Origin: Adineta ricciae
Taxonomy: Eukaryota > Rotifera > Eurotatoria > Adinetida > Adinetidae
Assembly (NCBI GenBank): GCA_905250025.1
Contig: CAJNOJ010000092.1
Span: forward strand, 124,001-188,000
Direction: 5' to 3'
Length of the DNA stretch: 64,000 nt
Part shown: positions 1-64,000 of the stretch, piece after piece
Layout: the number at the start of each line of letters is the position of its first letter
How positions within the stretch are numbered: position 1 is the first letter of the stretch
Position numbers and translations under genes: made by a program
Notes under the pieces: model-generated
Seen by the model: only the letters and a program-made list of their open reading frames with translations
Databases searched by the model: none
Told to the model about the DNA's origin: nothing

Positions 1-1131
1 CGCCAATCCGAATTTGATCATATCAACATTAAACATTGAGAATAATAATAAACAAGATTACAGTCACTCTATATGCATATTTATTTAAAGATGATGCTCG
101 AGGCGGCAATGATTGAGAACACACAATCGAATATGATTTCAATGAGAATGTCTTCACCTCTTTCATTCTAAATCTTACCATATGATCTAAACAGAGCGAA
201 ACAGCGAATACACATCCGACTAAAAAAAAACGAGCACATTTTCTTAAAAGCTGATCTGTGTATATGTGTTCAATTGCAATGACAAGCATTACTCGAGGGT
301 AGTATCAATCACATTTGAGAATCATTTGTACTGAGCATGTTTGCTCTATTGCTCATCAATAATAAATCTTTACTCTCTTCTTACGTTACCACATCTTCGT
401 CTCGTCGACTGTATATCTTGTACACATACCGATCAAGATGAATACGTGTGCTGTCCTACGAGACAATATAGCGTGACAGAGTTTCATCTATCTTCGACGT
501 CTTTCAACTGTACCGCATACGTATGTGTATGTCTGCTGAGAGTGAGAGAAACTTTTCTTTCACGGAAATTGTTGTCATACGTCTCATTAGCATCGAATGC
601 CTTTTATGAGTCCATCTTAGTAATCACCTCGTAGTCAGATGGTCTCATTTAAAGCAATTAACACTTATAAAGTAATGTGTCACGAGGGTAAATTTGTCTT
701 TTGCAAAATCGGAAGAGGAAACGGATGCAATGACATAATTTGTTTAGTGTACAAAAAAAAAACTGAAAACTATTCGTAAAAGATAATGATCAAAATTCAT
801 TTCTCGTTGTCTACATATTCAATCAGGTGAGACGAAGTCTAGTCAGCCGTTAATGTTTTCTTTGCGATTGTTATGGTAAACAACTTTTTTTGTTGTTATT
901 GTATACACATTTGAATAGAAAGTCAGGGTAATATTGGCAACAAATGTTGACAATAGTAATGGAAAAAAATTCGACAAAAAAAAAACTTCTAGTGCCATTT
1001 GAACATATTCGTTTGGTGAGAGAGTTGAGAGTCCTTCATGATTGAAACTTGAAAAAAGAAGCAAATGTGTATGTGTACGCTTATGTCAATCAGTGAGTTG
1101 TCCATAAAATATTCCGATTGAATGAAGGAGA

Positions 1132-1183
<52 letters not shown>

Positions 1184-1479
1184 AAAAGGAAAGGAAACCT
1201 TTTTTTGTTTATTGTACTGTTCGCGTCATCAGAAAGAACGACGAAAGAAATCAATTATAGTGCATAATGCACAATGAGAAAGTTTAAACGAATATTGAAT
1301 CTACCGTGATTGATTTCTCGTCCTATTTTCTAGAGATCATCGACGACATTTACACGCAGACAAGATGAAAAAGTTTTATCCATCGAGTAACATCATCACG
1401 AGTTAATTGCAATCATTGTTTTACCTATAGATCATAGTTGATGATTTCTATTTAAATAAGTCATGTGGTATATTCGATC
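1..1479. other. gene-poor 5' flank with a GA microsatellite
   Basis: I see no convincing coding exon here. The open frames are short, lack recognisable domains and do not join across plausible GT..AG introns. The only clear structure is the long GA tract at about 1131-1180, listed separately. The last few hundred bases are the presumptive promoter and 5' UTR of the VWC gene that starts at 1480. Confidence 0.5.
1131..1180. repeat. GA dinucleotide microsatellite
   Basis: A nearly perfect run of alternating G and A covers about 50 bases and grades into GAAAAGG-type purine sequence on its right side. It lies about 300 bp upstream of the VWC gene. It is a simple repeat; a length-variable promoter element is only a guess. 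Confidence 0.9.
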
Positions 1480-3745
1480 ATGTTATCATCAATTTCTCTT
1501 CTACTTTTATTAATATTCATTTTCATCAATACAATTCACACAAGTCAATTTGGATGCGAATACAATTCGACAACTTATCCGGTAAGTCACTCTGCAATGA
1601 GATTAATCATCTCGAGACGTGTTCGTTTTACTTATTTGAGATTAATACTGAATGGACATTAGCTGATTCTTGTCAAACATGTAAATGTTTATCGAATCAA
1701 ATTATTATTTGCCGAAATCGAACATGTCAATTGACGAGAGATTGTCGAATGGTAACGAAAGACAAAAAATCGATTTGAATTGGAATCGAGTATTTCTCCT
1801 AGGGTGAACAACTGACGCTGAAAACAGGTTCCTGTTGTCCAACATGTGCATCTGTTCGACGATCTTGTCTCTACGATGGTACAGCAATTCTCGTATGTAA
1901 ATACAAGTGATTTTCCATCAACAGAATGTCTTGTTTTATCTAGCATAATACGATATTCTATCCGAAACCATGCCTACAATGTCGTTGCCGAGATGGTCAA
2001 TTGTTTTGTGATAATATTTGTCGTCCATCAATTTCATCAAGTAATTATCGATTTTTATTTGTTTAAGACGATTGTTTTCTTTTCGTACTTTAAACAAATA
2101 CGTTTTGTTCATTTTAGTAGACAAATGTTTGTTTGATAATGAATTTCATGAGTTGAATTCTGTCTGGTTGCCGTTACCATGTATCGTATGTCAGTGTCGA
2201 CAACTCGCATTGAAATCGAATGTGTCGTCGATTTGCTATATTAAACAATGCCCGATAATAAAAACTTGTCGTGAGGTATGACGATGATTTCATTGGAATA
2301 GTCGCTTCTGTAGATATATAGTCTATTCTAGTCGCTTCAATTCATTCCCGGTCGTTGTTGTCCAATATGTCGAACAAGTATTTGTCATGATCAATCAGGT
2401 CTTATTTATCAAGTGAGATGACAATGAATTCTATCGAGAGAAACAGTGTCTATTCACTTCAGGATGGGGATGTTTGGAGTCGGAAGAATAACTGTACACA
2501 TTGCCGTTGTCAACATGGTTTAAGTATTTGTACGGAAGAAAAATGTCCAGTACTACAATGCAAATCTGTATGTTCAACGAGATAGTTTATCAAAGAGATG
2601 ATTCTTGAGGATACGTTTAGGATGAGAAACTGATTCGTTTACCCAATAGTTGCTGCTCGGTATGTAGTAATCGACATATTTGTCGATTCTATGGAAATAA
2701 AGGATATCAAATCTATTATGAACATGACATTTGGTACACATCAGCTTGCCAATATTGTACATGTCGACGGTACAATCGAATTCTCTGTAAAAGCATCCAA
2801 TGTGACCATCAATTTTGCCTGGAAAATGAAATTCAAGAATCACGATCGGATAGTTGCTGTGTCACATGTCGACAACCGAAACAATGCTACTTGAACGGTC
2901 ATATTCTTAAGGTAGAAAATTAATCATTGCAAATCGATGGCGAATAGTTGAATGCCTGCTTGTAGGAAGGATCATATCTTGCATTGAATAACTGCACATT
3001 ATGTACGTGTACATCGAAACGTCAACCGGAATGTTATTCAAATTGCCGTCAAAATGGCTATGAAATAATGAAATTTATCGCATCAGGACAACAACGTAAT
3101 CATACTATTACCATCACCGATAGTCTAGCAACCATTATCTCTTGTATGATGTCTATCTATGATGTTCAAATTTCGAATCTCTATCACTGTTTTTCGATAA
3201 TTGTAGACTCAAAATTTGGATCGATGTTATCTGCGATTGATTCTCGTTCTCTTCTATTCCAATTCCTACCTTCGACAAGTGCAACACCAATTTCCAATGC
3301 GGCTATTCTATTAGGTCTCATTCACAATCTCACTGGTCAAATCTCCTATCGTTTAATCCTTATCGATTTCGATGCAACAACAGATCGTACTACGACAAAT
3401 CGTCGTGTTTCTGACGAACTACGCCTCTGGATGCCTCAGTCCATATCGACCCCACGAATGATTCAATCATCGATAGCTTTAGTTGAAGAAGAGAAATATT
3501 CAGAGCAGATTGTTTTAATAATTTTGATCATTATTCTCTCGTTTATATGTTTTATCTTAGTTTTAATCATTATTTTCTTATGTTACCGACGAAAACAGAA
3601 ATCAGTCGATTCAACTATTGATATAGACCGACCGCGATCATCATTATCTACTGTCGAAAAATTTCATGCGCCCGAACTAACAACGAAAGTAACATTATTA
3701 CCACATTTTCATGCTGTGAAGTCGGATCTTGGTACTGATGTTTAG
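1480..3745 (+). CDS. type I membrane protein with repeated VWC modules (CRIM1/chordin-like)
   Basis: I read about nine exons split by 40-60 bp introns. Exon 1 (1480-1581) encodes a start Met followed by a strongly hydrophobic leader (MLSSISLLLLLIFIF), a signal peptide; the upstream in-frame codon at 1465 is GTG, so 1480 is the start. The exons then encode about five or six cysteine modules with the VWC pattern CxxCxC followed by CCPxC (for example DSCQTCKC then CCPTC, and GRCCPIC). The last exon (from about 2968) carries one more CTLCTC half-module, a roughly 130-residue non-cysteine ectodomain, a transmembrane segment (about 3508-3583) and a short basic tail beginning CYRRKQK. VWC repeats typically bind BMP/TGF-beta ligands, and a membrane-anchored chain of them is the CRIM1 architecture. 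I see no IGFBP module at the N-terminus, so orthology to CRIM1 is not proven. Its 3' end is only about 90 bp from the convergent eEF2-like gene. Confidence 0.82.
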
Positions 3746-3832
3746 ATTTTATTGTGGTGTTTTCTTATTGATATAAAAAAGATTTCGGAATCAGAAGAGC
3801 ATAGGAAAGAAAGAAAGAAAAAAAAACAGAGT

Positions 3833-4344
3833 TTATTGTCGGTCGACGAGTGTTTCGATAGCTGGAACTTGTTCTGGTAAAGCTTTTCGTTGTCGGATTT
3901 CGCTGACGACTTGACCACATTTTGTATTCAATTCGAATGGTTCGCCAGGTAACAAAGCCCAGTGGTCAAATTGGCATTGAGGAAATGCTGTGCCACTTGT
4001 TGCATGACGTAATTCTTCTGTATAACCAAAAGACTCGTTGACTGGTAAGAAAGCTTTGATACGAGTTAAAGTAGTGCCATGCAGTTCATTTTCTTCGTTG
4101 ATTTGACCACGACGTTTGTTCAATGTCGAGTAGACCTTACCGATCATGCGTGTTGGACATTCGATGTCAACTAAGAAGATAGGTTCGAGCAGACGAGGTT
4201 GTGCCATGTGCATACTAGCCAAGAGACATCGACGAATAGCTGGAATTAATTGATCAGGTCGACGGTGAGCTAAACAAAAAGACATTGCATTGTTATTTTT
4301 GAACGCGAGTTTTAAGTCTGATTTAACATACCTGAGTCACGGTG
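3833..4344 (-). CDS. eEF2-like elongation factor, C-terminal fragment (domains IV-V)
   Basis: The frame aligns to the end of eukaryotic elongation factor 2: AQPRLLEPIFLVDIECP, FLPVNESFGYTEELR, AFPQCQFDHWALLPGEPF and a closing LVDRQ-stop correspond to eEF2 domains IV and V. One intron (about 4271-4331) separates a tiny upstream piece encoding HRDS from the main exon. The codon of the histidine that becomes diphthamide in eEF2 (H715 in human) sits at the start of the main exon, in AHRRPDQ. In human eEF2 the matching loop is IHRGGGQ, so the three glycines after HR are replaced by R-P-D, which is unusual. The gene is cut by the N at 4345; its N-terminus reappears at 9160-9373 on the same strand. 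eEF2 is the ribosomal translocase GTPase; given the divergence this may be a paralog rather than the housekeeping gene. Confidence 0.88.
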
Positions 4345-4345
4345 N
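4345..4345. other. assembly gap (single N) inside eEF2-like coding sequence
   Basis: An undetermined base lies where the eEF2-like domain IV frame should continue upstream. Immediately to its right the coding frame is instead TRPM-like, beyond its S4-S5 region. Both flanking frames are open up to the N and neither is completed across it. This is what a scaffold join with lost sequence looks like. Confidence 0.9.
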
Positions 4346-7300
4346 ACCTTGCTACAACAAATTTCTCTTCTGAATCTGCATATACAAATCGTAGAATTAA
4401 TCCAATGTAGAAAAGTATAAATGCTAGTAGTGTCATAAGTTTAAATAAGTCGCGAAAATAATTCTTTGATTTGCCGATCAAGGTAAGATTATCTTGAACC
4501 AGAAACTAAAATTTATCCACACAGCCAGCAATCGCGAAATATAGTTCCACATAAGAATTCTTACAAATCGTATTTCTTCAATTAGCATTCCACTAACAAG
4601 GAGAATAGTCGTGACTTCAGTCCAATGAATCGATAGTGTGCGGTTAGTTGGTGGCGAAAAGTCAAATAGAAGAACATACGAGAAGAGTAAAAGAAAGAAG
4701 CAATAAAATACCTGAAAAACAAAATTTTTATACTATTGTACGTATTCATGTATCAAGTACACGTACAAAATCGTAACAGAACTTTACCATTGGTGATAAA
4801 TGAAAATTTTTCCACCGATGTAGATACCGATTCAATCCAGAATTGGAATCCGATATCCGTGGATATTGAAGTGGATACGAATCACAGTAAGTAATTCCAT
4901 TCGAGCTTACGCTAAACAAGAAACAAAACTTATTGTGTCTATTGTTCGACTTGCACGCATACATCTTTGTTAAAGATTCGCCATGTCGACACTATGAAAG
5001 CATATTTCAGAAAACTAATTTTCAACCAAGTAGAGTAATCTTACTTCTACAACTTCTCTATAACATACAGTTACAGGTGCAGTCAATCCGAAAGTCACAA
5101 ATCCCAACAGCAATGCTAGTATATCACGCTTTCTCGACTGTTCAGGAAATAACTTATCGTACCAAATATTATTCAAAGCTTCAACACAACATGGCAAAGC
5201 AATGAAAGACTTGTCGTCTGCTTCAGCAGCCACCTAAAAATATATCCCACAAGAAATTTTAACTTGAAAAACAACATCTAGATCTACTTTACTTGTAAAC
5301 AAGTGACAAAGCCATATAGCTTGTTTTGTTGTAAGATTATTAAACATGCGCGATCTGCATTATTTTCAACGCATTCGCGTAGGCAATCAATTGCATATTG
5401 TTCGAAGTATGTTGCACTTGTCTTGTAGTCAGTTTTCAGATCTTCGTGAATAGCTTTTGTATGATATTCTTTGAAGATTTTCGTGGCAATCAATGCTGGA
5501 CAAATGCGATATTTCGTATGCGATAGAAGAACTTTGGCCATTCCGACATAATTCATTAGAATCGCCCATAAAAACAGATCACGCATGATATAATCTTGAG
5601 CAAGTTCTTTGGCTGTCTCATTGTTTGGTAGTGAGATATCAGTCGATCCTTTCGTATTTCGTTTTGTCAATTCAAATTCCATACGCTTCTCGTATTCGCT
5701 TTTATACGTATCGAAATACAGATTATGCATATAGTCACCGATAAGAACACGAAAAATAACATTAAGCGCGTCGATTGAATCAATCTTTCTGTTGGCTAAT
5801 TTTTCATTCGCATCAATAAATGTTTGTATCGGTGATGAAGTTGTGTTCTATGAACATATATAACAGATTTCGCCATCTGTGCCAGTATGTATTTACTTAC
5901 AATCTGTTCAGTTAAATAAAGATCTTTTAGAAACTTATCGTATCGTTCATTTGATCCTAGAAATGTATTTCGTGGAAAGAAAATTTCACCTGGATCAACG
6001 CCTAATTTGAGAAATTCATCGATGAAAGCGGGTAGATTTCTTTGCAGAGCTTCGATAAATATCTTTTCTGGATTCTAAATATAAAATTAGATGCATGTAG
6101 ACACCAATTATGTCGAAAACTAGTACCAATATGTTGTCTAAGCAATTTTGTAGAACAAACTCTTTCGCTACGTCAATACAATTCCAATCCATCGCCAATT
6201 GCAGTAGTTTGGACTTTCCATCGTTTTGTTTTTCGTAGGCAGGAATATTTCGTTCTTCGCTGATCATTTTGCGTCGCTTTTCTTTCATACTCAAGGATGT
6301 TTCATAAGCTAGAAACGTAATAGTGAACACACCGCTCCTATTTGACTTTTTGCATCAACTTACACCTGCAAATACTTCCAAACAATGTATCGGAAAAACT
6401 GCTTTCTAAGTTCAAATTGAATATCGTAATATTTCGGCGAATAGACGGTTGAAGACAAAATAGAACTTGTCGTACTGTTCTTTCTAACAACTCATCTTGC
6501 TTTGCATCAGTTGAAACATCTGCATTTCGTAATCTCAAGTCATCGAGATCAACCTGTGCAAAAAATGTACACCGTAAGTCATTTTTCAATCGTGTCTTGT
6601 AGTCCTTAAACAGATCTTCAAGTCTTGAAAAGAAATTTGTTCATCAATTAACAAAAAAAACAACACTTTTTGTTTTTACTTTGTTACTGAGTAATCGAGA
6701 TGCAACGAAGTATAAAGAATGGTTCTGCGATCATCAATCATCGTATAATGTGATTGTAAACGTAAAGATTTCTTTTTATTATCATGCAATTCATTAATAC
6801 TAAATAAGATGTCACTTTCACTCGACGGATAATCGAATTGTTTTGTATATAGCAGCCAACGAGTGAAGAAATCACATGCTCTTCCGCTACCCTGCACGTT
6901 ATTCAGATTCGAATTTTCAAAAATTTAATCCACTTATCTTACGGCAGTGATGACAACAGGAACGTTTTTGCTTAAATCGTAGAAAATATTTGCGATAGTG
7001 TCAAGATCTCCTCCGACTGCAACCGTAACGACTGGTGCTAAATAAAAATCATGTGGAAACATAAAACTTCTTTAGACAATGCGTACTGTATGGCTCATCG
7101 TATTTTTCTAGATTCGCCATGTTCAGACATAATCGTGTTCGGAAATCTTCCGTATCGGGGTACCCATATCTTCCATCGTCTAGCATTAGATAGTGGCTGT
7201 GATTCACTTCAAGTTCGTATTGATCAATTTTTGAAAATCTCTGCTCTTCATCTTCCTGTTCATATACAGATCTATTTCCGTTATTCGACTAGATCAATAT

Positions 7301-8186
7301 TCGAGTGTCGATGGAAGAATCTCAGATGACACGGCGCTCTACCTGTTTTATTGTTTCCGTTCCATCAGAGTCTATTAAATTTTGCACATTTTTAACTGAT
7401 CCCCATTTACATATACCAATAGCAATTATTTCATTGTTTGCGTGTTGTAATTTAAGCTTTTTGATCGCTTGTCCCACGAGTCGTACGATACGATTATTGT
7501 ATCCATTTGTTATTATCCATACATCTATTTAGAGAAACTTATAGGTCTATTTGATTGGTTGCTGAAGTAGAAATCAGACTTGATTTGCTCGCGACATTAG
7601 CAATGCCTCGCATTAAATTTGATTCTACTCGGTCAGTGAAATTCGAATAGGTTGTGCTGCCAATAATCGACATAATTAGTTTAGATTTCGGGATTTGCCA
7701 CACACAAAGTAATAATGATTTGATTTTACTCATTCTTGTATCAGGAGCGATACGGACAAACTAAATTTTTAGGCTAACATAATAAAACTTCAATAAATGT
7801 TATCTTACGAAAGCAGTCTTGTTTATCAGTGAATTTTGATGTTCGAACAAAACAGGTTTAGTATGAGTTTGCATATTCCAGTTTTCGTCATCTTCTCCTT
7901 TTCGGTGATCATGTCGCTCCGGTCGATTGCATACACAAACCTTCTTGTTTTGACTGGAAAAAAAGAAAGATTCATGAATCGAATTTATCTACATTGTACT
8001 TATGAAAGCGTGCAAACCTGCTTGGAACAAATTTTATGCAAACTCTGTAGTACAGTTTAAGTCTGGCGACATGCTCTGCTAATGAAGACTCTTGATTAGT
8101 CTAGAATAAGTCAAATATCTTATTTGTCTTCTTTGTGTGGCATCCTTTTTCACCTGATACGAGATCGAGTGAATACTGGAAGACAT
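4346..8186 (-). CDS. TRPM-like cation channel, copy A (3' end missing)
   Basis: Exons read right to left from an ATG at 8186 (MSSSIHSISYQ, then TNQESSLAEH after a 40-60 bp intron). They continue with the N-terminal TRPM homology region: RVCIKFVPSSQNKKVCVCNR, then the SLOG-type fold (PKSKLIMSIIG, then NVWIITNGYNNRIVRLVGQA and IAIGICKWG). Later exons carry the alpha-helical mid-region (YIMRDLFLWAILMNYVGMAKVLLSH) and membrane helices ending with LMTLLAFILFYIGLILRFVYADSEEK (written as two joined parts in the genome), where the N at 4345 cuts the gene. Pore, S6 and TRP helix are therefore absent here. TRPM channels are tetrameric cation channels with a large cytosolic N-terminus. Copy B at 9746-14834 has the same exon plan but is clearly diverged except for one patch around 5385-5595. 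The stop of copy C lies only 190 bp upstream of this start, so A and C are tandem neighbours. Confidence 0.85.
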
Positions 8187-8376
8187 GAGTTGTATGATTG
8201 CTCTATCTAGAAGAGAAAAACATTCAATAGATAAGTTTTTTTTAGATCAATCGGCAAATGTTAGTGATAATTAAAGTCAACAAAAAAGCATATGGAATTT
8301 AAAATTTGGCATTAAGAGTCTCCAGAGATCTTGGTTTACTAAAACAATAGAACATGTATACGTCGGGTGTGATTAT

Positions 8377-9158
8377 CTACGGATTATAGATAATTACTTT
8401 TTTCGGAAGTCCATTATTTTTTAGCTGTGTCATAACACCGTTGATCGCAAAATCCAAGTTCAATAAATCATCTTGCACTTGTGAGTTTACGTTTTCTTCG
8501 TTAGAAGTTTCAATCCCATGAAATTGTCTAAAGTCAATAAAAATCTACCATTGGTGAAATAGCTGCGCTCTTTCGTACTCAATTGAATCAGATTTCTTCA
8601 CTTCAGCATGGGCATATTCGAATGTGGACAGCTCTTCAAACAGCTGCCATTCTCTTACGAGACTTTCATCTTTAGCAATCATTTCTAAAATTATTTCATT
8701 GAGATACACTGTCAAGGTATTGGTTGAATAAGTTTACTGAATATTTTCTTGTGATTCTGTCCGGAGTTTTTGCTAGAGCAATTTCGGCGCAAAAAATATG
8801 AGAACATGCGACAGAAATCCCAAATATTGTAGGCAAAACTGATCGGGGCCACAAATGGTGATCGTGTAAAGTAATCACGAACAAGGAAATATTGTTGATA
8901 GTGCCAAATCTTCTTCGTCTCATCATACACTTCCTCGTATCGTTTGCTACAACATCCACCATATCACTCATCACTGTCAAACGACACACTCCTACCTGAA
9001 GATGGCAATGAGAAGATTCGTCAGAAGAATATTCACAAAGATCAGATGAACAGCAAGTAGCACATGAGTAGAGATCGACCATCCAGCATCTGCATGTCCT
9101 GTTCAATCACAAGTATTCAGCCTATCAATCGATCGCGGTCTTGTGATCAATACATACC
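8377..9158 (-). CDS. TRPM-like cation channel, copy C (3' end only)
   Basis: The right part encodes the last membrane helix (VHLIFVNILLTNLLIAIF) followed after a 40-50 bp intron by the TRP helix region (KRYDEVYDETKKIWHYQQYF, then LVRDYFTRSPFV). The exons to the left encode a short cytosolic tail (EMIAKDESLVREWQLFEELS, then FEYAHAEVKKSD) and a final exon ending KKVIIYNP-stop at 8377. There is no room for a NUDT9-H or alpha-kinase domain after the TRP helix. The gene is cut on its 5' side by the N at 9159, exactly at a splice donor that is intact in copy B at 10555. The last 308 bases (8851-9158) match copy B almost perfectly, while the sequence to the left is entirely different, so C is a distinct paralog rather than an allele of B. 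Confidence 0.83.
8851..9158. repeat. near-identical patch shared by TRPM copies C and B
   Basis: This 308-base block matches 10248-10555 with no indels and about five differences (roughly 98% identity), including two introns. The sequence immediately to the left of each copy is unrelated at the nucleotide level even though both still encode TRPM tail. The right edge here is the N at 9159, so the true extent of the patch is unknown. Confidence 0.92.
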
Positions 9159-9159
9159 N
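9159..9159. other. assembly gap (single N) joining TRPM copy C to eEF2-like 5' end
   Basis: Left of this base is a TRPM intron donor (GGTATGT on the minus strand); right of it is the eEF2-like N-terminal exon ending in GITIK. The TRPM exon expected before the donor is missing, as is everything in eEF2 after the GITIK motif. Both genes lose sequence at this point. Confidence 0.9.
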
Positions 9160-9373
9160 ATTTGATTGTTATACCTTTTTCTTGTTCCGCTTCCAGCGAA
9201 TCAGTAAATCGACGTTGACCAGCTTGTTGTTCGGTAATAATACCGGCTTTGTACACCAACGCATCGGTCAATGTTGATTTACCATGATCGACATGTGCGA
9301 TGACGCACATATTACGAATATTATGCGCCTTGGACATAGCCTCGGCTACAGCTTCAGAACGTTGTCTTGCCAT
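9160..9373 (-). CDS. eEF2-like elongation factor, N-terminal fragment (G domain)
   Basis: From the ATG at 9373 the frame reads [19 protein letters not shown], then [20 protein letters not shown] and [18 protein letters not shown] up to the [10 protein letters not shown] is the P-loop (G1) of translational GTPases, and [18 protein letters not shown] is specific to the eEF2 group. The start lacks the usual MVNFT opening of animal eEF2, and [11 protein letters not shown] replaces the common TDTRKDEQERG, so this copy is diverged. About 630 residues between this piece and the C-terminal fragment at 3833-4344 are missing from the window. Together the two fragments most likely represent one gene, because strand and order agree. 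The ATG lies 372 bp downstream of the stop of TRPM copy B. Confidence 0.85.
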
Positions 9374-9745
9374 AATAAACGGTAATTGAGTACGCTTTGA
9401 TAAGCAATGGAAAGAGTTGGTTGATAGATAGAATGAACTACTACCTTCGTATCAGCATAGACTGTGACAGAATAAGGATTGGAGAGAGTCTGATGTGCCT
9501 TTTATACGTGTATTATAACGCGCAGATGTAATTGCGAAAGTTTCTTTTTGATAGCCATAAGAATGAAATTGCGAAATAACAGTGAATATGTACTTTCGCA
9601 ATAACGTATCGAGAACTCGATGACTTGTTATTCTGTCAATATTATTAAAGTAGTCATTTTATTGATGTGAGTCAAAATGAAAAAGTATCATATCTGTTGT
9701 GCAATGATTTTGTTTTTAGTAATAAAAAAAAGAACGTTCGCAATT
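9374..9745. other. intergenic: presumptive promoter of the eEF2-like gene
   Basis: The 372 bp separate the stop of TRPM copy B from the eEF2-like start; both genes are on the minus strand. No open frame with a recognisable product is present. A 5' UTR and promoter for the eEF2-like gene are expected here by position only. Confidence 0.5.
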
Positions 9746-12700
9746 CACGCTTTTTGAGCTTCCGTAACTAATTCACATATTTCCTTGGTTGAAGAATGTA
9801 ATCTTATCAAGCAATCTTGGATTTCTTTGACACTGTTCTCAGTTACATTTGCATTAGCTTCTGTATTAGCTACATCTTTTCCTTTATCAATCTTCGTTGA
9901 ATTTGTCGTAGAAGATAATCTAAATAGCACATTTTGCTTTCCGAGAATCTGAACTTGTTCGTCAATTTACCCTGTTGTAGTCGATTTGGATGATTTCACT
10001 ACATCATGTGCATATTTATACGTAGATGCACCTTCGAATTGACACCATTTTTTGACATGCGATTCGTTTCTAGGAATTATTTCTAAAAAGAAATCACTCG
10101 TTCTTCATCAATCCATAGGTTTAATTCAACTTACTGAAAATTTTCTTCGTAAATCTTGCACTTTTGCCTTGAATTTGTTCTTTTATAACAAAGAGATACG
10201 CCATTCGAAGTAGTGAAGCTAAATTCATCACCAGACTTATGGGAGGTACAAATGGTGATCGTGTAAAGTAATCACGAACAAGGAAATATTGTTGATAGTG
10301 CCAAATCTTCTTCGTCTCATCATACACTTCATCATATCGTTTGCTACAACATCCACCATATCACTCATCACTGTCAAACGACACACTCCTACCTGAAGAT
10401 GGCAATGAGAAGATTCGTCAGAAGAATATTCACAAAGATCAGATGAACAGCAAGTAGCACATGAGTAGAGATCGACCATCCAGCATCTGCATGTCCTGTT
10501 CAATCACAAGTATTCAACCTATCAATTGATTGCGGTCTTGTGATCAATACATACCATCGAGACTCATGAGTTCGTTGTCGAATTCACCATAGAGAAAGTA
10601 GTAGACAGGATAGATGACGTTGCGAAAGATGCTTCGACCATCGAATCGAGTATCGATAGGACCACCTGTGTCGGTGGTGAAACCGTTGACTTTGGGGTAG
10701 TAAACCATGGAACGGGAAGCGACACCATAGGCAATCATGACAATGGCAATGATGCAGAGAAAGAATAAGAGATCTTTGAGCTAGAAAAGAAGAAAGATGT
10801 TGACGAGGAGTGTAGGTGTGTAGAGTACCATTTTCCAAATAGCGACAAGTTGTGGTCCAAGGAATGGTACTACGATGATGAACGATAAGGACCGAAGCCA
10901 CCAGAGTTCCAGATCAATAGCCATGATTACTCTGCAGAGTACAATGTATATAACTATATTCATATATAGGAAACAAACCGTGCGGAAACGAAATCTTGCT
11001 CCGAATCAGTACTTGTAAACCGTAGGATTAATCCAATATAAAAGAGTAGAAATGAAAGGAGTGTCATTAGTTTTAGAAAACTTCCAAAATAGTTCGTTAA
11101 TTTTCCTTGCCAACTGAGACTATCTTGGCTGAAAAACTAAAATAAAGTTCAATAATGAATTACTAGCGAAGTAGAAACGAAAACCAAGCACTCACATAGT
11201 GGATTTCTTCTACTACCATGAAAGTAACTAGAATAATTGTGGCAATTTCAGTCCAATGAATGGATGGCGAACTACCAGTTGGTGGTGAAAATTTAAATAG
11301 AAGGAAGTATGAAAAGAATAGGAGAAACACAATGTAAGACACCTATAAAAAATTTAGCAAATAGCAAAGCCTATGTTAGTAGAGCCCGTGTACAAACCAG
11401 ATGGTAGGCGTATTTAATCGGGAGTGATTGATGAAATTTAATTAGTTTAGGTAAGTACCGTTCGTATGCTGGTTTAGGTACAGATTCGCGAGGATATTCC
11501 AGTAGAAGCGAATCGTGATAGTTCAGTCCATTCGATTTCAGTCGATACTGATACCTTCAATGAATATCTCTAGTATCGCTTCGTTTCACAATTGAAGAAA
11601 TTACCTGCTATCCGTAGGCTCAGGTGTTTTGGGTTTCTAAAGTGCAATTCCTATATTTCTTCTTATCTCCTTCTATTTTTTGTCTAACCTGTTCACCTTC
11701 TCGATATCTAACGCATAGAGGAGCTGCCAAACCACATGTTAGAAATCCTAACGCCAAGCCCAGTACATCACGTTTTCTTCCTTGCTCAGGGTACAGTTTA
11801 TCGTACCAGATATTATTCAGAGCTTGAACACAACAAGGTGTAGAGAGAAAGTTTTTATCATCAGCGACTGCTGCAATCTACAAACATATTTCAGCACAAC
11901 TGATTATCCGGAAAATAACATTCAGATATACTTTACTTGTAAACAAGTAGCGTAGCCATATAGCTCGTTTTGTTGTAAAATGATCGCACATGCTTTCTCA
12001 CGATCATGGTCGTCACATTTGTCTATACAATCAATGGCATATTGTTCGAAGTATGTTGCACTTGTCTTGTAGTCAATTTTCAGATCTTCATGAATAGCTT
12101 TTGTATGATATTCTTTGAAGATTTTCGTGGCAATCAATGCTGGACAAATGCGATATTTCATATGCGATAGAAAAACTTTGGCCATTTCGACATAATTCAT
12201 CAGAATCGCCCATAGAAACAGATCGCGCATGATATAATCTCGAGCTTTTTGGTCGGAATACATAGACTTTTTGTCTTCGATTGTATCTGAATCTTCATCA
12301 ATAACTGAGAGACTGTATGCTTTACGGTACGCATGTTCGTCTTCAAATGAATCAAAATATAGTTTGTGCATTTTATCACCAATCAGCTGCAGAAGAATTA
12401 TATTTAACTTTTCCACAGATTCGATCTTCTTTTCTTTCACTGAGCTATCTTCATCAATGAAATGCTTTAATTGTCGACGTTTATCGTTCTAAACATACAA
12501 GCATAGCAATATTTCCTTTCGAATCAACAGCTCTCATACCACTTCCTTGGATGTATACAAATTGAGAAGGAATCTTTTATACCGATACTTTTGTAACAGT
12601 CCTTTTTGTCCAAAGAATGTTTCACTTGGATCAATTCCTAAGTTGAGAAATTCATCAACAAAGGAAGGTAATTTGTTTTTTAGAGCATCGATGAAAGCTT

Positions 12701-14834
12701 GATGTTTATCCTAAAGAAATGTATGATTGTTTAGCAAATAATATTAAAATAGAAATCTTACTAAGATATGATTCAATGAACCTCGAAAAATCCATTCTTT
12801 TGCTGCTTCAATACAATTCCAAGCCATTGCGATGCGAAGTAATTTGGATCTCTCTGCATTCTGCTCTTTTCGATCAATGAAGTATTGAGATTCAACTTCA
12901 ATGTTTTCTTCTGGAGGTCCTGATCGATCGATTTGTTTCGTTTTCGATAATGTTTGCCGTGCTAAAAGTTTGTCTCTCGTCACAGAATCGAAAAGGTATT
13001 TTAACTTACATAAGCAAAGACTTCGAAAAATCGTTTCCAATAAATTCATATCCGAACTTAAGTTGCACACGGTAAGGTTCGATCGAACAGCTGGTTGTAA
13101 ACAATATATCGCTTGCTTAACCAGAGTTTCGCATTCTGGTTTATCTTCATCAGACAAGTCTTGACTTTGACTTCCTTGATAGCTTTCGGTTCGATTGAAA
13201 AAAAGGATATTTTTCAAATCTTTCTCCAAGAGCTCTCGATAACTTTCGAAAAGTCTAAAAATAATATTAAAATGCAAACGAAATCGTATCTCATATTTAC
13301 CGTTCGACAGGGTTCGAATCGTTAGTTCCCGATTGCGTATCACTATACAACAAAAATGTGTAATTCCCACGACTGGAGAGAAAACAACATTACGCTGTAT
13401 TAGTGTCCAAATTGATATTATCAATGTCATAAACTTTTAGTCGATTTTTAACATCATTGTCAAGGTCTTTCGTGCGTAGCAACCATCGATGCAAAAAATC
13501 TGCCACTCCACCACTGCCCTACATATGCGTATCGGAAGATTTACATAAAATATCATGCTATCTCCTGTAATCTTACGTTAACAATTACAACAGGAACATT
13601 GGATTTTAAGTCATAATACACATTTCTTAGAGTATCCTTTCCTCCTTCAACAACTAGTGTAACAACTGGAACTAGATATCGAACAAACAGAAGAAACTTT
13701 ATGCAGTAGTAAGATGCATATAAATCAAAACAAATACGTACCGAAAACATCGTTTTTATGTTGTAACCTTCCAAGATGTACTACTAAGCGTGTTCGATAA
13801 TCTCCTATATCATATTTACGAATAGTCCCATCATCTAGCATAACATAATGAGTGTGATTCATTTCTAAATCACGTTCGCCACTGAATCGTTGCCTTTTTT
13901 CCTTTTCAATCGAGAGTGTTGATTTGTCCGCAAATTTCTGTCGTAATCAAAATACGTATTTCGATTTAGTTATTCAATTCAATTCAATTCAACCTCATCT
14001 AAATCTTCTGTTCTAGAACGTAAAGCTTGTTTTTTATTGCTGACACAACCCCATTTACATAAACCAATAACAGTGAGTTGTTTTGTCTTTAAATGTGTCA
14101 ATCTAACTTGACTAATCGCTTCACCAACTAGTTGAGCAACACCAACTTGATATCCCGTCGTAATTAACCATGCGTCTAAATTTAGCTCTTTGAAAATAGC
14201 ATCGAGTTTTGATGAAGCATACTGGATTTCAAAGCGATATTATTAATGCCGTTGATGAAATTCATTACAAGCCGATCACTTAGCTTGAAATATTTAGCAC
14301 CGCCGACAATTGATATGATGAAATCAGGCTGAGGAATTTTCCACGCCTCGAGAAGGATCCTCTCAAGCGTTTCCACGGGTGTATCCAAAGCAAGTTGAAC
14401 ATACTAAATTCAAAATATACTATGCTGATGAACACGAACCTCTCGCTTCATGTACATACAACTCCATTGTTCACAACTGGCCCATGTTTGGCATTTGGCA
14501 TTAGTACTGTATTGTTTGTCATACTCCATTTTGTTGTATGCGAAGAATTGGATTTGTGTTGATGATGTGCTTGTAGATGATTACATTCACAAATATTCTG
14601 ATCGAATCCACTACAAGAATGAAATTTCACCGCTAACACATGTAAGTGTCGAAACGAATATTACTTTTGTTCTTTGGGAGTATATTTACAGCATACTCGA
14701 TAACAAATGTTCAATTGATCAATGATCTGGTCTCGACTCAACTCTTGATTTGCCTAAATTCAGTCACATCACGGCAAGTAAAGTTTTCTTCTCAACTATA
14801 CCTTGTAATGTTCTTCACGACTGCTAGCATGCAT
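9746..14834 (-). CDS. TRPM-like cation channel, copy B (apparently complete)
   Basis: I could join the N-terminus by hand: ATG at 14834 (MHASSREEHYK), then ANQELSRDQIIDQLNICYRV, CCKYTPKEQN, GFDQNICECNHLQ and the conserved TNNTVLMPNAKHGPV. The SLOG-type region follows (PDFIISIVGGAKYFKLSDRL; AWLITTGYQVGVAQLVGEA; VIGLCKWG), then the helical region (YIMRDLFLWAILMNYVEMAK). The S5-pore exon (10556-10740) reads FFLCIIAIVMIAYGVASR and NVIYPVYYFLYGEFDNEL; the pore loop YGE resembles the acidic filter of TRPM6/7-type channels. S6 (HLIFVNILLTNLLIAIF) and TRP helix (KKIWHYQQYFLVRDYF) follow. The tail after the TRP helix is only about 150 residues and ends ELVTEAQKA-stop at about 9746. There is no NUDT9-H or alpha-kinase domain. 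Exact boundaries of some middle exons were not traced. Function: plasma-membrane cation entry, ligand unknown. Confidence 0.87.
10248..10555. repeat. near-identical patch in TRPM copy B (partner of 8851-9158)
   Basis: This is the second member of the 308-base pair described at 8851-9158. It spans the S6 exon, the short intron after it and the TRP-helix exon of copy B. The identity stops abruptly at the left edge within the TRP-helix exon. Confidence 0.92.
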
Positions 14835-15425
14835 TTTCGAAAGTAATAAGTTGTACAACACTGTGTAGGTGCACCGACAACCTCATTAAAAAAATTATAT
14901 AAACAGCACACAAGAAAAGGTTTCATGACTACGTGAGTATGACGACCTGGAAATTTACTTGGAAAGGGAACTGTGAAGCCAAAAAAATAGTAAGTTTGCA
15001 ACATTTGCCAGTTTTCTTTCTTAAATTAATCATACTATGTAAATGAAATCACGATTGATGCAAACTATTACGATAGACGATATGATGTGAGTAATATTTC
15101 ACATTTCATACTTCATTATCGTACCATCATAGGATGATAAAAGATTATGTTTTCAGAAGGGACTATTGAGTGTATTGGTCATGTCTGGTAGTGTGAAAAA
15201 GAAGAAAGAGAGGAGTTCTAAATTTCTTCCCTTAAACACTTCAGCGCTCTCTTTAAGGTCGTTTGCGGCAAAGAGTACATTCTATTTTGTAGTGTTGCAC
15301 GTTGCACGAACCAGTTCCGTAGACATTCACTCTCAACAAAACTTTTTAAACGTACTCCAAAACCTCTGAAGCGCTCTTGGTAAGAATTTTACATCTATCA
15401 TCAATTAAAATAATAAAATTTACGC
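14835..15425. other. intergenic region upstream of TRPM copy B
   Basis: About 590 bp without a convincing gene. The open frames present are short and show no domain. The region should hold the promoter of copy B, which is transcribed leftwards from 14834. Confidence 0.45.
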
Positions 15426-15917
15426 TACGTACTTGGTCAAGATCGACTTATTATTGCTGATTCAGCGTCTCCTAAAAAAGTTCTCTACAAAATTATCCGT
15501 TAAAACAAAGACTATGGTTATATTCTTGGTTGGACAAGAAACCGAACTAATATAGCGGTCATAGCTACTCTCGATAATACAATAGTGTGGTATCCATATC
15601 CAATGAAAGATGATCCGCAATTTTACTCAGAACAAGAGCGCAATGAAAACTAATGACGGAATGAATTGCAACAATCTTTATTAATTTCACGTGAACTATT
15701 TGATGATGTATTGAATGTGACTTTTTTCATTTACAAAGAACATATACAATTTGCTTATAGTACCGATGAGATTGTAGCGAATACGAGTCATTTTCATCGT
15801 AGCACATCACGTGATGATAAGTCTGTCTGTTCTTTACGAATTGCCGAAGATGTTAATTCGAAAATTGATCCTGACTTTCTCATTACCATTTGTATTTCGA
15901 TAGATTACATAGAATGA
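15426..15917 (+). pseudogene. decayed protein-coding frame with internal stops
   Basis: One reading frame stays protein-like for about 160 codons but is broken by stop codons at 15501, 15651 and 15654. The pieces in order begin VLGQDRLIIADSASPKKVLY, YGYILGWTRNRTNIAVIATL, VWYPYPMKDDPQFYSEQ and, after the double stop, SRELFDDVLNVTFFIYKEH through VNSKIDPDFLITICI. The composition and continuous frame suggest a former exon rather than chance. No GT..AG intron removes the stops. I do not recognise the family. Further protein-like scraps lie at 16440-16632 (FVDGIQICQSDFNELSVP) and about 16640-16760 (ITEYSKKAKELYLKLQDQ), which may be later exons of the same dead gene. A sequencing-error explanation would need several independent errors. 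Confidence 0.4.
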
Positions 15918-17238
15918 CTATATTATTTTTCACTCCCTTATTCGACATATGTCTAATCTCGTTTATTAGAATACAGAGCAAACGAATACATTTAATAATA
16001 TTTATCTGATTAATAAAATTTGTAAAACTAGCGATTTACTTTCGAATATTAAAGTGCTCAAAACGATGAATTTCTAGCATGATCTTTCTTGAAACTCACC
16101 AATCATATGCTGAAACTAGTCGAAAAATGTCAAAAGTGTGGCATAACACTCCGATGGCTGGCTCCTGGCTGTTCCGAGCAGAACCGGATAAATCAGATCT
16201 CCGACTTCGTATCCTGGAATAATACTTCCATGAAATCTCTGGAATGTTGTCGACATTAAATGGGAGCATATTGACGATCGTAGAACTTAACGGTATGTTG
16301 TTTATGTAGACGAACGAAGAATTCAATATGAATGTTTATCTACTTACATAGATATAAAGATATGAAAAACATATTCTCTGCAAGTCGTAGAAGCACTGGT
16401 AAGTATATTTTGACCTTTTGTGTAGCGGCTAGATTATTTCTAAGTGTTGGTTTTTGTCGATGGAATACAAATATGTCAATCAGATTTTAATGAGCTATCT
16501 GTACCAATAACTAAACCTGAAGACCCAAAAGTAAGTATGAATTTTCGATTGAAAATGAATCCGAAGCATTTGATTTATCAAGTTTGTAAACTAATTCTAA
16601 AAACCTCTACATGTGAATATTATCTTCGATGATTTCTAAAGTATTCGCAATGAAGAACGAAAAAGAACTCCAAGGATTACTGAATATTCAAAAAAAGCAA
16701 AAGAACTTTATCTAAAGCTTCAAGATCAAATGAATAGCATTCAACGTTCATGCCCTTATATACTACACAAGTTTTTTTCATGAAACAGATCATCATCCTG
16801 CATAATCAACGATATTGAGCAAGCAAAATAACAGTTAAAACTACTAAATATGCATTGATGAAAACATAAATATGTACTTGACTTCGATTGTCGTGATAAA
16901 CAAGATTAAAAGGACAACGAATGTTAATCCTATAAAAGGATTTTACTCTGTTCAAATAGATATTTTTCATTCATAATCGGGTAATAACTCTCTGTATTTT
17001 GATTTAAAATAAGATACTCTTGTTTTGCTGGAATCCGTTTCGAAATGATGAAAAAGAAACTTTGATTTAAGGAAAAAGATCCATACTTTTGTCATGAAAA
17101 CAATGAATCATTTCGTTTTTCTCGTTAATCTTTGAAAAGGCTGAGATTAACATTTGAATCATTTCAATTCTTTTGCTAAAATATATAACACATCACAGAA
17201 ACTTATTATTCGTAACATAATAAAACAAAAGATTAGCA
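15918..17238. other. intergenic region with possible pseudogene scraps
   Basis: About 1.3 kb separating the decayed frame from the serine protease gene. Apart from the short plus-strand fragments noted under 15426-15917 I see no gene. The last 300 bp would hold the protease promoter. Confidence 0.4.
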
Positions 17239-18194
17239 ATGTATTTCGAACAGCCTTATAGTGCATCCCAATCACTCCCACCGCCGCCTCCAGCTCCATT
17301 TAGGCCGGCATCTGGACTCAGAGTACGACAAAGATCCTTTCGTTGCCTACTATTTTGCGCTGCTGGAATCTGTGCTTTAATTATACTGGCTGTATTGATT
17401 ACATTGCTCGTACTTTATTTTATTCGTTATCGACATACAGTTTCAACACTCTTATCCTATCCAGATTTTGTTTGTGGACCACGACCATGTGGCTGTCCAA
17501 ATTTCCATAAACAAAAATCATCGATTGGCAAAATAGTCGGTGGAAAAGATACTCTTCCATTTACGTATCCATGGTTAGTTGCACTAGCTGAGCGATCTTC
17601 AACAGATCCATTCTGTACGGGATTTATCATATCTTCCAATGCAATTTTAACTGCAGCACACTGTCTCAATGGACGTACCCCTAATCAAATTCAACTCTTA
17701 GCTAAAGCTCATGACCTTCGTCAATTTCGTGGTGAACGATACAATGTTGCTCGATGGTTCAATCATCCCGAATATCAACACAATAGCAGTATGTTCGTCA
17801 ACGATATAGCCATACTTAAAATCACAACTACATTTGCTCCGGATTTGCAACCTTGTTGTCTGCCAACGATGCAATCATCGATCTATCCTCGTGCACAAAC
17901 CACAGCTGTTGTTAGTGGATGGGGCAAACTGACATCCAGGCCAAGTACTCGGAATTCGCCAGTCCTGCAACATGTCGTCATGCCTATTGTTGATGAGCGA
18001 AACGGGAAATGTCAAGAATCGATTATCGATTCCACTCGGCAAATGTGTGCAGGCTACAATCATCTACCAATCGATACATGCTCAGGTGATAGTGGTAGTC
18101 CTTTACTAGTTGTAGAATATAATAATCAAAACCAAGGCCATTTTGTTGCAACGGGCATCGTTAGTTACGGTAATAGTCAATGTGACGCATCTAT
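17239..18194 (+). CDS. membrane-anchored trypsin-like serine protease (C-terminus missing)
   Basis: A single uninterrupted exon from the ATG at 17239. Residues 1-36 are a proline-rich cytosolic head, 37-62 a transmembrane helix (type II orientation), and 63-98 a short cysteine-containing stem. The activation site is GK98|IVGG. The S1 catalytic triad is visible: His141 in TAAHC, Asp189 in NDIAIL and Ser285 in GDSGSP. Asp279, six residues before the catalytic serine, is the specificity-pocket aspartate, predicting cleavage after Lys/Arg. No LDLa, SEA, SRCR or CUB module is present, making it a minimal member of the type II transmembrane serine proteases. The frame is intact until GIVSYGNSQCDAS, where the N at 18195 cuts it; the usual last 20-30 residues (PGVYTRV region) are missing. 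The 62-residue head plus TM makes signal-anchor targeting to the cell surface likely. Confidence 0.88.
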
Positions 18195-18195
18195 N
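18195..18195. other. assembly gap (single N) between serine protease and DCLK
   Basis: The base lies inside coding sequence of two convergent genes. On the left the protease stops just before its conserved C-terminal strand. On the right the DCLK kinase stops in its activation loop, right after GPIKTV. Both missing parts, plus the intergenic DNA between them, must have been lost at this join. Confidence 0.9.
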
Positions 18196-21100
18196 AACGG
18201 TTTTTATTGGTCCAGATACTTGCATAGCTAAGCCGAAATCTGTTAGCTTGATTGTGATACGTGCGTCTCTTCTTTGCATTACTAATAAATTCTCCGGTTT
18301 TAAATCTCGATGAACGATCTTTTTCGCATGTAAATACAATAGTGCTTCACCAACATCTTTAATCATCAACGAAGCCGTTGGCTCATCAAAACGACGATGT
18401 TTGGTAATATAATCAAACAGATCTCCACCTTTAATCAGTTCCATCACGAGGTATATTTCATCCGGTGTTTCATAATCTTCGAATAATCGAATGATATTCG
18501 GATGATTACACATGTACATAATATTGATTTCATGATCCAACATATATTCTTTTCCCTACAATTGCAAAAGACAAATAATTACCAATTGGACATTTGCTCG
18601 AGCAAATTTCATTTACTTTCATTTTGGATTTATCGACAATTTTAATCGCGTACTCACGATCACTACCGCGTAATTTCGATCTGTGAACAACAGCAAAGTT
18701 CCCGTCGCCCATCTTTTTTCCAAGTTCATATCGATCTGTGACAACAGTGGATGACGTATGCTAGACGAGAAAGAAAAGAGGATTAGTTTCTGAAGGATGC
18801 TCAGGATATTCATCTTACTAAGACAGATGAACGTTTCTTTAGTACAGTTTTTTTCGGAATAGTCTCTGCTGACGCTCCGGCAGCGTTTACGTCTGTAGTA
18901 ATTGGATTATTCTCATCATGATGATTGACACGAGTTGATGACGTTATAGAAGTGGGTTTATTGTTGGACACTTTGGTTATAGCACCATTGTTTGAAGGAA
19001 AATTCGGAGAAAATGCACTGGTACCTGCTATCGGTGTCTTCGATTTATGACCACGAACATCATCATTGTTCATGTCGACTGCTAATGGTTCGAATTTCTG
19101 TGTTGCTGGCTGATCTTTTCGAGTTACCAGTTTCTTTCGACGTTCATCATCGTCTTCTTTTAAACGTTGACGTTCACGCTCACGTTGTTGATCAATTATC
19201 TTAGTGTCTGCTGGTTTAAGTGTCGTTCCTTTTTAGAAAAAAGAAGATAATGTGACATTTCTTTCCTGATGAAAAGGTTCAAAGAAAGTGAATTAATAAT
19301 TCTTCGACTGTAGACATAAAAACGTCATAATTAACGACTATATTCGATGTGTTTTCTTACTTTTCTGTCTGCGTCCAATAAGATCATTAGGGGTTGGTGC
19401 GTCTTCGGAAACAAGTTCATGTTGTTTGCTCGTTGCATTTACAGGCCGTGATGGTGTTTTACGTGATGTTGTCAGCTCGCTATCTCTACCTGATAGTCCA
19501 TCTTCATCGTCGAGGAAACCACTGTCACGTATACTAATCACTTTTTTACTCTCGTTTGTCGTGACACCTATTTGTGTGTTCGGTGTTTCACGATCGCGAA
19601 GTGGTTGCAAATTTTGTTTAAAATGATTTCTACTAACACCAGCATTACGTGATGTTGAACGTTGAGGATCATTCATTATTTCTACGCTAATTTCTTGCAA
19701 ATCCGTCAATGAAAGATCAGCGGAATTGGTTGATGCAACGAAAACATCATCTAAAGATTAAGTCTTGAATAAAAGAAAAGAGCAATGCAAGCTGATAATA
19801 CGATTACCTTCACGAAAAATATCATTAATACCATTCACTTGTTTACCTTTGAGAGTGAATAATCGTCTGATCTAGAGAAGTAAAGTATTTTTCTTCAAAA
19901 AGAATCCATTCAATAGACAAGGGATGCCAGCAAAAAAAGAAAATTACCTACGCATGAGAGATAGAGATGAAAGAGAAGTTCTCATCCTGTTTATTGTAGC
20001 TAGAAGTTTTGCTTTCTAATAATGCATTACTGACAGGAAAAGGGTGATGCGGAAAAACTCTCCTCGAGAAAAAGAAATGAGATTTTCTCCTTACCTGATC
20101 TTCAATAAAATAAGACGTATTTTGATGTTTTTTTTTCTGTCTGTCTGACGACTATCCATCTATCTTATTCGATATATGTTGCTTACTTTATCGGCTCGAT
20201 TCTTTTGATAACCAAACGATTCGGATACATCCGATAGGAGTTGTTCGTAACTTTGAACGGTTCGGCGACTAACGAAAATAGTAATGGATTTATGCGGCTT
20301 TTCGCTTCCTTGTTTGACAATTGTGATTTGACGTGATTTGTTTTGTGTACCATCGTATGAATATCTAGTTGATTTGAAAAGAATTTTCTTCTGTGTTTGT
20401 TGATTGGAATTAGTTATCGAAGGACTGATCGATTGTAGAAGATTATTTGCTGGAAAGCGATTCACTGTTGAGTTCACATTTGAGTTCGTCGGAGACGTAC
20501 TCAGAGGAGCAGGTTTAGCGTTCGGTAATGTCGGTAGATGACGTATATTCAGTCGATGCGACGGTTGTACCTCGTGCGTTGGATGCCGAACTTTAAATTA
20601 AATAGAAAAATAAATTAATTGTCAATTTTCGTCTCACTTAACTATTTTAATCTGTTATTTCATTCAAGTTGAATGCTCAAAGCGCTATTCGATCATTAAT
20701 TAGTTTTGTATATCTCATTTATTTCGATTTCCTTGCGCCTCAAAAATTATCAACACCTACGTCAAAGATAAGATGACAAGTTTGCAAAATTAAAAGGACT
20801 AAACTTTTATTGTACCTATACGAGAACAAAATTGATAGGATTATCAAAATAGAATGTCAACTAGTTTCTATAAGCATCATGCCTGGAACCTGAAAAATGA
20901 TAATAGCTTTTTTTTTCTTTTTGTTCCTTTCGGTTTCAGCCGGTTTTTACTCTTTCTTTCCCTCGTCCTCTTCTCTGCTGATTTTCAATTAGTACATTTT
21001 TATAATAATAAGTAAAAATTTATGGAAGATGAAGAAGCAGAAGAAAAACATTGTGGAGTACTTAAACATGCAACAATACATAGAGAAATCTCATAAATAT

Positions 21101-21643
21101 CCCAAGAAGAATAATTATAATCTGCTTGCATGAAGAAAGATCGCCCATTAAGTTATGGATCAACATGAATAAAACAGAAAAAGAAGGCTTACGTTGCTCG
21201 ATATTGAATGTCAAACGTGGCACGGATATTGTAGCATAATCAATTCGTTGAAACGGTTCGAATGAAGCACAGACATACGAAGCACCATCTTTAATAATAG
21301 TAACATCTGTTACTTCTGATCCTTGATTAGGTGTAAATAAGCGTCGTACACCATAAGGCAAATCGATTGTTGTGGATAGTTCTTGTAATAGTTGTCCAAG
21401 ATTGGAATAGTTCTGTGGAATGATCGCCGTTTGCTTGCCAGGGAAATACCGATCGCCATTGCGGAAGAGAGTGACTTTACGCGGTGTTGCTTGTGGTGAC
21501 AGATCATTTTTTAATTTAGGTAAAGCGCGACGTGTGTTTTTTTGGAAGGCTTGTTCTTGCTGCTGCGATTGATGTTGCTGTTGAGACACATTTGGGATAG
21601 GACTGCGTGACCATCCAATATGTGATGACAGGATATCCGTCAT
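18196..21643 (-). CDS. doublecortin-like kinase (kinase C-lobe missing)
   Basis: Read right to left from the ATG at 21643. After a Gln-rich leader comes the first doublecortin domain (RKVTLFRNGDRYFPGKQ ... LPYGVRRLFTPNQGSEV), then in the exon near 20160-20480 the second (RQITIVKQGSEKPHKSITIF ... SYEQLLSDVSESFGYQ). A long Ser/Thr-rich linker (about 18810-19740) leads to the kinase: MGDGNFAVVHRSKLRGSD (glycine loop), YAIKIVDKSK (VAIK lysine), HRDLKPENLL and DFGLAM. The gene is cut by the N at 18195 in the activation loop, so the APE motif and C-lobe are not in the window. Doublecortin tandem domains bind microtubules, and the CaMK-type kinase acts on cytoskeletal and neuronal targets. Order and content match animal DCLK1/2 (zyg-8 group). 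Confidence 0.9.
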
Positions 21644-22962
21644 TTAAAAAAACAAGATTGATCAAGAAATAATCGAGAGAAGAGAAGAATACGGGAAGAC
21701 TTAGTAATGAGCAGCACCGGATTTGTTGATCAGTAAGGAAAAATCAGTTTTTTTTGACATGCAAACACACACAACAGATCTTCTTGTGGACCGAAAGATC
21801 GACAAATAAAATAGCTTAATTTTTCCTTTCGTTGTCATGGCAATAACATCAACTAATGGTTGACCGAAACTTCTATTTGGACAAGAATTCAATCACGACA
21901 CCTAACGACATCTTTGATTTTCGATTCGGATTAAAATATCAATCATCGTGGATTATTTTTCGCTTCATTTAATTTCAAACTCTTGAATTTTCCTGAAAAG
22001 AAATCACATGCGAATCAGTTCGTATATCTTAGTCATAGAACCAAACGTAGCGGTAGATATCAAAGGAAAAGATCAAACTATTTGATTGATGTAATTGAAA
22101 GGTATGTCATCTTTTCCGGTTGACAGTCTTTTCCTGACTAATTTCTTTCTTTTTTTCGACACATGCGTGTATGAGCGAAAAAGAACAAACATTCCATGAT
22201 GGTACCGCATCGATAATTACACTTATTTGTCTGGACGACAAATGATTGACAGAACAAACACAGCATGAAAACTAAATCGAATATTCAAATTCATTTTGAT
22301 ATGTGTATGCCCATTGGCAACTCAGTTATTCAAACGTCAAATTCAAGTATTACTCTAGAAAGGGAGATGTGATCGACCTCCTGATGATTTTAACAACTAG
22401 AAGAATTCGATTAACTAGACACGTGTTCAATATAGTGTTAAGAAACAGAAACGGAAACAACTAAATCAAGATCGATACACTTCTCACTTACCCTTGCGAA
22501 TATTTGTCGATCACGCTTTCAACATATTTGCTTCTCGACATCTACATTTCAACAAAAGTATATGTAAATGGGAAATTACTAGTTTCTTTGAAGTTATTGT
22601 CATCGTTCTATCTATGATACAAGCAATTTCATTTGACAACTTCCTTTCGTTCTCCGCCTTTTTAAACAATTGTTGTTTGAGAAAAATAAGGTGAGCAAGT
22701 GCGACGCACATGAACGGCAGCGTGCTGTGTGAAGATAATTATATATAGAAACGATCTATCGATCGCGGATTCCTGCTGTGCAACGATAGAAATTCCTCGA
22801 TTGGATAAATCATCGCTTTACTGACCAATCGTCTATTTTTTTGAACGAAAAAAAAAGAACATTCAACAGAGATATATGGTACTATTCATATATATATACA
22901 TATATCCATATACTTCGAGAACATTACTTCATTTAGTTGAACAACTAGATCTCAAAACAGAA
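21644..22962. other. divergent intergenic region between DCLK and the bHLH gene
   Basis: About 1.3 kb with no supported exon. DCLK is transcribed leftwards and the bHLH gene rightwards, so both promoters should lie here. A TATATATA-like stretch at about 22890-22905 precedes the bHLH start, but AT-rich background makes this weak. Confidence 0.45.
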
Positions 22963-23442
22963 ATGAATTCTTCAATAGATAAGAGCACAGAAGATAGTTC
23001 ATCAGTATCCGTACCCAATCCTCCAACGAAATCTCGTCGTGGTCGCAAACGTGTTACTGATCCGGTCCTAGCTACACAATTAAAACAACATCGTCGTTCA
23101 CGTGCGAACGATCGTGAACGAACACGCATGCGCTTGCTCAATGAAGCTCTTGAACATTTACGGACCATACTACCTATGGATTCATCTGGCTACTATTCTT
23201 CAACGGATCTATCGGCGCATCATAGTCCAATGATGGAAGACAAGCTAACTAAAATTGAAACACTCCGAACAGCTTCAGCATATATTCGCCTTTTAACTGA
23301 TCTACTCGATGATAGCGACCATTCATCAACAACATCAAATCAATGTTCGTATCATTCGTCTGATCATTCACAACAAATATACCAACATTCACCACACTTC
23401 GCGTATCCACCAGCATATTCTTATTATCATTCCTATTACTAA
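22963..23442 (+). CDS. neurogenin-like bHLH transcription factor
   Basis: A single exon encodes about 159 residues. I chose the ATG at 22963 (MNSSIDKSTE); an in-frame ATG at 22876 would add a low-complexity Tyr/Ile run unlikely to be protein. The basic region and helix 1 (HRRSRANDRERTRMRLLN then EALEHLRTILP) cover residues about 43-71, and helix 2 (KLTKIETLRTASAYIRLLTD) residues about 94-113. RANDRER and KLTKIETLR are diagnostic of the Atonal-superfamily neurogenin/NeuroD group. The loop is about 22 residues (Tyr/Ser/His-rich), far longer than the usual loop in neurogenins. The C-terminus is rich in His, Ser and Tyr. It should bind E-boxes as a heterodimer with an E-protein and drive neuronal or secretory cell fate. 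It is convergent with the YbaK-type gene, only 57 bp away. Confidence 0.88.
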   Translation: MNSSIDKSTEDSSSVSVPNPPTKSRRGRKRVTDPVLATQLKQHRRSRANDRERTRMRLLNEALEHLRTILPMDSSGYYSSTDLSAHHSPMMEDKLTKIETLRTASAYIRLLTDLLDDSDHSSTTSNQCSYHSSDHSQQIYQHSPHFAYPPAYSYYHSYY

Positions 23443-23499
23443 TTTATTTGGCGAAGAGACATGTAACATAGACATTCTTTTCTTTTTTCATGTTTTTCT

Positions 23500-24204
23500 T
23501 TATTTTGAAATATCACAAATAGAATAACTGTTCTCTCCTAAAACTCTTAGATAATCACTAAACGGTATTGAACATGACACAGTACGTAGGCCAATATTGA
23601 AATTAATACAATCATTTCGTTCATGGTCGGTAAATTCTGGTAAAGTAACGTGTGCCAAATCATTCGGCCATTCAGGATCATTCGTCGAAAATAATTTCAC
23701 TTGAGGATTGAAAGTTAATGGTGGGGGATGCGCTGTCGATTGAGACATTTTCCCGTCAATCAGTGTTTGCACATTCTGAGGAAAGAGTGAGCCAAATGGA
23801 GGAACAGCACCAGGTATACAACCAGTGATTCGTCGAACTTCATCCTCTGTAGCCATGCGTATTTTTGATGATGGTACTCCGAGAGCCGCTGCAATCTTCT
23901 TAGTATCGCAAGATAAATGAGCTGGAAGAACAATTAGGGTGAATTGATCTGTATTTTTCTGACAAACAAGCATCGCTTTCGCTCCACTATGCAAGGGGAC
24001 TTGTCGTTGATTCGACGCTTCAACACTTGTGCGTACAGGCGGATGACGAATGAGAAGAATAGAAACCAATGGGTCTTTCAAAGACATGACATGTCGCATG
24101 ATACTTTGAAATGTACTGTAGTCTTCTACTGGACTTTCATTTTCTAAGGGAACGCTAGCAGAAGCCATCTGCAAAGACAGAGAAGAAGAGAAGTAACTAT
24201 TCAT
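23500..24204 (-). CDS. YbaK/ProRS-type editing-domain protein
   Basis: An intronless frame of about 234 residues; an alternative start is the ATG at 24168 (MASASVPLENES). The core carries signatures of the YbaK/prolyl-tRNA editing fold: SGAKAMLVCQ, FTLIVLPAHLSCDTKKIAAA, the MATEDEVRRITGCIPGAVPP motif with the GCxPGxVPPFG loop, and near the end INFNIGLRTVSCSIPFSDYL. Family members hydrolyse mischarged aminoacyl-tRNAs in trans. The GxxPPFG loop is conserved, supporting an active fold. The N-terminal 60 residues and about 30 residues between the loop and the last strands are specific to this protein. Which tRNA it acts on cannot be told from sequence. It lies between a bHLH gene and DIP2 with no evident functional link. 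Confidence 0.8.
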   Translation of the reverse strand: MNSYFSSSLSLQMASASVPLENESPVEDYSTFQSIMRHVMSLKDPLVSILLIRHPPVRTSVEASNQRQVPLHSGAKAMLVCQKNTDQFTLIVLPAHLSCDTKKIAAALGVPSSKIRMATEDEVRRITGCIPGAVPPFGSLFPQNVQTLIDGKMSQSTAHPPPLTFNPQVKLFSTNDPEWPNDLAHVTLPEFTDHERNDCINFNIGLRTVSCSIPFSDYLRVLGENSYSICDISK

Positions 24205-24623
24205 CGTTCTTTGCTTGTAATAAACTTTTATTATTCATACTATGAAAAAGAATTGTCATGATTCAATTCGCAGAAAGAAGAAGAACTTGAACATCAAAGA
24301 ATTCATAGCAAAGTGAATAGAATGGAATACATAATGAAATACAAAAAAAAAGAAAGCAAAAAAAAGACAAATCTTGATATCAGAAAAACACGTGCAAGTT
24401 TTTATTCGAATTCGATTTTCATATGTGCAAAAACAAACACAAAAGACGATATCAAAGATCCAAAATGACTACTACTGTTTATTTTGTTTTTTTTTTGTCT
24501 TTCTTACAAAAACAAATCTCTTCTGCTTGGGATCATTTTATTAAAAAATATTTGCCAAAGATTCGGTGAGTATTAGCGAGCGAAAGGTGAGAACGTGTAT
24601 GATTGTATATACAGGAGGGGAGA
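24205..24623. other. intergenic between YbaK-type gene and DIP2
   Basis: About 420 bp of A-rich DNA with poly-A and poly-T stretches. It should contain the promoter of the YbaK-type gene and the 3' UTR of DIP2, both on the minus strand. I see no exon. Confidence 0.5.
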
Positions 24624-27600
24624 CTACATGTTATATGCAACAAATATAGGATCAAGTTGATCTGATACAAAACCATCGCGTAAGTGCATACGTTGTTTTT
24701 CACCACGTGAATTGACCGGTACAACGCCCGGATCAACGATGACAAGAACGCCAACGATCACATAATGTTCTTCAAGAATCGCGCTTGTTATTAATGGAAC
24801 AAGATCGAGTGAGTGTTGTTCAAGCCCGTCATATTCGACAACAACGACCAATAAATTTGTCCATGTGAAACAAGCACATTCACAGATACGTTTATGTGTG
24901 CGCATAACTGTATTCTCAATATCAATCGGGTGATAACGCATACCACGAATGAGAAGTGTTTCATCCAAAGAGCCGACTATGTAGACGGCATCGTGATTTT
25001 CTAAAATAGAAAGTATTCGTTTGCTGCACACTGCTTTCCACTTCATTTAATTAAAAGACATACTTCCATCTGCTGCAATCGAATCTGTTCGACGAACAAA
25101 GCCAAGATAACCTGTTCGAGCATATAACTGTCGCGTATCACCCGTTGCCAAGTGTGAATAAAATTGATCTGAATTCTGATTTGATCCTTGTTGTTGATTG
25201 TTATCACCATAGCTAATTATCTGACAACCAAGTGAATTATGGCCACTTTGAACCCATAACTACATGATAGGATGGCGAAATTTTAGAAATGGGACAAGAA
25301 CAGAATCAATCGGATACTTACTTCGCCTAAGTGTGCATCAGCACATTGTCCTTTACTTTCCGGATTCGCAATAACAACTTTTACGCCCGGTAAAAGCTAA
25401 AATATCGACATAGACCAATGCGATTCGAATAGACGTGCTTCTTACCTTTCCTGATTCTAATAAACATAAACTATGCGGACTACCCTTTTCGACTAGAGTT
25501 ACACGATCATTTCTCAATGCTCGCTGATCAACGTAGGCAGGTGCTGGATCAGGATCACTTGCACCTCGTAGACAAATGGCGATATTGACTCGACAGCCAA
25601 ATGTTGTGCTCACACTTCGAGGATTAAGACCTAATGTTTGAAATAGTTTTACAAAAGAATTCAATAATTGTAAACGTGGTCGTTCTTCGGCGACAACAGC
25701 ACATGTGCGTACACATGATAATGATAAGCCACGATTCTAAAACATATGTATGATATTCATTAATTTGAAGATTTCAACAGAAAACTCACTTTGAGATCAA
25801 CAATGGATGTGCTCAATCCTTTTGTACAAAGTTCCATCACCGAGTAGGAACAGAAAGTATCACGAACTAGAAAAGATATAATTAGCGATCAGAAAACCGT
25901 GCAATAGTAAAGAGTTACTTTTGTAATGACTAATTGTGTTCATCCATACTGATGGATTGAGTTCCACTTCAGCTGGATCGATCAGAATTGAATGATGACC
26001 AGCATAGATGCTGAAAATAACCACAGGTAATTGTTAGCTTAGTACAACTAAAGAATTGACATTTACCTAATTATACACCAGAGTACTAATCCAAGCCCAT
26101 TATAGGGATCCAAACAGAGCACAAGTTCTCGACTTGGATACAGCTCACAAGCTAATTTAATTGAGCGACATAAATTACCAATAGCACCATATGATAGCTA
26201 GATTATAAAATCATTCGTATAGATAACATCTCAGTACAACTTCTCATTTACTTTCACAGCAGTTAATGATCCAGTGGTTGAGATACTGAAATCCAAATAA
26301 CAAAGTGATTGAGCTTGTGTGGATGTTGACTTTTTTGGAAGAATTTGATTTTTCTTTTGTTTGGGTAAATCATCTGTATCAATAATTAATGGCCATAGTT
26401 TTGGATCGAGTAATGTTGCTGCTTCCTTGAAAACAAAACGAGATGAATTACAAACGAAGACTGTGAACATTGACACTAAACTTACTTTACACCGAAGCAA
26501 TTTGGCTATCGAACTCGTTGTTAGGATAACTTTTGCTTGACTTAATTCAATCATCATTTTTACAGTTGATAATGTATTCAAAAGATTTTGAGCATGTGGT
26601 GGTCGAATTGACACTGGTACAGCATCTAAATGGTAGAAGAACAAGTTTATTTGCCTAAGATGTATCATTTTCCTATTACCAATATATAAACAAGCATAAA
26701 ATGCTGAAACAAGATCTACACATGGTGGATACAGTAACGCAACGTGATCGGATGATTTCAATTCAATTCGATCTAGCATTGTCAATGCAATACGTTCGCT
26801 ACGTTTATGCATAGCTGAACAGGTGATGTGGGCAGATTCTTGACCCTAAATATAATAATACAAAATTTCGATCGAATAGTTCAATATGCAAGAAATGATC
26901 TGACTTTAGCATTGATAACTGAATAGAGAACATGATCGGACATTGTCATCGAACGCCATCGAAGAATGTCATCAATGTATTGAAACTAATTTGCAAAGAC
27001 GAATTATAATGATGAACTTAGTTTTGAATTAGAATCTACTTTTTTTCCTTGTTCCATGGCTTCTTGCTCGTCGTTGAATGTCATATCTGCACCTTTTGCC
27101 TCAGCTAAACGCATACCTTGAATAATCGTACCGGCTAGGATCGCACCTGGGCCCACTTCTCGTTCAGGATGATGTTCGCGTGGTTTGGGCAAATTCAAAA
27201 TGCATGAATGTGGGCACATCAATACTCTAAAGAACCAAAATCAAATGACGCCTATTCTCCTCTGTTTATCATACGAGCACGGGTGTAAATTGCCTTCCAA
27301 TAAGCGTCGGCGCGTTTCTTGAACATGAATTAGACCCGAATGACTCTGCAAACATAAATCAAACGTTTTCTCACTTCAAATCGGCACTTGTGGGCTTTCA
27401 TACTTTAGGTAATGTATTTGCTGGACATAGAGCAAGACAGTAGACGCCCACTTGATGTATGGAATCAATTGCTTGAAGGACACGACTCATCCATTGAAAG
27501 CATTCATCTTCGCCGATATCAGGTCGTTGTTCGGCAACAATAACTATTCTTTCGTCACGTAGAACACGTATGGAAAAGATCACCACGCGTGCACGATAGA

Positions 27601-30600
27601 CAACCTTCATCGGTTCAACAGCCAAAGCTGTAGCAATTAAATCATCGCTATTATGTTTTCGGCCAGCCACTTGCATCAGACCTTCGCGGCTGCCTGTGAC
27701 AAATAGAAGACCACCCTAGAAAGAAAAGAATTGACTCCGATTTGAGAACTGCTTTGTCGACTTACAGGACCAAGAAATCCAAGTAAACCAGATCGAACAA
27801 ATTCCTGAGTACCAATAGGTCGTTCATCCGATCCTAATGGTATAACTTTAAATGCGTTTGTTGATAGTCCAGGTAAGGCCCAATAACCATTCGGTGTTGC
27901 TTTTGATGAGATGACAACTTCGCCAATTTCATCTGTTTGACAAAGCAATGGTGGCCCATCGATCTTGATAATGCCAATAATAGCACCAGGTAATACATGC
28001 CCAACATCTTGAATTGTTAATGATGTTAAACTATTATCTTGATCAACGCGCACAACGCCATAACTTAACGCGTGCATAGAAAGTATTCCACGACCTGATT
28101 GATGTGTTGACAAAGATGAATGATACTGTCGCCGAATGGATAGTGTTAATGTTTCAGATGAGTATGAACAAGGACAACAACAATCGGAACGAAGACCTCG
28201 GGAAACAAACGTTGAAAGAAATGTATCGACAGCAGTTAATGACCATGGATTAGAGCCATCACTTATTAATAATAATCGTAATGATGATAAATTTATTGTC
28301 GGCGATGCATTTGTCATTTCACGTATAGCTAATACAGCCCAATGCATATCCCGTGAACGTACAATAGCAGTTGTGATGTGATATTTCGTGATTGACAATA
28401 ACCAGGACGATGGCTGAGATTTTAATATTGATGTTGGAATAAATATAACTTGCATACCCGAAAGAATATTGGCATGAATCGTATGCCACAAGCCAATTTG
28501 CCGTTTATAATCCACACAGCATAAGCATATGTCCGTGGATGTATATTTACATGCATTCACAAGTGTTTGAGTATGTACAAATAATTGTTCGTAATTAATG
28601 GTGACGCCAACAATGCTACCATCTTTGACAGATGTGTACTCAATGTACGCTGGTGTCGTTTCGTAAGATGATCGTGGTATATCAGTGATGGTCCAGTCTT
28701 TTGGCGGTTTGGTTAAGTGTTCGGTTATGAACCAAATCAAATTGGGCCAGCCTTTGAATGAAACGATCTCATTTAGATTTGCTGCCGAAGACGTTGCTGT
28801 GTGCTGTTGCACTTTTGGCAATTGGCGATAGCATGAATCCGATGTTAGTGCAACTTTTATGGATAGTTGACCAAGGAGAATACCGATACGTTGAGAAAGC
28901 CAATCCTGAAACGTAGTTCGTATAGATTTCTTTGTTTTTATACAAATTTCTATTTACTCGGCGTGCTAACGGTACATCAATAGGCAAGGGAACGATGCCG
29001 GCAAGTAGACACCCATAGAAAGCGCAAATGAAACTAATCGGATCATTACTTGAATAAACCAGAGCCACCTAAAGAAAATAATTACCATGAACAATAATTG
29101 TATGTCACTTTTCTTTACGTACACGATCGCCTGGTTTGAGTAAATTTTCTCGTGAATTACTGCCGGTATTACCGTGTGAATGAACTTTGTGAAGAAGATT
29201 ATACGCGATCTTTTGTGAACGCGTCAATAATTTAACTGAAAGAGAAAGATTCATTCATGTAGAAATCATGCTATAGATTGATCTCTGGTGATAAGTAATG
29301 AAGTGAAATCGATTGATATTCTTTAAACATGAAGAAAGAAAAATGTCGAACTTGATCGACTTACGAAATGTAAGTGTTTGTGAGGGTTTTGTTTGTTCAT
29401 CGAGTATGGTAACAGCATTGGTGCGAGGTTGTTGAAGAGCATGTTGTTGTAATGCAGCTAGAAAGGTTTTGGGCCACTGGGATGAAACAACTAATTGTTC
29501 ACCACACGACGGAACCGATATTCCACCTTCTGGCCTTGGAGCAAGAGGATCGATGGGTGGCACTACATCGAAATGGAAGACACAGTTCGCAATAATTGTA
29601 TGGAGGTCAACTTACTTGCTAATTCTTCTTCATTATCCTCGTAATATTCTTTCATTGGTTTACGTTTCGGACGCTAATCAAGTATTAAAAAAAGATTAAA
29701 AAGTCATTTGCTTCTTTCATTTATCTTGAATATGAGACGACATACTTTTAATGTATTGACAAGTGCAAGAATTTTCGATGAAACACGTAAGCTTGGTTTA
29801 CGTTCTAAATATACATAATAAGCATCGGATGATTCGATCCTATCATACAATAATAATACCGAGGGCGGTTCGTCTGGTGCAAGATATTATAACGTCTTGA
29901 TCGTCTGTCACCTTATGGTATTTCTCCCGTCCGCTCATCGTCATCATCGTCAAAACTGTCTTTAGGGCTCAGATGAATGGTGAAACGTTGATTACTCTTT
30001 CCTTCTTTACATTCTTTTTTTTTTGTATTTTGCTCGTGAAACGATAAGGTCTCCTATGTATGTATACATATACGACAATCAACCACATAAAAGGAGAAAG
30101 AAAAGAAGTGAATTGAAATGTCAACTGAGTCTACATATGCGATGTCTTTCAAAGAACGATGTTAATGTGTGCGTTCGTGTGTGTGTGTGTGTGTTTGCGT
30201 GAGAGCGAGAGAGGGAGGGAGGGAGGGAGGAAAGAGAAGACTTGTCTTTTTCACTTTTCGTTCATGGACATAGTTTCTCTCGTTGTTACTACTGTAAATA
30301 CAACGAACATTCATCTATGATTCAAATTAATAGATATTGTTAATCGATCATTGCTGATTTATTGATTATACCTTCGCTTTGATTGATTGAGTTTGAAATA
30401 GATATCGATGAATCAGCCGACACATTGCGATCTCCATATAAAACATAATGTTGTTGACTTGTATTAACATAATCCGAATTCGAATCTCGATAACGTGCGC
30501 CGGCACTTCGTGTTAGATCACATTCAATATTCGATACTACGAGAGAAGAAAAAACTTTTTTTTTCTATGATGAATGAGAATTATACACGAAAGAAATCCA

Positions 30601-31575
30601 CAATTCTCATGAGATTTCAATCGATAATAACAAGAAAAAGTTTAGCTGTCTCGATATTTACATGATGGTTCTTGACTGCGATGAATGAAATCGGATAAGA
30701 ATGTTGATGAGCAAAGAAGAGGAGGTGGTGGTGCTGTTGGTGCTTGTATATCTTAGAAGCAGACGGAAAAGAGTATGATGATCATGATGAATTTAGCAAT
30801 TCCTACTTTTTATAATAGCTTCAACTGTAGGAGGACTTTGATAATGATGGTTTTGTATCGGAATAGGAACGGGTGAAATCGATGATTCTTTATTTTGTTG
30901 ATCATCAGTAGTCGCATATGTGGAACTACTTTGGTCATCATCATCAATGTCATCGTCATCTGACGATTCGTCTACATGAAAATCAATCATTTGCTGAACG
31001 GAACGTACTTTTCCGAAAAACTTTACTTTTCGTTTGAGGATTGACAGCTCGTTTTGATGATGGAATAGGACGAGCTCCATATTGTTCCAATGCTTGTTTG
31101 ACTGCTTCTTGACGAACATCTAAACGAGCCAATAGAACATAAGATATAATTCAAGGTGAAGAGTGTACCTGAATGATATCGATTGTATCCATCACGTTTT
31201 TGACGGCGGCATTGAATTTTTGATGGTCGATGGGCGGATTTTTCATGTTGATGATGAGTGTTATTATTATTGTTGTTGTTAATATTATTCACATAAACTG
31301 GATTTTGTGCTGAAATGAGAAAGTGTTTTTCTAGGCTTTGTCCAAAATGAATGTTGTACGTTTTACCTGATTGTTGTTGGTGTGAAGCAAGCAATTTAAG
31401 ACGTTTCTTTTCGAAACCTTTTTGTGTAATATCACCTAGAAAACGCAAAGTTGTATTTTCATGGCTGAAATCACACATCAGTCGTACCTTCGGCTAGTTC
31501 AAGTTCGAGTTCTTGAAGTTTTTGTTGAATATCCAAAGGTAACGCGAGATTAGTCGATTGAGCTGTGGTCGCCAT
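24624..31575 (-). CDS. DIP2: Disco-interacting protein 2 (DIP2)
   Basis: A gene of many exons read from the ATG at 31575 (MATTAQSTNLALPLDIQQKL) to AYNM-stop at 24624. The first exons encode the DMAP1-binding domain (LQELELELAEG, DITQKGFEKKRLKLL). Long Ser/Asp-rich linkers follow, then two AMP-binding (ANL-superfamily) domains: the first around 26800-29600, the largest exon at about 27720-28820, with IEYTSVKDGSIVGVTI and LSSLRLLLISDGSNPW. The C-terminus is highly conserved: LDETLLIRGMRYHPIDIE, CACFTWTNLLVVVVEYDG, DPGVVPVNSRGEKQRMHL, FVSDQLDPIFVAYNM. DIP2 proteins act in lipid metabolism (diacylglycerol regulation) and in axon patterning. I see no internal stop or N, so the gene looks intact; individual splice sites were checked only in parts. 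Confidence 0.92.
30174..30236. repeat. GT and GGGA simple repeats in a DIP2 intron
   Basis: A GT run (about 30178-30196) is followed by GAGA and then four or five copies of a GGGA unit. It lies in one of the few long introns of DIP2, near the 5' end of the gene. It is simple-sequence DNA with no other evident meaning. Confidence 0.85.
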
Positions 31576-32602
31576 TAATATTTGTTGTATGTCGATATGT
31601 TAGAGAATAATGAAAAGAACAGTATCGCTTAGATATACGGAATAATTGGTTTGCCTTGTAATCTTGTCAATGATTATTCAATCGGTTGAAGAAGAAGCAT
31701 GACAGTAGTTGAAGAATCTTCTTTCGTTTCTTTCCGAGGTCAATTTATGAACATGGACGAGCAAACTATCTCTTTCCTATCTGAGTATATGCAGAGATGA
31801 ATGTGGCAACGCAATACATTATGCTAGAAGCAAAGGATAACCCTGTCAATCAATCAGCAGGAAGCGCTTTTTTTCTTCTAGAATGTATGAGTGAACGAAC
31901 GAAGAAATTGGTTGCGTATTTGCCGTTCTCTATAACGTTCATTTTATTCTCATTCGATGAGCATTTACACCATAGATTTGTCAACAATGACCTCTAGGTA
32001 CAGTCGAATTTCTCCATATTTTCTTGAATAATCTACTCGACAAAGTCAAAAATTTGATTGCAAGTTTTTGAAAAAAAGAAGATTTGATTATTTGAAAATC
32101 CGATCGACAAGTGGCGCCATCGTCCATCATAAGCATTATTCTTTTTTACGATTTCTCGTTTTGGCTTCTAATGAAGAAACATACGGCTGCCTGAGTAAGT
32201 GAAAGGTACCAAGTATTTATAGCCTCCATTAAAACTTTTTATATCATTGAAAAGGTAGAATGTGTGTAAAGTACACTTTACTCTTTGAATATCAAAAATG
32301 ATTTCCAAGGTCAACAGACAAGAACCCTCAAATATTTTATATGCATTCACTATTTACTCAAAAGATATTTTATAAAACGCTAATTTTCATGCATATAAAC
32401 AGCATTCAACAATGTCTCTTTTGCCCTACATTTATTCATAAAAAGACTCATTAACTTGAAGTAGAGAACTAGTATGGATTCAAATGAACGTTTTGTTTGT
32501 CTATCATTTTATTACATCGTTAGTGCAAAAAAGATTCATGAACATGACAAAGTATACGGTATGTAAAGAGACATGTTAGAAGAATGACAAGTCAGCATTA
32601 GC
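31576..32602. other. intergenic between DIP2 and VAMP copy 1
   Basis: About 1 kb without supported exons. The DIP2 promoter should lie in the left part, as DIP2 is transcribed leftwards from 31575, and the VAMP copy 1 3' UTR in the right part. Confidence 0.5.
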
Positions 32603-33233
32603 CTAAGCTTTGGATTTGACTGACAGTACAATAGTAACTAGAACGAATCAAATGGGTGTTCTTATCCAATGAAAACAAAAAAAAAAGAACATTTATATAC
32701 CTATAATAGCTGTTATTATGACGATGACAATAATAGCTAGAATAATAGTCATCTATAAAAGATGTAAAAGGTTATTATCGAACGGTGAAGGTTATAGACA
32801 TATTTACCTTAAAGTTCTTGATTTGATACCGTTTTTTGAGCTTTCCTGTGGTGATAGTGAACATATCTGAAGCTCGGGCCATTTCATCTAAATGAATGTG
32901 AGAAAGTCTCTTTTTTTCCTTTTCGACAAACTTCTTCCACTAACCTGCTTTATATTCTAAATCATCAAGTTTAGCTCCACGATCGAGTAATCCTGATAAA
33001 GTTTTCTTCTGTATACTTACAATCTAAATCAATCAATTGAACATGTGTGCGACACCAGAATCGAACTCTCTTCGAAACTGACTTCGTTTGTTTGATCCTG
33101 CAATTGTTGAATATGTGTCGATGGAGTATAACGAACGCTAGTCGGTTGATAATTTGGGTTGTTAAATGTCGCTGTCCTAGAGTAACACGGAAAACGAACT
33201 CTGAGAAACGTAGGCTAGTGAAAGTTCTTACAT
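32603..33233 (-). CDS. VAMP/synaptobrevin-like R-SNARE, copy 1
   Basis: Six coding exons joined by hand give about 113 residues: MTATFNNPNYQPTSVRYT, then HIQQLQDQTNEIVSIQKKTL, SGLLDRGAKLDDLEYKAD, EMARASDMFTITTGKLKKRY, QIKNFK, a membrane anchor (MTIILAIIVIVIITAIIV) and VLSVKSKA-stop at 32603. Arg47 in LLDRGAKL is the zero-layer arginine that defines R-SNAREs. Synaptobrevins sit on secretory vesicles and pair with syntaxin and SNAP-25 for fusion. The start codon is split by a 55-bp intron: A and T at 33233-33232, G at 33176. The copy 2 gene lies about 400 bp upstream with the same exon plan. The basic WW-like patch before the TM of VAMP2 is here RYQIKNF, without Trp. Confidence 0.9.
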
Positions 33234-33628
33234 AGTTGTTTCTGAAAAAATAAGAATCGAAAATGAAACCGAAACAAATGCTTACATATCTCAATATCAG
33301 TTTGTTGGTTAGTCACAGGAGTTTTTATCAGTTGATGATATGATTCAATGAAAGACAAATTGCATTATCTACAAGCGCGTTAATGACGTATCGTCATTTT
33401 CGAAAAACAACTTCACTCACTATTGTCATATCCACAATGCGCAATTACAAGATTTACTTAATGTTTGTATGTGATATACTCACATGGTTTTGATATTTTC
33501 TAGCAAATATTCTGTGGTTTGTTTATTTAGAAAAAAAAAGACATACAGATTGATTACAAACATATAATTATGACCAAAAACGAGAAAATGAAAGACATTG
33601 ACTGCTTGTGTTGAGTTAAAATTTCAAA

Positions 33629-34229
33629 TTAAATTTTCTTCTGTGCGGCAAGGACAGAAAGCACTAGAAATAATCGAATAATGAAAATAATTCGAGATAG
33701 AACTATGTTCATCTTACCAACGATGATAACAATAAGAACAATAACGATTACACCAATGAGAATCCACATCTATCATAAAACGAGGAGAATATTGATAAAC
33801 TAGATGTATGTGGATCTACCTGCACATTTTGCCACCAGAACTTTTGTCGAACTCGGTGTGCATTGTTGGCAAATTGATTGGAACTGTTACTCAAATCCTC
33901 TGAAGAGTTTACAATCAATAAAATTCATCTCAATTGGAATGTTTTACCTGCTTTAATTTCCAGATCATCAAGATTTGCACCACGTTCCAATCCTAATCGA
34001 ACGTTATTTCTCATGATTTCCGTCACCTATAATCAATTTAATCATTAGCAAGAAGCAAATGTGTTTTATCCTATATACGTCATTGACTTGTCCTTGCAAA
34101 TGTTGAAATTGTCCTGGTGATGTATAATAAACATTGCCGGGTTGATAATTTGGATTAGCGATACCTCCTTCCCTAGACAAAAATTCATTATTTGAATATT
34201 TGATTTAATTACAAAATAGATGCTTACAT
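33629..34229 (-). CDS. VAMP/synaptobrevin-like R-SNARE, copy 2
   Basis: Six coding exons give about 113 residues: MEGGIANPNYQPGNVYYTSP, GQFQHLQGQVNDVTEIMRNN, VRLGLERGANLDDLEIKAED, LSNSSNQFANNAHRVRQKFW, WQNVQ, a membrane anchor (MWILIGVIVIVLIVIIV) and VLSVLAAQKKI-stop at 33629. Arg47 in GLERGANL is the zero-layer arginine. The WW pair before the TM matches VAMP2. As in copy 1, the ATG is split by a 55-bp intron (A and T at 34229-34228, G at 34172). The two copies share NPNYQP near the N-terminus but differ substantially elsewhere, so the duplication is not recent. Likely role: vesicle fusion in secretion or synaptic release. Confidence 0.9.
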
Positions 34230-35110
34230 TGCTGAATGTTAGACGAAAGATTGTCTTGTGAATAGCAAACCGAAACGAGTGAAAATGTGATCAAATGAAA
34301 CAGAATAACCTTGTAACTACCTGACAAGTCGTTATTTGATTTTTTTTCTCTCTCATTGTATTACAATGTGACTCATTGATAGAAAACATTCACCATATCA
34401 GTGATTGGTTCGTATATTGTAGTAACTGTAGCATTTCGAAACTCAATTAACGCATGTTTTCATTTATGGAGAATTTTCAAATGGAAGTGTGTGACACGTA
34501 TTATATTTTCAGAACGAAGAACGAAAACAAACTGAATAATTCCTGCGAAAGATCGCAAGTATTGATAAAAAATCGATTAATCATCGTATTATTCATTCGC
34601 TTCAATGTATATGTTGATAAACGACAGAGAATGAGTGTTGGTTACGTTGGTCAATTGAACGTGTATAAAATGATGAGAATGTATTCGTTCGAAATGATGC
34701 AATAATTTACATTAGAACATTATATGATGACCTCATATTTTTCTATCACAACATGTTTTTTTTTGTCGAAGTGTCCTGATGTAAAACTGTAAAGTGTTTT
34801 TCAACCGAAACTAGTAGCGTAACCGAGACAGGAAACGCATAGATGTATACCGACCGGCGGTAGTTGTCGAAAAAGCGAACATTCCCAACCACTTTCACAG
34901 AAAACGATATATTGTAATAAGACTTCACTGCAAAGTAAGGAGCTTATCGACTAAACTCGCTCGCTACACCATTTATGGATACGTCATTAGTTGAAATTTA
35001 ATTACTGATGTAATTAAATGCAGAATGATGACATATATGTTGATAAAAAGTAATAATTATATGAAAAAACTTTGTTAAAATACAATAGCTATGTTGAGAA
35101 AAAGGCCTAT
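34230..35110. other. intergenic between VAMP copy 2 and Slo1
   Basis: About 880 bp, AT-rich. A short plus-strand frame (34454-34705) has no recognisable domain or splice partners and I do not call it. The VAMP copy 2 upstream exon and promoter should lie at the left end. Confidence 0.5.
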
Positions 35111-38100
35111 CTATCGTGTTTGTGGTAGTGAGCAAGAGTTTTGTCGAGAAAATTGATCAAACGGACGAGATTGTTGCATCACATAGACCTAAAATAACCA
35201 AAGTCTTTCATAAGATGATAATCCACAAACTACGAACCATATCCGACGGATCCATATGATAATTGTATGGTGGATAGCAAAGAACAATTCGCTTGTGACC
35301 ACCGGTAAATTGACTCATGCTAATCTTAGGATCATTTCGAAGTAATACATCTAACAAACGATATATACCCATGACAATCATATGGTGACGTTGAATAGCT
35401 TCACAAAATAGTACACTGAAGGTAACTGGATCTGTCTGAAAAGTGAGCGAGTACAGATAATGGATAAAAGATAAGCAAAAGTTTAGTTTCATACTCGAAT
35501 ATCAATGTCTGGTATTAATTCTCGGATTTCGAGAATAGCAACACGAGCACGATTTCGTTTTTTTAGTATATCAAATGATTCACAACGGTTGAAACCGCCA
35601 CCTTCAGCGAGAATTTCTTCTAATTGTAAATCGACACCGCCCGTTAAAATATTACGAAGTAAATTGACTGCATTGTCATTGTAATAAGCCTTAAAATTGA
35701 GATTATTGATAGGAGGAATTGGTATAGAGCAAGCTCGACTTACACAACTTAAAATGCAATCGAGAACACTATCCGCAAATGCCGCACCTTCAACAAATCA
35801 AAATAAGTTGAATTTCTTCGAAATGAAAACTACGTACCAGATGCAAACGGTGTTGTTAAATAGAACTCCAGGTCAACTTCGTCAGTATCTCCTTGAAAAA
35901 ACCTCAATAATTCAATAACCATTGTGAAAGAAAAACATCTATACCTTGTTCAACGTATTGAACATTAGAATCAATAGCTGAAATGAAAACATAAGAGAGT
36001 GAGAGAGATCAACACTCAAATAATTTTACTTAATGTTGTTAATGTTCGAATTGTATTCTGAAGCAATGCTTTTGTTTGATTCGCTGTCATATCCGATGTA
36101 CTTTGTCCAGTTAAGTTCATCACGGAAACATAGCCAGCTGATTTCATTTCAATTTGTCGGATATTCAATGTACAAAGTACAGATGATTTATCGACGAGAT
36201 ATGTGTCTTGATTTTCTCGATCTAATGTCGATATGATCACACACTGACGACAATCCTGGATGCATATCAATTGCAAATTGTATGGATTACTTGGTGAGCC
36301 CTGACAATGACAAACAGATAGTTTTATAAAAGACAAATTCCTTTTTTTTCTTTGCCAAAGCTTTACATTGAGAATATAGATATCAGGAAATGTACAGATC
36401 ATATCCCATTCATTTTTGATATAGTCAAGATCGGTAACAAGTATAATTGTTGGTAATTCGTGGCGATGAAATGAACTAGCACGAAGTGGCATGACAAAAT
36501 TACGTAGACCAATGGTCGGTGATGCTTTATCAGCATGAAGACAAACGATAACATCTAGAGAGAACCAGAGAGATTAACCGCAATCAAATGAATCGTTCCG
36601 GATTGCAACGTACGATCTTGAAAATGGATTGGATGTAAAGGGGGTGCGAGATGTGTTTGTTGAAAACCTATTGTTTTGCCATCTCTCATCGTATTCTGTC
36701 GACGGAATGCCAGACGACGTTCACGTAACGATTCCACATGCTATCAATCAATCAATGAAAAGTTCGAACTGATTTCAAACTACATACTAGAACAGCTTCT
36801 TCAATACGTCGTGGTGGAGTGAAATAAAACATCCCAGTGGAGTCAAAGCTCGATATATTTTCGTCCATCAGTCTATTTCAAGATTTAGAGAACAAATTTT
36901 AATTCGATTCATTGAGAAAGACAGTTGTAATTAGGCGGAATAACAAACAATTGAACTTACATGCGGTGCAATGAATAAGAAAACAAAGCAGGTAAGAATA
37001 TACACAGAAGCAACACGAATACACATTCATCTATGATACGCACGGTTCACTGTGTGTCAGTGATGCTGAATCAGTTTGTTCGGGTTGACAGATCAGTAAT
37101 GGGCGCTGAACGTCGCCTTCCAACAAACGTCTAAATATAATGAAGGGACGTGTTTTCTTTTGTTGTCTCAAAATATTCTATGTACACAATAGGATTTTTC
37201 GATTTTTCCTTGCCAATGGAAGCTTGACTTTCCGAACGTGCTTGGAATGGTAACATTTCTCCTGGGGAAACTGCTAGAATGGTACCAAAGGTGAGAAGAA
37301 ACAAATCTTTTGAAATTAAATTACTGTGTCGACATTTTCTCATTCGCTTCAATTGTGCAGGTTTGAGTTGGTCAACATCGGGATAACAAGTGGAACAATA
37401 ATATTTCACTCTGAATATGAAAACGAAATCCAGAATTCAACTGACAAAAAAACTTTGAAGTGTTTCATTACCTTTTTGCATCTTCACTCGAACTGCAAAC
37501 CATAAAAGCTCGAGTACCAGGAAGGATAATACAATCATTCTTCGGTGCAACTTCGACAACCTGTCGTGTGTTTCCATTTTCATCCGTATGCTTCATTTCA
37601 ACAGCTAGGATCATGACTCGAAGTTTAAAGCAAATTCTAAACGAGCATAAAGAAAACTGCAAGGTTTCTTCTTGCTAGAGGTTATCTTACAGTGTCATTT
37701 CAGTAAATGTCTTTCCAAAAAATGAATGTGGTAGTTCTTCCAAGTACATCTCCATAGCTGCACCGCGATGGTACAGCTCTCGCCAATGCCAAGCTTGCGT
37801 CTATTAAACACTTAAATCCGTTAAATACTCTTACAAGAGATCAATGAAGAATAAATGTTGGATGTGAGAAGCATAATTGTGAATAATCAATGAAAATATG
37901 AAATGATCTTTATGCCAATGATTTAGCGTCATTGAATCACTTGACCGTTCTTCGATATCTTCATTGATGAAAAAAAATATATATATATCCCTGTAGTAGT
38001 TTAAATTATATACACACATCAAAAGCACACAATAACACCCCCACAAATAAGATAAGAACTTACATTCTCATCATCAAAACTTGAATCTTTACAACAGACG

Positions 38101-41100
38101 TAGAACTACGAGAACAAGGGTTATTCAACTGTGTATTTTAAACCTTTCGGACTGGTATCCTCCAAGCTTTTCTTTTCTAATGGTATTTTCTGTGCAACAA
38201 ATCGAACTACATCGATTGAAATACATTCAACATCGAACAGAACCGAGACAACCAATGTTTAGATAAGATTATCTGATTTACATACCACTTCTTGTACTGA
38301 ACGTGTCTTGTAGGCTGACATGCGAAAGATATTGGTCATCTAAGAAAGTCAAATAATCGGACATCGAGGCTGAATTGTTTCCATACCATTGTGCAGAATC
38401 CAGGTACTGTACACGACATGCCAATTAAACCGAGTTTTAATTCGGCAATGCATATGATTTCATCTCCATCTTTCGCGCTCCATCCCGGTATAGATGCGAC
38501 ATTCATCTGAAAATTTCACATTTACCTGTACAAACGAAAAGCCACACTTCTTCTCTCAACAATCCGTTACTTTGTTCTTGTAATGTAAAAGTTGTAAAAG
38601 AACTCGAATACGTTGATTGAAATTTTTCAAACTGATTACGCGCATGATATTTGCTGAATCGTCTCCATCTGGATCGGGACATTCTTTATCCGCGATGATT
38701 AAACAAGCTGTTGCTTTATCAACCTGAATAAGTTTCACACTTAAATATTAAACAGTTCTCCATTTATTTTACTTGGATTCGATGCAAATCAGCGACATTC
38801 ATAACCGTTCCAACGAAATATTGAACTTTAGTGTAATACCGTTTCAACAGCGCTTCCATTTCAATCTCTGGTGTTTTCCTTCGAATGAAAGTAGGGAAAC
38901 CATTGACTACTTTGACTTTCCTGCATTAGGATCATATGCTACTTATTAATAATGACGACATCAAGTTCTTCAGCTTGATCACGATCTTTATGAAGGAAAT
39001 CACGTAGAAATGTTGTCATCGAATGCGGTGTTATGTGTCCGCAGATGACCACATGGCTAAAACATGACAGCACGTTTAGTTTTTTTTTTCATTGAAACAC
39101 ACATGAGAAAAGTATCGAAACGAGACTTGTTGATTGATAATGAAGTTTATGTCAATAGCAATGAGAGAAAATCGAAACACTTCATTTCTCCAATCAAGTA
39201 TCTACTACTGTCTAATGTGGATCAATCATACATCTAAATTGTTCTTGTTCTCTCGTCTCAACCGAGTAATTCTATTCAATATTCTAAACACAACCTTGAT
39301 TGTGCTCTAAACTCCTATTAATTGAATTCTATTAGCACAGAAAATAAACTTTTCCTATCCTTTCATGATTATCTCGCAAGAGTAATGTCAAGAGGTTTCC
39401 TTTCTGATAGTAGTGCTGACTCGTATAGACATGACAATATCAATCATGCATAGAATTTCGTAGACCTTGTCGTTGTTTATTCTGTACGACAGCTTGATTA
39501 TCTCTGCAACTGAGCCGTCTTCAATTACATGAATTAGGCTTTCTATCCAAGTCTCTAGAAAATTTTCTCTCATGTTGAATATTTATATTTTTATATATAT
39601 AATAATTGCCTGACATTCAAATGAACTCGTCATTCATCAATAAAATCATATCAAGATAGAAGAGAAGAAACTATATTTCCCTCGATAAAACTCCTTTTTC
39701 TCCCTTACCGTTTGCCTTTGACGATGCGATAACGGCCTGCATATTGCCCATTAGTTCCGAATAGATTCGAAAATTCCGGAATCATCGTTGCAAAAAATGC
39801 CTACAAACAAAAAACAAACTCAACTCAAAAGTCTCATTGTATTTTCTCCCTTACCAATCCACCGATGAGAAACATAAGCATGAAAAATTTTCCGATGTAT
39901 GTTTTACAATACACATCACCATAACCGACCTAGAATTACCTTGTATTGCACGAGAAGAATACGCAATAAAACGTAAATTACTGTCGTCATTGTAACAATC
40001 ATGAAGTAGATAGCATTGAAGACATCGATTTCTTGAGCGTTCTCGAAATTACAGAAAAAATCACCTGAATTTTCTGCTAGGTGAACTGCGCCAGCACATG
40101 CAATCCAAACAGCAATAAAACGCGATGCAAGCTGAACAATACGTATCGTTCGTGGACGTTCAATTAAGCCCATATATTGTAGAATATCTGGAGTATTCAT
40201 AATGCGAATAGCTCGAAGAAAACGAAAGCCTACGAGGAGATCAGAAATCATCGAGAAAACAGTGAGTTGAGCTTTGAATTTACCAATCCAATTTCGATTG
40301 AGATATAATGCTACGAACGATGGTGGGATAGTAAACATATCAACAATCGAATAGAGACTAAACCAAAATCGCCGTTTGTGTTGTGAAGCAGTGAACTAAA
40401 TGTGTTTTATCTTTGTCAAGGTAAGATAAGTTCGACATGAAACTAACTCGTAAGAAGAAATAGATCAAAAAGAGAACATTCAAACCAAGATCAGCTTGCA
40501 TAGTGACCGATCTATTGATATCCGTACAAGATTCAATAAACCTAAAGAAAAGTTTGCAATATTTGGTTTTCAATTATTTACATCGTTTTTCGGTCATTAA
40601 TATTTTAATATAGTTGTTTTATTCACCATCATGCCATAATTTGAAATTACTGAGTGAAAACAGTCAGGCAAACTTGGCTGAGCATTGTTCTTTCCTGTTC
40701 ACTACTATTGTCTGACAGTATTTGTGTAAAATGTTAGTTTGTTGAAAGCATGCAACAGGAAGTTCTGTCATTTACGACAGAACCGACGGTAGCTGCTGCT
40801 TTTTGTTTTACATCAATCATTCTTCTTGATTATTTCTCAGCTAGCAGATGTTTCACGTTAAATTTCATGATGATAAAACTAATTAAAACTCAATTTCATA
40901 CTCGTAAGCACTCGGCATAGTGTTACTTTATTCATCAACACTTGCGAAGTTTTCATTTCTAGTACAGAGAGTATGCACCGGAGATTAAACGATCAATTCT
41001 CGGAGGGATTAGCAGTGCAACGAACAACTAATTGATTTTATATTTTATAGGAACTTACGCATTTTTTGTATCGACAAAGTAGAGTATCAATGAAGCAATA

Positions 41101-41603
41101 CTACCAATAAAAATGATTCCTACCTATTAACGAGAAAGAAATCGTGAAATATCGTTGAGGAAAGATAAACAAACCAATGTTTTCCCCATTTTTGTTTGGC
41201 CCGATATTAAGTTGTTTTCCCACTCTTTAATTGCTTGTAACCAACTGAAATAATCTTCGTTCTCCTCATCATTGCGTCGATTCGATACTGTATACGGTAG
41301 GCTTGGTCGTCTTGTCGAAAACTATCGAATATTCACATGTGCGCAAATGAACAATGTTCATGACGGTATCCCTAAACTTACGTCATTTATTCGAAGTAAA
41401 TGTTTTACTGCCGAAATAAGTCTTAATCGACGTGGTTTTATAGCTAATGCTTTGGTAAAATCGTATATGAGAATAATGAACCACCCGCCAAAAAGCGTGA
41501 ATAGTGACGAAAATAGAAAAGTTGTCCACATTCGTTCGCCGTTGCATAACGGATCGAGACTTTTCGAAGCGAACTCACTAGGAGTGCTAGGACAGCTACC
41601 CAT
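35111..41603 (-). CDS. slo-1: Slo1-type large-conductance calcium-activated K+ channel (BK alpha)
   Basis: Many exons from the ATG at 41603 (MGSCPSTPSEFASKSLD) to LPQTR-stop at 35111; an in-frame TTG at 41624 is not the start. Visible in order: S0 (ERMWTTFLFSSLFTLFGGWF), S1 region (EWENNLISGQTKMGKTL), S2 (QADLGLNVLFLIYFFLR), S3 (FTIPPSFVALYLNRNWI), S4 (FRFLRAIRIMNTPDILQYM), pore helix (IYFMIVTMTT) joined across an intron to the filter VGYGDVYCKTY. RCK1 starts HVVICGHITPHSMTTFLRDF, and the RCK2 half contains PLRASSFHRHELPTIILV. The calcium-bowl position reads IDSNVQYVEQGDTDEVDLEF, lacking the five-aspartate run of animal Slo1. The C-terminus has GIYRLLDV and CYPPYNYHMDPSDM. BK channels repolarise excitable cells in response to voltage and Ca2+. 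The intron before RCK1 (about 39065-39713) is unusually long for this window. Confidence 0.93.
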
Positions 41604-43165
41604 TCTTGAAGGAATTGTCAACAAATAATAAGAAAAACCTACTATTAATCAAGTCTGGAAAGGAAAAAGAGACGCTAACTCGAGCGCATTTGCTATTGGC
41701 TCATTTCATCATCAATCAAAACCAATCTTTGGTTCTTCTCATGGAACAAAGGGAAAAACTAAGTCTGTATGCTCAAAACGTTACACAAAATTTCAATTCG
41801 CCTTTGAAATCAACTAACGATCGAATCGACCTTACACTTATTTTTTGGCTCCTCTAGTTACATGAGTAGTTTAACCTTTTCAAACATATCAGCAATTGAT
41901 TGAATAGATTACATTCATGTCAAACTAGTGTGCACGAGTGTATCCGATTGAACTTGCGGGAAAACTACTAGACGCCTGTCAACCTCGACAAGCGACTGTT
42001 ACTATTTTTGATTTAGCGATAAGTATGTAGTTCGCCTTTGCCTGTCATACTACAGCGAGTAGGAAAACATCTGTTGACATGTCACTGAAACTGTTATCAA
42101 CATTAATCGTCTGACAAAAGTTAGAAGTACACTATTCAAGCTCGTTCGAGTTTGTCCTTACCACTACATGTAAATAAGCGTTTACTTGAACGTCATCAAC
42201 ATGCCTGTGTGATATGTCGCCAGTATAGTAACCATTCGAGTAATAAAACAAGGCAAATCGCTTCGAACTATTCTCTTTTCTGAAAAAAAAGGAATATACA
42301 GCGGCTGAATACTGGGCTCAAATGCTTAAAGTTTGCTTGTCAGTTCTATCCAAGCTAAAATCGGCATCTCTGAAGCCAATGAAATTTATCGATAACTATC
42401 AGGAATTTGGATCTGAAGTTAGTTTTCTTTGAAGATGTTTTTTCCCGGCAACATAACCTACATAAGAGTTATTACATCACAAATATGTAAGCTCGAAGAA
42501 GGATACGAATGAAAGGAAGAGCGCTTCGCTCTTCTGGTATTCTGAAATGATAGTCAGAGGGGTGTATTTTGGATGATTCTAAAGTAGCCGAAGATTTCCC
42601 ATAACTTTTTCATTTTGGGATAAATCAGATGAAATCAATAATACACACAAACACAGAAAGGTGAACAGTATGAAATCTTGCAATGAAAACAAATAGAGTC
42701 AAACTTATAAATTACGTCTCAAATGTCCTTCTTCTTCACCTAGAAATTCCAAAAACAAGTCCTCTAAAACTGACTTACGTTCTCATTCAGATAAACTGAT
42801 CAAAAAAAGAATGTTCTTTTTTCCATTATTATCTGATATTCTGAAAAACTAATACTTCCGAAGCCTAGCAGCAAAAGCCAAGGCAAGATTCGGAATCAGG
42901 ACTATCGATTACCTATGCTCTACCATCTTTGACGTCTAAAGCAATTTGCCAGTTGAGGATCATTCTTCGTTAGTCAAAACTTTCGATCAGCTCAATGACA
43001 GGACTCGAGCGCCATCTGAAATGTCAAGTAGATGAATTTTGCATGGTTATTGGAAGAATCGAATCCGATATAACTTTGACTCTCCTTATATTTATAATCA
43101 ACTCAGCTGATGATTCTTCACTGATAGTTTGAGATTTTAAAAGATAGGTTTGTCTGTTTATTTCA
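41604..43165. other. divergent intergenic region between Slo1 and MTMR14
   Basis: About 1.56 kb holding the promoters of both genes, which point away from each other. A plus-strand frame of about 55 codons around 42130-42285 contains HQHACVICRQYSNHSS with a Cys/His flavour but has no start, no clear splice partners and no family match I can name. Nothing else is supportable. Confidence 0.45.
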
Positions 43166-45522
43166 ATGCAACAACAAGCCATAGCGTCAGCACGATCTAC
43201 AACGATAGATATCGATGCTATTATTGCTGTCCTTCGTAGTGGTACACAGACTCAATATAACGCACGAGAACTACATTCAACTGTTCGTTTTACTAATGTT
43301 TTTTTCTCTTCTTCTCTCAGCTAATAATCGTTATTCTATGTAGAACGCCACCATTGAATTGAATGTTACTAGTCTTTTCGGACAAGATTTTGATTTTCAG
43401 GTATGCAAAATTGTTTATTACTTTTTTCATACTTGTTGATGTTGTTCTTTCAAGTCAATTGCTAATACGAATGGCGAACTGTCTCTATACTATCCTCGAC
43501 GTATTCTTGTCCCGATAATTGATAAATGGTCAAATGTAACAACACCAAAACTTCAGCCATCAACTGATCTTCGTGATTATTTCGTTCGATCTCGCATTGC
43601 TCGATGTCGTTCACGTTTCGTTGTCCCTGTTATTCTAGTTGATGGAAAGGTTCGAAACCATTGCTTTTCGATGGTCTTCAAACTGATCTACTGGTTCTTT
43701 TCTAGTACATCTGTCGTTCTTCGACAGTTGCATCGTGGGGTGAAGTGTATTCACGTTCAGGTGTTGATCGGTTGTTGGACACAGGTACTCGAACAACAAA
43801 TCCAACGATAGTTGATATACCAATGAGTGCATCGGGTATTGCAAATGATTTGGATGGACCACCGGTAATTGCAATAGAAGGTGCTGCTGCTGCATCGAAT
43901 CTTGAAGTACCCCAACAACAGAATATCTTCGATAAACTCCGTGGTGCTGATATTGACTTGCTGAAGATACTTGATGTTGGATCTATAGTGAATTTAATGG
44001 TGGAGAAACGAAAAACCATGTTCGGTGTCAAGTTAGAACTTGTCTTTTGATATTTCCATAAAGATTTGAAAATATTCTTTTCATTGATTTTAGTGTCACG
44101 TCATCCGAAAATTCAGATAAAGAAAATCGCTATCGAGACTTTCAACTATTAATTCTTCCATATCCAGGTAAAGAAATTGACTTCTAATCATACATTTTTC
44201 ATGTTGTTTTCCACAGGTTGTGAACATTTCCGAGATTTTTCAATTCAAAGATATAAAGGTGAACTAATGTTCTACGATTGGTCATTGCCATTGAATGACT
44301 CGTCGTTTCACGTACCCGATCATGTATCATCACTTGTCACTACGGATTGGTCTTTCTGGAAGGTAGCACCAATTATTTTTCTGAAATATTCATCGATCCA
44401 AGTCAATGTTTTATGTTCATTAGTCTTGGAACTCCATTGACCTAACGAAGAATTATTTTCAATTAATTCTACGTTATTTAGAAACAAGTTTGTATTCGTT
44501 TGTTTCTTAGGTTAAACTAAAGTTTTTCAAAATCATTCTTAGATGATCATGGACTCCTCGTGCACTGCATATCAGGCTGGGATCGTACACCTCTATTTAT
44601 TTCTTTACTTCGTCTGTCACTTTGGGCTGACGGTTGGATTCATCAATCGTTAACCGTCGAGGAAATACTTTATTTAACTTTAGCTTACGATTGGTATTTG
44701 TTCGGGTAAAAACTAGCTTTACTTCTGAATAAATAATCAAACTATCATCTTTCTTTCGCAAATAGACATTGTTTACCAGAAAGATTACTTCGTGGTGAAG
44801 AAGTAAGTTATATTTATAAAAGTATCGTTCTGAGGAAAACAACTGATTTGCTTCCATAGATTCTGTATTTTTCATTCATGATTCTTCCGTATTTAACTTC
44901 AAATGAATTTGTTTATAAACGATCACAGAAGTATGTTTCTTAACTGACATCAATGGTTTTGATTACATATACGTTTTTAGTCCGTCGAAGTCACAGTCAA
45001 ACATTACAACTTCTCAGTCTGAAAGTATCTATTCAATAAGGTATGATATTAATATTCACAAATAAATTCTCTTTTTCAATCGTTCCGAGTTTCTTTTCAG
45101 TGCATTAACACGTGTAAATGAGTCGAATTCTTCGTCTCCAGTCGACATAAACGACGATGCAACGATAAATTTCAATCGTAACGTCGATGAAATATCTTTT
45201 GGTCAGAGATCAGATACAAATCCAAATGACACAAATAAGACGACCGACTCCACATGGAAAACCGTTCGTGAAGAAAAACTACTTGCGGTGTCTCATCTTT
45301 TCGAGTTATGCTATCGAACTGTGATACCAAATCGACCACCGCCAGTCTCTTCAAATATCAATCTGTTACCACAAGGCTTAAGTGCATTCAATCCACGACC
45401 AATCGGTAGGAGAATCATTCTCGCTTGATCGCAACAAACAATTTTCTTGTTTAGGACGAGAAATTGCTCGTTCAATTAATAATTTCATTGGTCAATGGCG
45501 AACACAGCCTCGTTCTTCATGA
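43166..45522 (+). CDS. MTMR14: myotubularin-related phosphoinositide phosphatase 14
   Basis: Several exons with short introns from MQQQAIASARSTT to RTQPRSS-stop. The frame follows animal MTMR14 along most of its length: QTQYNARELHST, SIANTNGELSLYYPRRI, RIARCRSRFVVPVILVDGKY, ICRSSTVASWGEVYSRSG, IFDKLRGADIDLLK, MVEKRKTMFGVNVTSSE and LLILPYPGCEHFRDF. The exon starting near 44542 carries the CX5R active site within VHCISGWDRTPLFISLLRLS, followed by LWADGWIHQSLTVEEILYLT. MTMR14 (Jumpy) removes phosphate from PI(3,5)P2 and PI3P and regulates autophagy and muscle calcium. The catalytic Cys and Arg are intact, so the enzyme should be active. The Ser/Asn-rich C-terminal third is poorly conserved, as in the family. 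Confidence 0.92.
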
Positions 45523-46012
45523 GGTCGATATCTGTGTATTAACACATTTTTCCATGAAGTTTTATTCGTATATCTCTCTTTAAAGTTTTTGATTTTCTTT
45601 CAGTACTGTGATTGTCTTAGTTGAACGGCTAGAAACACGAAATTGTATAATTTATTTTCAACCAAAGAGACAAGTTAGAAGAACCGGCAACGATTCATTT
45701 TCTTTTTCATTTGAATTCAATAGATAAAAGTTAAAATATATTCAATTGTACAAAGAAAGCAATTGAACCAGAGGCACATAACTTTTTTTTTAACCACAGC
45801 TCGAATAGAGATTATTTGCACTCAACTCAAACGTTATATACAGATAAAAATACGACGAAGCATAACAATAGATATTTCTTCTATGACGCAGAGATACTTT
45901 TGTTATTTTACGCCTCAGTGATTATGATGCATGACGTCATATTGCAGTTCATTTTCTTCGCAATATTGCAAGTAGATTTGACTGTGATCCGTATGCTCTT
46001 TTCTGTTAATTC
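45523..46012. other. intergenic between MTMR14 and the ART-TPR gene
   Basis: About 490 bp between two plus-strand genes, with no supported exon. It should contain the MTMR14 3' UTR and the ART-TPR promoter. Confidence 0.5.
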
Positions 46013-48054
46013 ATGTCGGAACATAACACTCGAAAATTTACACTTGTCTGGTTGGACAGTTCGGTAAATGTTTCGGAAGAAAATCTTGATACTCAAGTTC
46101 TGTTTCGGAAAGTTAACGATCAATTACGAACCTTCGACAAAGTTGACCAATGTTTGGAATACATTCGAATGAATCCAAAAGAAAAACTTGTGTTAGTTGT
46201 CAGTGGTCGGTTAGGACAAGAAATCTTACCACGTATTCAGCAATTTACCAATCTCATTGCAGTCTATGTCTACTGTTCGGATAAGAAACGAAATGAAGAA
46301 TGGGCAAACAAGTATCTACTAGTAAGTATGACGTATTCGAAGTGAGATTTTGTGCAAATCTGTTATAATTTCAGATTAAAGATGTCATCGTTGATCTCAA
46401 GATCTTACTGGAAAAAATACGAGCGGATCAAGTTCAGCGAGATGAATACGAAGTCGATGGTCGATTATCATTCAGTGTTTTTCATCCGAAATCTTCACGC
46501 CATACAGATTCATCGATGAACAGCGATGCATTTTTTCATTTTCAATTATTAATCAAATACTTCAGCCAAGTGAAACCTAGTGACCAAGGGAAGCATCGGT
46601 TTATTTCGTTGTGCAAAGAAAAGTATCACGATGATCAAAGCGAGTTGAACGTAATTTCCGAATTCGAAACAAAATATTCATCTACTCGAGCATTTTGGTG
46701 GTTCACAAGGGATTGCTTTCTTCATCAACTATTAGATCAAGCTTTTCAATCTTTCGATACCGATCTATTGTACCATTTTCATTTCTTTATTCGTGATATG
46801 TACGATCAACTAACTGAAACAAAACGTTCATCACCAACCCGCACGTATCGTTCACAGATACTATCGAACGACGAAATTAAGTCCTTGGAATCCTCAATCG
46901 GAGGATTTCTTTCTATTAATGCATTTCTCTCGACAGTTCCGGATCGAAATCGTGCATTGACGATGCTCAAGAATCGTACTGTACCGGATGGATCCAAACA
47001 GGTTCTTTTCGAAATCACTGCCGATCCAACAGAACATGACGCAAAACCGTTTAGTAATATCACCGCTTGGAACTACGAGCATGGTACAGAAGTCGTACTC
47101 TTCATGGCCGGAACAATTTTTCATCAGATACGAATTTCCGAAAGTGAAAGCGATAATATTCTTGTCATTCGTATGGAACAGTGCCACGATAGTCATCGAA
47201 AAGTCAAGCTAATTTTTGATCGTTATCAAAGCGAAAGATCATTACTTTCATTCGGACATGTTCTATCACGAATGAAACGATTCGATGAGGCTCAAAAATA
47301 TTTCGAACAAACTTTACAGGACATGCCTCATGATTATCATTCAGTAGCATGCTGCTACCAAGGACTTGGAGATATCGCTCTGAAACAAGAAAACTACGAT
47401 TCAAGTTTGAAATGGTATGAAAAAGCACTCGAAACGAACCAGGCAGTTTTAAGATCAGAAGATCCGGAGATTGCATCGAGTTATAGCGATCTAGCCAATG
47501 TGTATTTGAAAAAAGGCGAACTTAATCAAGCAAGTCAGTTGTACAATCAGGCTCTACAAATCTGGATACGAGCGTTAGGAAAAGAACATTCGAAAGTAGC
47601 TGGATGTTACAAAAATCTGGCACGTGTTTTTCAATCAGAAGAACGATACTCGGAAGCACTAGAATATTTTAAAAAAGCACTAAAGATTCAAGAGAAGCAT
47701 CTACCAGGCGATCCGTTTGAATTAGCGAAACTGCACAATCATATTGCTGATGTCTATGTCTTGCAAAATGAAATGAATGAAGCATTTCAACAATATAATT
47801 CTGCATGTAACATTTTAATCAAGAATCATTCTTCAACGCATCCGGATGTATTGTTAACATTGAGGAACATGGGTTTTGTTTACGAAAAACTCGGCAATCT
47901 TAATGAAGCTCTCGAATATTACAAGAAAATAGCTGCCGCGTGTCAACGATTGCAATTTGCAAATCATGATAATATTCTTCAAATCAATCAAGACATCCAG
48001 CGTGTTTCTGCTCTGTTAAATGTCGAAGTTTCTAATACTGTTGCGTTTATTTAA
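46013..48054 (+). CDS. ADP-ribosyltransferase-fold protein with C-terminal TPR repeats
   Basis: Two exons: 46013-46321 and 46375-48054, joined in frame by a 53-bp GT..AG intron, giving about 660 residues. The N-terminal domain (FTLVWLDSSVNVSEENLDTQ, then LVLVVSGRLGQEILPRI and YVYCSDKKRNEEWA) is a bdelloid-type module that I have not otherwise named. Next is an R-S-E class ART fold (FWWFTRDCFLHQLLDQAF, TYRSQILSNDEI, GFLSINAFLSTV, EVVLFMAGTIF). The catalytic ExE that precedes the VLFM strand in active members reads T-E-V here, so the mono-ADP-ribosylation activity may be lost. From about 47230 at least five TPR units follow, such as CYQGLGDIALKQENYDSSLK and LANVYLKKGELNQASQLYNQ, probably a protein-binding platform. 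A polyadenylation signal AATAAA lies at 48066, 12 bp after the stop. Confidence 0.88.
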
Positions 48055-48065
48055 AGTCGAGATGA

Positions 48066-48071
48066 AATAAA
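48066..48071 (+). promoter_or_regulatory. polyadenylation signal of the ART-TPR gene
   Basis: A canonical AATAAA hexamer begins 12 bases after the stop codon of the ART-TPR gene. The very short distance fits the compact 3' UTRs of this genome. Confidence 0.55.
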
Positions 48072-48316
48072 TATAAACACGCTTTTGAGAGGAAAGAGAG
48101 AAAGAAAAGAAAACAATGATAGATAACTAATCAAGATCAGTTGAATGATATTCAATTCATATATATTAAGGTACAGAAAGAATTCGAGATGAAGATTTTC
48201 AGAAAATACAGGTTGTGTGTATATACATGAGGTTTTCTGTTTTTTTGTTGGCTGGATGTTTAGAATAGAGATATGAAATTTATGCAATAAACAATAAATA
48301 AGAGTTGAGCGTAGTT

Positions 48317-49552
48317 CTATTTGTTTATTTTTAATTTCCATTTGAATTGTTTGATTGAGTTATCGATCTTCTCTGGAGATTTATCTTCATCGGAGTTTAC
48401 TGTTGATGACGATGACGATAATGCATGATTGTGTTTGTCAAAACTCTTGGATAGATCTATAGCTAAAGAACAGCCCGATTCAACCATACTATCATCTTTT
48501 GGGTGAACAGAAAGATCTGTTGTTTGGTCTTGAGTAAATAGTTCTTCGTGGGAATGTGCTCGGCGATGATTCGCTCGACGTGAATGTTTCAGAGAAGTGT
48601 GATGTCGAAAGAGTGAGGGCTTAGAACACTGGAAAACGATTGAAGAGGACGAGAGACTACGTTGATGTTTATACGAAGGATTTGACTGACGTTTTTTAAC
48701 ATATTTTGCTGAGAGATTCGATGCTGTTGGTGTTAGTTTAGAAGGTAACGTTCGTAGGACGAATTTCTGTTGATGAGCAAATGTTGTCACACTCTGACGC
48801 CAATCTAATGGAATTTTATCATTGCAAAATGTTGATGAACATTCTGCTTCAGTTGATAGATGTTGAAGACGAGGTGATGGAGACTTGATTTCTAAAAACG
48901 TAACCATTAACAGTAAAAAGTAGACGAATGGAGATGAATTCTTACCTCCTAATGAAGTATTTTCCGTGTTTGCCATCTCCTGTGTACATAATTCTTTCAA
49001 TTCTTCTTCTTTTTCTTGCAATTGTTTATGCAGTGTTTGCAATTGCTCACATAATGTTATCTGTTTATTAATATTTTGTTGAATAACAACTAGTTTCAAC
49101 GATGATGATGCTTGTGTGATACGCTTTACTAATGCCTCGTGATCATCATGTTCAACCGATTCATCATTGACAGATAGTATAACTGAACCAGGACGTAGGC
49201 CAGCGTGCCATGCTGGACTTTGTTCTTGAACTTGATCAACGTATGTAACTAATTGTATTGGTGCGGTTTGAGATGATGATAGACAGAATGAGTTCGACGC
49301 TGATGATTGACGACTTCGCGTACTTTCTGACGATAGGGAGAGAAGTGAACAAGCTGATTCATCAGTCGAGAGAGGATTCAATGAAGCAAAACCGTAGGTT
49401 TGAATTGAAAAACCATATGACGTTGTATTCGGTGCTTTTTCGACGAGAACAGTCCGTGGACGATAGAGATCTGATGATGCGGAATGACGACGACGAAGTA
49501 GAACAGGTCGACGAAATGTTGGTGTCAACGAAGAAGAAGAGATTGTCAGCAT
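48317..49552 (-). CDS. tamalin/CYTIP-like PDZ and coiled-coil scaffold
   Basis: Two exons from the ATG at 49552, with a short intron at about 48893-48946, ending KWKLKINK-stop. The PDZ domain covers residues about 34-158: VLVEKAPNTTSYGFSIQTYG, then VTYVDQVQEQSPAWHAGLRP and GSVILSVNDESVEHDDHE. YGFxIQTYG and SPAxxAGLxPG are hallmarks of the tamalin (GRASP)/CYTIP pair, whose PDZ lies before a leucine-rich coiled coil; here LQTLHKQLQEKEEELKELC (about 172-190) fills that place. A Ser/Thr-rich insertion of about 40 residues (about 58-96) interrupts the PDZ between its second and third strands. The C-terminal half is Ser- and basic-rich without a recognised domain. Tamalin links group I mGluRs to cytohesin/ARF trafficking; the same role here is inference. 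Confidence 0.82.
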   Translation of the reverse strand: MLTISSSSLTPTFRRPVLLRRRHSASSDLYRPRTVLVEKAPNTTSYGFSIQTYGFASLNPLSTDESACSLLSLSSESTRSRQSSASNSFCLSSSQTAPIQLVTYVDQVQEQSPAWHAGLRPGSVILSVNDESVEHDDHEALVKRITQASSSLKLVVIQQNINKQITLCEQLQTLHKQLQEKEEELKELCTQEMANTENTSLGGKNSSPFVYFLLLMVTFLEIKSPSPRLQHLSTEAECSSTFCNDKIPLDWRQSVTTFAHQQKFVLRTLPSKLTPTASNLSAKYVKKRQSNPSYKHQRSLSSSSIVFQCSKPSLFRHHTSLKHSRRANHRRAHSHEELFTQDQTTDLSVHPKDDSMVESGCSLAIDLSKSFDKHNHALSSSSSTVNSDEDKSPEKIDNSIKQFKWKLKINK

Positions 49553-49974
49553 TATGTTTCAGATTTTCTTTGGAAAATATGATTTGAGGAATAGATGGGT
49601 TGTTTTCGCCATCATGTCAAATATGTCCAGTGAATAAAGTACAGATCCCGGAAATGATTTGATTGGTTTCGAGAGAAAAGTTTGAATTGAAATTGAATAA
49701 ATCAATATCAATTAGATTATTTAGCACGTTTAACAAGGAATTTAGTCGATAATTGAAAATATTTTGTGAGGGTCAAAGTACAAAATGATCAAGATGGCGA
49801 CACTAAACTTGTTCTTAATTTCTATCCTTTTTTCTTCTTCATGTACACACTTCGAAGAATTACATTGGAAAATATGTTGATACGCTACGATATTTCTTCA
49901 ATCGATCTGTTTTTGTCTCTCTAGATTTCACTTTTTTCTATTTGAAATCCATTTAAACAAATCCGATAGTCAAC
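49553..49974. other. divergent promoter region between the PDZ gene and RPS28
   Basis: About 420 bp separate two divergently transcribed starts. A YY1-like AAGATGGCG element lies at 49791. A pyrimidine-rich stretch (CTATCCTTTTTTCTTCTTC, about 49823-49842) resembles a TOP-type transcription start region, which suits a ribosomal protein gene. Confidence 0.5.
49791..49799 (+). promoter_or_regulatory. YY1-like motif AAGATGGCG upstream of RPS28
   Basis: The 9-mer matches the core of the YY1 site found near the start of many metazoan ribosomal-protein genes. It is about 180 bp upstream of the RPS28 ATG and 30-40 bp before a polypyrimidine tract. It is a single match in AT-rich DNA, so function is inferred from position. 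Confidence 0.4.
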
Positions 49975-50239
49975 ATGGAAAAAAATACTACTGGTGGTGT
50001 TATGGCTCGTGTTGTGAAGATTCTTGGCCGTACTGGCAGTCAGGGACAATGTACACAAGTTCGAGTTGAAATTATTGATACCTCAACATCAAAACGATCA
50101 ATTATTCGTAACGTCAAAGGTCCAGTGTAAGTTGAACTGGTTTTGACTCCTTTCGCATGAATGATGGGTCTGATTTAGACGTGTTGATGATGTGCTCGTG
50201 CTTCTTGAGTCTGAACGTGAAGCTCGTCGACTTCGGTAA
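49975..50239 (+). CDS. RPS28: 40S ribosomal protein S28
   Basis: Exons 49975-50126 and 50179-50239 join in frame across a 52-bp intron to give about 70 residues. The sequence is nearly textbook: [60 protein letters not shown] and a final Arg before the stop. It is a component of the small ribosomal subunit near the mRNA exit site. The N-terminus [13 protein letters not shown] is slightly different from vertebrates. The intron falls inside the valine codon after GP. A polyadenylation signal AATAAA is at 50365. Confidence 0.96.
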
Positions 50240-50980
50240 TCGTCGAGAAGAAATAAACCGTAATTGTTTATGCCAACGTCAACAAAACAATGGCGATTTG
50301 TTGTTTGTTTTTTATTTTTTTTCTAATTATTGCCTACTTAACATCAAGAAGATCTTAGAAAAGTAATAAACAAACAGATGAAACAAGATATTGAAGTTTT
50401 CAATTGATTTACACACAAAATTCCTTCTTCAAATCTCCGCTCACCTGTTCTTAACGTCATTCAACACTGAGCTGTTAATTTTACTTAATTAAGTACCCAC
50501 ATACTCGATACATGTTTCATTATGAAAAAGTTACACACAAGAACTTATTTTCCTTAACCAAACAACAAATAGTTTAAGAGATATTTTAGTCATGTTTCTG
50601 GAGGATTTTCATAAACATTCGGAATGTACGTCATATTGTGTTCATACCCGTGTGCAATCAGACAAGAAGATGGAGCGCATATTGTACCAGAAAACTTTTG
50701 AGCATGTTTTTTTGATTTACTGTGACAGATTTTCAACGAAGAAAAACTAAACAATTTCTCGTTGAAGAATACTTAACTTCTCCTGACAGATTTCGATGAT
50801 GAGGAAACATACTGTAACTGAACAGCAAATATAATCTCATTGACGTCAAGCAGAAAATCAGTCATTCATGCATTGAATGTCAAAAATGTTTACATTCTTC
50901 TCTGTTGAACGAGAAGATTTGAAAGGATCGGTAGATGTTTATTTAGTTAAAACAAAAACAATGAAATCGACTTATTTCAT
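50240..50980. other. intergenic between RPS28 and the Kv gene (convergent)
   Basis: About 740 bp containing the 3' UTRs of two convergent genes; AATAAA at 50365 probably ends RPS28. No coding exon is visible. Confidence 0.55.
50365..50370 (+). promoter_or_regulatory. polyadenylation signal of RPS28
   Basis: AATAAA lies about 126 bases after the RPS28 stop in a T-rich 3' region. Confidence 0.55.
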
Positions 50981-52625
50981 TTACTGTTGATGGTGATGTC
51001 TATGCCTATTCGACGGCATCAACGGTTGAATTTTGTGTGGAATAGCTGCCGGAGTGGTTCGCCTCCGTTGTTTAGGTAATTGCTGCCGCGCTAGTAAATG
51101 TCGATTAAAATTATCAAAGATTTCATTTATAATTGGCATTGGTAAATCAATAATTAAGACACCGATAATCGTTGTTATCGCACCAAATATCATACCGAAG
51201 AGCGATTTGGGAACTGTATCTCCGTAGCCAATTGTAGTTATTGTTGTCAATGCTAACCATATACCATCAATAACTGAGATCAATTGACTCTCACTTGGAT
51301 TACTTAGGCGTTCGACATAATACAATGTTGCACCAGCAATCAGAATTGACAATATACAAAAATATATCGTTAAACTCAATAGCGAAGATGAGTATGTGAT
51401 GGCTGTGGTGATGACTTTTAAACGTGGATGCATGTTGATTAACTTGAACATACGTGCAACACGTATTGTAGAAAGTAAATCTAGTGACGCATAGTGGCCA
51501 TTGTATTGATAAACATCGTATAGAACATAAGTAAGGAAAAACAAGAATGTACCAAGAAAATCTATTCGAAACCATAGTTGATCAAGATGAAATGCAAAAA
51601 TTTGGATGTACTGTTACCTATCCAATTAAGTATGGAGAACAGGAAAGCTTTTTTTGAAGGAGCGACAATAAATCGTAGAGTAATTTCGAATATGAACCAA
51701 GAGTTACCTGAAGGAGGAGAGAAAAAAACAGTTTATTGGTGATTTCTACCTAGGAGATTACTTACAAATCCATTCAACGATATTAAAGCCAGCTACATTA
51801 TCAGCTCGATCAATGTGATGGATTAATGTTAATTCGGTTCTATTATTCGTGACATAAACATCAACAAAATCGTAATCAATTATTTCAAAAATTGTCAATG
51901 TGCGAATAACGAAAGTTGTGATTGATAAAAGTATAAAAAATATCGAAACTAAAGCAATGACCTGTAAAGAATGGAATGCGTTCGGTGGTTGTCGAGATTA
52001 TGAAGTTTTCTATTTACTTTTGATGCTTGCGAAGAGCGTGGTTCTTCGAAAATTTGCCAAATTATCGATCTTATACGTTGATGAGTTTTCAATTTGCCCG
52101 ATGTGAGTAAATGAAGATCATCTTCCCAACCGAATTTTCTTAAAATATCGTCAGATGTCGATCGAACAGTATCTAATTCAAGTGAATCAAGAGTCTGAAG
52201 TGTTTCTTGGGTCGATCGATGTTTCGTATAGGTCATCCTGGAAACAATCTATCAAGTTCTCGACAAATATATATATTTAAACTCTCTACTTACCAGCAGC
52301 ACGGTTCAACTTCTTCACGTTGGATTCCCCAATACGACAATTCGTCTTCGAACAACGGTCCACAGACATTGGTTGGATAATGTAGTTGTCCTGTACGATA
52401 ATAATTCAATATTTGAGAGAATACGCCCGGATTTCGGTCGAAGAAGTATTCATTTAAGACAGGATCATAATACGATAATTGTGGAGTCAATTTGGAGAGA
52501 CGTGTGGCCGGTAGTTTCTTAAGTGTTGCACGTTGAGTCTCAAATCTCATTCCGCCGACATTGAGAATCACACGCGAATCATTCGGTGTTGGATCGACAA
52601 ATTTCACTGTTTTTGTCGAACGCAT
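50981..52625 (-). CDS. voltage-gated potassium channel (Kv, Shaw/Shab-like)
   Basis: Several exons from the ATG at 52625. The T1 tetramerisation domain is clear ([56 protein letters not shown], with a Zn-site CC as in Shaw/Shab types). Later exons encode S1-S6; S4 reads [18 protein letters not shown], with only R, R and K at three-residue spacing against five or more in Shaker-type channels. The pore is [17 protein letters not shown], giving the TIGYGD potassium filter. S6 has [10 protein letters not shown], where the usual PVP kink is PMP. The protein ends in a His-rich tail. The T1-S1 linker carries [20 protein letters not shown]. Weak S4 charge may mean shallow voltage dependence, which is inference. 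Confidence 0.9.
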
Positions 52626-55600
52626 TTCATCTAGAATTAAACATTAAACAACAACATAAACTCTGACGACATATCGTCGTTTTATGTATAGGGTCTAATC
52701 ACCTGTGAATGTTTTTTATATAGATTAATTTTCTCATTTACTCGTTGAGACGCTTTTAATCTTTGTCTGTTATCAGTAATTTTTTCTCTCTCCTAACATC
52801 CCATAGGTCTCTTTATCTATTCCTTGTTATTTCCTTGTCACGAGAGAGACTTTCACTATGAGAATACTCACAGTTTTAATGTTGTTGTTTGAAGATTGCG
52901 TAGATGGGAAATGGAAACAGAACAAGAAGAAAAAAGAAGAAAAAACTCTATTTTTTTCTTTTTTCTTTTCATAATATTCTGTAACCTACCGTTACAAGTT
53001 CAGACATATACATCCAACGATGCCGATGATAATGAAACGACAATCTCAAAAATTGAGATAACTTAATGTCCTATTATAACTTAATTGTTCAGAAAGAAAA
53101 GAAAGAGTAATGCAATCTTTAGTGTACTTTAGATCATGTGCGTGTGATCATGTCAATATTAAACTTTTTGAAAACGCTTCTTCCTGATACACGATCCCAT
53201 GTAAAATATACTGATACGACAAATATGAAATAGTTTTCTTCTTGAAACTAGTTTATCTTTTTATCGCAGTTAATGATCGTTCACTTGTCAGACATTTAGT
53301 CGACATGAGCTTCTTTAAAGTCGGTTAAATATAGTTAGAAAAAAAAATAATAAGAGAGAAAATCTGCTTGGTAGATCTAATAGGTGAGAGATGATTCATA
53401 CAGACGCAAAAACATCAATGTCAAAATGACTGTGCTCATTATAATTTCAAAGGAAAACAAAATTTCAATCTATTTTAATCTTCTCATATAATATGAACAG
53501 CCTAACTACCGGAAAATACACGTGTATACAAGTTCTACCTTTTTCCGACGAGACTTCTGTCGTAATTTGTATGGGATGTTAGTACTTTAATTATTGAAGT
53601 TGTTTGCGAACGTGCAATGTACGGATACAAGGGTGAAGTGATGGATCGTCTTTGCACCTGTTCTGCCGTCTGTCATTGAAAATAAAACTCGACTTTATAG
53701 GAGCTTCTTGATGACATCGAAAGCCTTAGATATGGTGTAATATAAATAAATTACCCATGAGCATCATTATAAATATCTTCAAAAGAAATCCATGATGTGA
53801 ACTTTCAGTTTTCGCCAATCCTCCACATGGTTCGAAGGTACTCGTGTCTGACCTGAATAAGTACTTGTATGATATGGAAAGATTGTTATTTTTATCAATA
53901 TCATCAGAGTTGATTTCGAACGAAAACAATTCGAGACAATTGATCTCGAAACAAAACAAATAAACATTCGAAACTTGCTGTTCTTTGATACAACGCCCTT
54001 CGACGAACACATGAGATTTAACATGTAAATTGATATTCGATACTACCAAATATACTGATAACAATCAAACAAATCTCACTGGTCGCATCGTTTGTAAAGA
54101 GAAAAATGAGGATACATCAAGATCGATTCATAGAAGAATAATTTACACAGTTGAATGATTTAGTTTTTCTTTTCTTTATTCGTCTTCCAGCTGTTGAACG
54201 AAAGTGTCAGTATATGTGTACGCTTATTTGAAATGTTTTCGATTAATTCGCATTGTTAAAGTTTGGCTCGTTTTTAATGAGCCATAAGTTACTATAACTA
54301 TTCACAATGGGTCACAATCATATGTCGAGTTTTCTAGCTCTTGAACTTTCTTCGAATAACAAACAGAGGCATTCGACCTTTGTACCATCATATCGCTCAA
54401 AGTATATGACTTGACATTTCCTTCGTTTGTTTTTTACCATCATAACACAACTATAAGCTAACAGATGTAAATGTAACGCTCTCTTACATTTGTTCAATTA
54501 GAATATTTTGTATATGGTATGTGTGTTTTGTTCAATTAACGAATATGTTATCTTAATCAATCGTATTCAAGAAGATGAAGAAGTAATTGAATACGTGTGA
54601 GCAATGTGTACAACTAAATTGCTTACAAAAGCTCATATTCATTTTCTCTCTCGTTTGTATAATAGTAACTGACATATTAAAAGTCTACTTGAAAGTTATC
54701 AAATCTTTTTTTTTTCACTTTTTTTTTGTTCGCTGTAAAGTGCTAGTCAAGAATATGTCATCTAGTCGGTCATTTTACCATTTGAATAGAAAGCTGTCAA
54801 AGTCGTCCTTTTCTCTGTCTCTGTATACATACAATAGGCAATTCATATCGACCGATCACTTGATAGGAGCAACTGCTTGTACAAAATGATGACATAGAAC
54901 ATCTGTACAATATTTATTAGACTTTTTCTTCTCATTATACAATTAAATAGCCATTTGAGCAACTGGATATTTTCATTTTGAAAGGCCAAAAATAGATTCA
55001 AACTAGTAGTTTTCAATATGCTAATTATTTTCTTTTTTCTGATCTTCAATCATGATTGATTGTTTCATGCTCAAGAATTAATACTCAACATCTCGGGGGT
55101 GGGAAAGAGCAAAACGAAATCTTTATATATGAAATAGTAAAACGTACGCCCATAAGTTGTTGTTAAATTCTATTCACTAGCTTACAACTGTTCGTTACAC
55201 ATGTGCCGTATAAAATTGATCAATGGTCAATCACATATAAATATATGAAACAGATGGATGGATGTGTCTATAGATTGAACTAGAGCCGTTACATGTCTCA
55301 CGAATTGAACAATATGAATAAAACATGATGCAACATGAAGAAAAGCTGGAGACAATTCTTATCTTGCTGCTTCTTTTTATCGTTACTATGAAAAGCTATG
55401 ATGAAGGCTATCTTTTCTTACTTTCTTATGTATATATTCATGAATTCAAGGTAGACATACAATCGGCTATTTCTTCATTCTCGTTTTCTCCTCTTTTTCT
55501 TAGGGTTGAACACAAACTTTCTTCTCCCTCTCTCTTCCTGTGTCTTGCTGTTCTACTCTCTCTCTCTTCATCTACTCTTTTCTCTTTGCCCGTTCGTAGT

Positions 55601-55715
55601 CACTTTTCTCATTACTCCAAACGTCGTCGGTGAACTAAGGGAGTAGTCGTAGTAAGTGCAAGCGACGAACGATTGAACATACACATATACATATACAAAG
55701 AAGAACAAGAAGAAG
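52626..55715. other. 3.1-kb intergenic region
   Basis: The longest stretch without a supported gene. Open frames on both strands are short and do not look like proteins. It contains A/T-rich runs and a pyrimidine-rich CT tract at about 55530-55600 just before the next gene. Kv promoter sequence should lie at the left end. Undetected non-coding RNA or enhancers cannot be excluded. Confidence 0.45.
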
Positions 55716-56930
55716 ATGCAACAACACCAGCATCACTACATTGACAGACAACGATCTCGACTGATAGACAACAGTCATAAGATGAAAATCGATGATTTCT
55801 ATATGAAATTAGAACGAATTCGCTTAACTGCTGCAGCTTCTTCATCGAGTAAGTCTTAATTGTTCGTAACTTGTTGTCATTGATATCACTCATATCCATC
55901 GACTCCTGACATGTTCATTGCGCATCGATGATGATGAAGAGACAGCGGCTTTGCACACGAGAATGATTAGGTCGTTGATGTTTACATGAGAAATGTTAAT
56001 GAAGTAGATATGTTTATCAACTCGTCGTGCTCATCGGAGCTAAATGATCTGCTATTTTATTTATCTTCGATGCGTTTGTCAACGTCACTGAAAAAATGAC
56101 GAAGGAGAGTATTTCATCCGACTGATTATCGGTTAAATCAACGATTCATCCTAACACTCGTCTTCACATAGACAGATGACGTAATAAAATGTCACTTAAT
56201 TCACGTCAGTGTGAACAAAAATTGAGCAGACTAAATCTTTATGCTATCATTATGATCATGTCTAGTAAATGTCAACCAATCTTGTCTAACACATAAATCA
56301 TTGAACACTTGTTGAGAGAAAGTCGTTTAAATGAAATCAACAGAGTGTAATTGATATATGATGATTGAATATCATATTTTGACTCTTTGTTTTCTTCGTA
56401 GAACAGTGTTCACATCGATCAGCGACGGAATTGCTAGATGAATCGAAAGCATTTTTCGTCAAAAGTCAAGAAGTTTTACAGAATCGACAGACACTTCTGA
56501 ATAACAAAACCTCAACTGATCAACAACAACCACAACACTTTACTCCTTCACTTCGACTAACGTACGTTGAAACGATTGTACAAAACAAAATCCTAATCAT
56601 CCTCTTCATATTAGAAAATCTCGTCGATCTCCGTACCAAGACACTCCGTTTGAACATGACCAATTTCGACTCGACTCACTAAATGTGCCACTACGATCAT
56701 CCACACCTCCAAATTCTTCTCTTAATGATTGTGGTGCGTTCGAAAGTGTAAGTTTATTATCACTTTCCGACCAAACGACATTGGATAGCACAAATAGTCC
56801 ATCAAATATCCGAAGAACAGTTGTTCCATCAACGTCATTATCTGTGATTGAACGTAATGCACGAATAATCAAATGGCTCTTTCAACTAAATAAAGCTAAC
56901 GCATCACCTTCCTTTCAAGAACTTCAGTAG
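55716..56930 (+). CDS. unrecognised Ser/Gln-rich protein
   Basis: Three exons join in frame: 55716-55848, 56402-56561 and 56615-56930, with consistent GT..AG sites, giving about 202 residues. The N-terminal part is Gln/His- and basic-rich (MQQHQHHYIDRQRSRLIDNS) followed by an amphipathic stretch (KIDDFYMKLERIRLTAAASS). The middle is helical (ELLDESKAFFVKSQEVLQNR) and the rest Ser/Thr-rich, ending with a possible helix VIERNARIIKWLFQLNKA. No signal peptide or TM. The first intron (553 bp) is long for this window. I do not recognise a family; splice-consistent frame over three exons is the main support. Confidence 0.6.
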
Positions 56931-57404
56931 TCAGAAGCAAAAGATAAAAAATTTATTCTCGATTTTCTTTTTCTATTGCGTATCTTTCCTTTTGTGTTTT
57001 TGTTCTCGAGTAAGAAACAAAAAAAGAAGAAGAAGAAGGTGATAAATTACCAAACGAGCACATCGAAAATCTTTACTACAAAAATGAAATTAATTAAACG
57101 TTGAATGTATGTCGGTCGTTCGTCATACGCACGACAGTTAAATTAATTAACAAGTCAAGCTGATACTAAAATAGCTCTATTTAAGTCCATGAACACTCTT
57201 GCTCTCTATTTATCCATAAAATCCAGGCTTAGTTGACAGAAAAAAAAAAGAAAAGCTTTATCTTCTTTTTTCTCAGTCGACTTTGAAAAGAGAAGAGGCA
57301 TTCTCGGTGAGCGAGTTGTATCTTCTTTATCAAAACTAATCGTTTTGTTTCTTTTTATTCTTCGTATTTTCCAAACTCGACATAACATATACACCTTTGT
57401 TACA
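56931..57404. other. intergenic
   Basis: About 470 bp of AT-rich sequence with A-rich runs and no supported exon. Confidence 0.5.
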
Positions 57405-57638
57405 ATGTCCCAAACAGGATTTGACAACGAACGTCGACTTTTCAAACAAAAAAAATGTCAACGATCATCATCAGTATATGCAACGAATCGACAACAGTGT
57501 TCTCTGGAGGGTTATAAACGACGTTCAAGTACATTTTCTTCTGGCATCGAACAGATGATGGAATACGTACATCAAAAGCTCTCTCGATCTCACGACCAAG
57601 ACAAACAAGAGTTCGATGATTTGAAAACAATTAAATAA
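57405..57638 (+). CDS. small basic protein of unknown function (77 aa)
   Basis: From the ATG at 57405 an intronless frame runs MSQTGFDNERRLFKQKKCQR, then contains YKRRSSTFSSGIEQMMEYVH, and ends DDLKTIK-stop. The RRSST segment looks like a basophilic phosphorylation site. AATAAA at 57681, 43 bp after the stop, supports a real transcript. No family recognised; it could also be the last exon of a longer gene, since an in-frame ATG exists at 57345. Confidence 0.45.
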   Translation: MSQTGFDNERRLFKQKKCQRSSSVYATNRQQCSLEGYKRRSSTFSSGIEQMMEYVHQKLSRSHDQDKQEFDDLKTIK

Positions 57639-58934
57639 TTATCGCGTCGTTTTTTGTCACTTCATACATCTATGTCATGAAATAAACGGAATGTCAAAGT
57701 TTTCATATGCTGATATGTATAGTATCAAGGTTGATTAGATTTATTATCATGTCAGATAAAGATATAATCTCTGGGCGAGAGAGAGAGAGAGAAGAATCAC
57801 TGATGACAAAGAGATATCGCTGATAAATGAATGATAAAGTGGCAAAATAGGAGCGATAAATGAGGTTCTTGCCTTGTCAGAATACACATGAGAACTTGTG
57901 TGCAATTATTAACATACATTTTGTATAACTATTCACGGCGAGTACAATCGTAATTCAAAATCAAGGATTGGAATTGATCAATCGATCAAAAGTGATTTCA
58001 TAGTAGAACAGAAGGCCAAATAAGTTTCTTTTTTTCTCTAAAATGCCATCAATTTATGGGATTGTCAGATGTATTTATATGACAATTAGATACATCATGT
58101 TTAAATGATCGATCATACGAATGGCTATTCAATATTGAATTCGTCCACATGCACGAAAATGATTATCAGACGAATTAGAAGAGGATAGGTACTAATTAAT
58201 CAAAGTTTTCCAAGACAATACAAACGATTCCTTATATATTATTAACAATCGTTTCAACTCCAACGATGATAAGACTTCGTGTCATCGAATCTTATCTAAT
58301 AATCGTAATCTTCTCTCTTGCCCACTGATACATCAAACATTAATTCTCTTCAATATTCATTAGATAATGAAAGGTAATAGAAGATCGTTTATATAGTTGA
58401 TTCGTCAAATACAACTCAATTCGAGTACGTACTGACATTGGAAGGGCACATGATAAAGTCATGGGATTTACTCGGAAGTCACAAAGACGTCTTCGAATTA
58501 CTTATTCACTCATTCGATCAAAAGGAAAAAAATCAAATATCATTAATATTGACATCAACGTGCTGCTACATTGAAAGCCATAGAGTTGAATAGAAAATAA
58601 ATATAGATGAGAGTACCAAATTCTGACAAAGTCAAAGTTTGTGGCGACCAGTAGACATATTCGATTATTTCATGCTCTAAATTTTTAGTTATAATAACAT
58701 GAGTGAATTGAATAGAACACACGCATCCGCATCACTACGCCACGAACACTCAACCAGTGCCATCTTTTGTTTTGGTAAAATTTGATCGATTGGTTGTTGC
58801 AAAACCTAACAATGATTCATCGATGGTGATGATATAAGCAGAATGACCTCAAACTTACTCACTTATTGTTTGTAGTATATATAAAAGAAAGGTTACGAAT
58901 TGAACAAAAGTGATTAGAATTCATTGTGCTCAAA
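57639..58934. other. intergenic with a short GA repeat
   Basis: About 1.3 kb without a supported gene. A (GA)n tract of about 18 bases is at 57775-57793. The right end holds the presumptive promoter of the membrane protein gene starting at 58935. Confidence 0.5.
57681..57686 (+). promoter_or_regulatory. polyadenylation signal of the 77-aa gene
   Basis: AATAAA located 43 bases downstream of the small gene's stop codon. Confidence 0.4.
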
Positions 58935-60215
58935 ATGGGAAGAGACTGGACAAAAGTGACAATTAGTTTCATGTTGATCCTTGTCGCTAATGCACAAATC
59001 GAGAAAAATATTAACAATGTTCAACAACCAATTCTGATTAAATCGAATATGCTTAGTTGTCTTGTTTATGTTATTTGTCTCTTTCTTGTTTAGCTGTACC
59101 TGTCAATGAACACGAATTGACTAATTTAATTACGAATGATTCACTCGATCAATCGTGGCAAACAACAACTGAACGAACACTAATCAGGTATGAAAAAAAA
59201 ATGACAAGCCTGAGCATAAATAGTACACAATACTTTTTTTTATGTAGAGTAACTCGTCTTGAATCGAATACTGACCAACCGAAAGTGCAAAAACGCCAAC
59301 GACGTCAGATAATAGAGTAAATGATCTCCGTCTAGTCCATAGATGTTCCTATTCAATGAAATTGTTTTTCTAGGGCCATACAAACAGCTGGTTTTGTCAT
59401 AAATGTTGCCAAAGCCGTACAAAACACCGAAAGGTTAGATCTTTAGTCAATCTTACAGAATAGTTTAAAGTAGATCTTCTTCTCTATTGTCATCATCAAT
59501 TGTTCTTTTGTAGTGAGAATGGCGAATACGAAAAAATGTAGTGTGCGATCTAAATATTCTTTTCGAAATAACATATTTACTAATTTTTTTGGGTGAATAA
59601 TTATGCTACTCATACATTTTGCTGTGAATGACTTTCCTCCTCATAACATATTTTAATTCGTCTCTCTTGAAGATTATATATCCTATTATGCTTCTCCAAT
59701 TTTCATCCTATCCGAAATTCGATTGAGATCATCACTAGTTTTCACTTTGTTTTAGTGGTGAAGAAATTCTGGGAATGGCAAAGAAGGTAAGACGAACACG
59801 TGATCAATACCCAACTAAGCATCTCTTTTTCTTCTTCTAGGTAGCCATCGCAGTGATCGTGATTGTCTCTCTATGCACTGTTTGCTGCCTAATTACAACA
59901 GTTGTTATTTGTGCAAAATGTTGTTGTAAGAATAAAAACCGAAAACGGAATCAAGGTTTGTGATAACATATGTCTTAATTTTCGATATCAATTCTAAATT
60001 TAGGTACAACAACAATTCAAGTACCTCAACCGATCTATGTTCATACAGGACCTGGAGGTTACCAACCACAGTATAATCCTTATCAACAACAGCAACCATG
60101 GCCATCTGAGAGTCGACCAATGTTACCACAACCAAGTGCACCACCGCAACAAAATAATCATTTCCATATTGAACATCCTCCACCGCCATACGAAAAACTT
60201 TATACCGGAGTATAA
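58935..60215 (+). CDS. single-pass membrane protein with furin-like site and PPxY tail
   Basis: About seven short exons joined with 40-250 bp introns. The N-terminus has a signal peptide (TKVTISFMLILVANA, cleavage likely before QIEKN). The ectodomain is Cys-poor and contains a dibasic KRQRRQ furin-type site followed by an amphipathic stretch (AIQTAGFVINVAKAVQNT). The transmembrane exon reads VAIAVIVIVSLCTVCCLITT and VVICAKCCCKNKNRK, with several membrane-proximal cysteines suited to palmitoylation. The cytosolic tail is Pro/Gln-rich and ends HPPPPYEKLYTGV, containing a PPxY motif for WW-domain E3 ligases. The overall plan recalls small Shisa-like adaptors, but I cannot assign it. The exon-2 boundary near 59062 is the least certain. 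AATAAA is at 60262. Confidence 0.68.
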
Positions 60216-62871
60216 AGAATGTTATACGTATGTTATTATCTGACATGAGAATCTATAAAGAAATAAACCGTGTTTTGTCAGATGTTGCTCGATTCACATC
60301 GGGGCAGCAAAGTATTTTTTTTGTTCTCATTGTGTATATTACAATCCAGCTTTTTGCTCGTTTTTTTTTGTGTTCTTTATGTAGCGTATGTTTATTATCC
60401 AAGTAATAACCTAAATGTACTCATCTGTATACACATATTTGTCGTGATTTTTTTAGTTGCATTAATAAAAGTTCCATAATCGATGTCGATAGATAATTAA
60501 CCTTGACTCTGAGACGAAGAAATACAAACTAGCTAGATTGAAGGCGATGACAGTTGACTAGGTCTGTTAACAAATCATCAACGGATTCATTTCTCTTGAG
60601 ATAGAACATTTGTCTTTGATAATTTACTATCATGGTCGTTGATCTACGGGAAGTGACTTGGTGAGTTTATCCGGACTGAAGGAAAAGAACGTTCAGTTCG
60701 TCTTCATTCGGCAATATGTTTTCTTTATGTTCAATCAGCGATTTGCTGCGACAATAATCAGGAAACGTCTTTTTAAAACTCTGGTATTGTGTGCGAAGTA
60801 AAACTAATTCCTACTTTCTCTGCCAAATTACAACCTCTCGTTTCGTGACTGAAACTGAAACGACAATCATGTCTTTAATCATCGACTATCTGACAAAACA
60901 ATATCGGTTCAGCTCGACATCTGCTATGATATTATTTCCTGTTTTCCAATCGGGATAATTATCAGTTTTAAACTTTCTTTGATGACATTTGTCGAAAAGA
61001 TTGCGAATGATGCCCCAAAATAGATTTATCGATTGATCATGGTTCTGTCGAAAGAGAATCGAGCAAATGAAGTTTATATTCAAATGAGCCAGAAGGTACA
61101 TTGAAGGGAGTTGCTCGTGATTGTCATTCCGAATGTGAATTCAAACAAGCGTCATCGCGGAAAAGTTTTGATTTATCAAATCAACTGTCGACAAATAATC
61201 ATAGAAGCAAGTGTTGAATTTGATAATTGAATTTCGATGTGTTTTGACAAGTTCTTCTTTCTTGTGTAGGGGGGGAAAACGCCTTTCGTAAACAATATCA
61301 TACCATAGATTACAAAAACGATTAGCTTTTTTTTCCACTAATATCTATTCCATTCTGCTTATCTTCTTGTCACAGATATTTTATCATTTACGGATTGATG
61401 AAAACTCCGGGCAAAGGGAGAAGAATATTTTGGGAGAATAATCTTTGGTGTTGTACAGAAATTCGGATAATGTCGAGCAAGGCCTATGAGCGCAAACACG
61501 TTATGTAGTTTTTGTATTAATTTGATTTTTGATAAGTTGAACATTGTCGTTGACAATTTCCGTTTTCGCGATCTACATTTTTCTCCCCCTCTTCTCTCTC
61601 TCTCTTTCTCTCCGGAAGACATTGCTCCTTATTTTTCTTTTTCTCTCACACGCTATCTTTCTCTTCTTCTTGTTCTGCTTCGCTTTGCCTGATAGTTACG
61701 ATCTCTTGCTTTGCTTCGCTCCACTCCTCAATACATAAAGAGATATATCTATTAGTCTATCGTCGTTGACAGACAAGTCACAAGTGCTTGTGAAACTATT
61801 ACTATTAACATCAGTTCCACATTAGATCAACGATGTTTATATACGAATGAAACAATAACAACTGAAGCTGTACGTTTGTTGTTTTTCGAGAGCCAAGTCT
61901 GTATAAACCTATTTTATTAGCGAGCATCTTGCGACTTGATTTCAAGCCTCATACCTTGATGCTTTTTTTTTCGTTCATTTTGACATATCATTTACTGATT
62001 AGTATTTAGTCATTTTAATCTGCGAAATGTAACTTCAAGCGAATGAGATTAAAGAAAGCCTATTAGATAAATGTATGATGATCAAATTATATATAGATGC
62101 ACATAGGTCCATTAGTAGAAAATGAAATTTACACTCGGTCTGATCGAAAAGATGTCGTTTAGAAATGCTCTCGCGTTTCGAGCAATGCGCAACGGAAAAG
62201 AAAAGCAATTCGTTGTTTTTTTTTAATCAAGTAGATAATATGATATATTTAAAGAGAAGTTCAGTCTTCTAGAAAGTGTCCTGAGATTTGCCTAACGAAT
62301 TTATTCGTTTTTCGATAGATATGTATACGTATACACCCTTATTCCCACGAAACCTTTCGAAATAGAATCGCTTTTCTTGCCTGCTAAGATAAATCACCAT
62401 AATTTAGATATGAAGAATTATAGATAAAGTAGGTCCTATTAAATCATTTTTCTTTCTCGAGAGAAGAATAAGTTATGATTGCTCTTTGCATAACAAATCG
62501 AAAAAGTCAGAATTTCCATACGAATGTCAATTGTCGAGAAAACGAACGGATGATTAGGCAGTTACATAAAATATAAAGCAGAACACATTTGCTAAAATAA
62601 GATTAGGACGAGAGTTTTCAATGAGATTATATATATGTCAACGGATCATCATTTGATACGAATGTATTAATGCTGACGTGGATAATTGCCTGAAGATATT
62701 GATTGAGAAAACATTTTTTAATCTTTTTCCTTATCAAAACCTTGAAACTTGTCACAACACAAAGGTCTGGCATATATTGTGTTCGTCTAACCTTTGACTC
62801 ATATTCGGCTAATTAATAAACCATCGCCTTTCTTTCTTCTTCTATAATTGTCAGTATAAACAATATTTTAG
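60216..62871. other. 2.6-kb intergenic region with one interrupted frame
   Basis: No confident gene. On the minus strand, about 61338 to 60886 keeps one frame for roughly 150 codons broken only by a TGA at about 61140 (pieces such as FCNLWYDIVYERRFPPLHKK and INLFWGIIRNLFDKC). It has no proper ATG at its start and no recognised domain, so I leave it as a candidate remnant. A CT-rich tract spans about 61580-61680. Confidence 0.4.
60262..60267 (+). promoter_or_regulatory. polyadenylation signal of the 58935-60215 gene
   Basis: AATAAA 47 bases downstream of the stop codon of the single-pass membrane protein. Confidence 0.5.
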
Positions 62872-63614
62872 ATGGGTAACGTACCAGATTTTTGTCGAAA
62901 CAGTTCCATTGCAATCAATGAAACATCCTATGCGAAATTATCCGAATGTTGGACAGAAACGCGCATAGCGGATGTTCTGCGAAAATGTTTACCATTGATT
63001 ATCTTACCTGTGTCACTTATTTGTAATTCTTTATCGTTTATTGCTTTACGAAGTCGACATATGCGTGGAACATCAACAGCATTTTTCATGCTGGCACTCA
63101 GCGTGCTCGATCCACTTGTATTATTGACGAAAAATCTTGTATATTTTCCGGCATTAGTTGCTTCACATGCTATCTTATGTAAAATTCTTTATTTTCTCAT
63201 CTATGTACTTGGTTATACCAATGTTTGGATACTCGTGATTATGACAGCTGACAAATTCTTCGCTGTTTGGTTTCCGCTGAAAGTATCATATTTTTGCACG
63301 ATAACTCGAGCAAAATATGTCTGTATATTTCTCTTTGCTATGACGAGTATCATTTCGTTGCATCATTTTTGGACTATTGATAGTATACAATATCCTCACT
63401 ATCCTAACCGACGTTTTTGTTATTATGATCTGCAACGTTATGGGTTAATTCAACATACATGGCGTTACATGGATTTCGTCATTTGGTGTTTTCTACCGTT
63501 CATTCTCATATTAACATTGAGTGTTTTGATTATTTACAAACTACGACAGAAGGAACAAACGTCTCATTCGAACATTCGACAGATACTCGGTACAAATTCA
63601 AATAATGAAAAGGG
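62872..63614 (+). CDS. rhodopsin-like GPCR (partial, TM1-TM5 visible)
   Basis: From the ATG at 62872 one long exon encodes an N-glycosylatable N-terminus (CRNSSIAINETSY) and five membrane helices: LPLIILPVSLICNSLSFIAL (TM1), FFMLALSVLDPLVLLTKN (TM2), ILCKILYFLIYVLGYTNVWI (TM3), VCIFLFAMTSIISLHHFW (TM4) and FVIWCFLPFILILTLSVLII (TM5). A disulfide cysteine is present at the start of TM3. The DRY motif is replaced by DKF in MTADKFFAVWFP. The pattern fits the peptide-receptor-like class A GPCRs expanded in rotifers. The frame reaches a probable GT donor near 63614; TM6 and TM7 are not recognisable in the remaining 386 bp, so they lie beyond the window or the gene is truncated. Ligand unknown. Confidence 0.8.
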
Positions 63615-63633
63615 TAAGATTTACTATTCGTGA

Positions 63634-64000
63634 TTGCAATGAATATGTCTCAACGAAAAGAAAACTTGAGCAATACTAATTAGAAGGATTCCTTTAGGTA
63701 TCGGAGAAATAATATATACAGATATGTGATAAATGTCACTCGCGTTTCTTTCAATACATATCTATTCTTTGTTTGTAACATGAGTTAGGTTGAGCAAACA
63801 TGTATTCTTGTGAAGAAGACATTTCTTTCAAGTTCGTCTTTTCTATTGCCTACGGCTATTGTGGAAGAGTTCCTCATTGCGAACGATTGTATCTGTAATC
63901 ATACATAATAAATAGTACTTATTTTGCTTATCAACTTTGATGGAAAAGAGTCACTCCTAGCCGCAAGACTTGATTTTCTCGAGCAATTTTCCGCAGATTT
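63634..64000. other. 3' flank or intron of the GPCR gene
   Basis: AT-rich DNA with no recognisable TM6/TM7 coding. A possible acceptor near 63699 would give a frame that stops after about nine residues, which would make the receptor end after TM5. I cannot decide between a long intron and truncation. Confidence 0.35.

Follow-up and report, generated by a model that had tools for sequence, protein, structure and literature searches.

In draft assemblies, the collapse of tandem repeats, with the excised unit misplaced, is a recognised class of error, and a nested gene is a gene located inside an intron of another gene. The locus that we describe here, in the bdelloid rotifer Adineta ricciae, shows similarities to both. 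With tandem-repeat collapse it shares near-identical repeats, a single path kept through them and a loose unit that is found elsewhere between joins of N, but here the loose unit apparently landed in a second, independent hole, within a gene about 1.4-1.8 kb away, where it imitates a nested gene. With nested genes it shares the parts of one gene that flank another; however, the host gene is incomplete around the insert, with 622 coding residues absent, and the boundaries are Ns, not an intron. The arrangement, a TRPM gene apparently nested within a gene for an eEF2-like translation factor, is almost certainly an artefact of scaffolding and not biology.

The window, that is, the whole stretch of 64 kb that was analysed, corresponds to C92:124001-188000 (C-numbers denote contigs of the same assembly), has a G+C content of 35.6% and contains 3 Ns, each of them single, at positions 4345, 9159 and 18195. 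Homology and protein searches covered 130.46 Mb in 1,033 contigs of this assembly. A second copy of the region is located on contig C15, of which the 38.6 kb that were read (784000-822594) are free of Ns; window positions 18196-39031 align with their C15 homologue in a single alignment, at 95.3% identity, and the last base of C15, 822594, is the homologue of window position 9160. Being an assembled contig too, C15 may itself contain errors.

The outer gene is encoded on the minus strand and is represented by two end pieces. The 5' end (9160-9373) comprises 71 codons, translated from an ATG, matches the Pfam domain GTP_EFTU (PF00009, E 2.3e-18), aligns with residues 13-71 of yeast eEF2 at 68% identity, and is 99% identical to C15:822381-822594. 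The 3' end (3833-4344) consists of a short exon (4332-4344), a 62-base GT-AG intron (4270-4331), across which the frame stays open, and the last exon with the stop codon (3833-4269). The stretch 3833-4273 matches EFG_C (PF00679, E 1.3e-25), the piece aligns with yeast residues 694-841 at 47% identity, and among the 60 PDB matches listed for it, eEF2 chains come first, before Snu114, EFL1 and EF-G. Both the N-terminal and the C-terminal parts of an eEF2-type protein are accordingly present. The first-pass annotation had recognised an eEF2-like gene that is split around a TRPM block, with single Ns inside the coding sequence at both boundaries, and the Pfam matches and yeast alignment bear it out; the gap in the protein is equally real, but amounts to 622 residues (yeast 72-693) instead of the approximately 630 originally given.

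The block between the two Ns (4346-9158; 4,813 bases) yields Pfam matches to the TRPM2-like domain (PF25508, E 1e-23) and to LSDAT_euk, annotated as 'SLOG in TRPM' (PF18139, E 6.3e-12 and 1.9e-7), with no Pfam match in 3 of the 6 stretches scanned. Most of it is the body of a gene, TRPM A, without its last exons (4346-8837, minus strand), which is 92.7% identical to C15:820763-816227. The remaining 321 bases (8838-9158, minus strand) recur at 10235-10555 with 96.9% identity and represent a second copy of a repeat that forms the 3' end of the TRPM genes; the left context of this copy fits copy 2 of the repeat on C15 and, by the order on that contig, it is the tail of the neighbouring gene, TRPM B. 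The body of TRPM B lies further along the window (10931-15031, minus strand), and its part 11012-15031 is 92.7% identical to C15:815440-811411. Both A and B combine PF18139 with PF25508, as expected of TRPM genes. The block had been described as containing parts of two TRPM-like genes, and the comparison with C15 specifies these parts as a TRPM A that lacks the last exons and the tail that belongs to TRPM B. The stretch 10547-10780 resembles the last membrane segments of such a channel and gave no Pfam match when an ion-channel pore domain was sought.

Comparison of the bodies of A and B within the window gives 67-79% identity over four matches of at least 50 bases, and the two shortest matches, of 38 and 24 bases, reach 82% and 92%, respectively. 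On C15, the two copies of the 3' repeat (821521-820805 and about 816226-815514, each of approximately 715 bases) are 95.5% identical, indels included, over 717 columns, with 95-99% identity when six stretches of 100 columns are taken one by one. The contrast between bodies that are mostly 67-79% alike and ends that are 95.5% alike looks like the outcome of local gene conversion of the last exons.

The order of these elements on C15, read in the direction of the window, is eEF2 5' end, repeat, TRPM A, repeat, TRPM B. TRPM A thus lies clear of eEF2 on this contig and forms a tandem pair with TRPM B. The entire block 4346-9158 has its homologue at C15:820763-815897, about 1.6 kb from the eEF2 piece, and the homologue of window positions 10235-15031, with TRPM B, is C15:816226-811411. 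The 3' end that TRPM A lacks in the block, for which a search of the assembly had been proposed, has its counterpart at C15 821187-820764. In the window, there is a single path through the repeat (10235 to about 10930, minus strand; the right limit is approximate), compared to two copies on C15. Over the left edge of the repeat, a 100-column stretch is 95% identical to copy 1 of C15 versus 73% to copy 2, whereas the five stretches to the right of it are 91-97% identical to copy 2 versus 50-70% to copy 1. The left part of the path thus comes from copy 1, the tail of A, and the right part from copy 2, that is, B. To judge from the alignments, this switch from copy 1 to copy 2 appears to be the mark of a collapsed repeat, with the intervening unit gone from the path. 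What is missing from this path, TRPM A without its last exons and the second copy of the repeat, is what is now found between 4345 and 9159, and its likely place is to the right of the first repeat copy (about 10555-10930). In the window, TRPM B accordingly seems to end in the tail of TRPM A, and its own tail to lie at the edge of the misplaced block.

The block is in the same orientation as on C15, and divergence from C15 is even along the region, with 92.7% identity for TRPM A in the block, 92.7% for TRPM B and 93.9% for the spacer with the eEF2 5' end (9160-10234). Because the divergence of the block equals that of its neighbours, the block is the TRPM A that belongs to the C92 copy itself. 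The distance over which the TRPM piece was displaced from the tandem array to which it belongs is no more than about 1.4-1.8 kb.

No exact overlap of at least 8 bases spans any of the three Ns. Those at 4345 and 9159 are scaffold joins; the first lies inside eEF2, and the second adjoins the position at which C15 ends. From the end of C15, this contig and the window are identical for exactly 121 bases, with 2 differences in the first 308. The passages on assembly in the genome paper give a final k of 121 for the 'maxhap' assemblies, but default SPAdes settings for the initial assembly (PMC7943196). The agreement between the run of 121 bases and this k may be a coincidence, and conservation of the coding sequence may explain the run. 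At the right edge of the block, the last difference from 10235-10555 is 24 bases before the edge, which differs from the overlap that a simple fork in the assembly graph would leave. The scaffolder given in the same paper is SSPACE for R. magnacalcarata and R. socialis, and RaGOO for other species, in sentences that do not mention A. ricciae (PMC7943196); in the output of SSPACE-LongRead, a gap is represented by one or more N (PMC4076250). Where the third N stands, at 18195, C15 has 1,256 bases more (C15:804817-806072), which are unmatched in the window, so that a single N in this scaffold can represent real missing sequence. Elsewhere, approximately 2.5 kb of C15 (808605-811129) are absent from the window between 15417 and 15420, where there is no N, which may reflect an insertion or a deletion in one of the two copies, and window positions 16613-16794 have no match in the stretch of C15 that was compared.

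In the assembly, 35 matches to yeast eEF2 were obtained. The middle of the eEF2-like gene of C92 and C15 (yeast residues 72-693), which the first-pass annotation had suggested could be sought in the same assembly, was not found in the 130.46 Mb searched; it may lie in what would be approximately 5 Mb of further assembly sequence. Loci with eEF2-like ends were found on C92, C15, C172 and C21, and all four are cut at Ns or at a contig end. The ordinary eEF2 on C172 covers residues 2-567, followed by a single N at 150514, with no 3' part in a further 5.5 kb, and that on C21 covers residues 2-52 and, after 60 Ns (274114-274173), residues 604-842. Given that the genes on C172 and C21 are broken at Ns, numbers of eEF2 genes taken from this assembly are unreliable. 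None of the candidate sources of the missing middle could be accepted. C172 has a 5' end of its own, which is 74% identical to window positions 9160-9322 over 163 bases; C168 and C175 each have a part of their own that starts at yeast residue 9 or 55 and runs to 801, with 23-46% identity; C39, C59 and C4 have N-terminal parts of their own, and C25 has its own C-terminal part (C39 and C25 were read in part). Altogether, no orphan eEF2 middle was apparent among the 9 other GTPase loci examined. In the yeast eEF2 search, C168, C175, C59, C39, C4 and C25 show 25-56% identity, and presumably encode other translation GTPases; some of the other GTPase loci outscore the C92 5' end, yet are less similar.

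Two further contigs, C19 and C30, are 65-78% identical to the region and probably represent the homoeologous pair; no eEF2 match on either was among the matches listed in the yeast eEF2 search. Their stretches that match C92:118769-123362 lie approximately 2.9 kb from a TRPM match, in the same orientation. Given this proximity, it is probably correct that the left part of the window neighbours the TRPM array, with only the local order wrong. For window positions 1-3832 and 3833-4344, no second copy was listed in the assembly, and the best other match to C92:114001-124000 is 78% identical. With no near-identical second copy on the left, and the C15 copy for 9160-39031, the two-copy state ends at the break in eEF2. 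A likely reason would be a homozygous tract that was collapsed to one copy, such that both haplotype contigs ended at the same base.

From what is directly observed, namely, the order on C15, the change in best-matching copy along the repeat, the single Ns and the end of C15 at the same base, the following scenario can be proposed. The chromosome most likely carries the eEF2-like gene, TRPM A and TRPM B, in this order. The two near-identical TRPM 3' repeats would have been collapsed by the assembler, leaving the body of TRPM A and one copy of the repeat as a separate contig. Independently, the eEF2-like gene would have been interrupted when its middle did not assemble. The scaffolder would then have placed the loose TRPM contig, in its true orientation, probably into the nearest gap, which lay in eEF2, and written one N at each of the two joins. 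A misjoin is supported by three findings: the edges of the block are scaffold gaps, a gap-free homologous copy has another order, and the collapse junction is located where it would be expected; that eEF2 is also broken at Ns on C172 and C21 argues in the same direction. The earlier proposal that a scaffolding error put a TRPM contig into a gap in eEF2 is therefore, by the C15 order and the collapsed-repeat junction, by far the best explanation, to which our analysis adds the likely position of the block, the likely cause (a collapsed TRPM repeat together with an eEF2 gene that did not assemble) and the mixed origin of the TRPM B tail.

The same drawing could in principle reflect a real rearrangement on this chromosome copy, in which recombination between the tandem repeats released the TRPM A unit, and this unit then entered the eEF2-like gene, the middle of which was lost. 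The window as drawn does have one repeat path where C15 has two, C15 and C92 could differ for real, and a true loss would also account for the failure to find the eEF2 middle in the contigs searched. However, both edges of the block are scaffold Ns, the block retains its tandem orientation, and C15, with no TRPM insertion beside the eEF2 5' end, stops at the same base, which makes a rearrangement highly improbable; in view of the order on C15 and the N boundaries, we reject a real insertion with loss of the middle. Joins without exact overlap would also be expected if an unrelated or contaminant contig had been attached here in error, but the best relative of the block, 92% identical, adjoins the same eEF2 5' end on C15, which contradicts contamination, and the block diverges from C15 to the same extent as its neighbours, so that the chance of a foreign contig is negligible. 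We therefore retain the misplaced tandem unit as the explanation.

The gene broken by this artefact is of interest in itself. The ordinary eEF2 on C21 has the loop HRGGGQIIP, which we take to be the canonical diphthamide loop of eEF2. In the window, the corresponding segment (4240-4269) reads HRRPDQLIP, with the histidine kept and GGG replaced by RPD, and thus departs from the canonical form. As judged by its sequence, the gene appears to be an eEF2 paralogue that has diverged and whose diphthamide loop is altered. A literature search found no paper that combines an eEF2 paralogue, diphthamide and rotifers, and for TRPM in bdelloids it returned titles on other subjects. A second, diverged eEF2 with open ends, beside ordinary eEF2 copies and unmatched in the homoeologous region, might tentatively be considered a specialised translation factor of Adineta ricciae, although we regard this as somewhat doubtful; the nested arrangement would be an artefact all the same.

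Taken literally, the window shows a spurious nested gene, an eEF2 gene that is falsely truncated and a TRPM B with the tail of TRPM A. A cheap test is to compare each single-N join with the homologous contig. In bdelloids, breaks in the collinearity of homologous blocks have been studied as signs of ameiotic evolution (PMC5916493), and local misorders like that of the TRPM block could be counted among such breaks.
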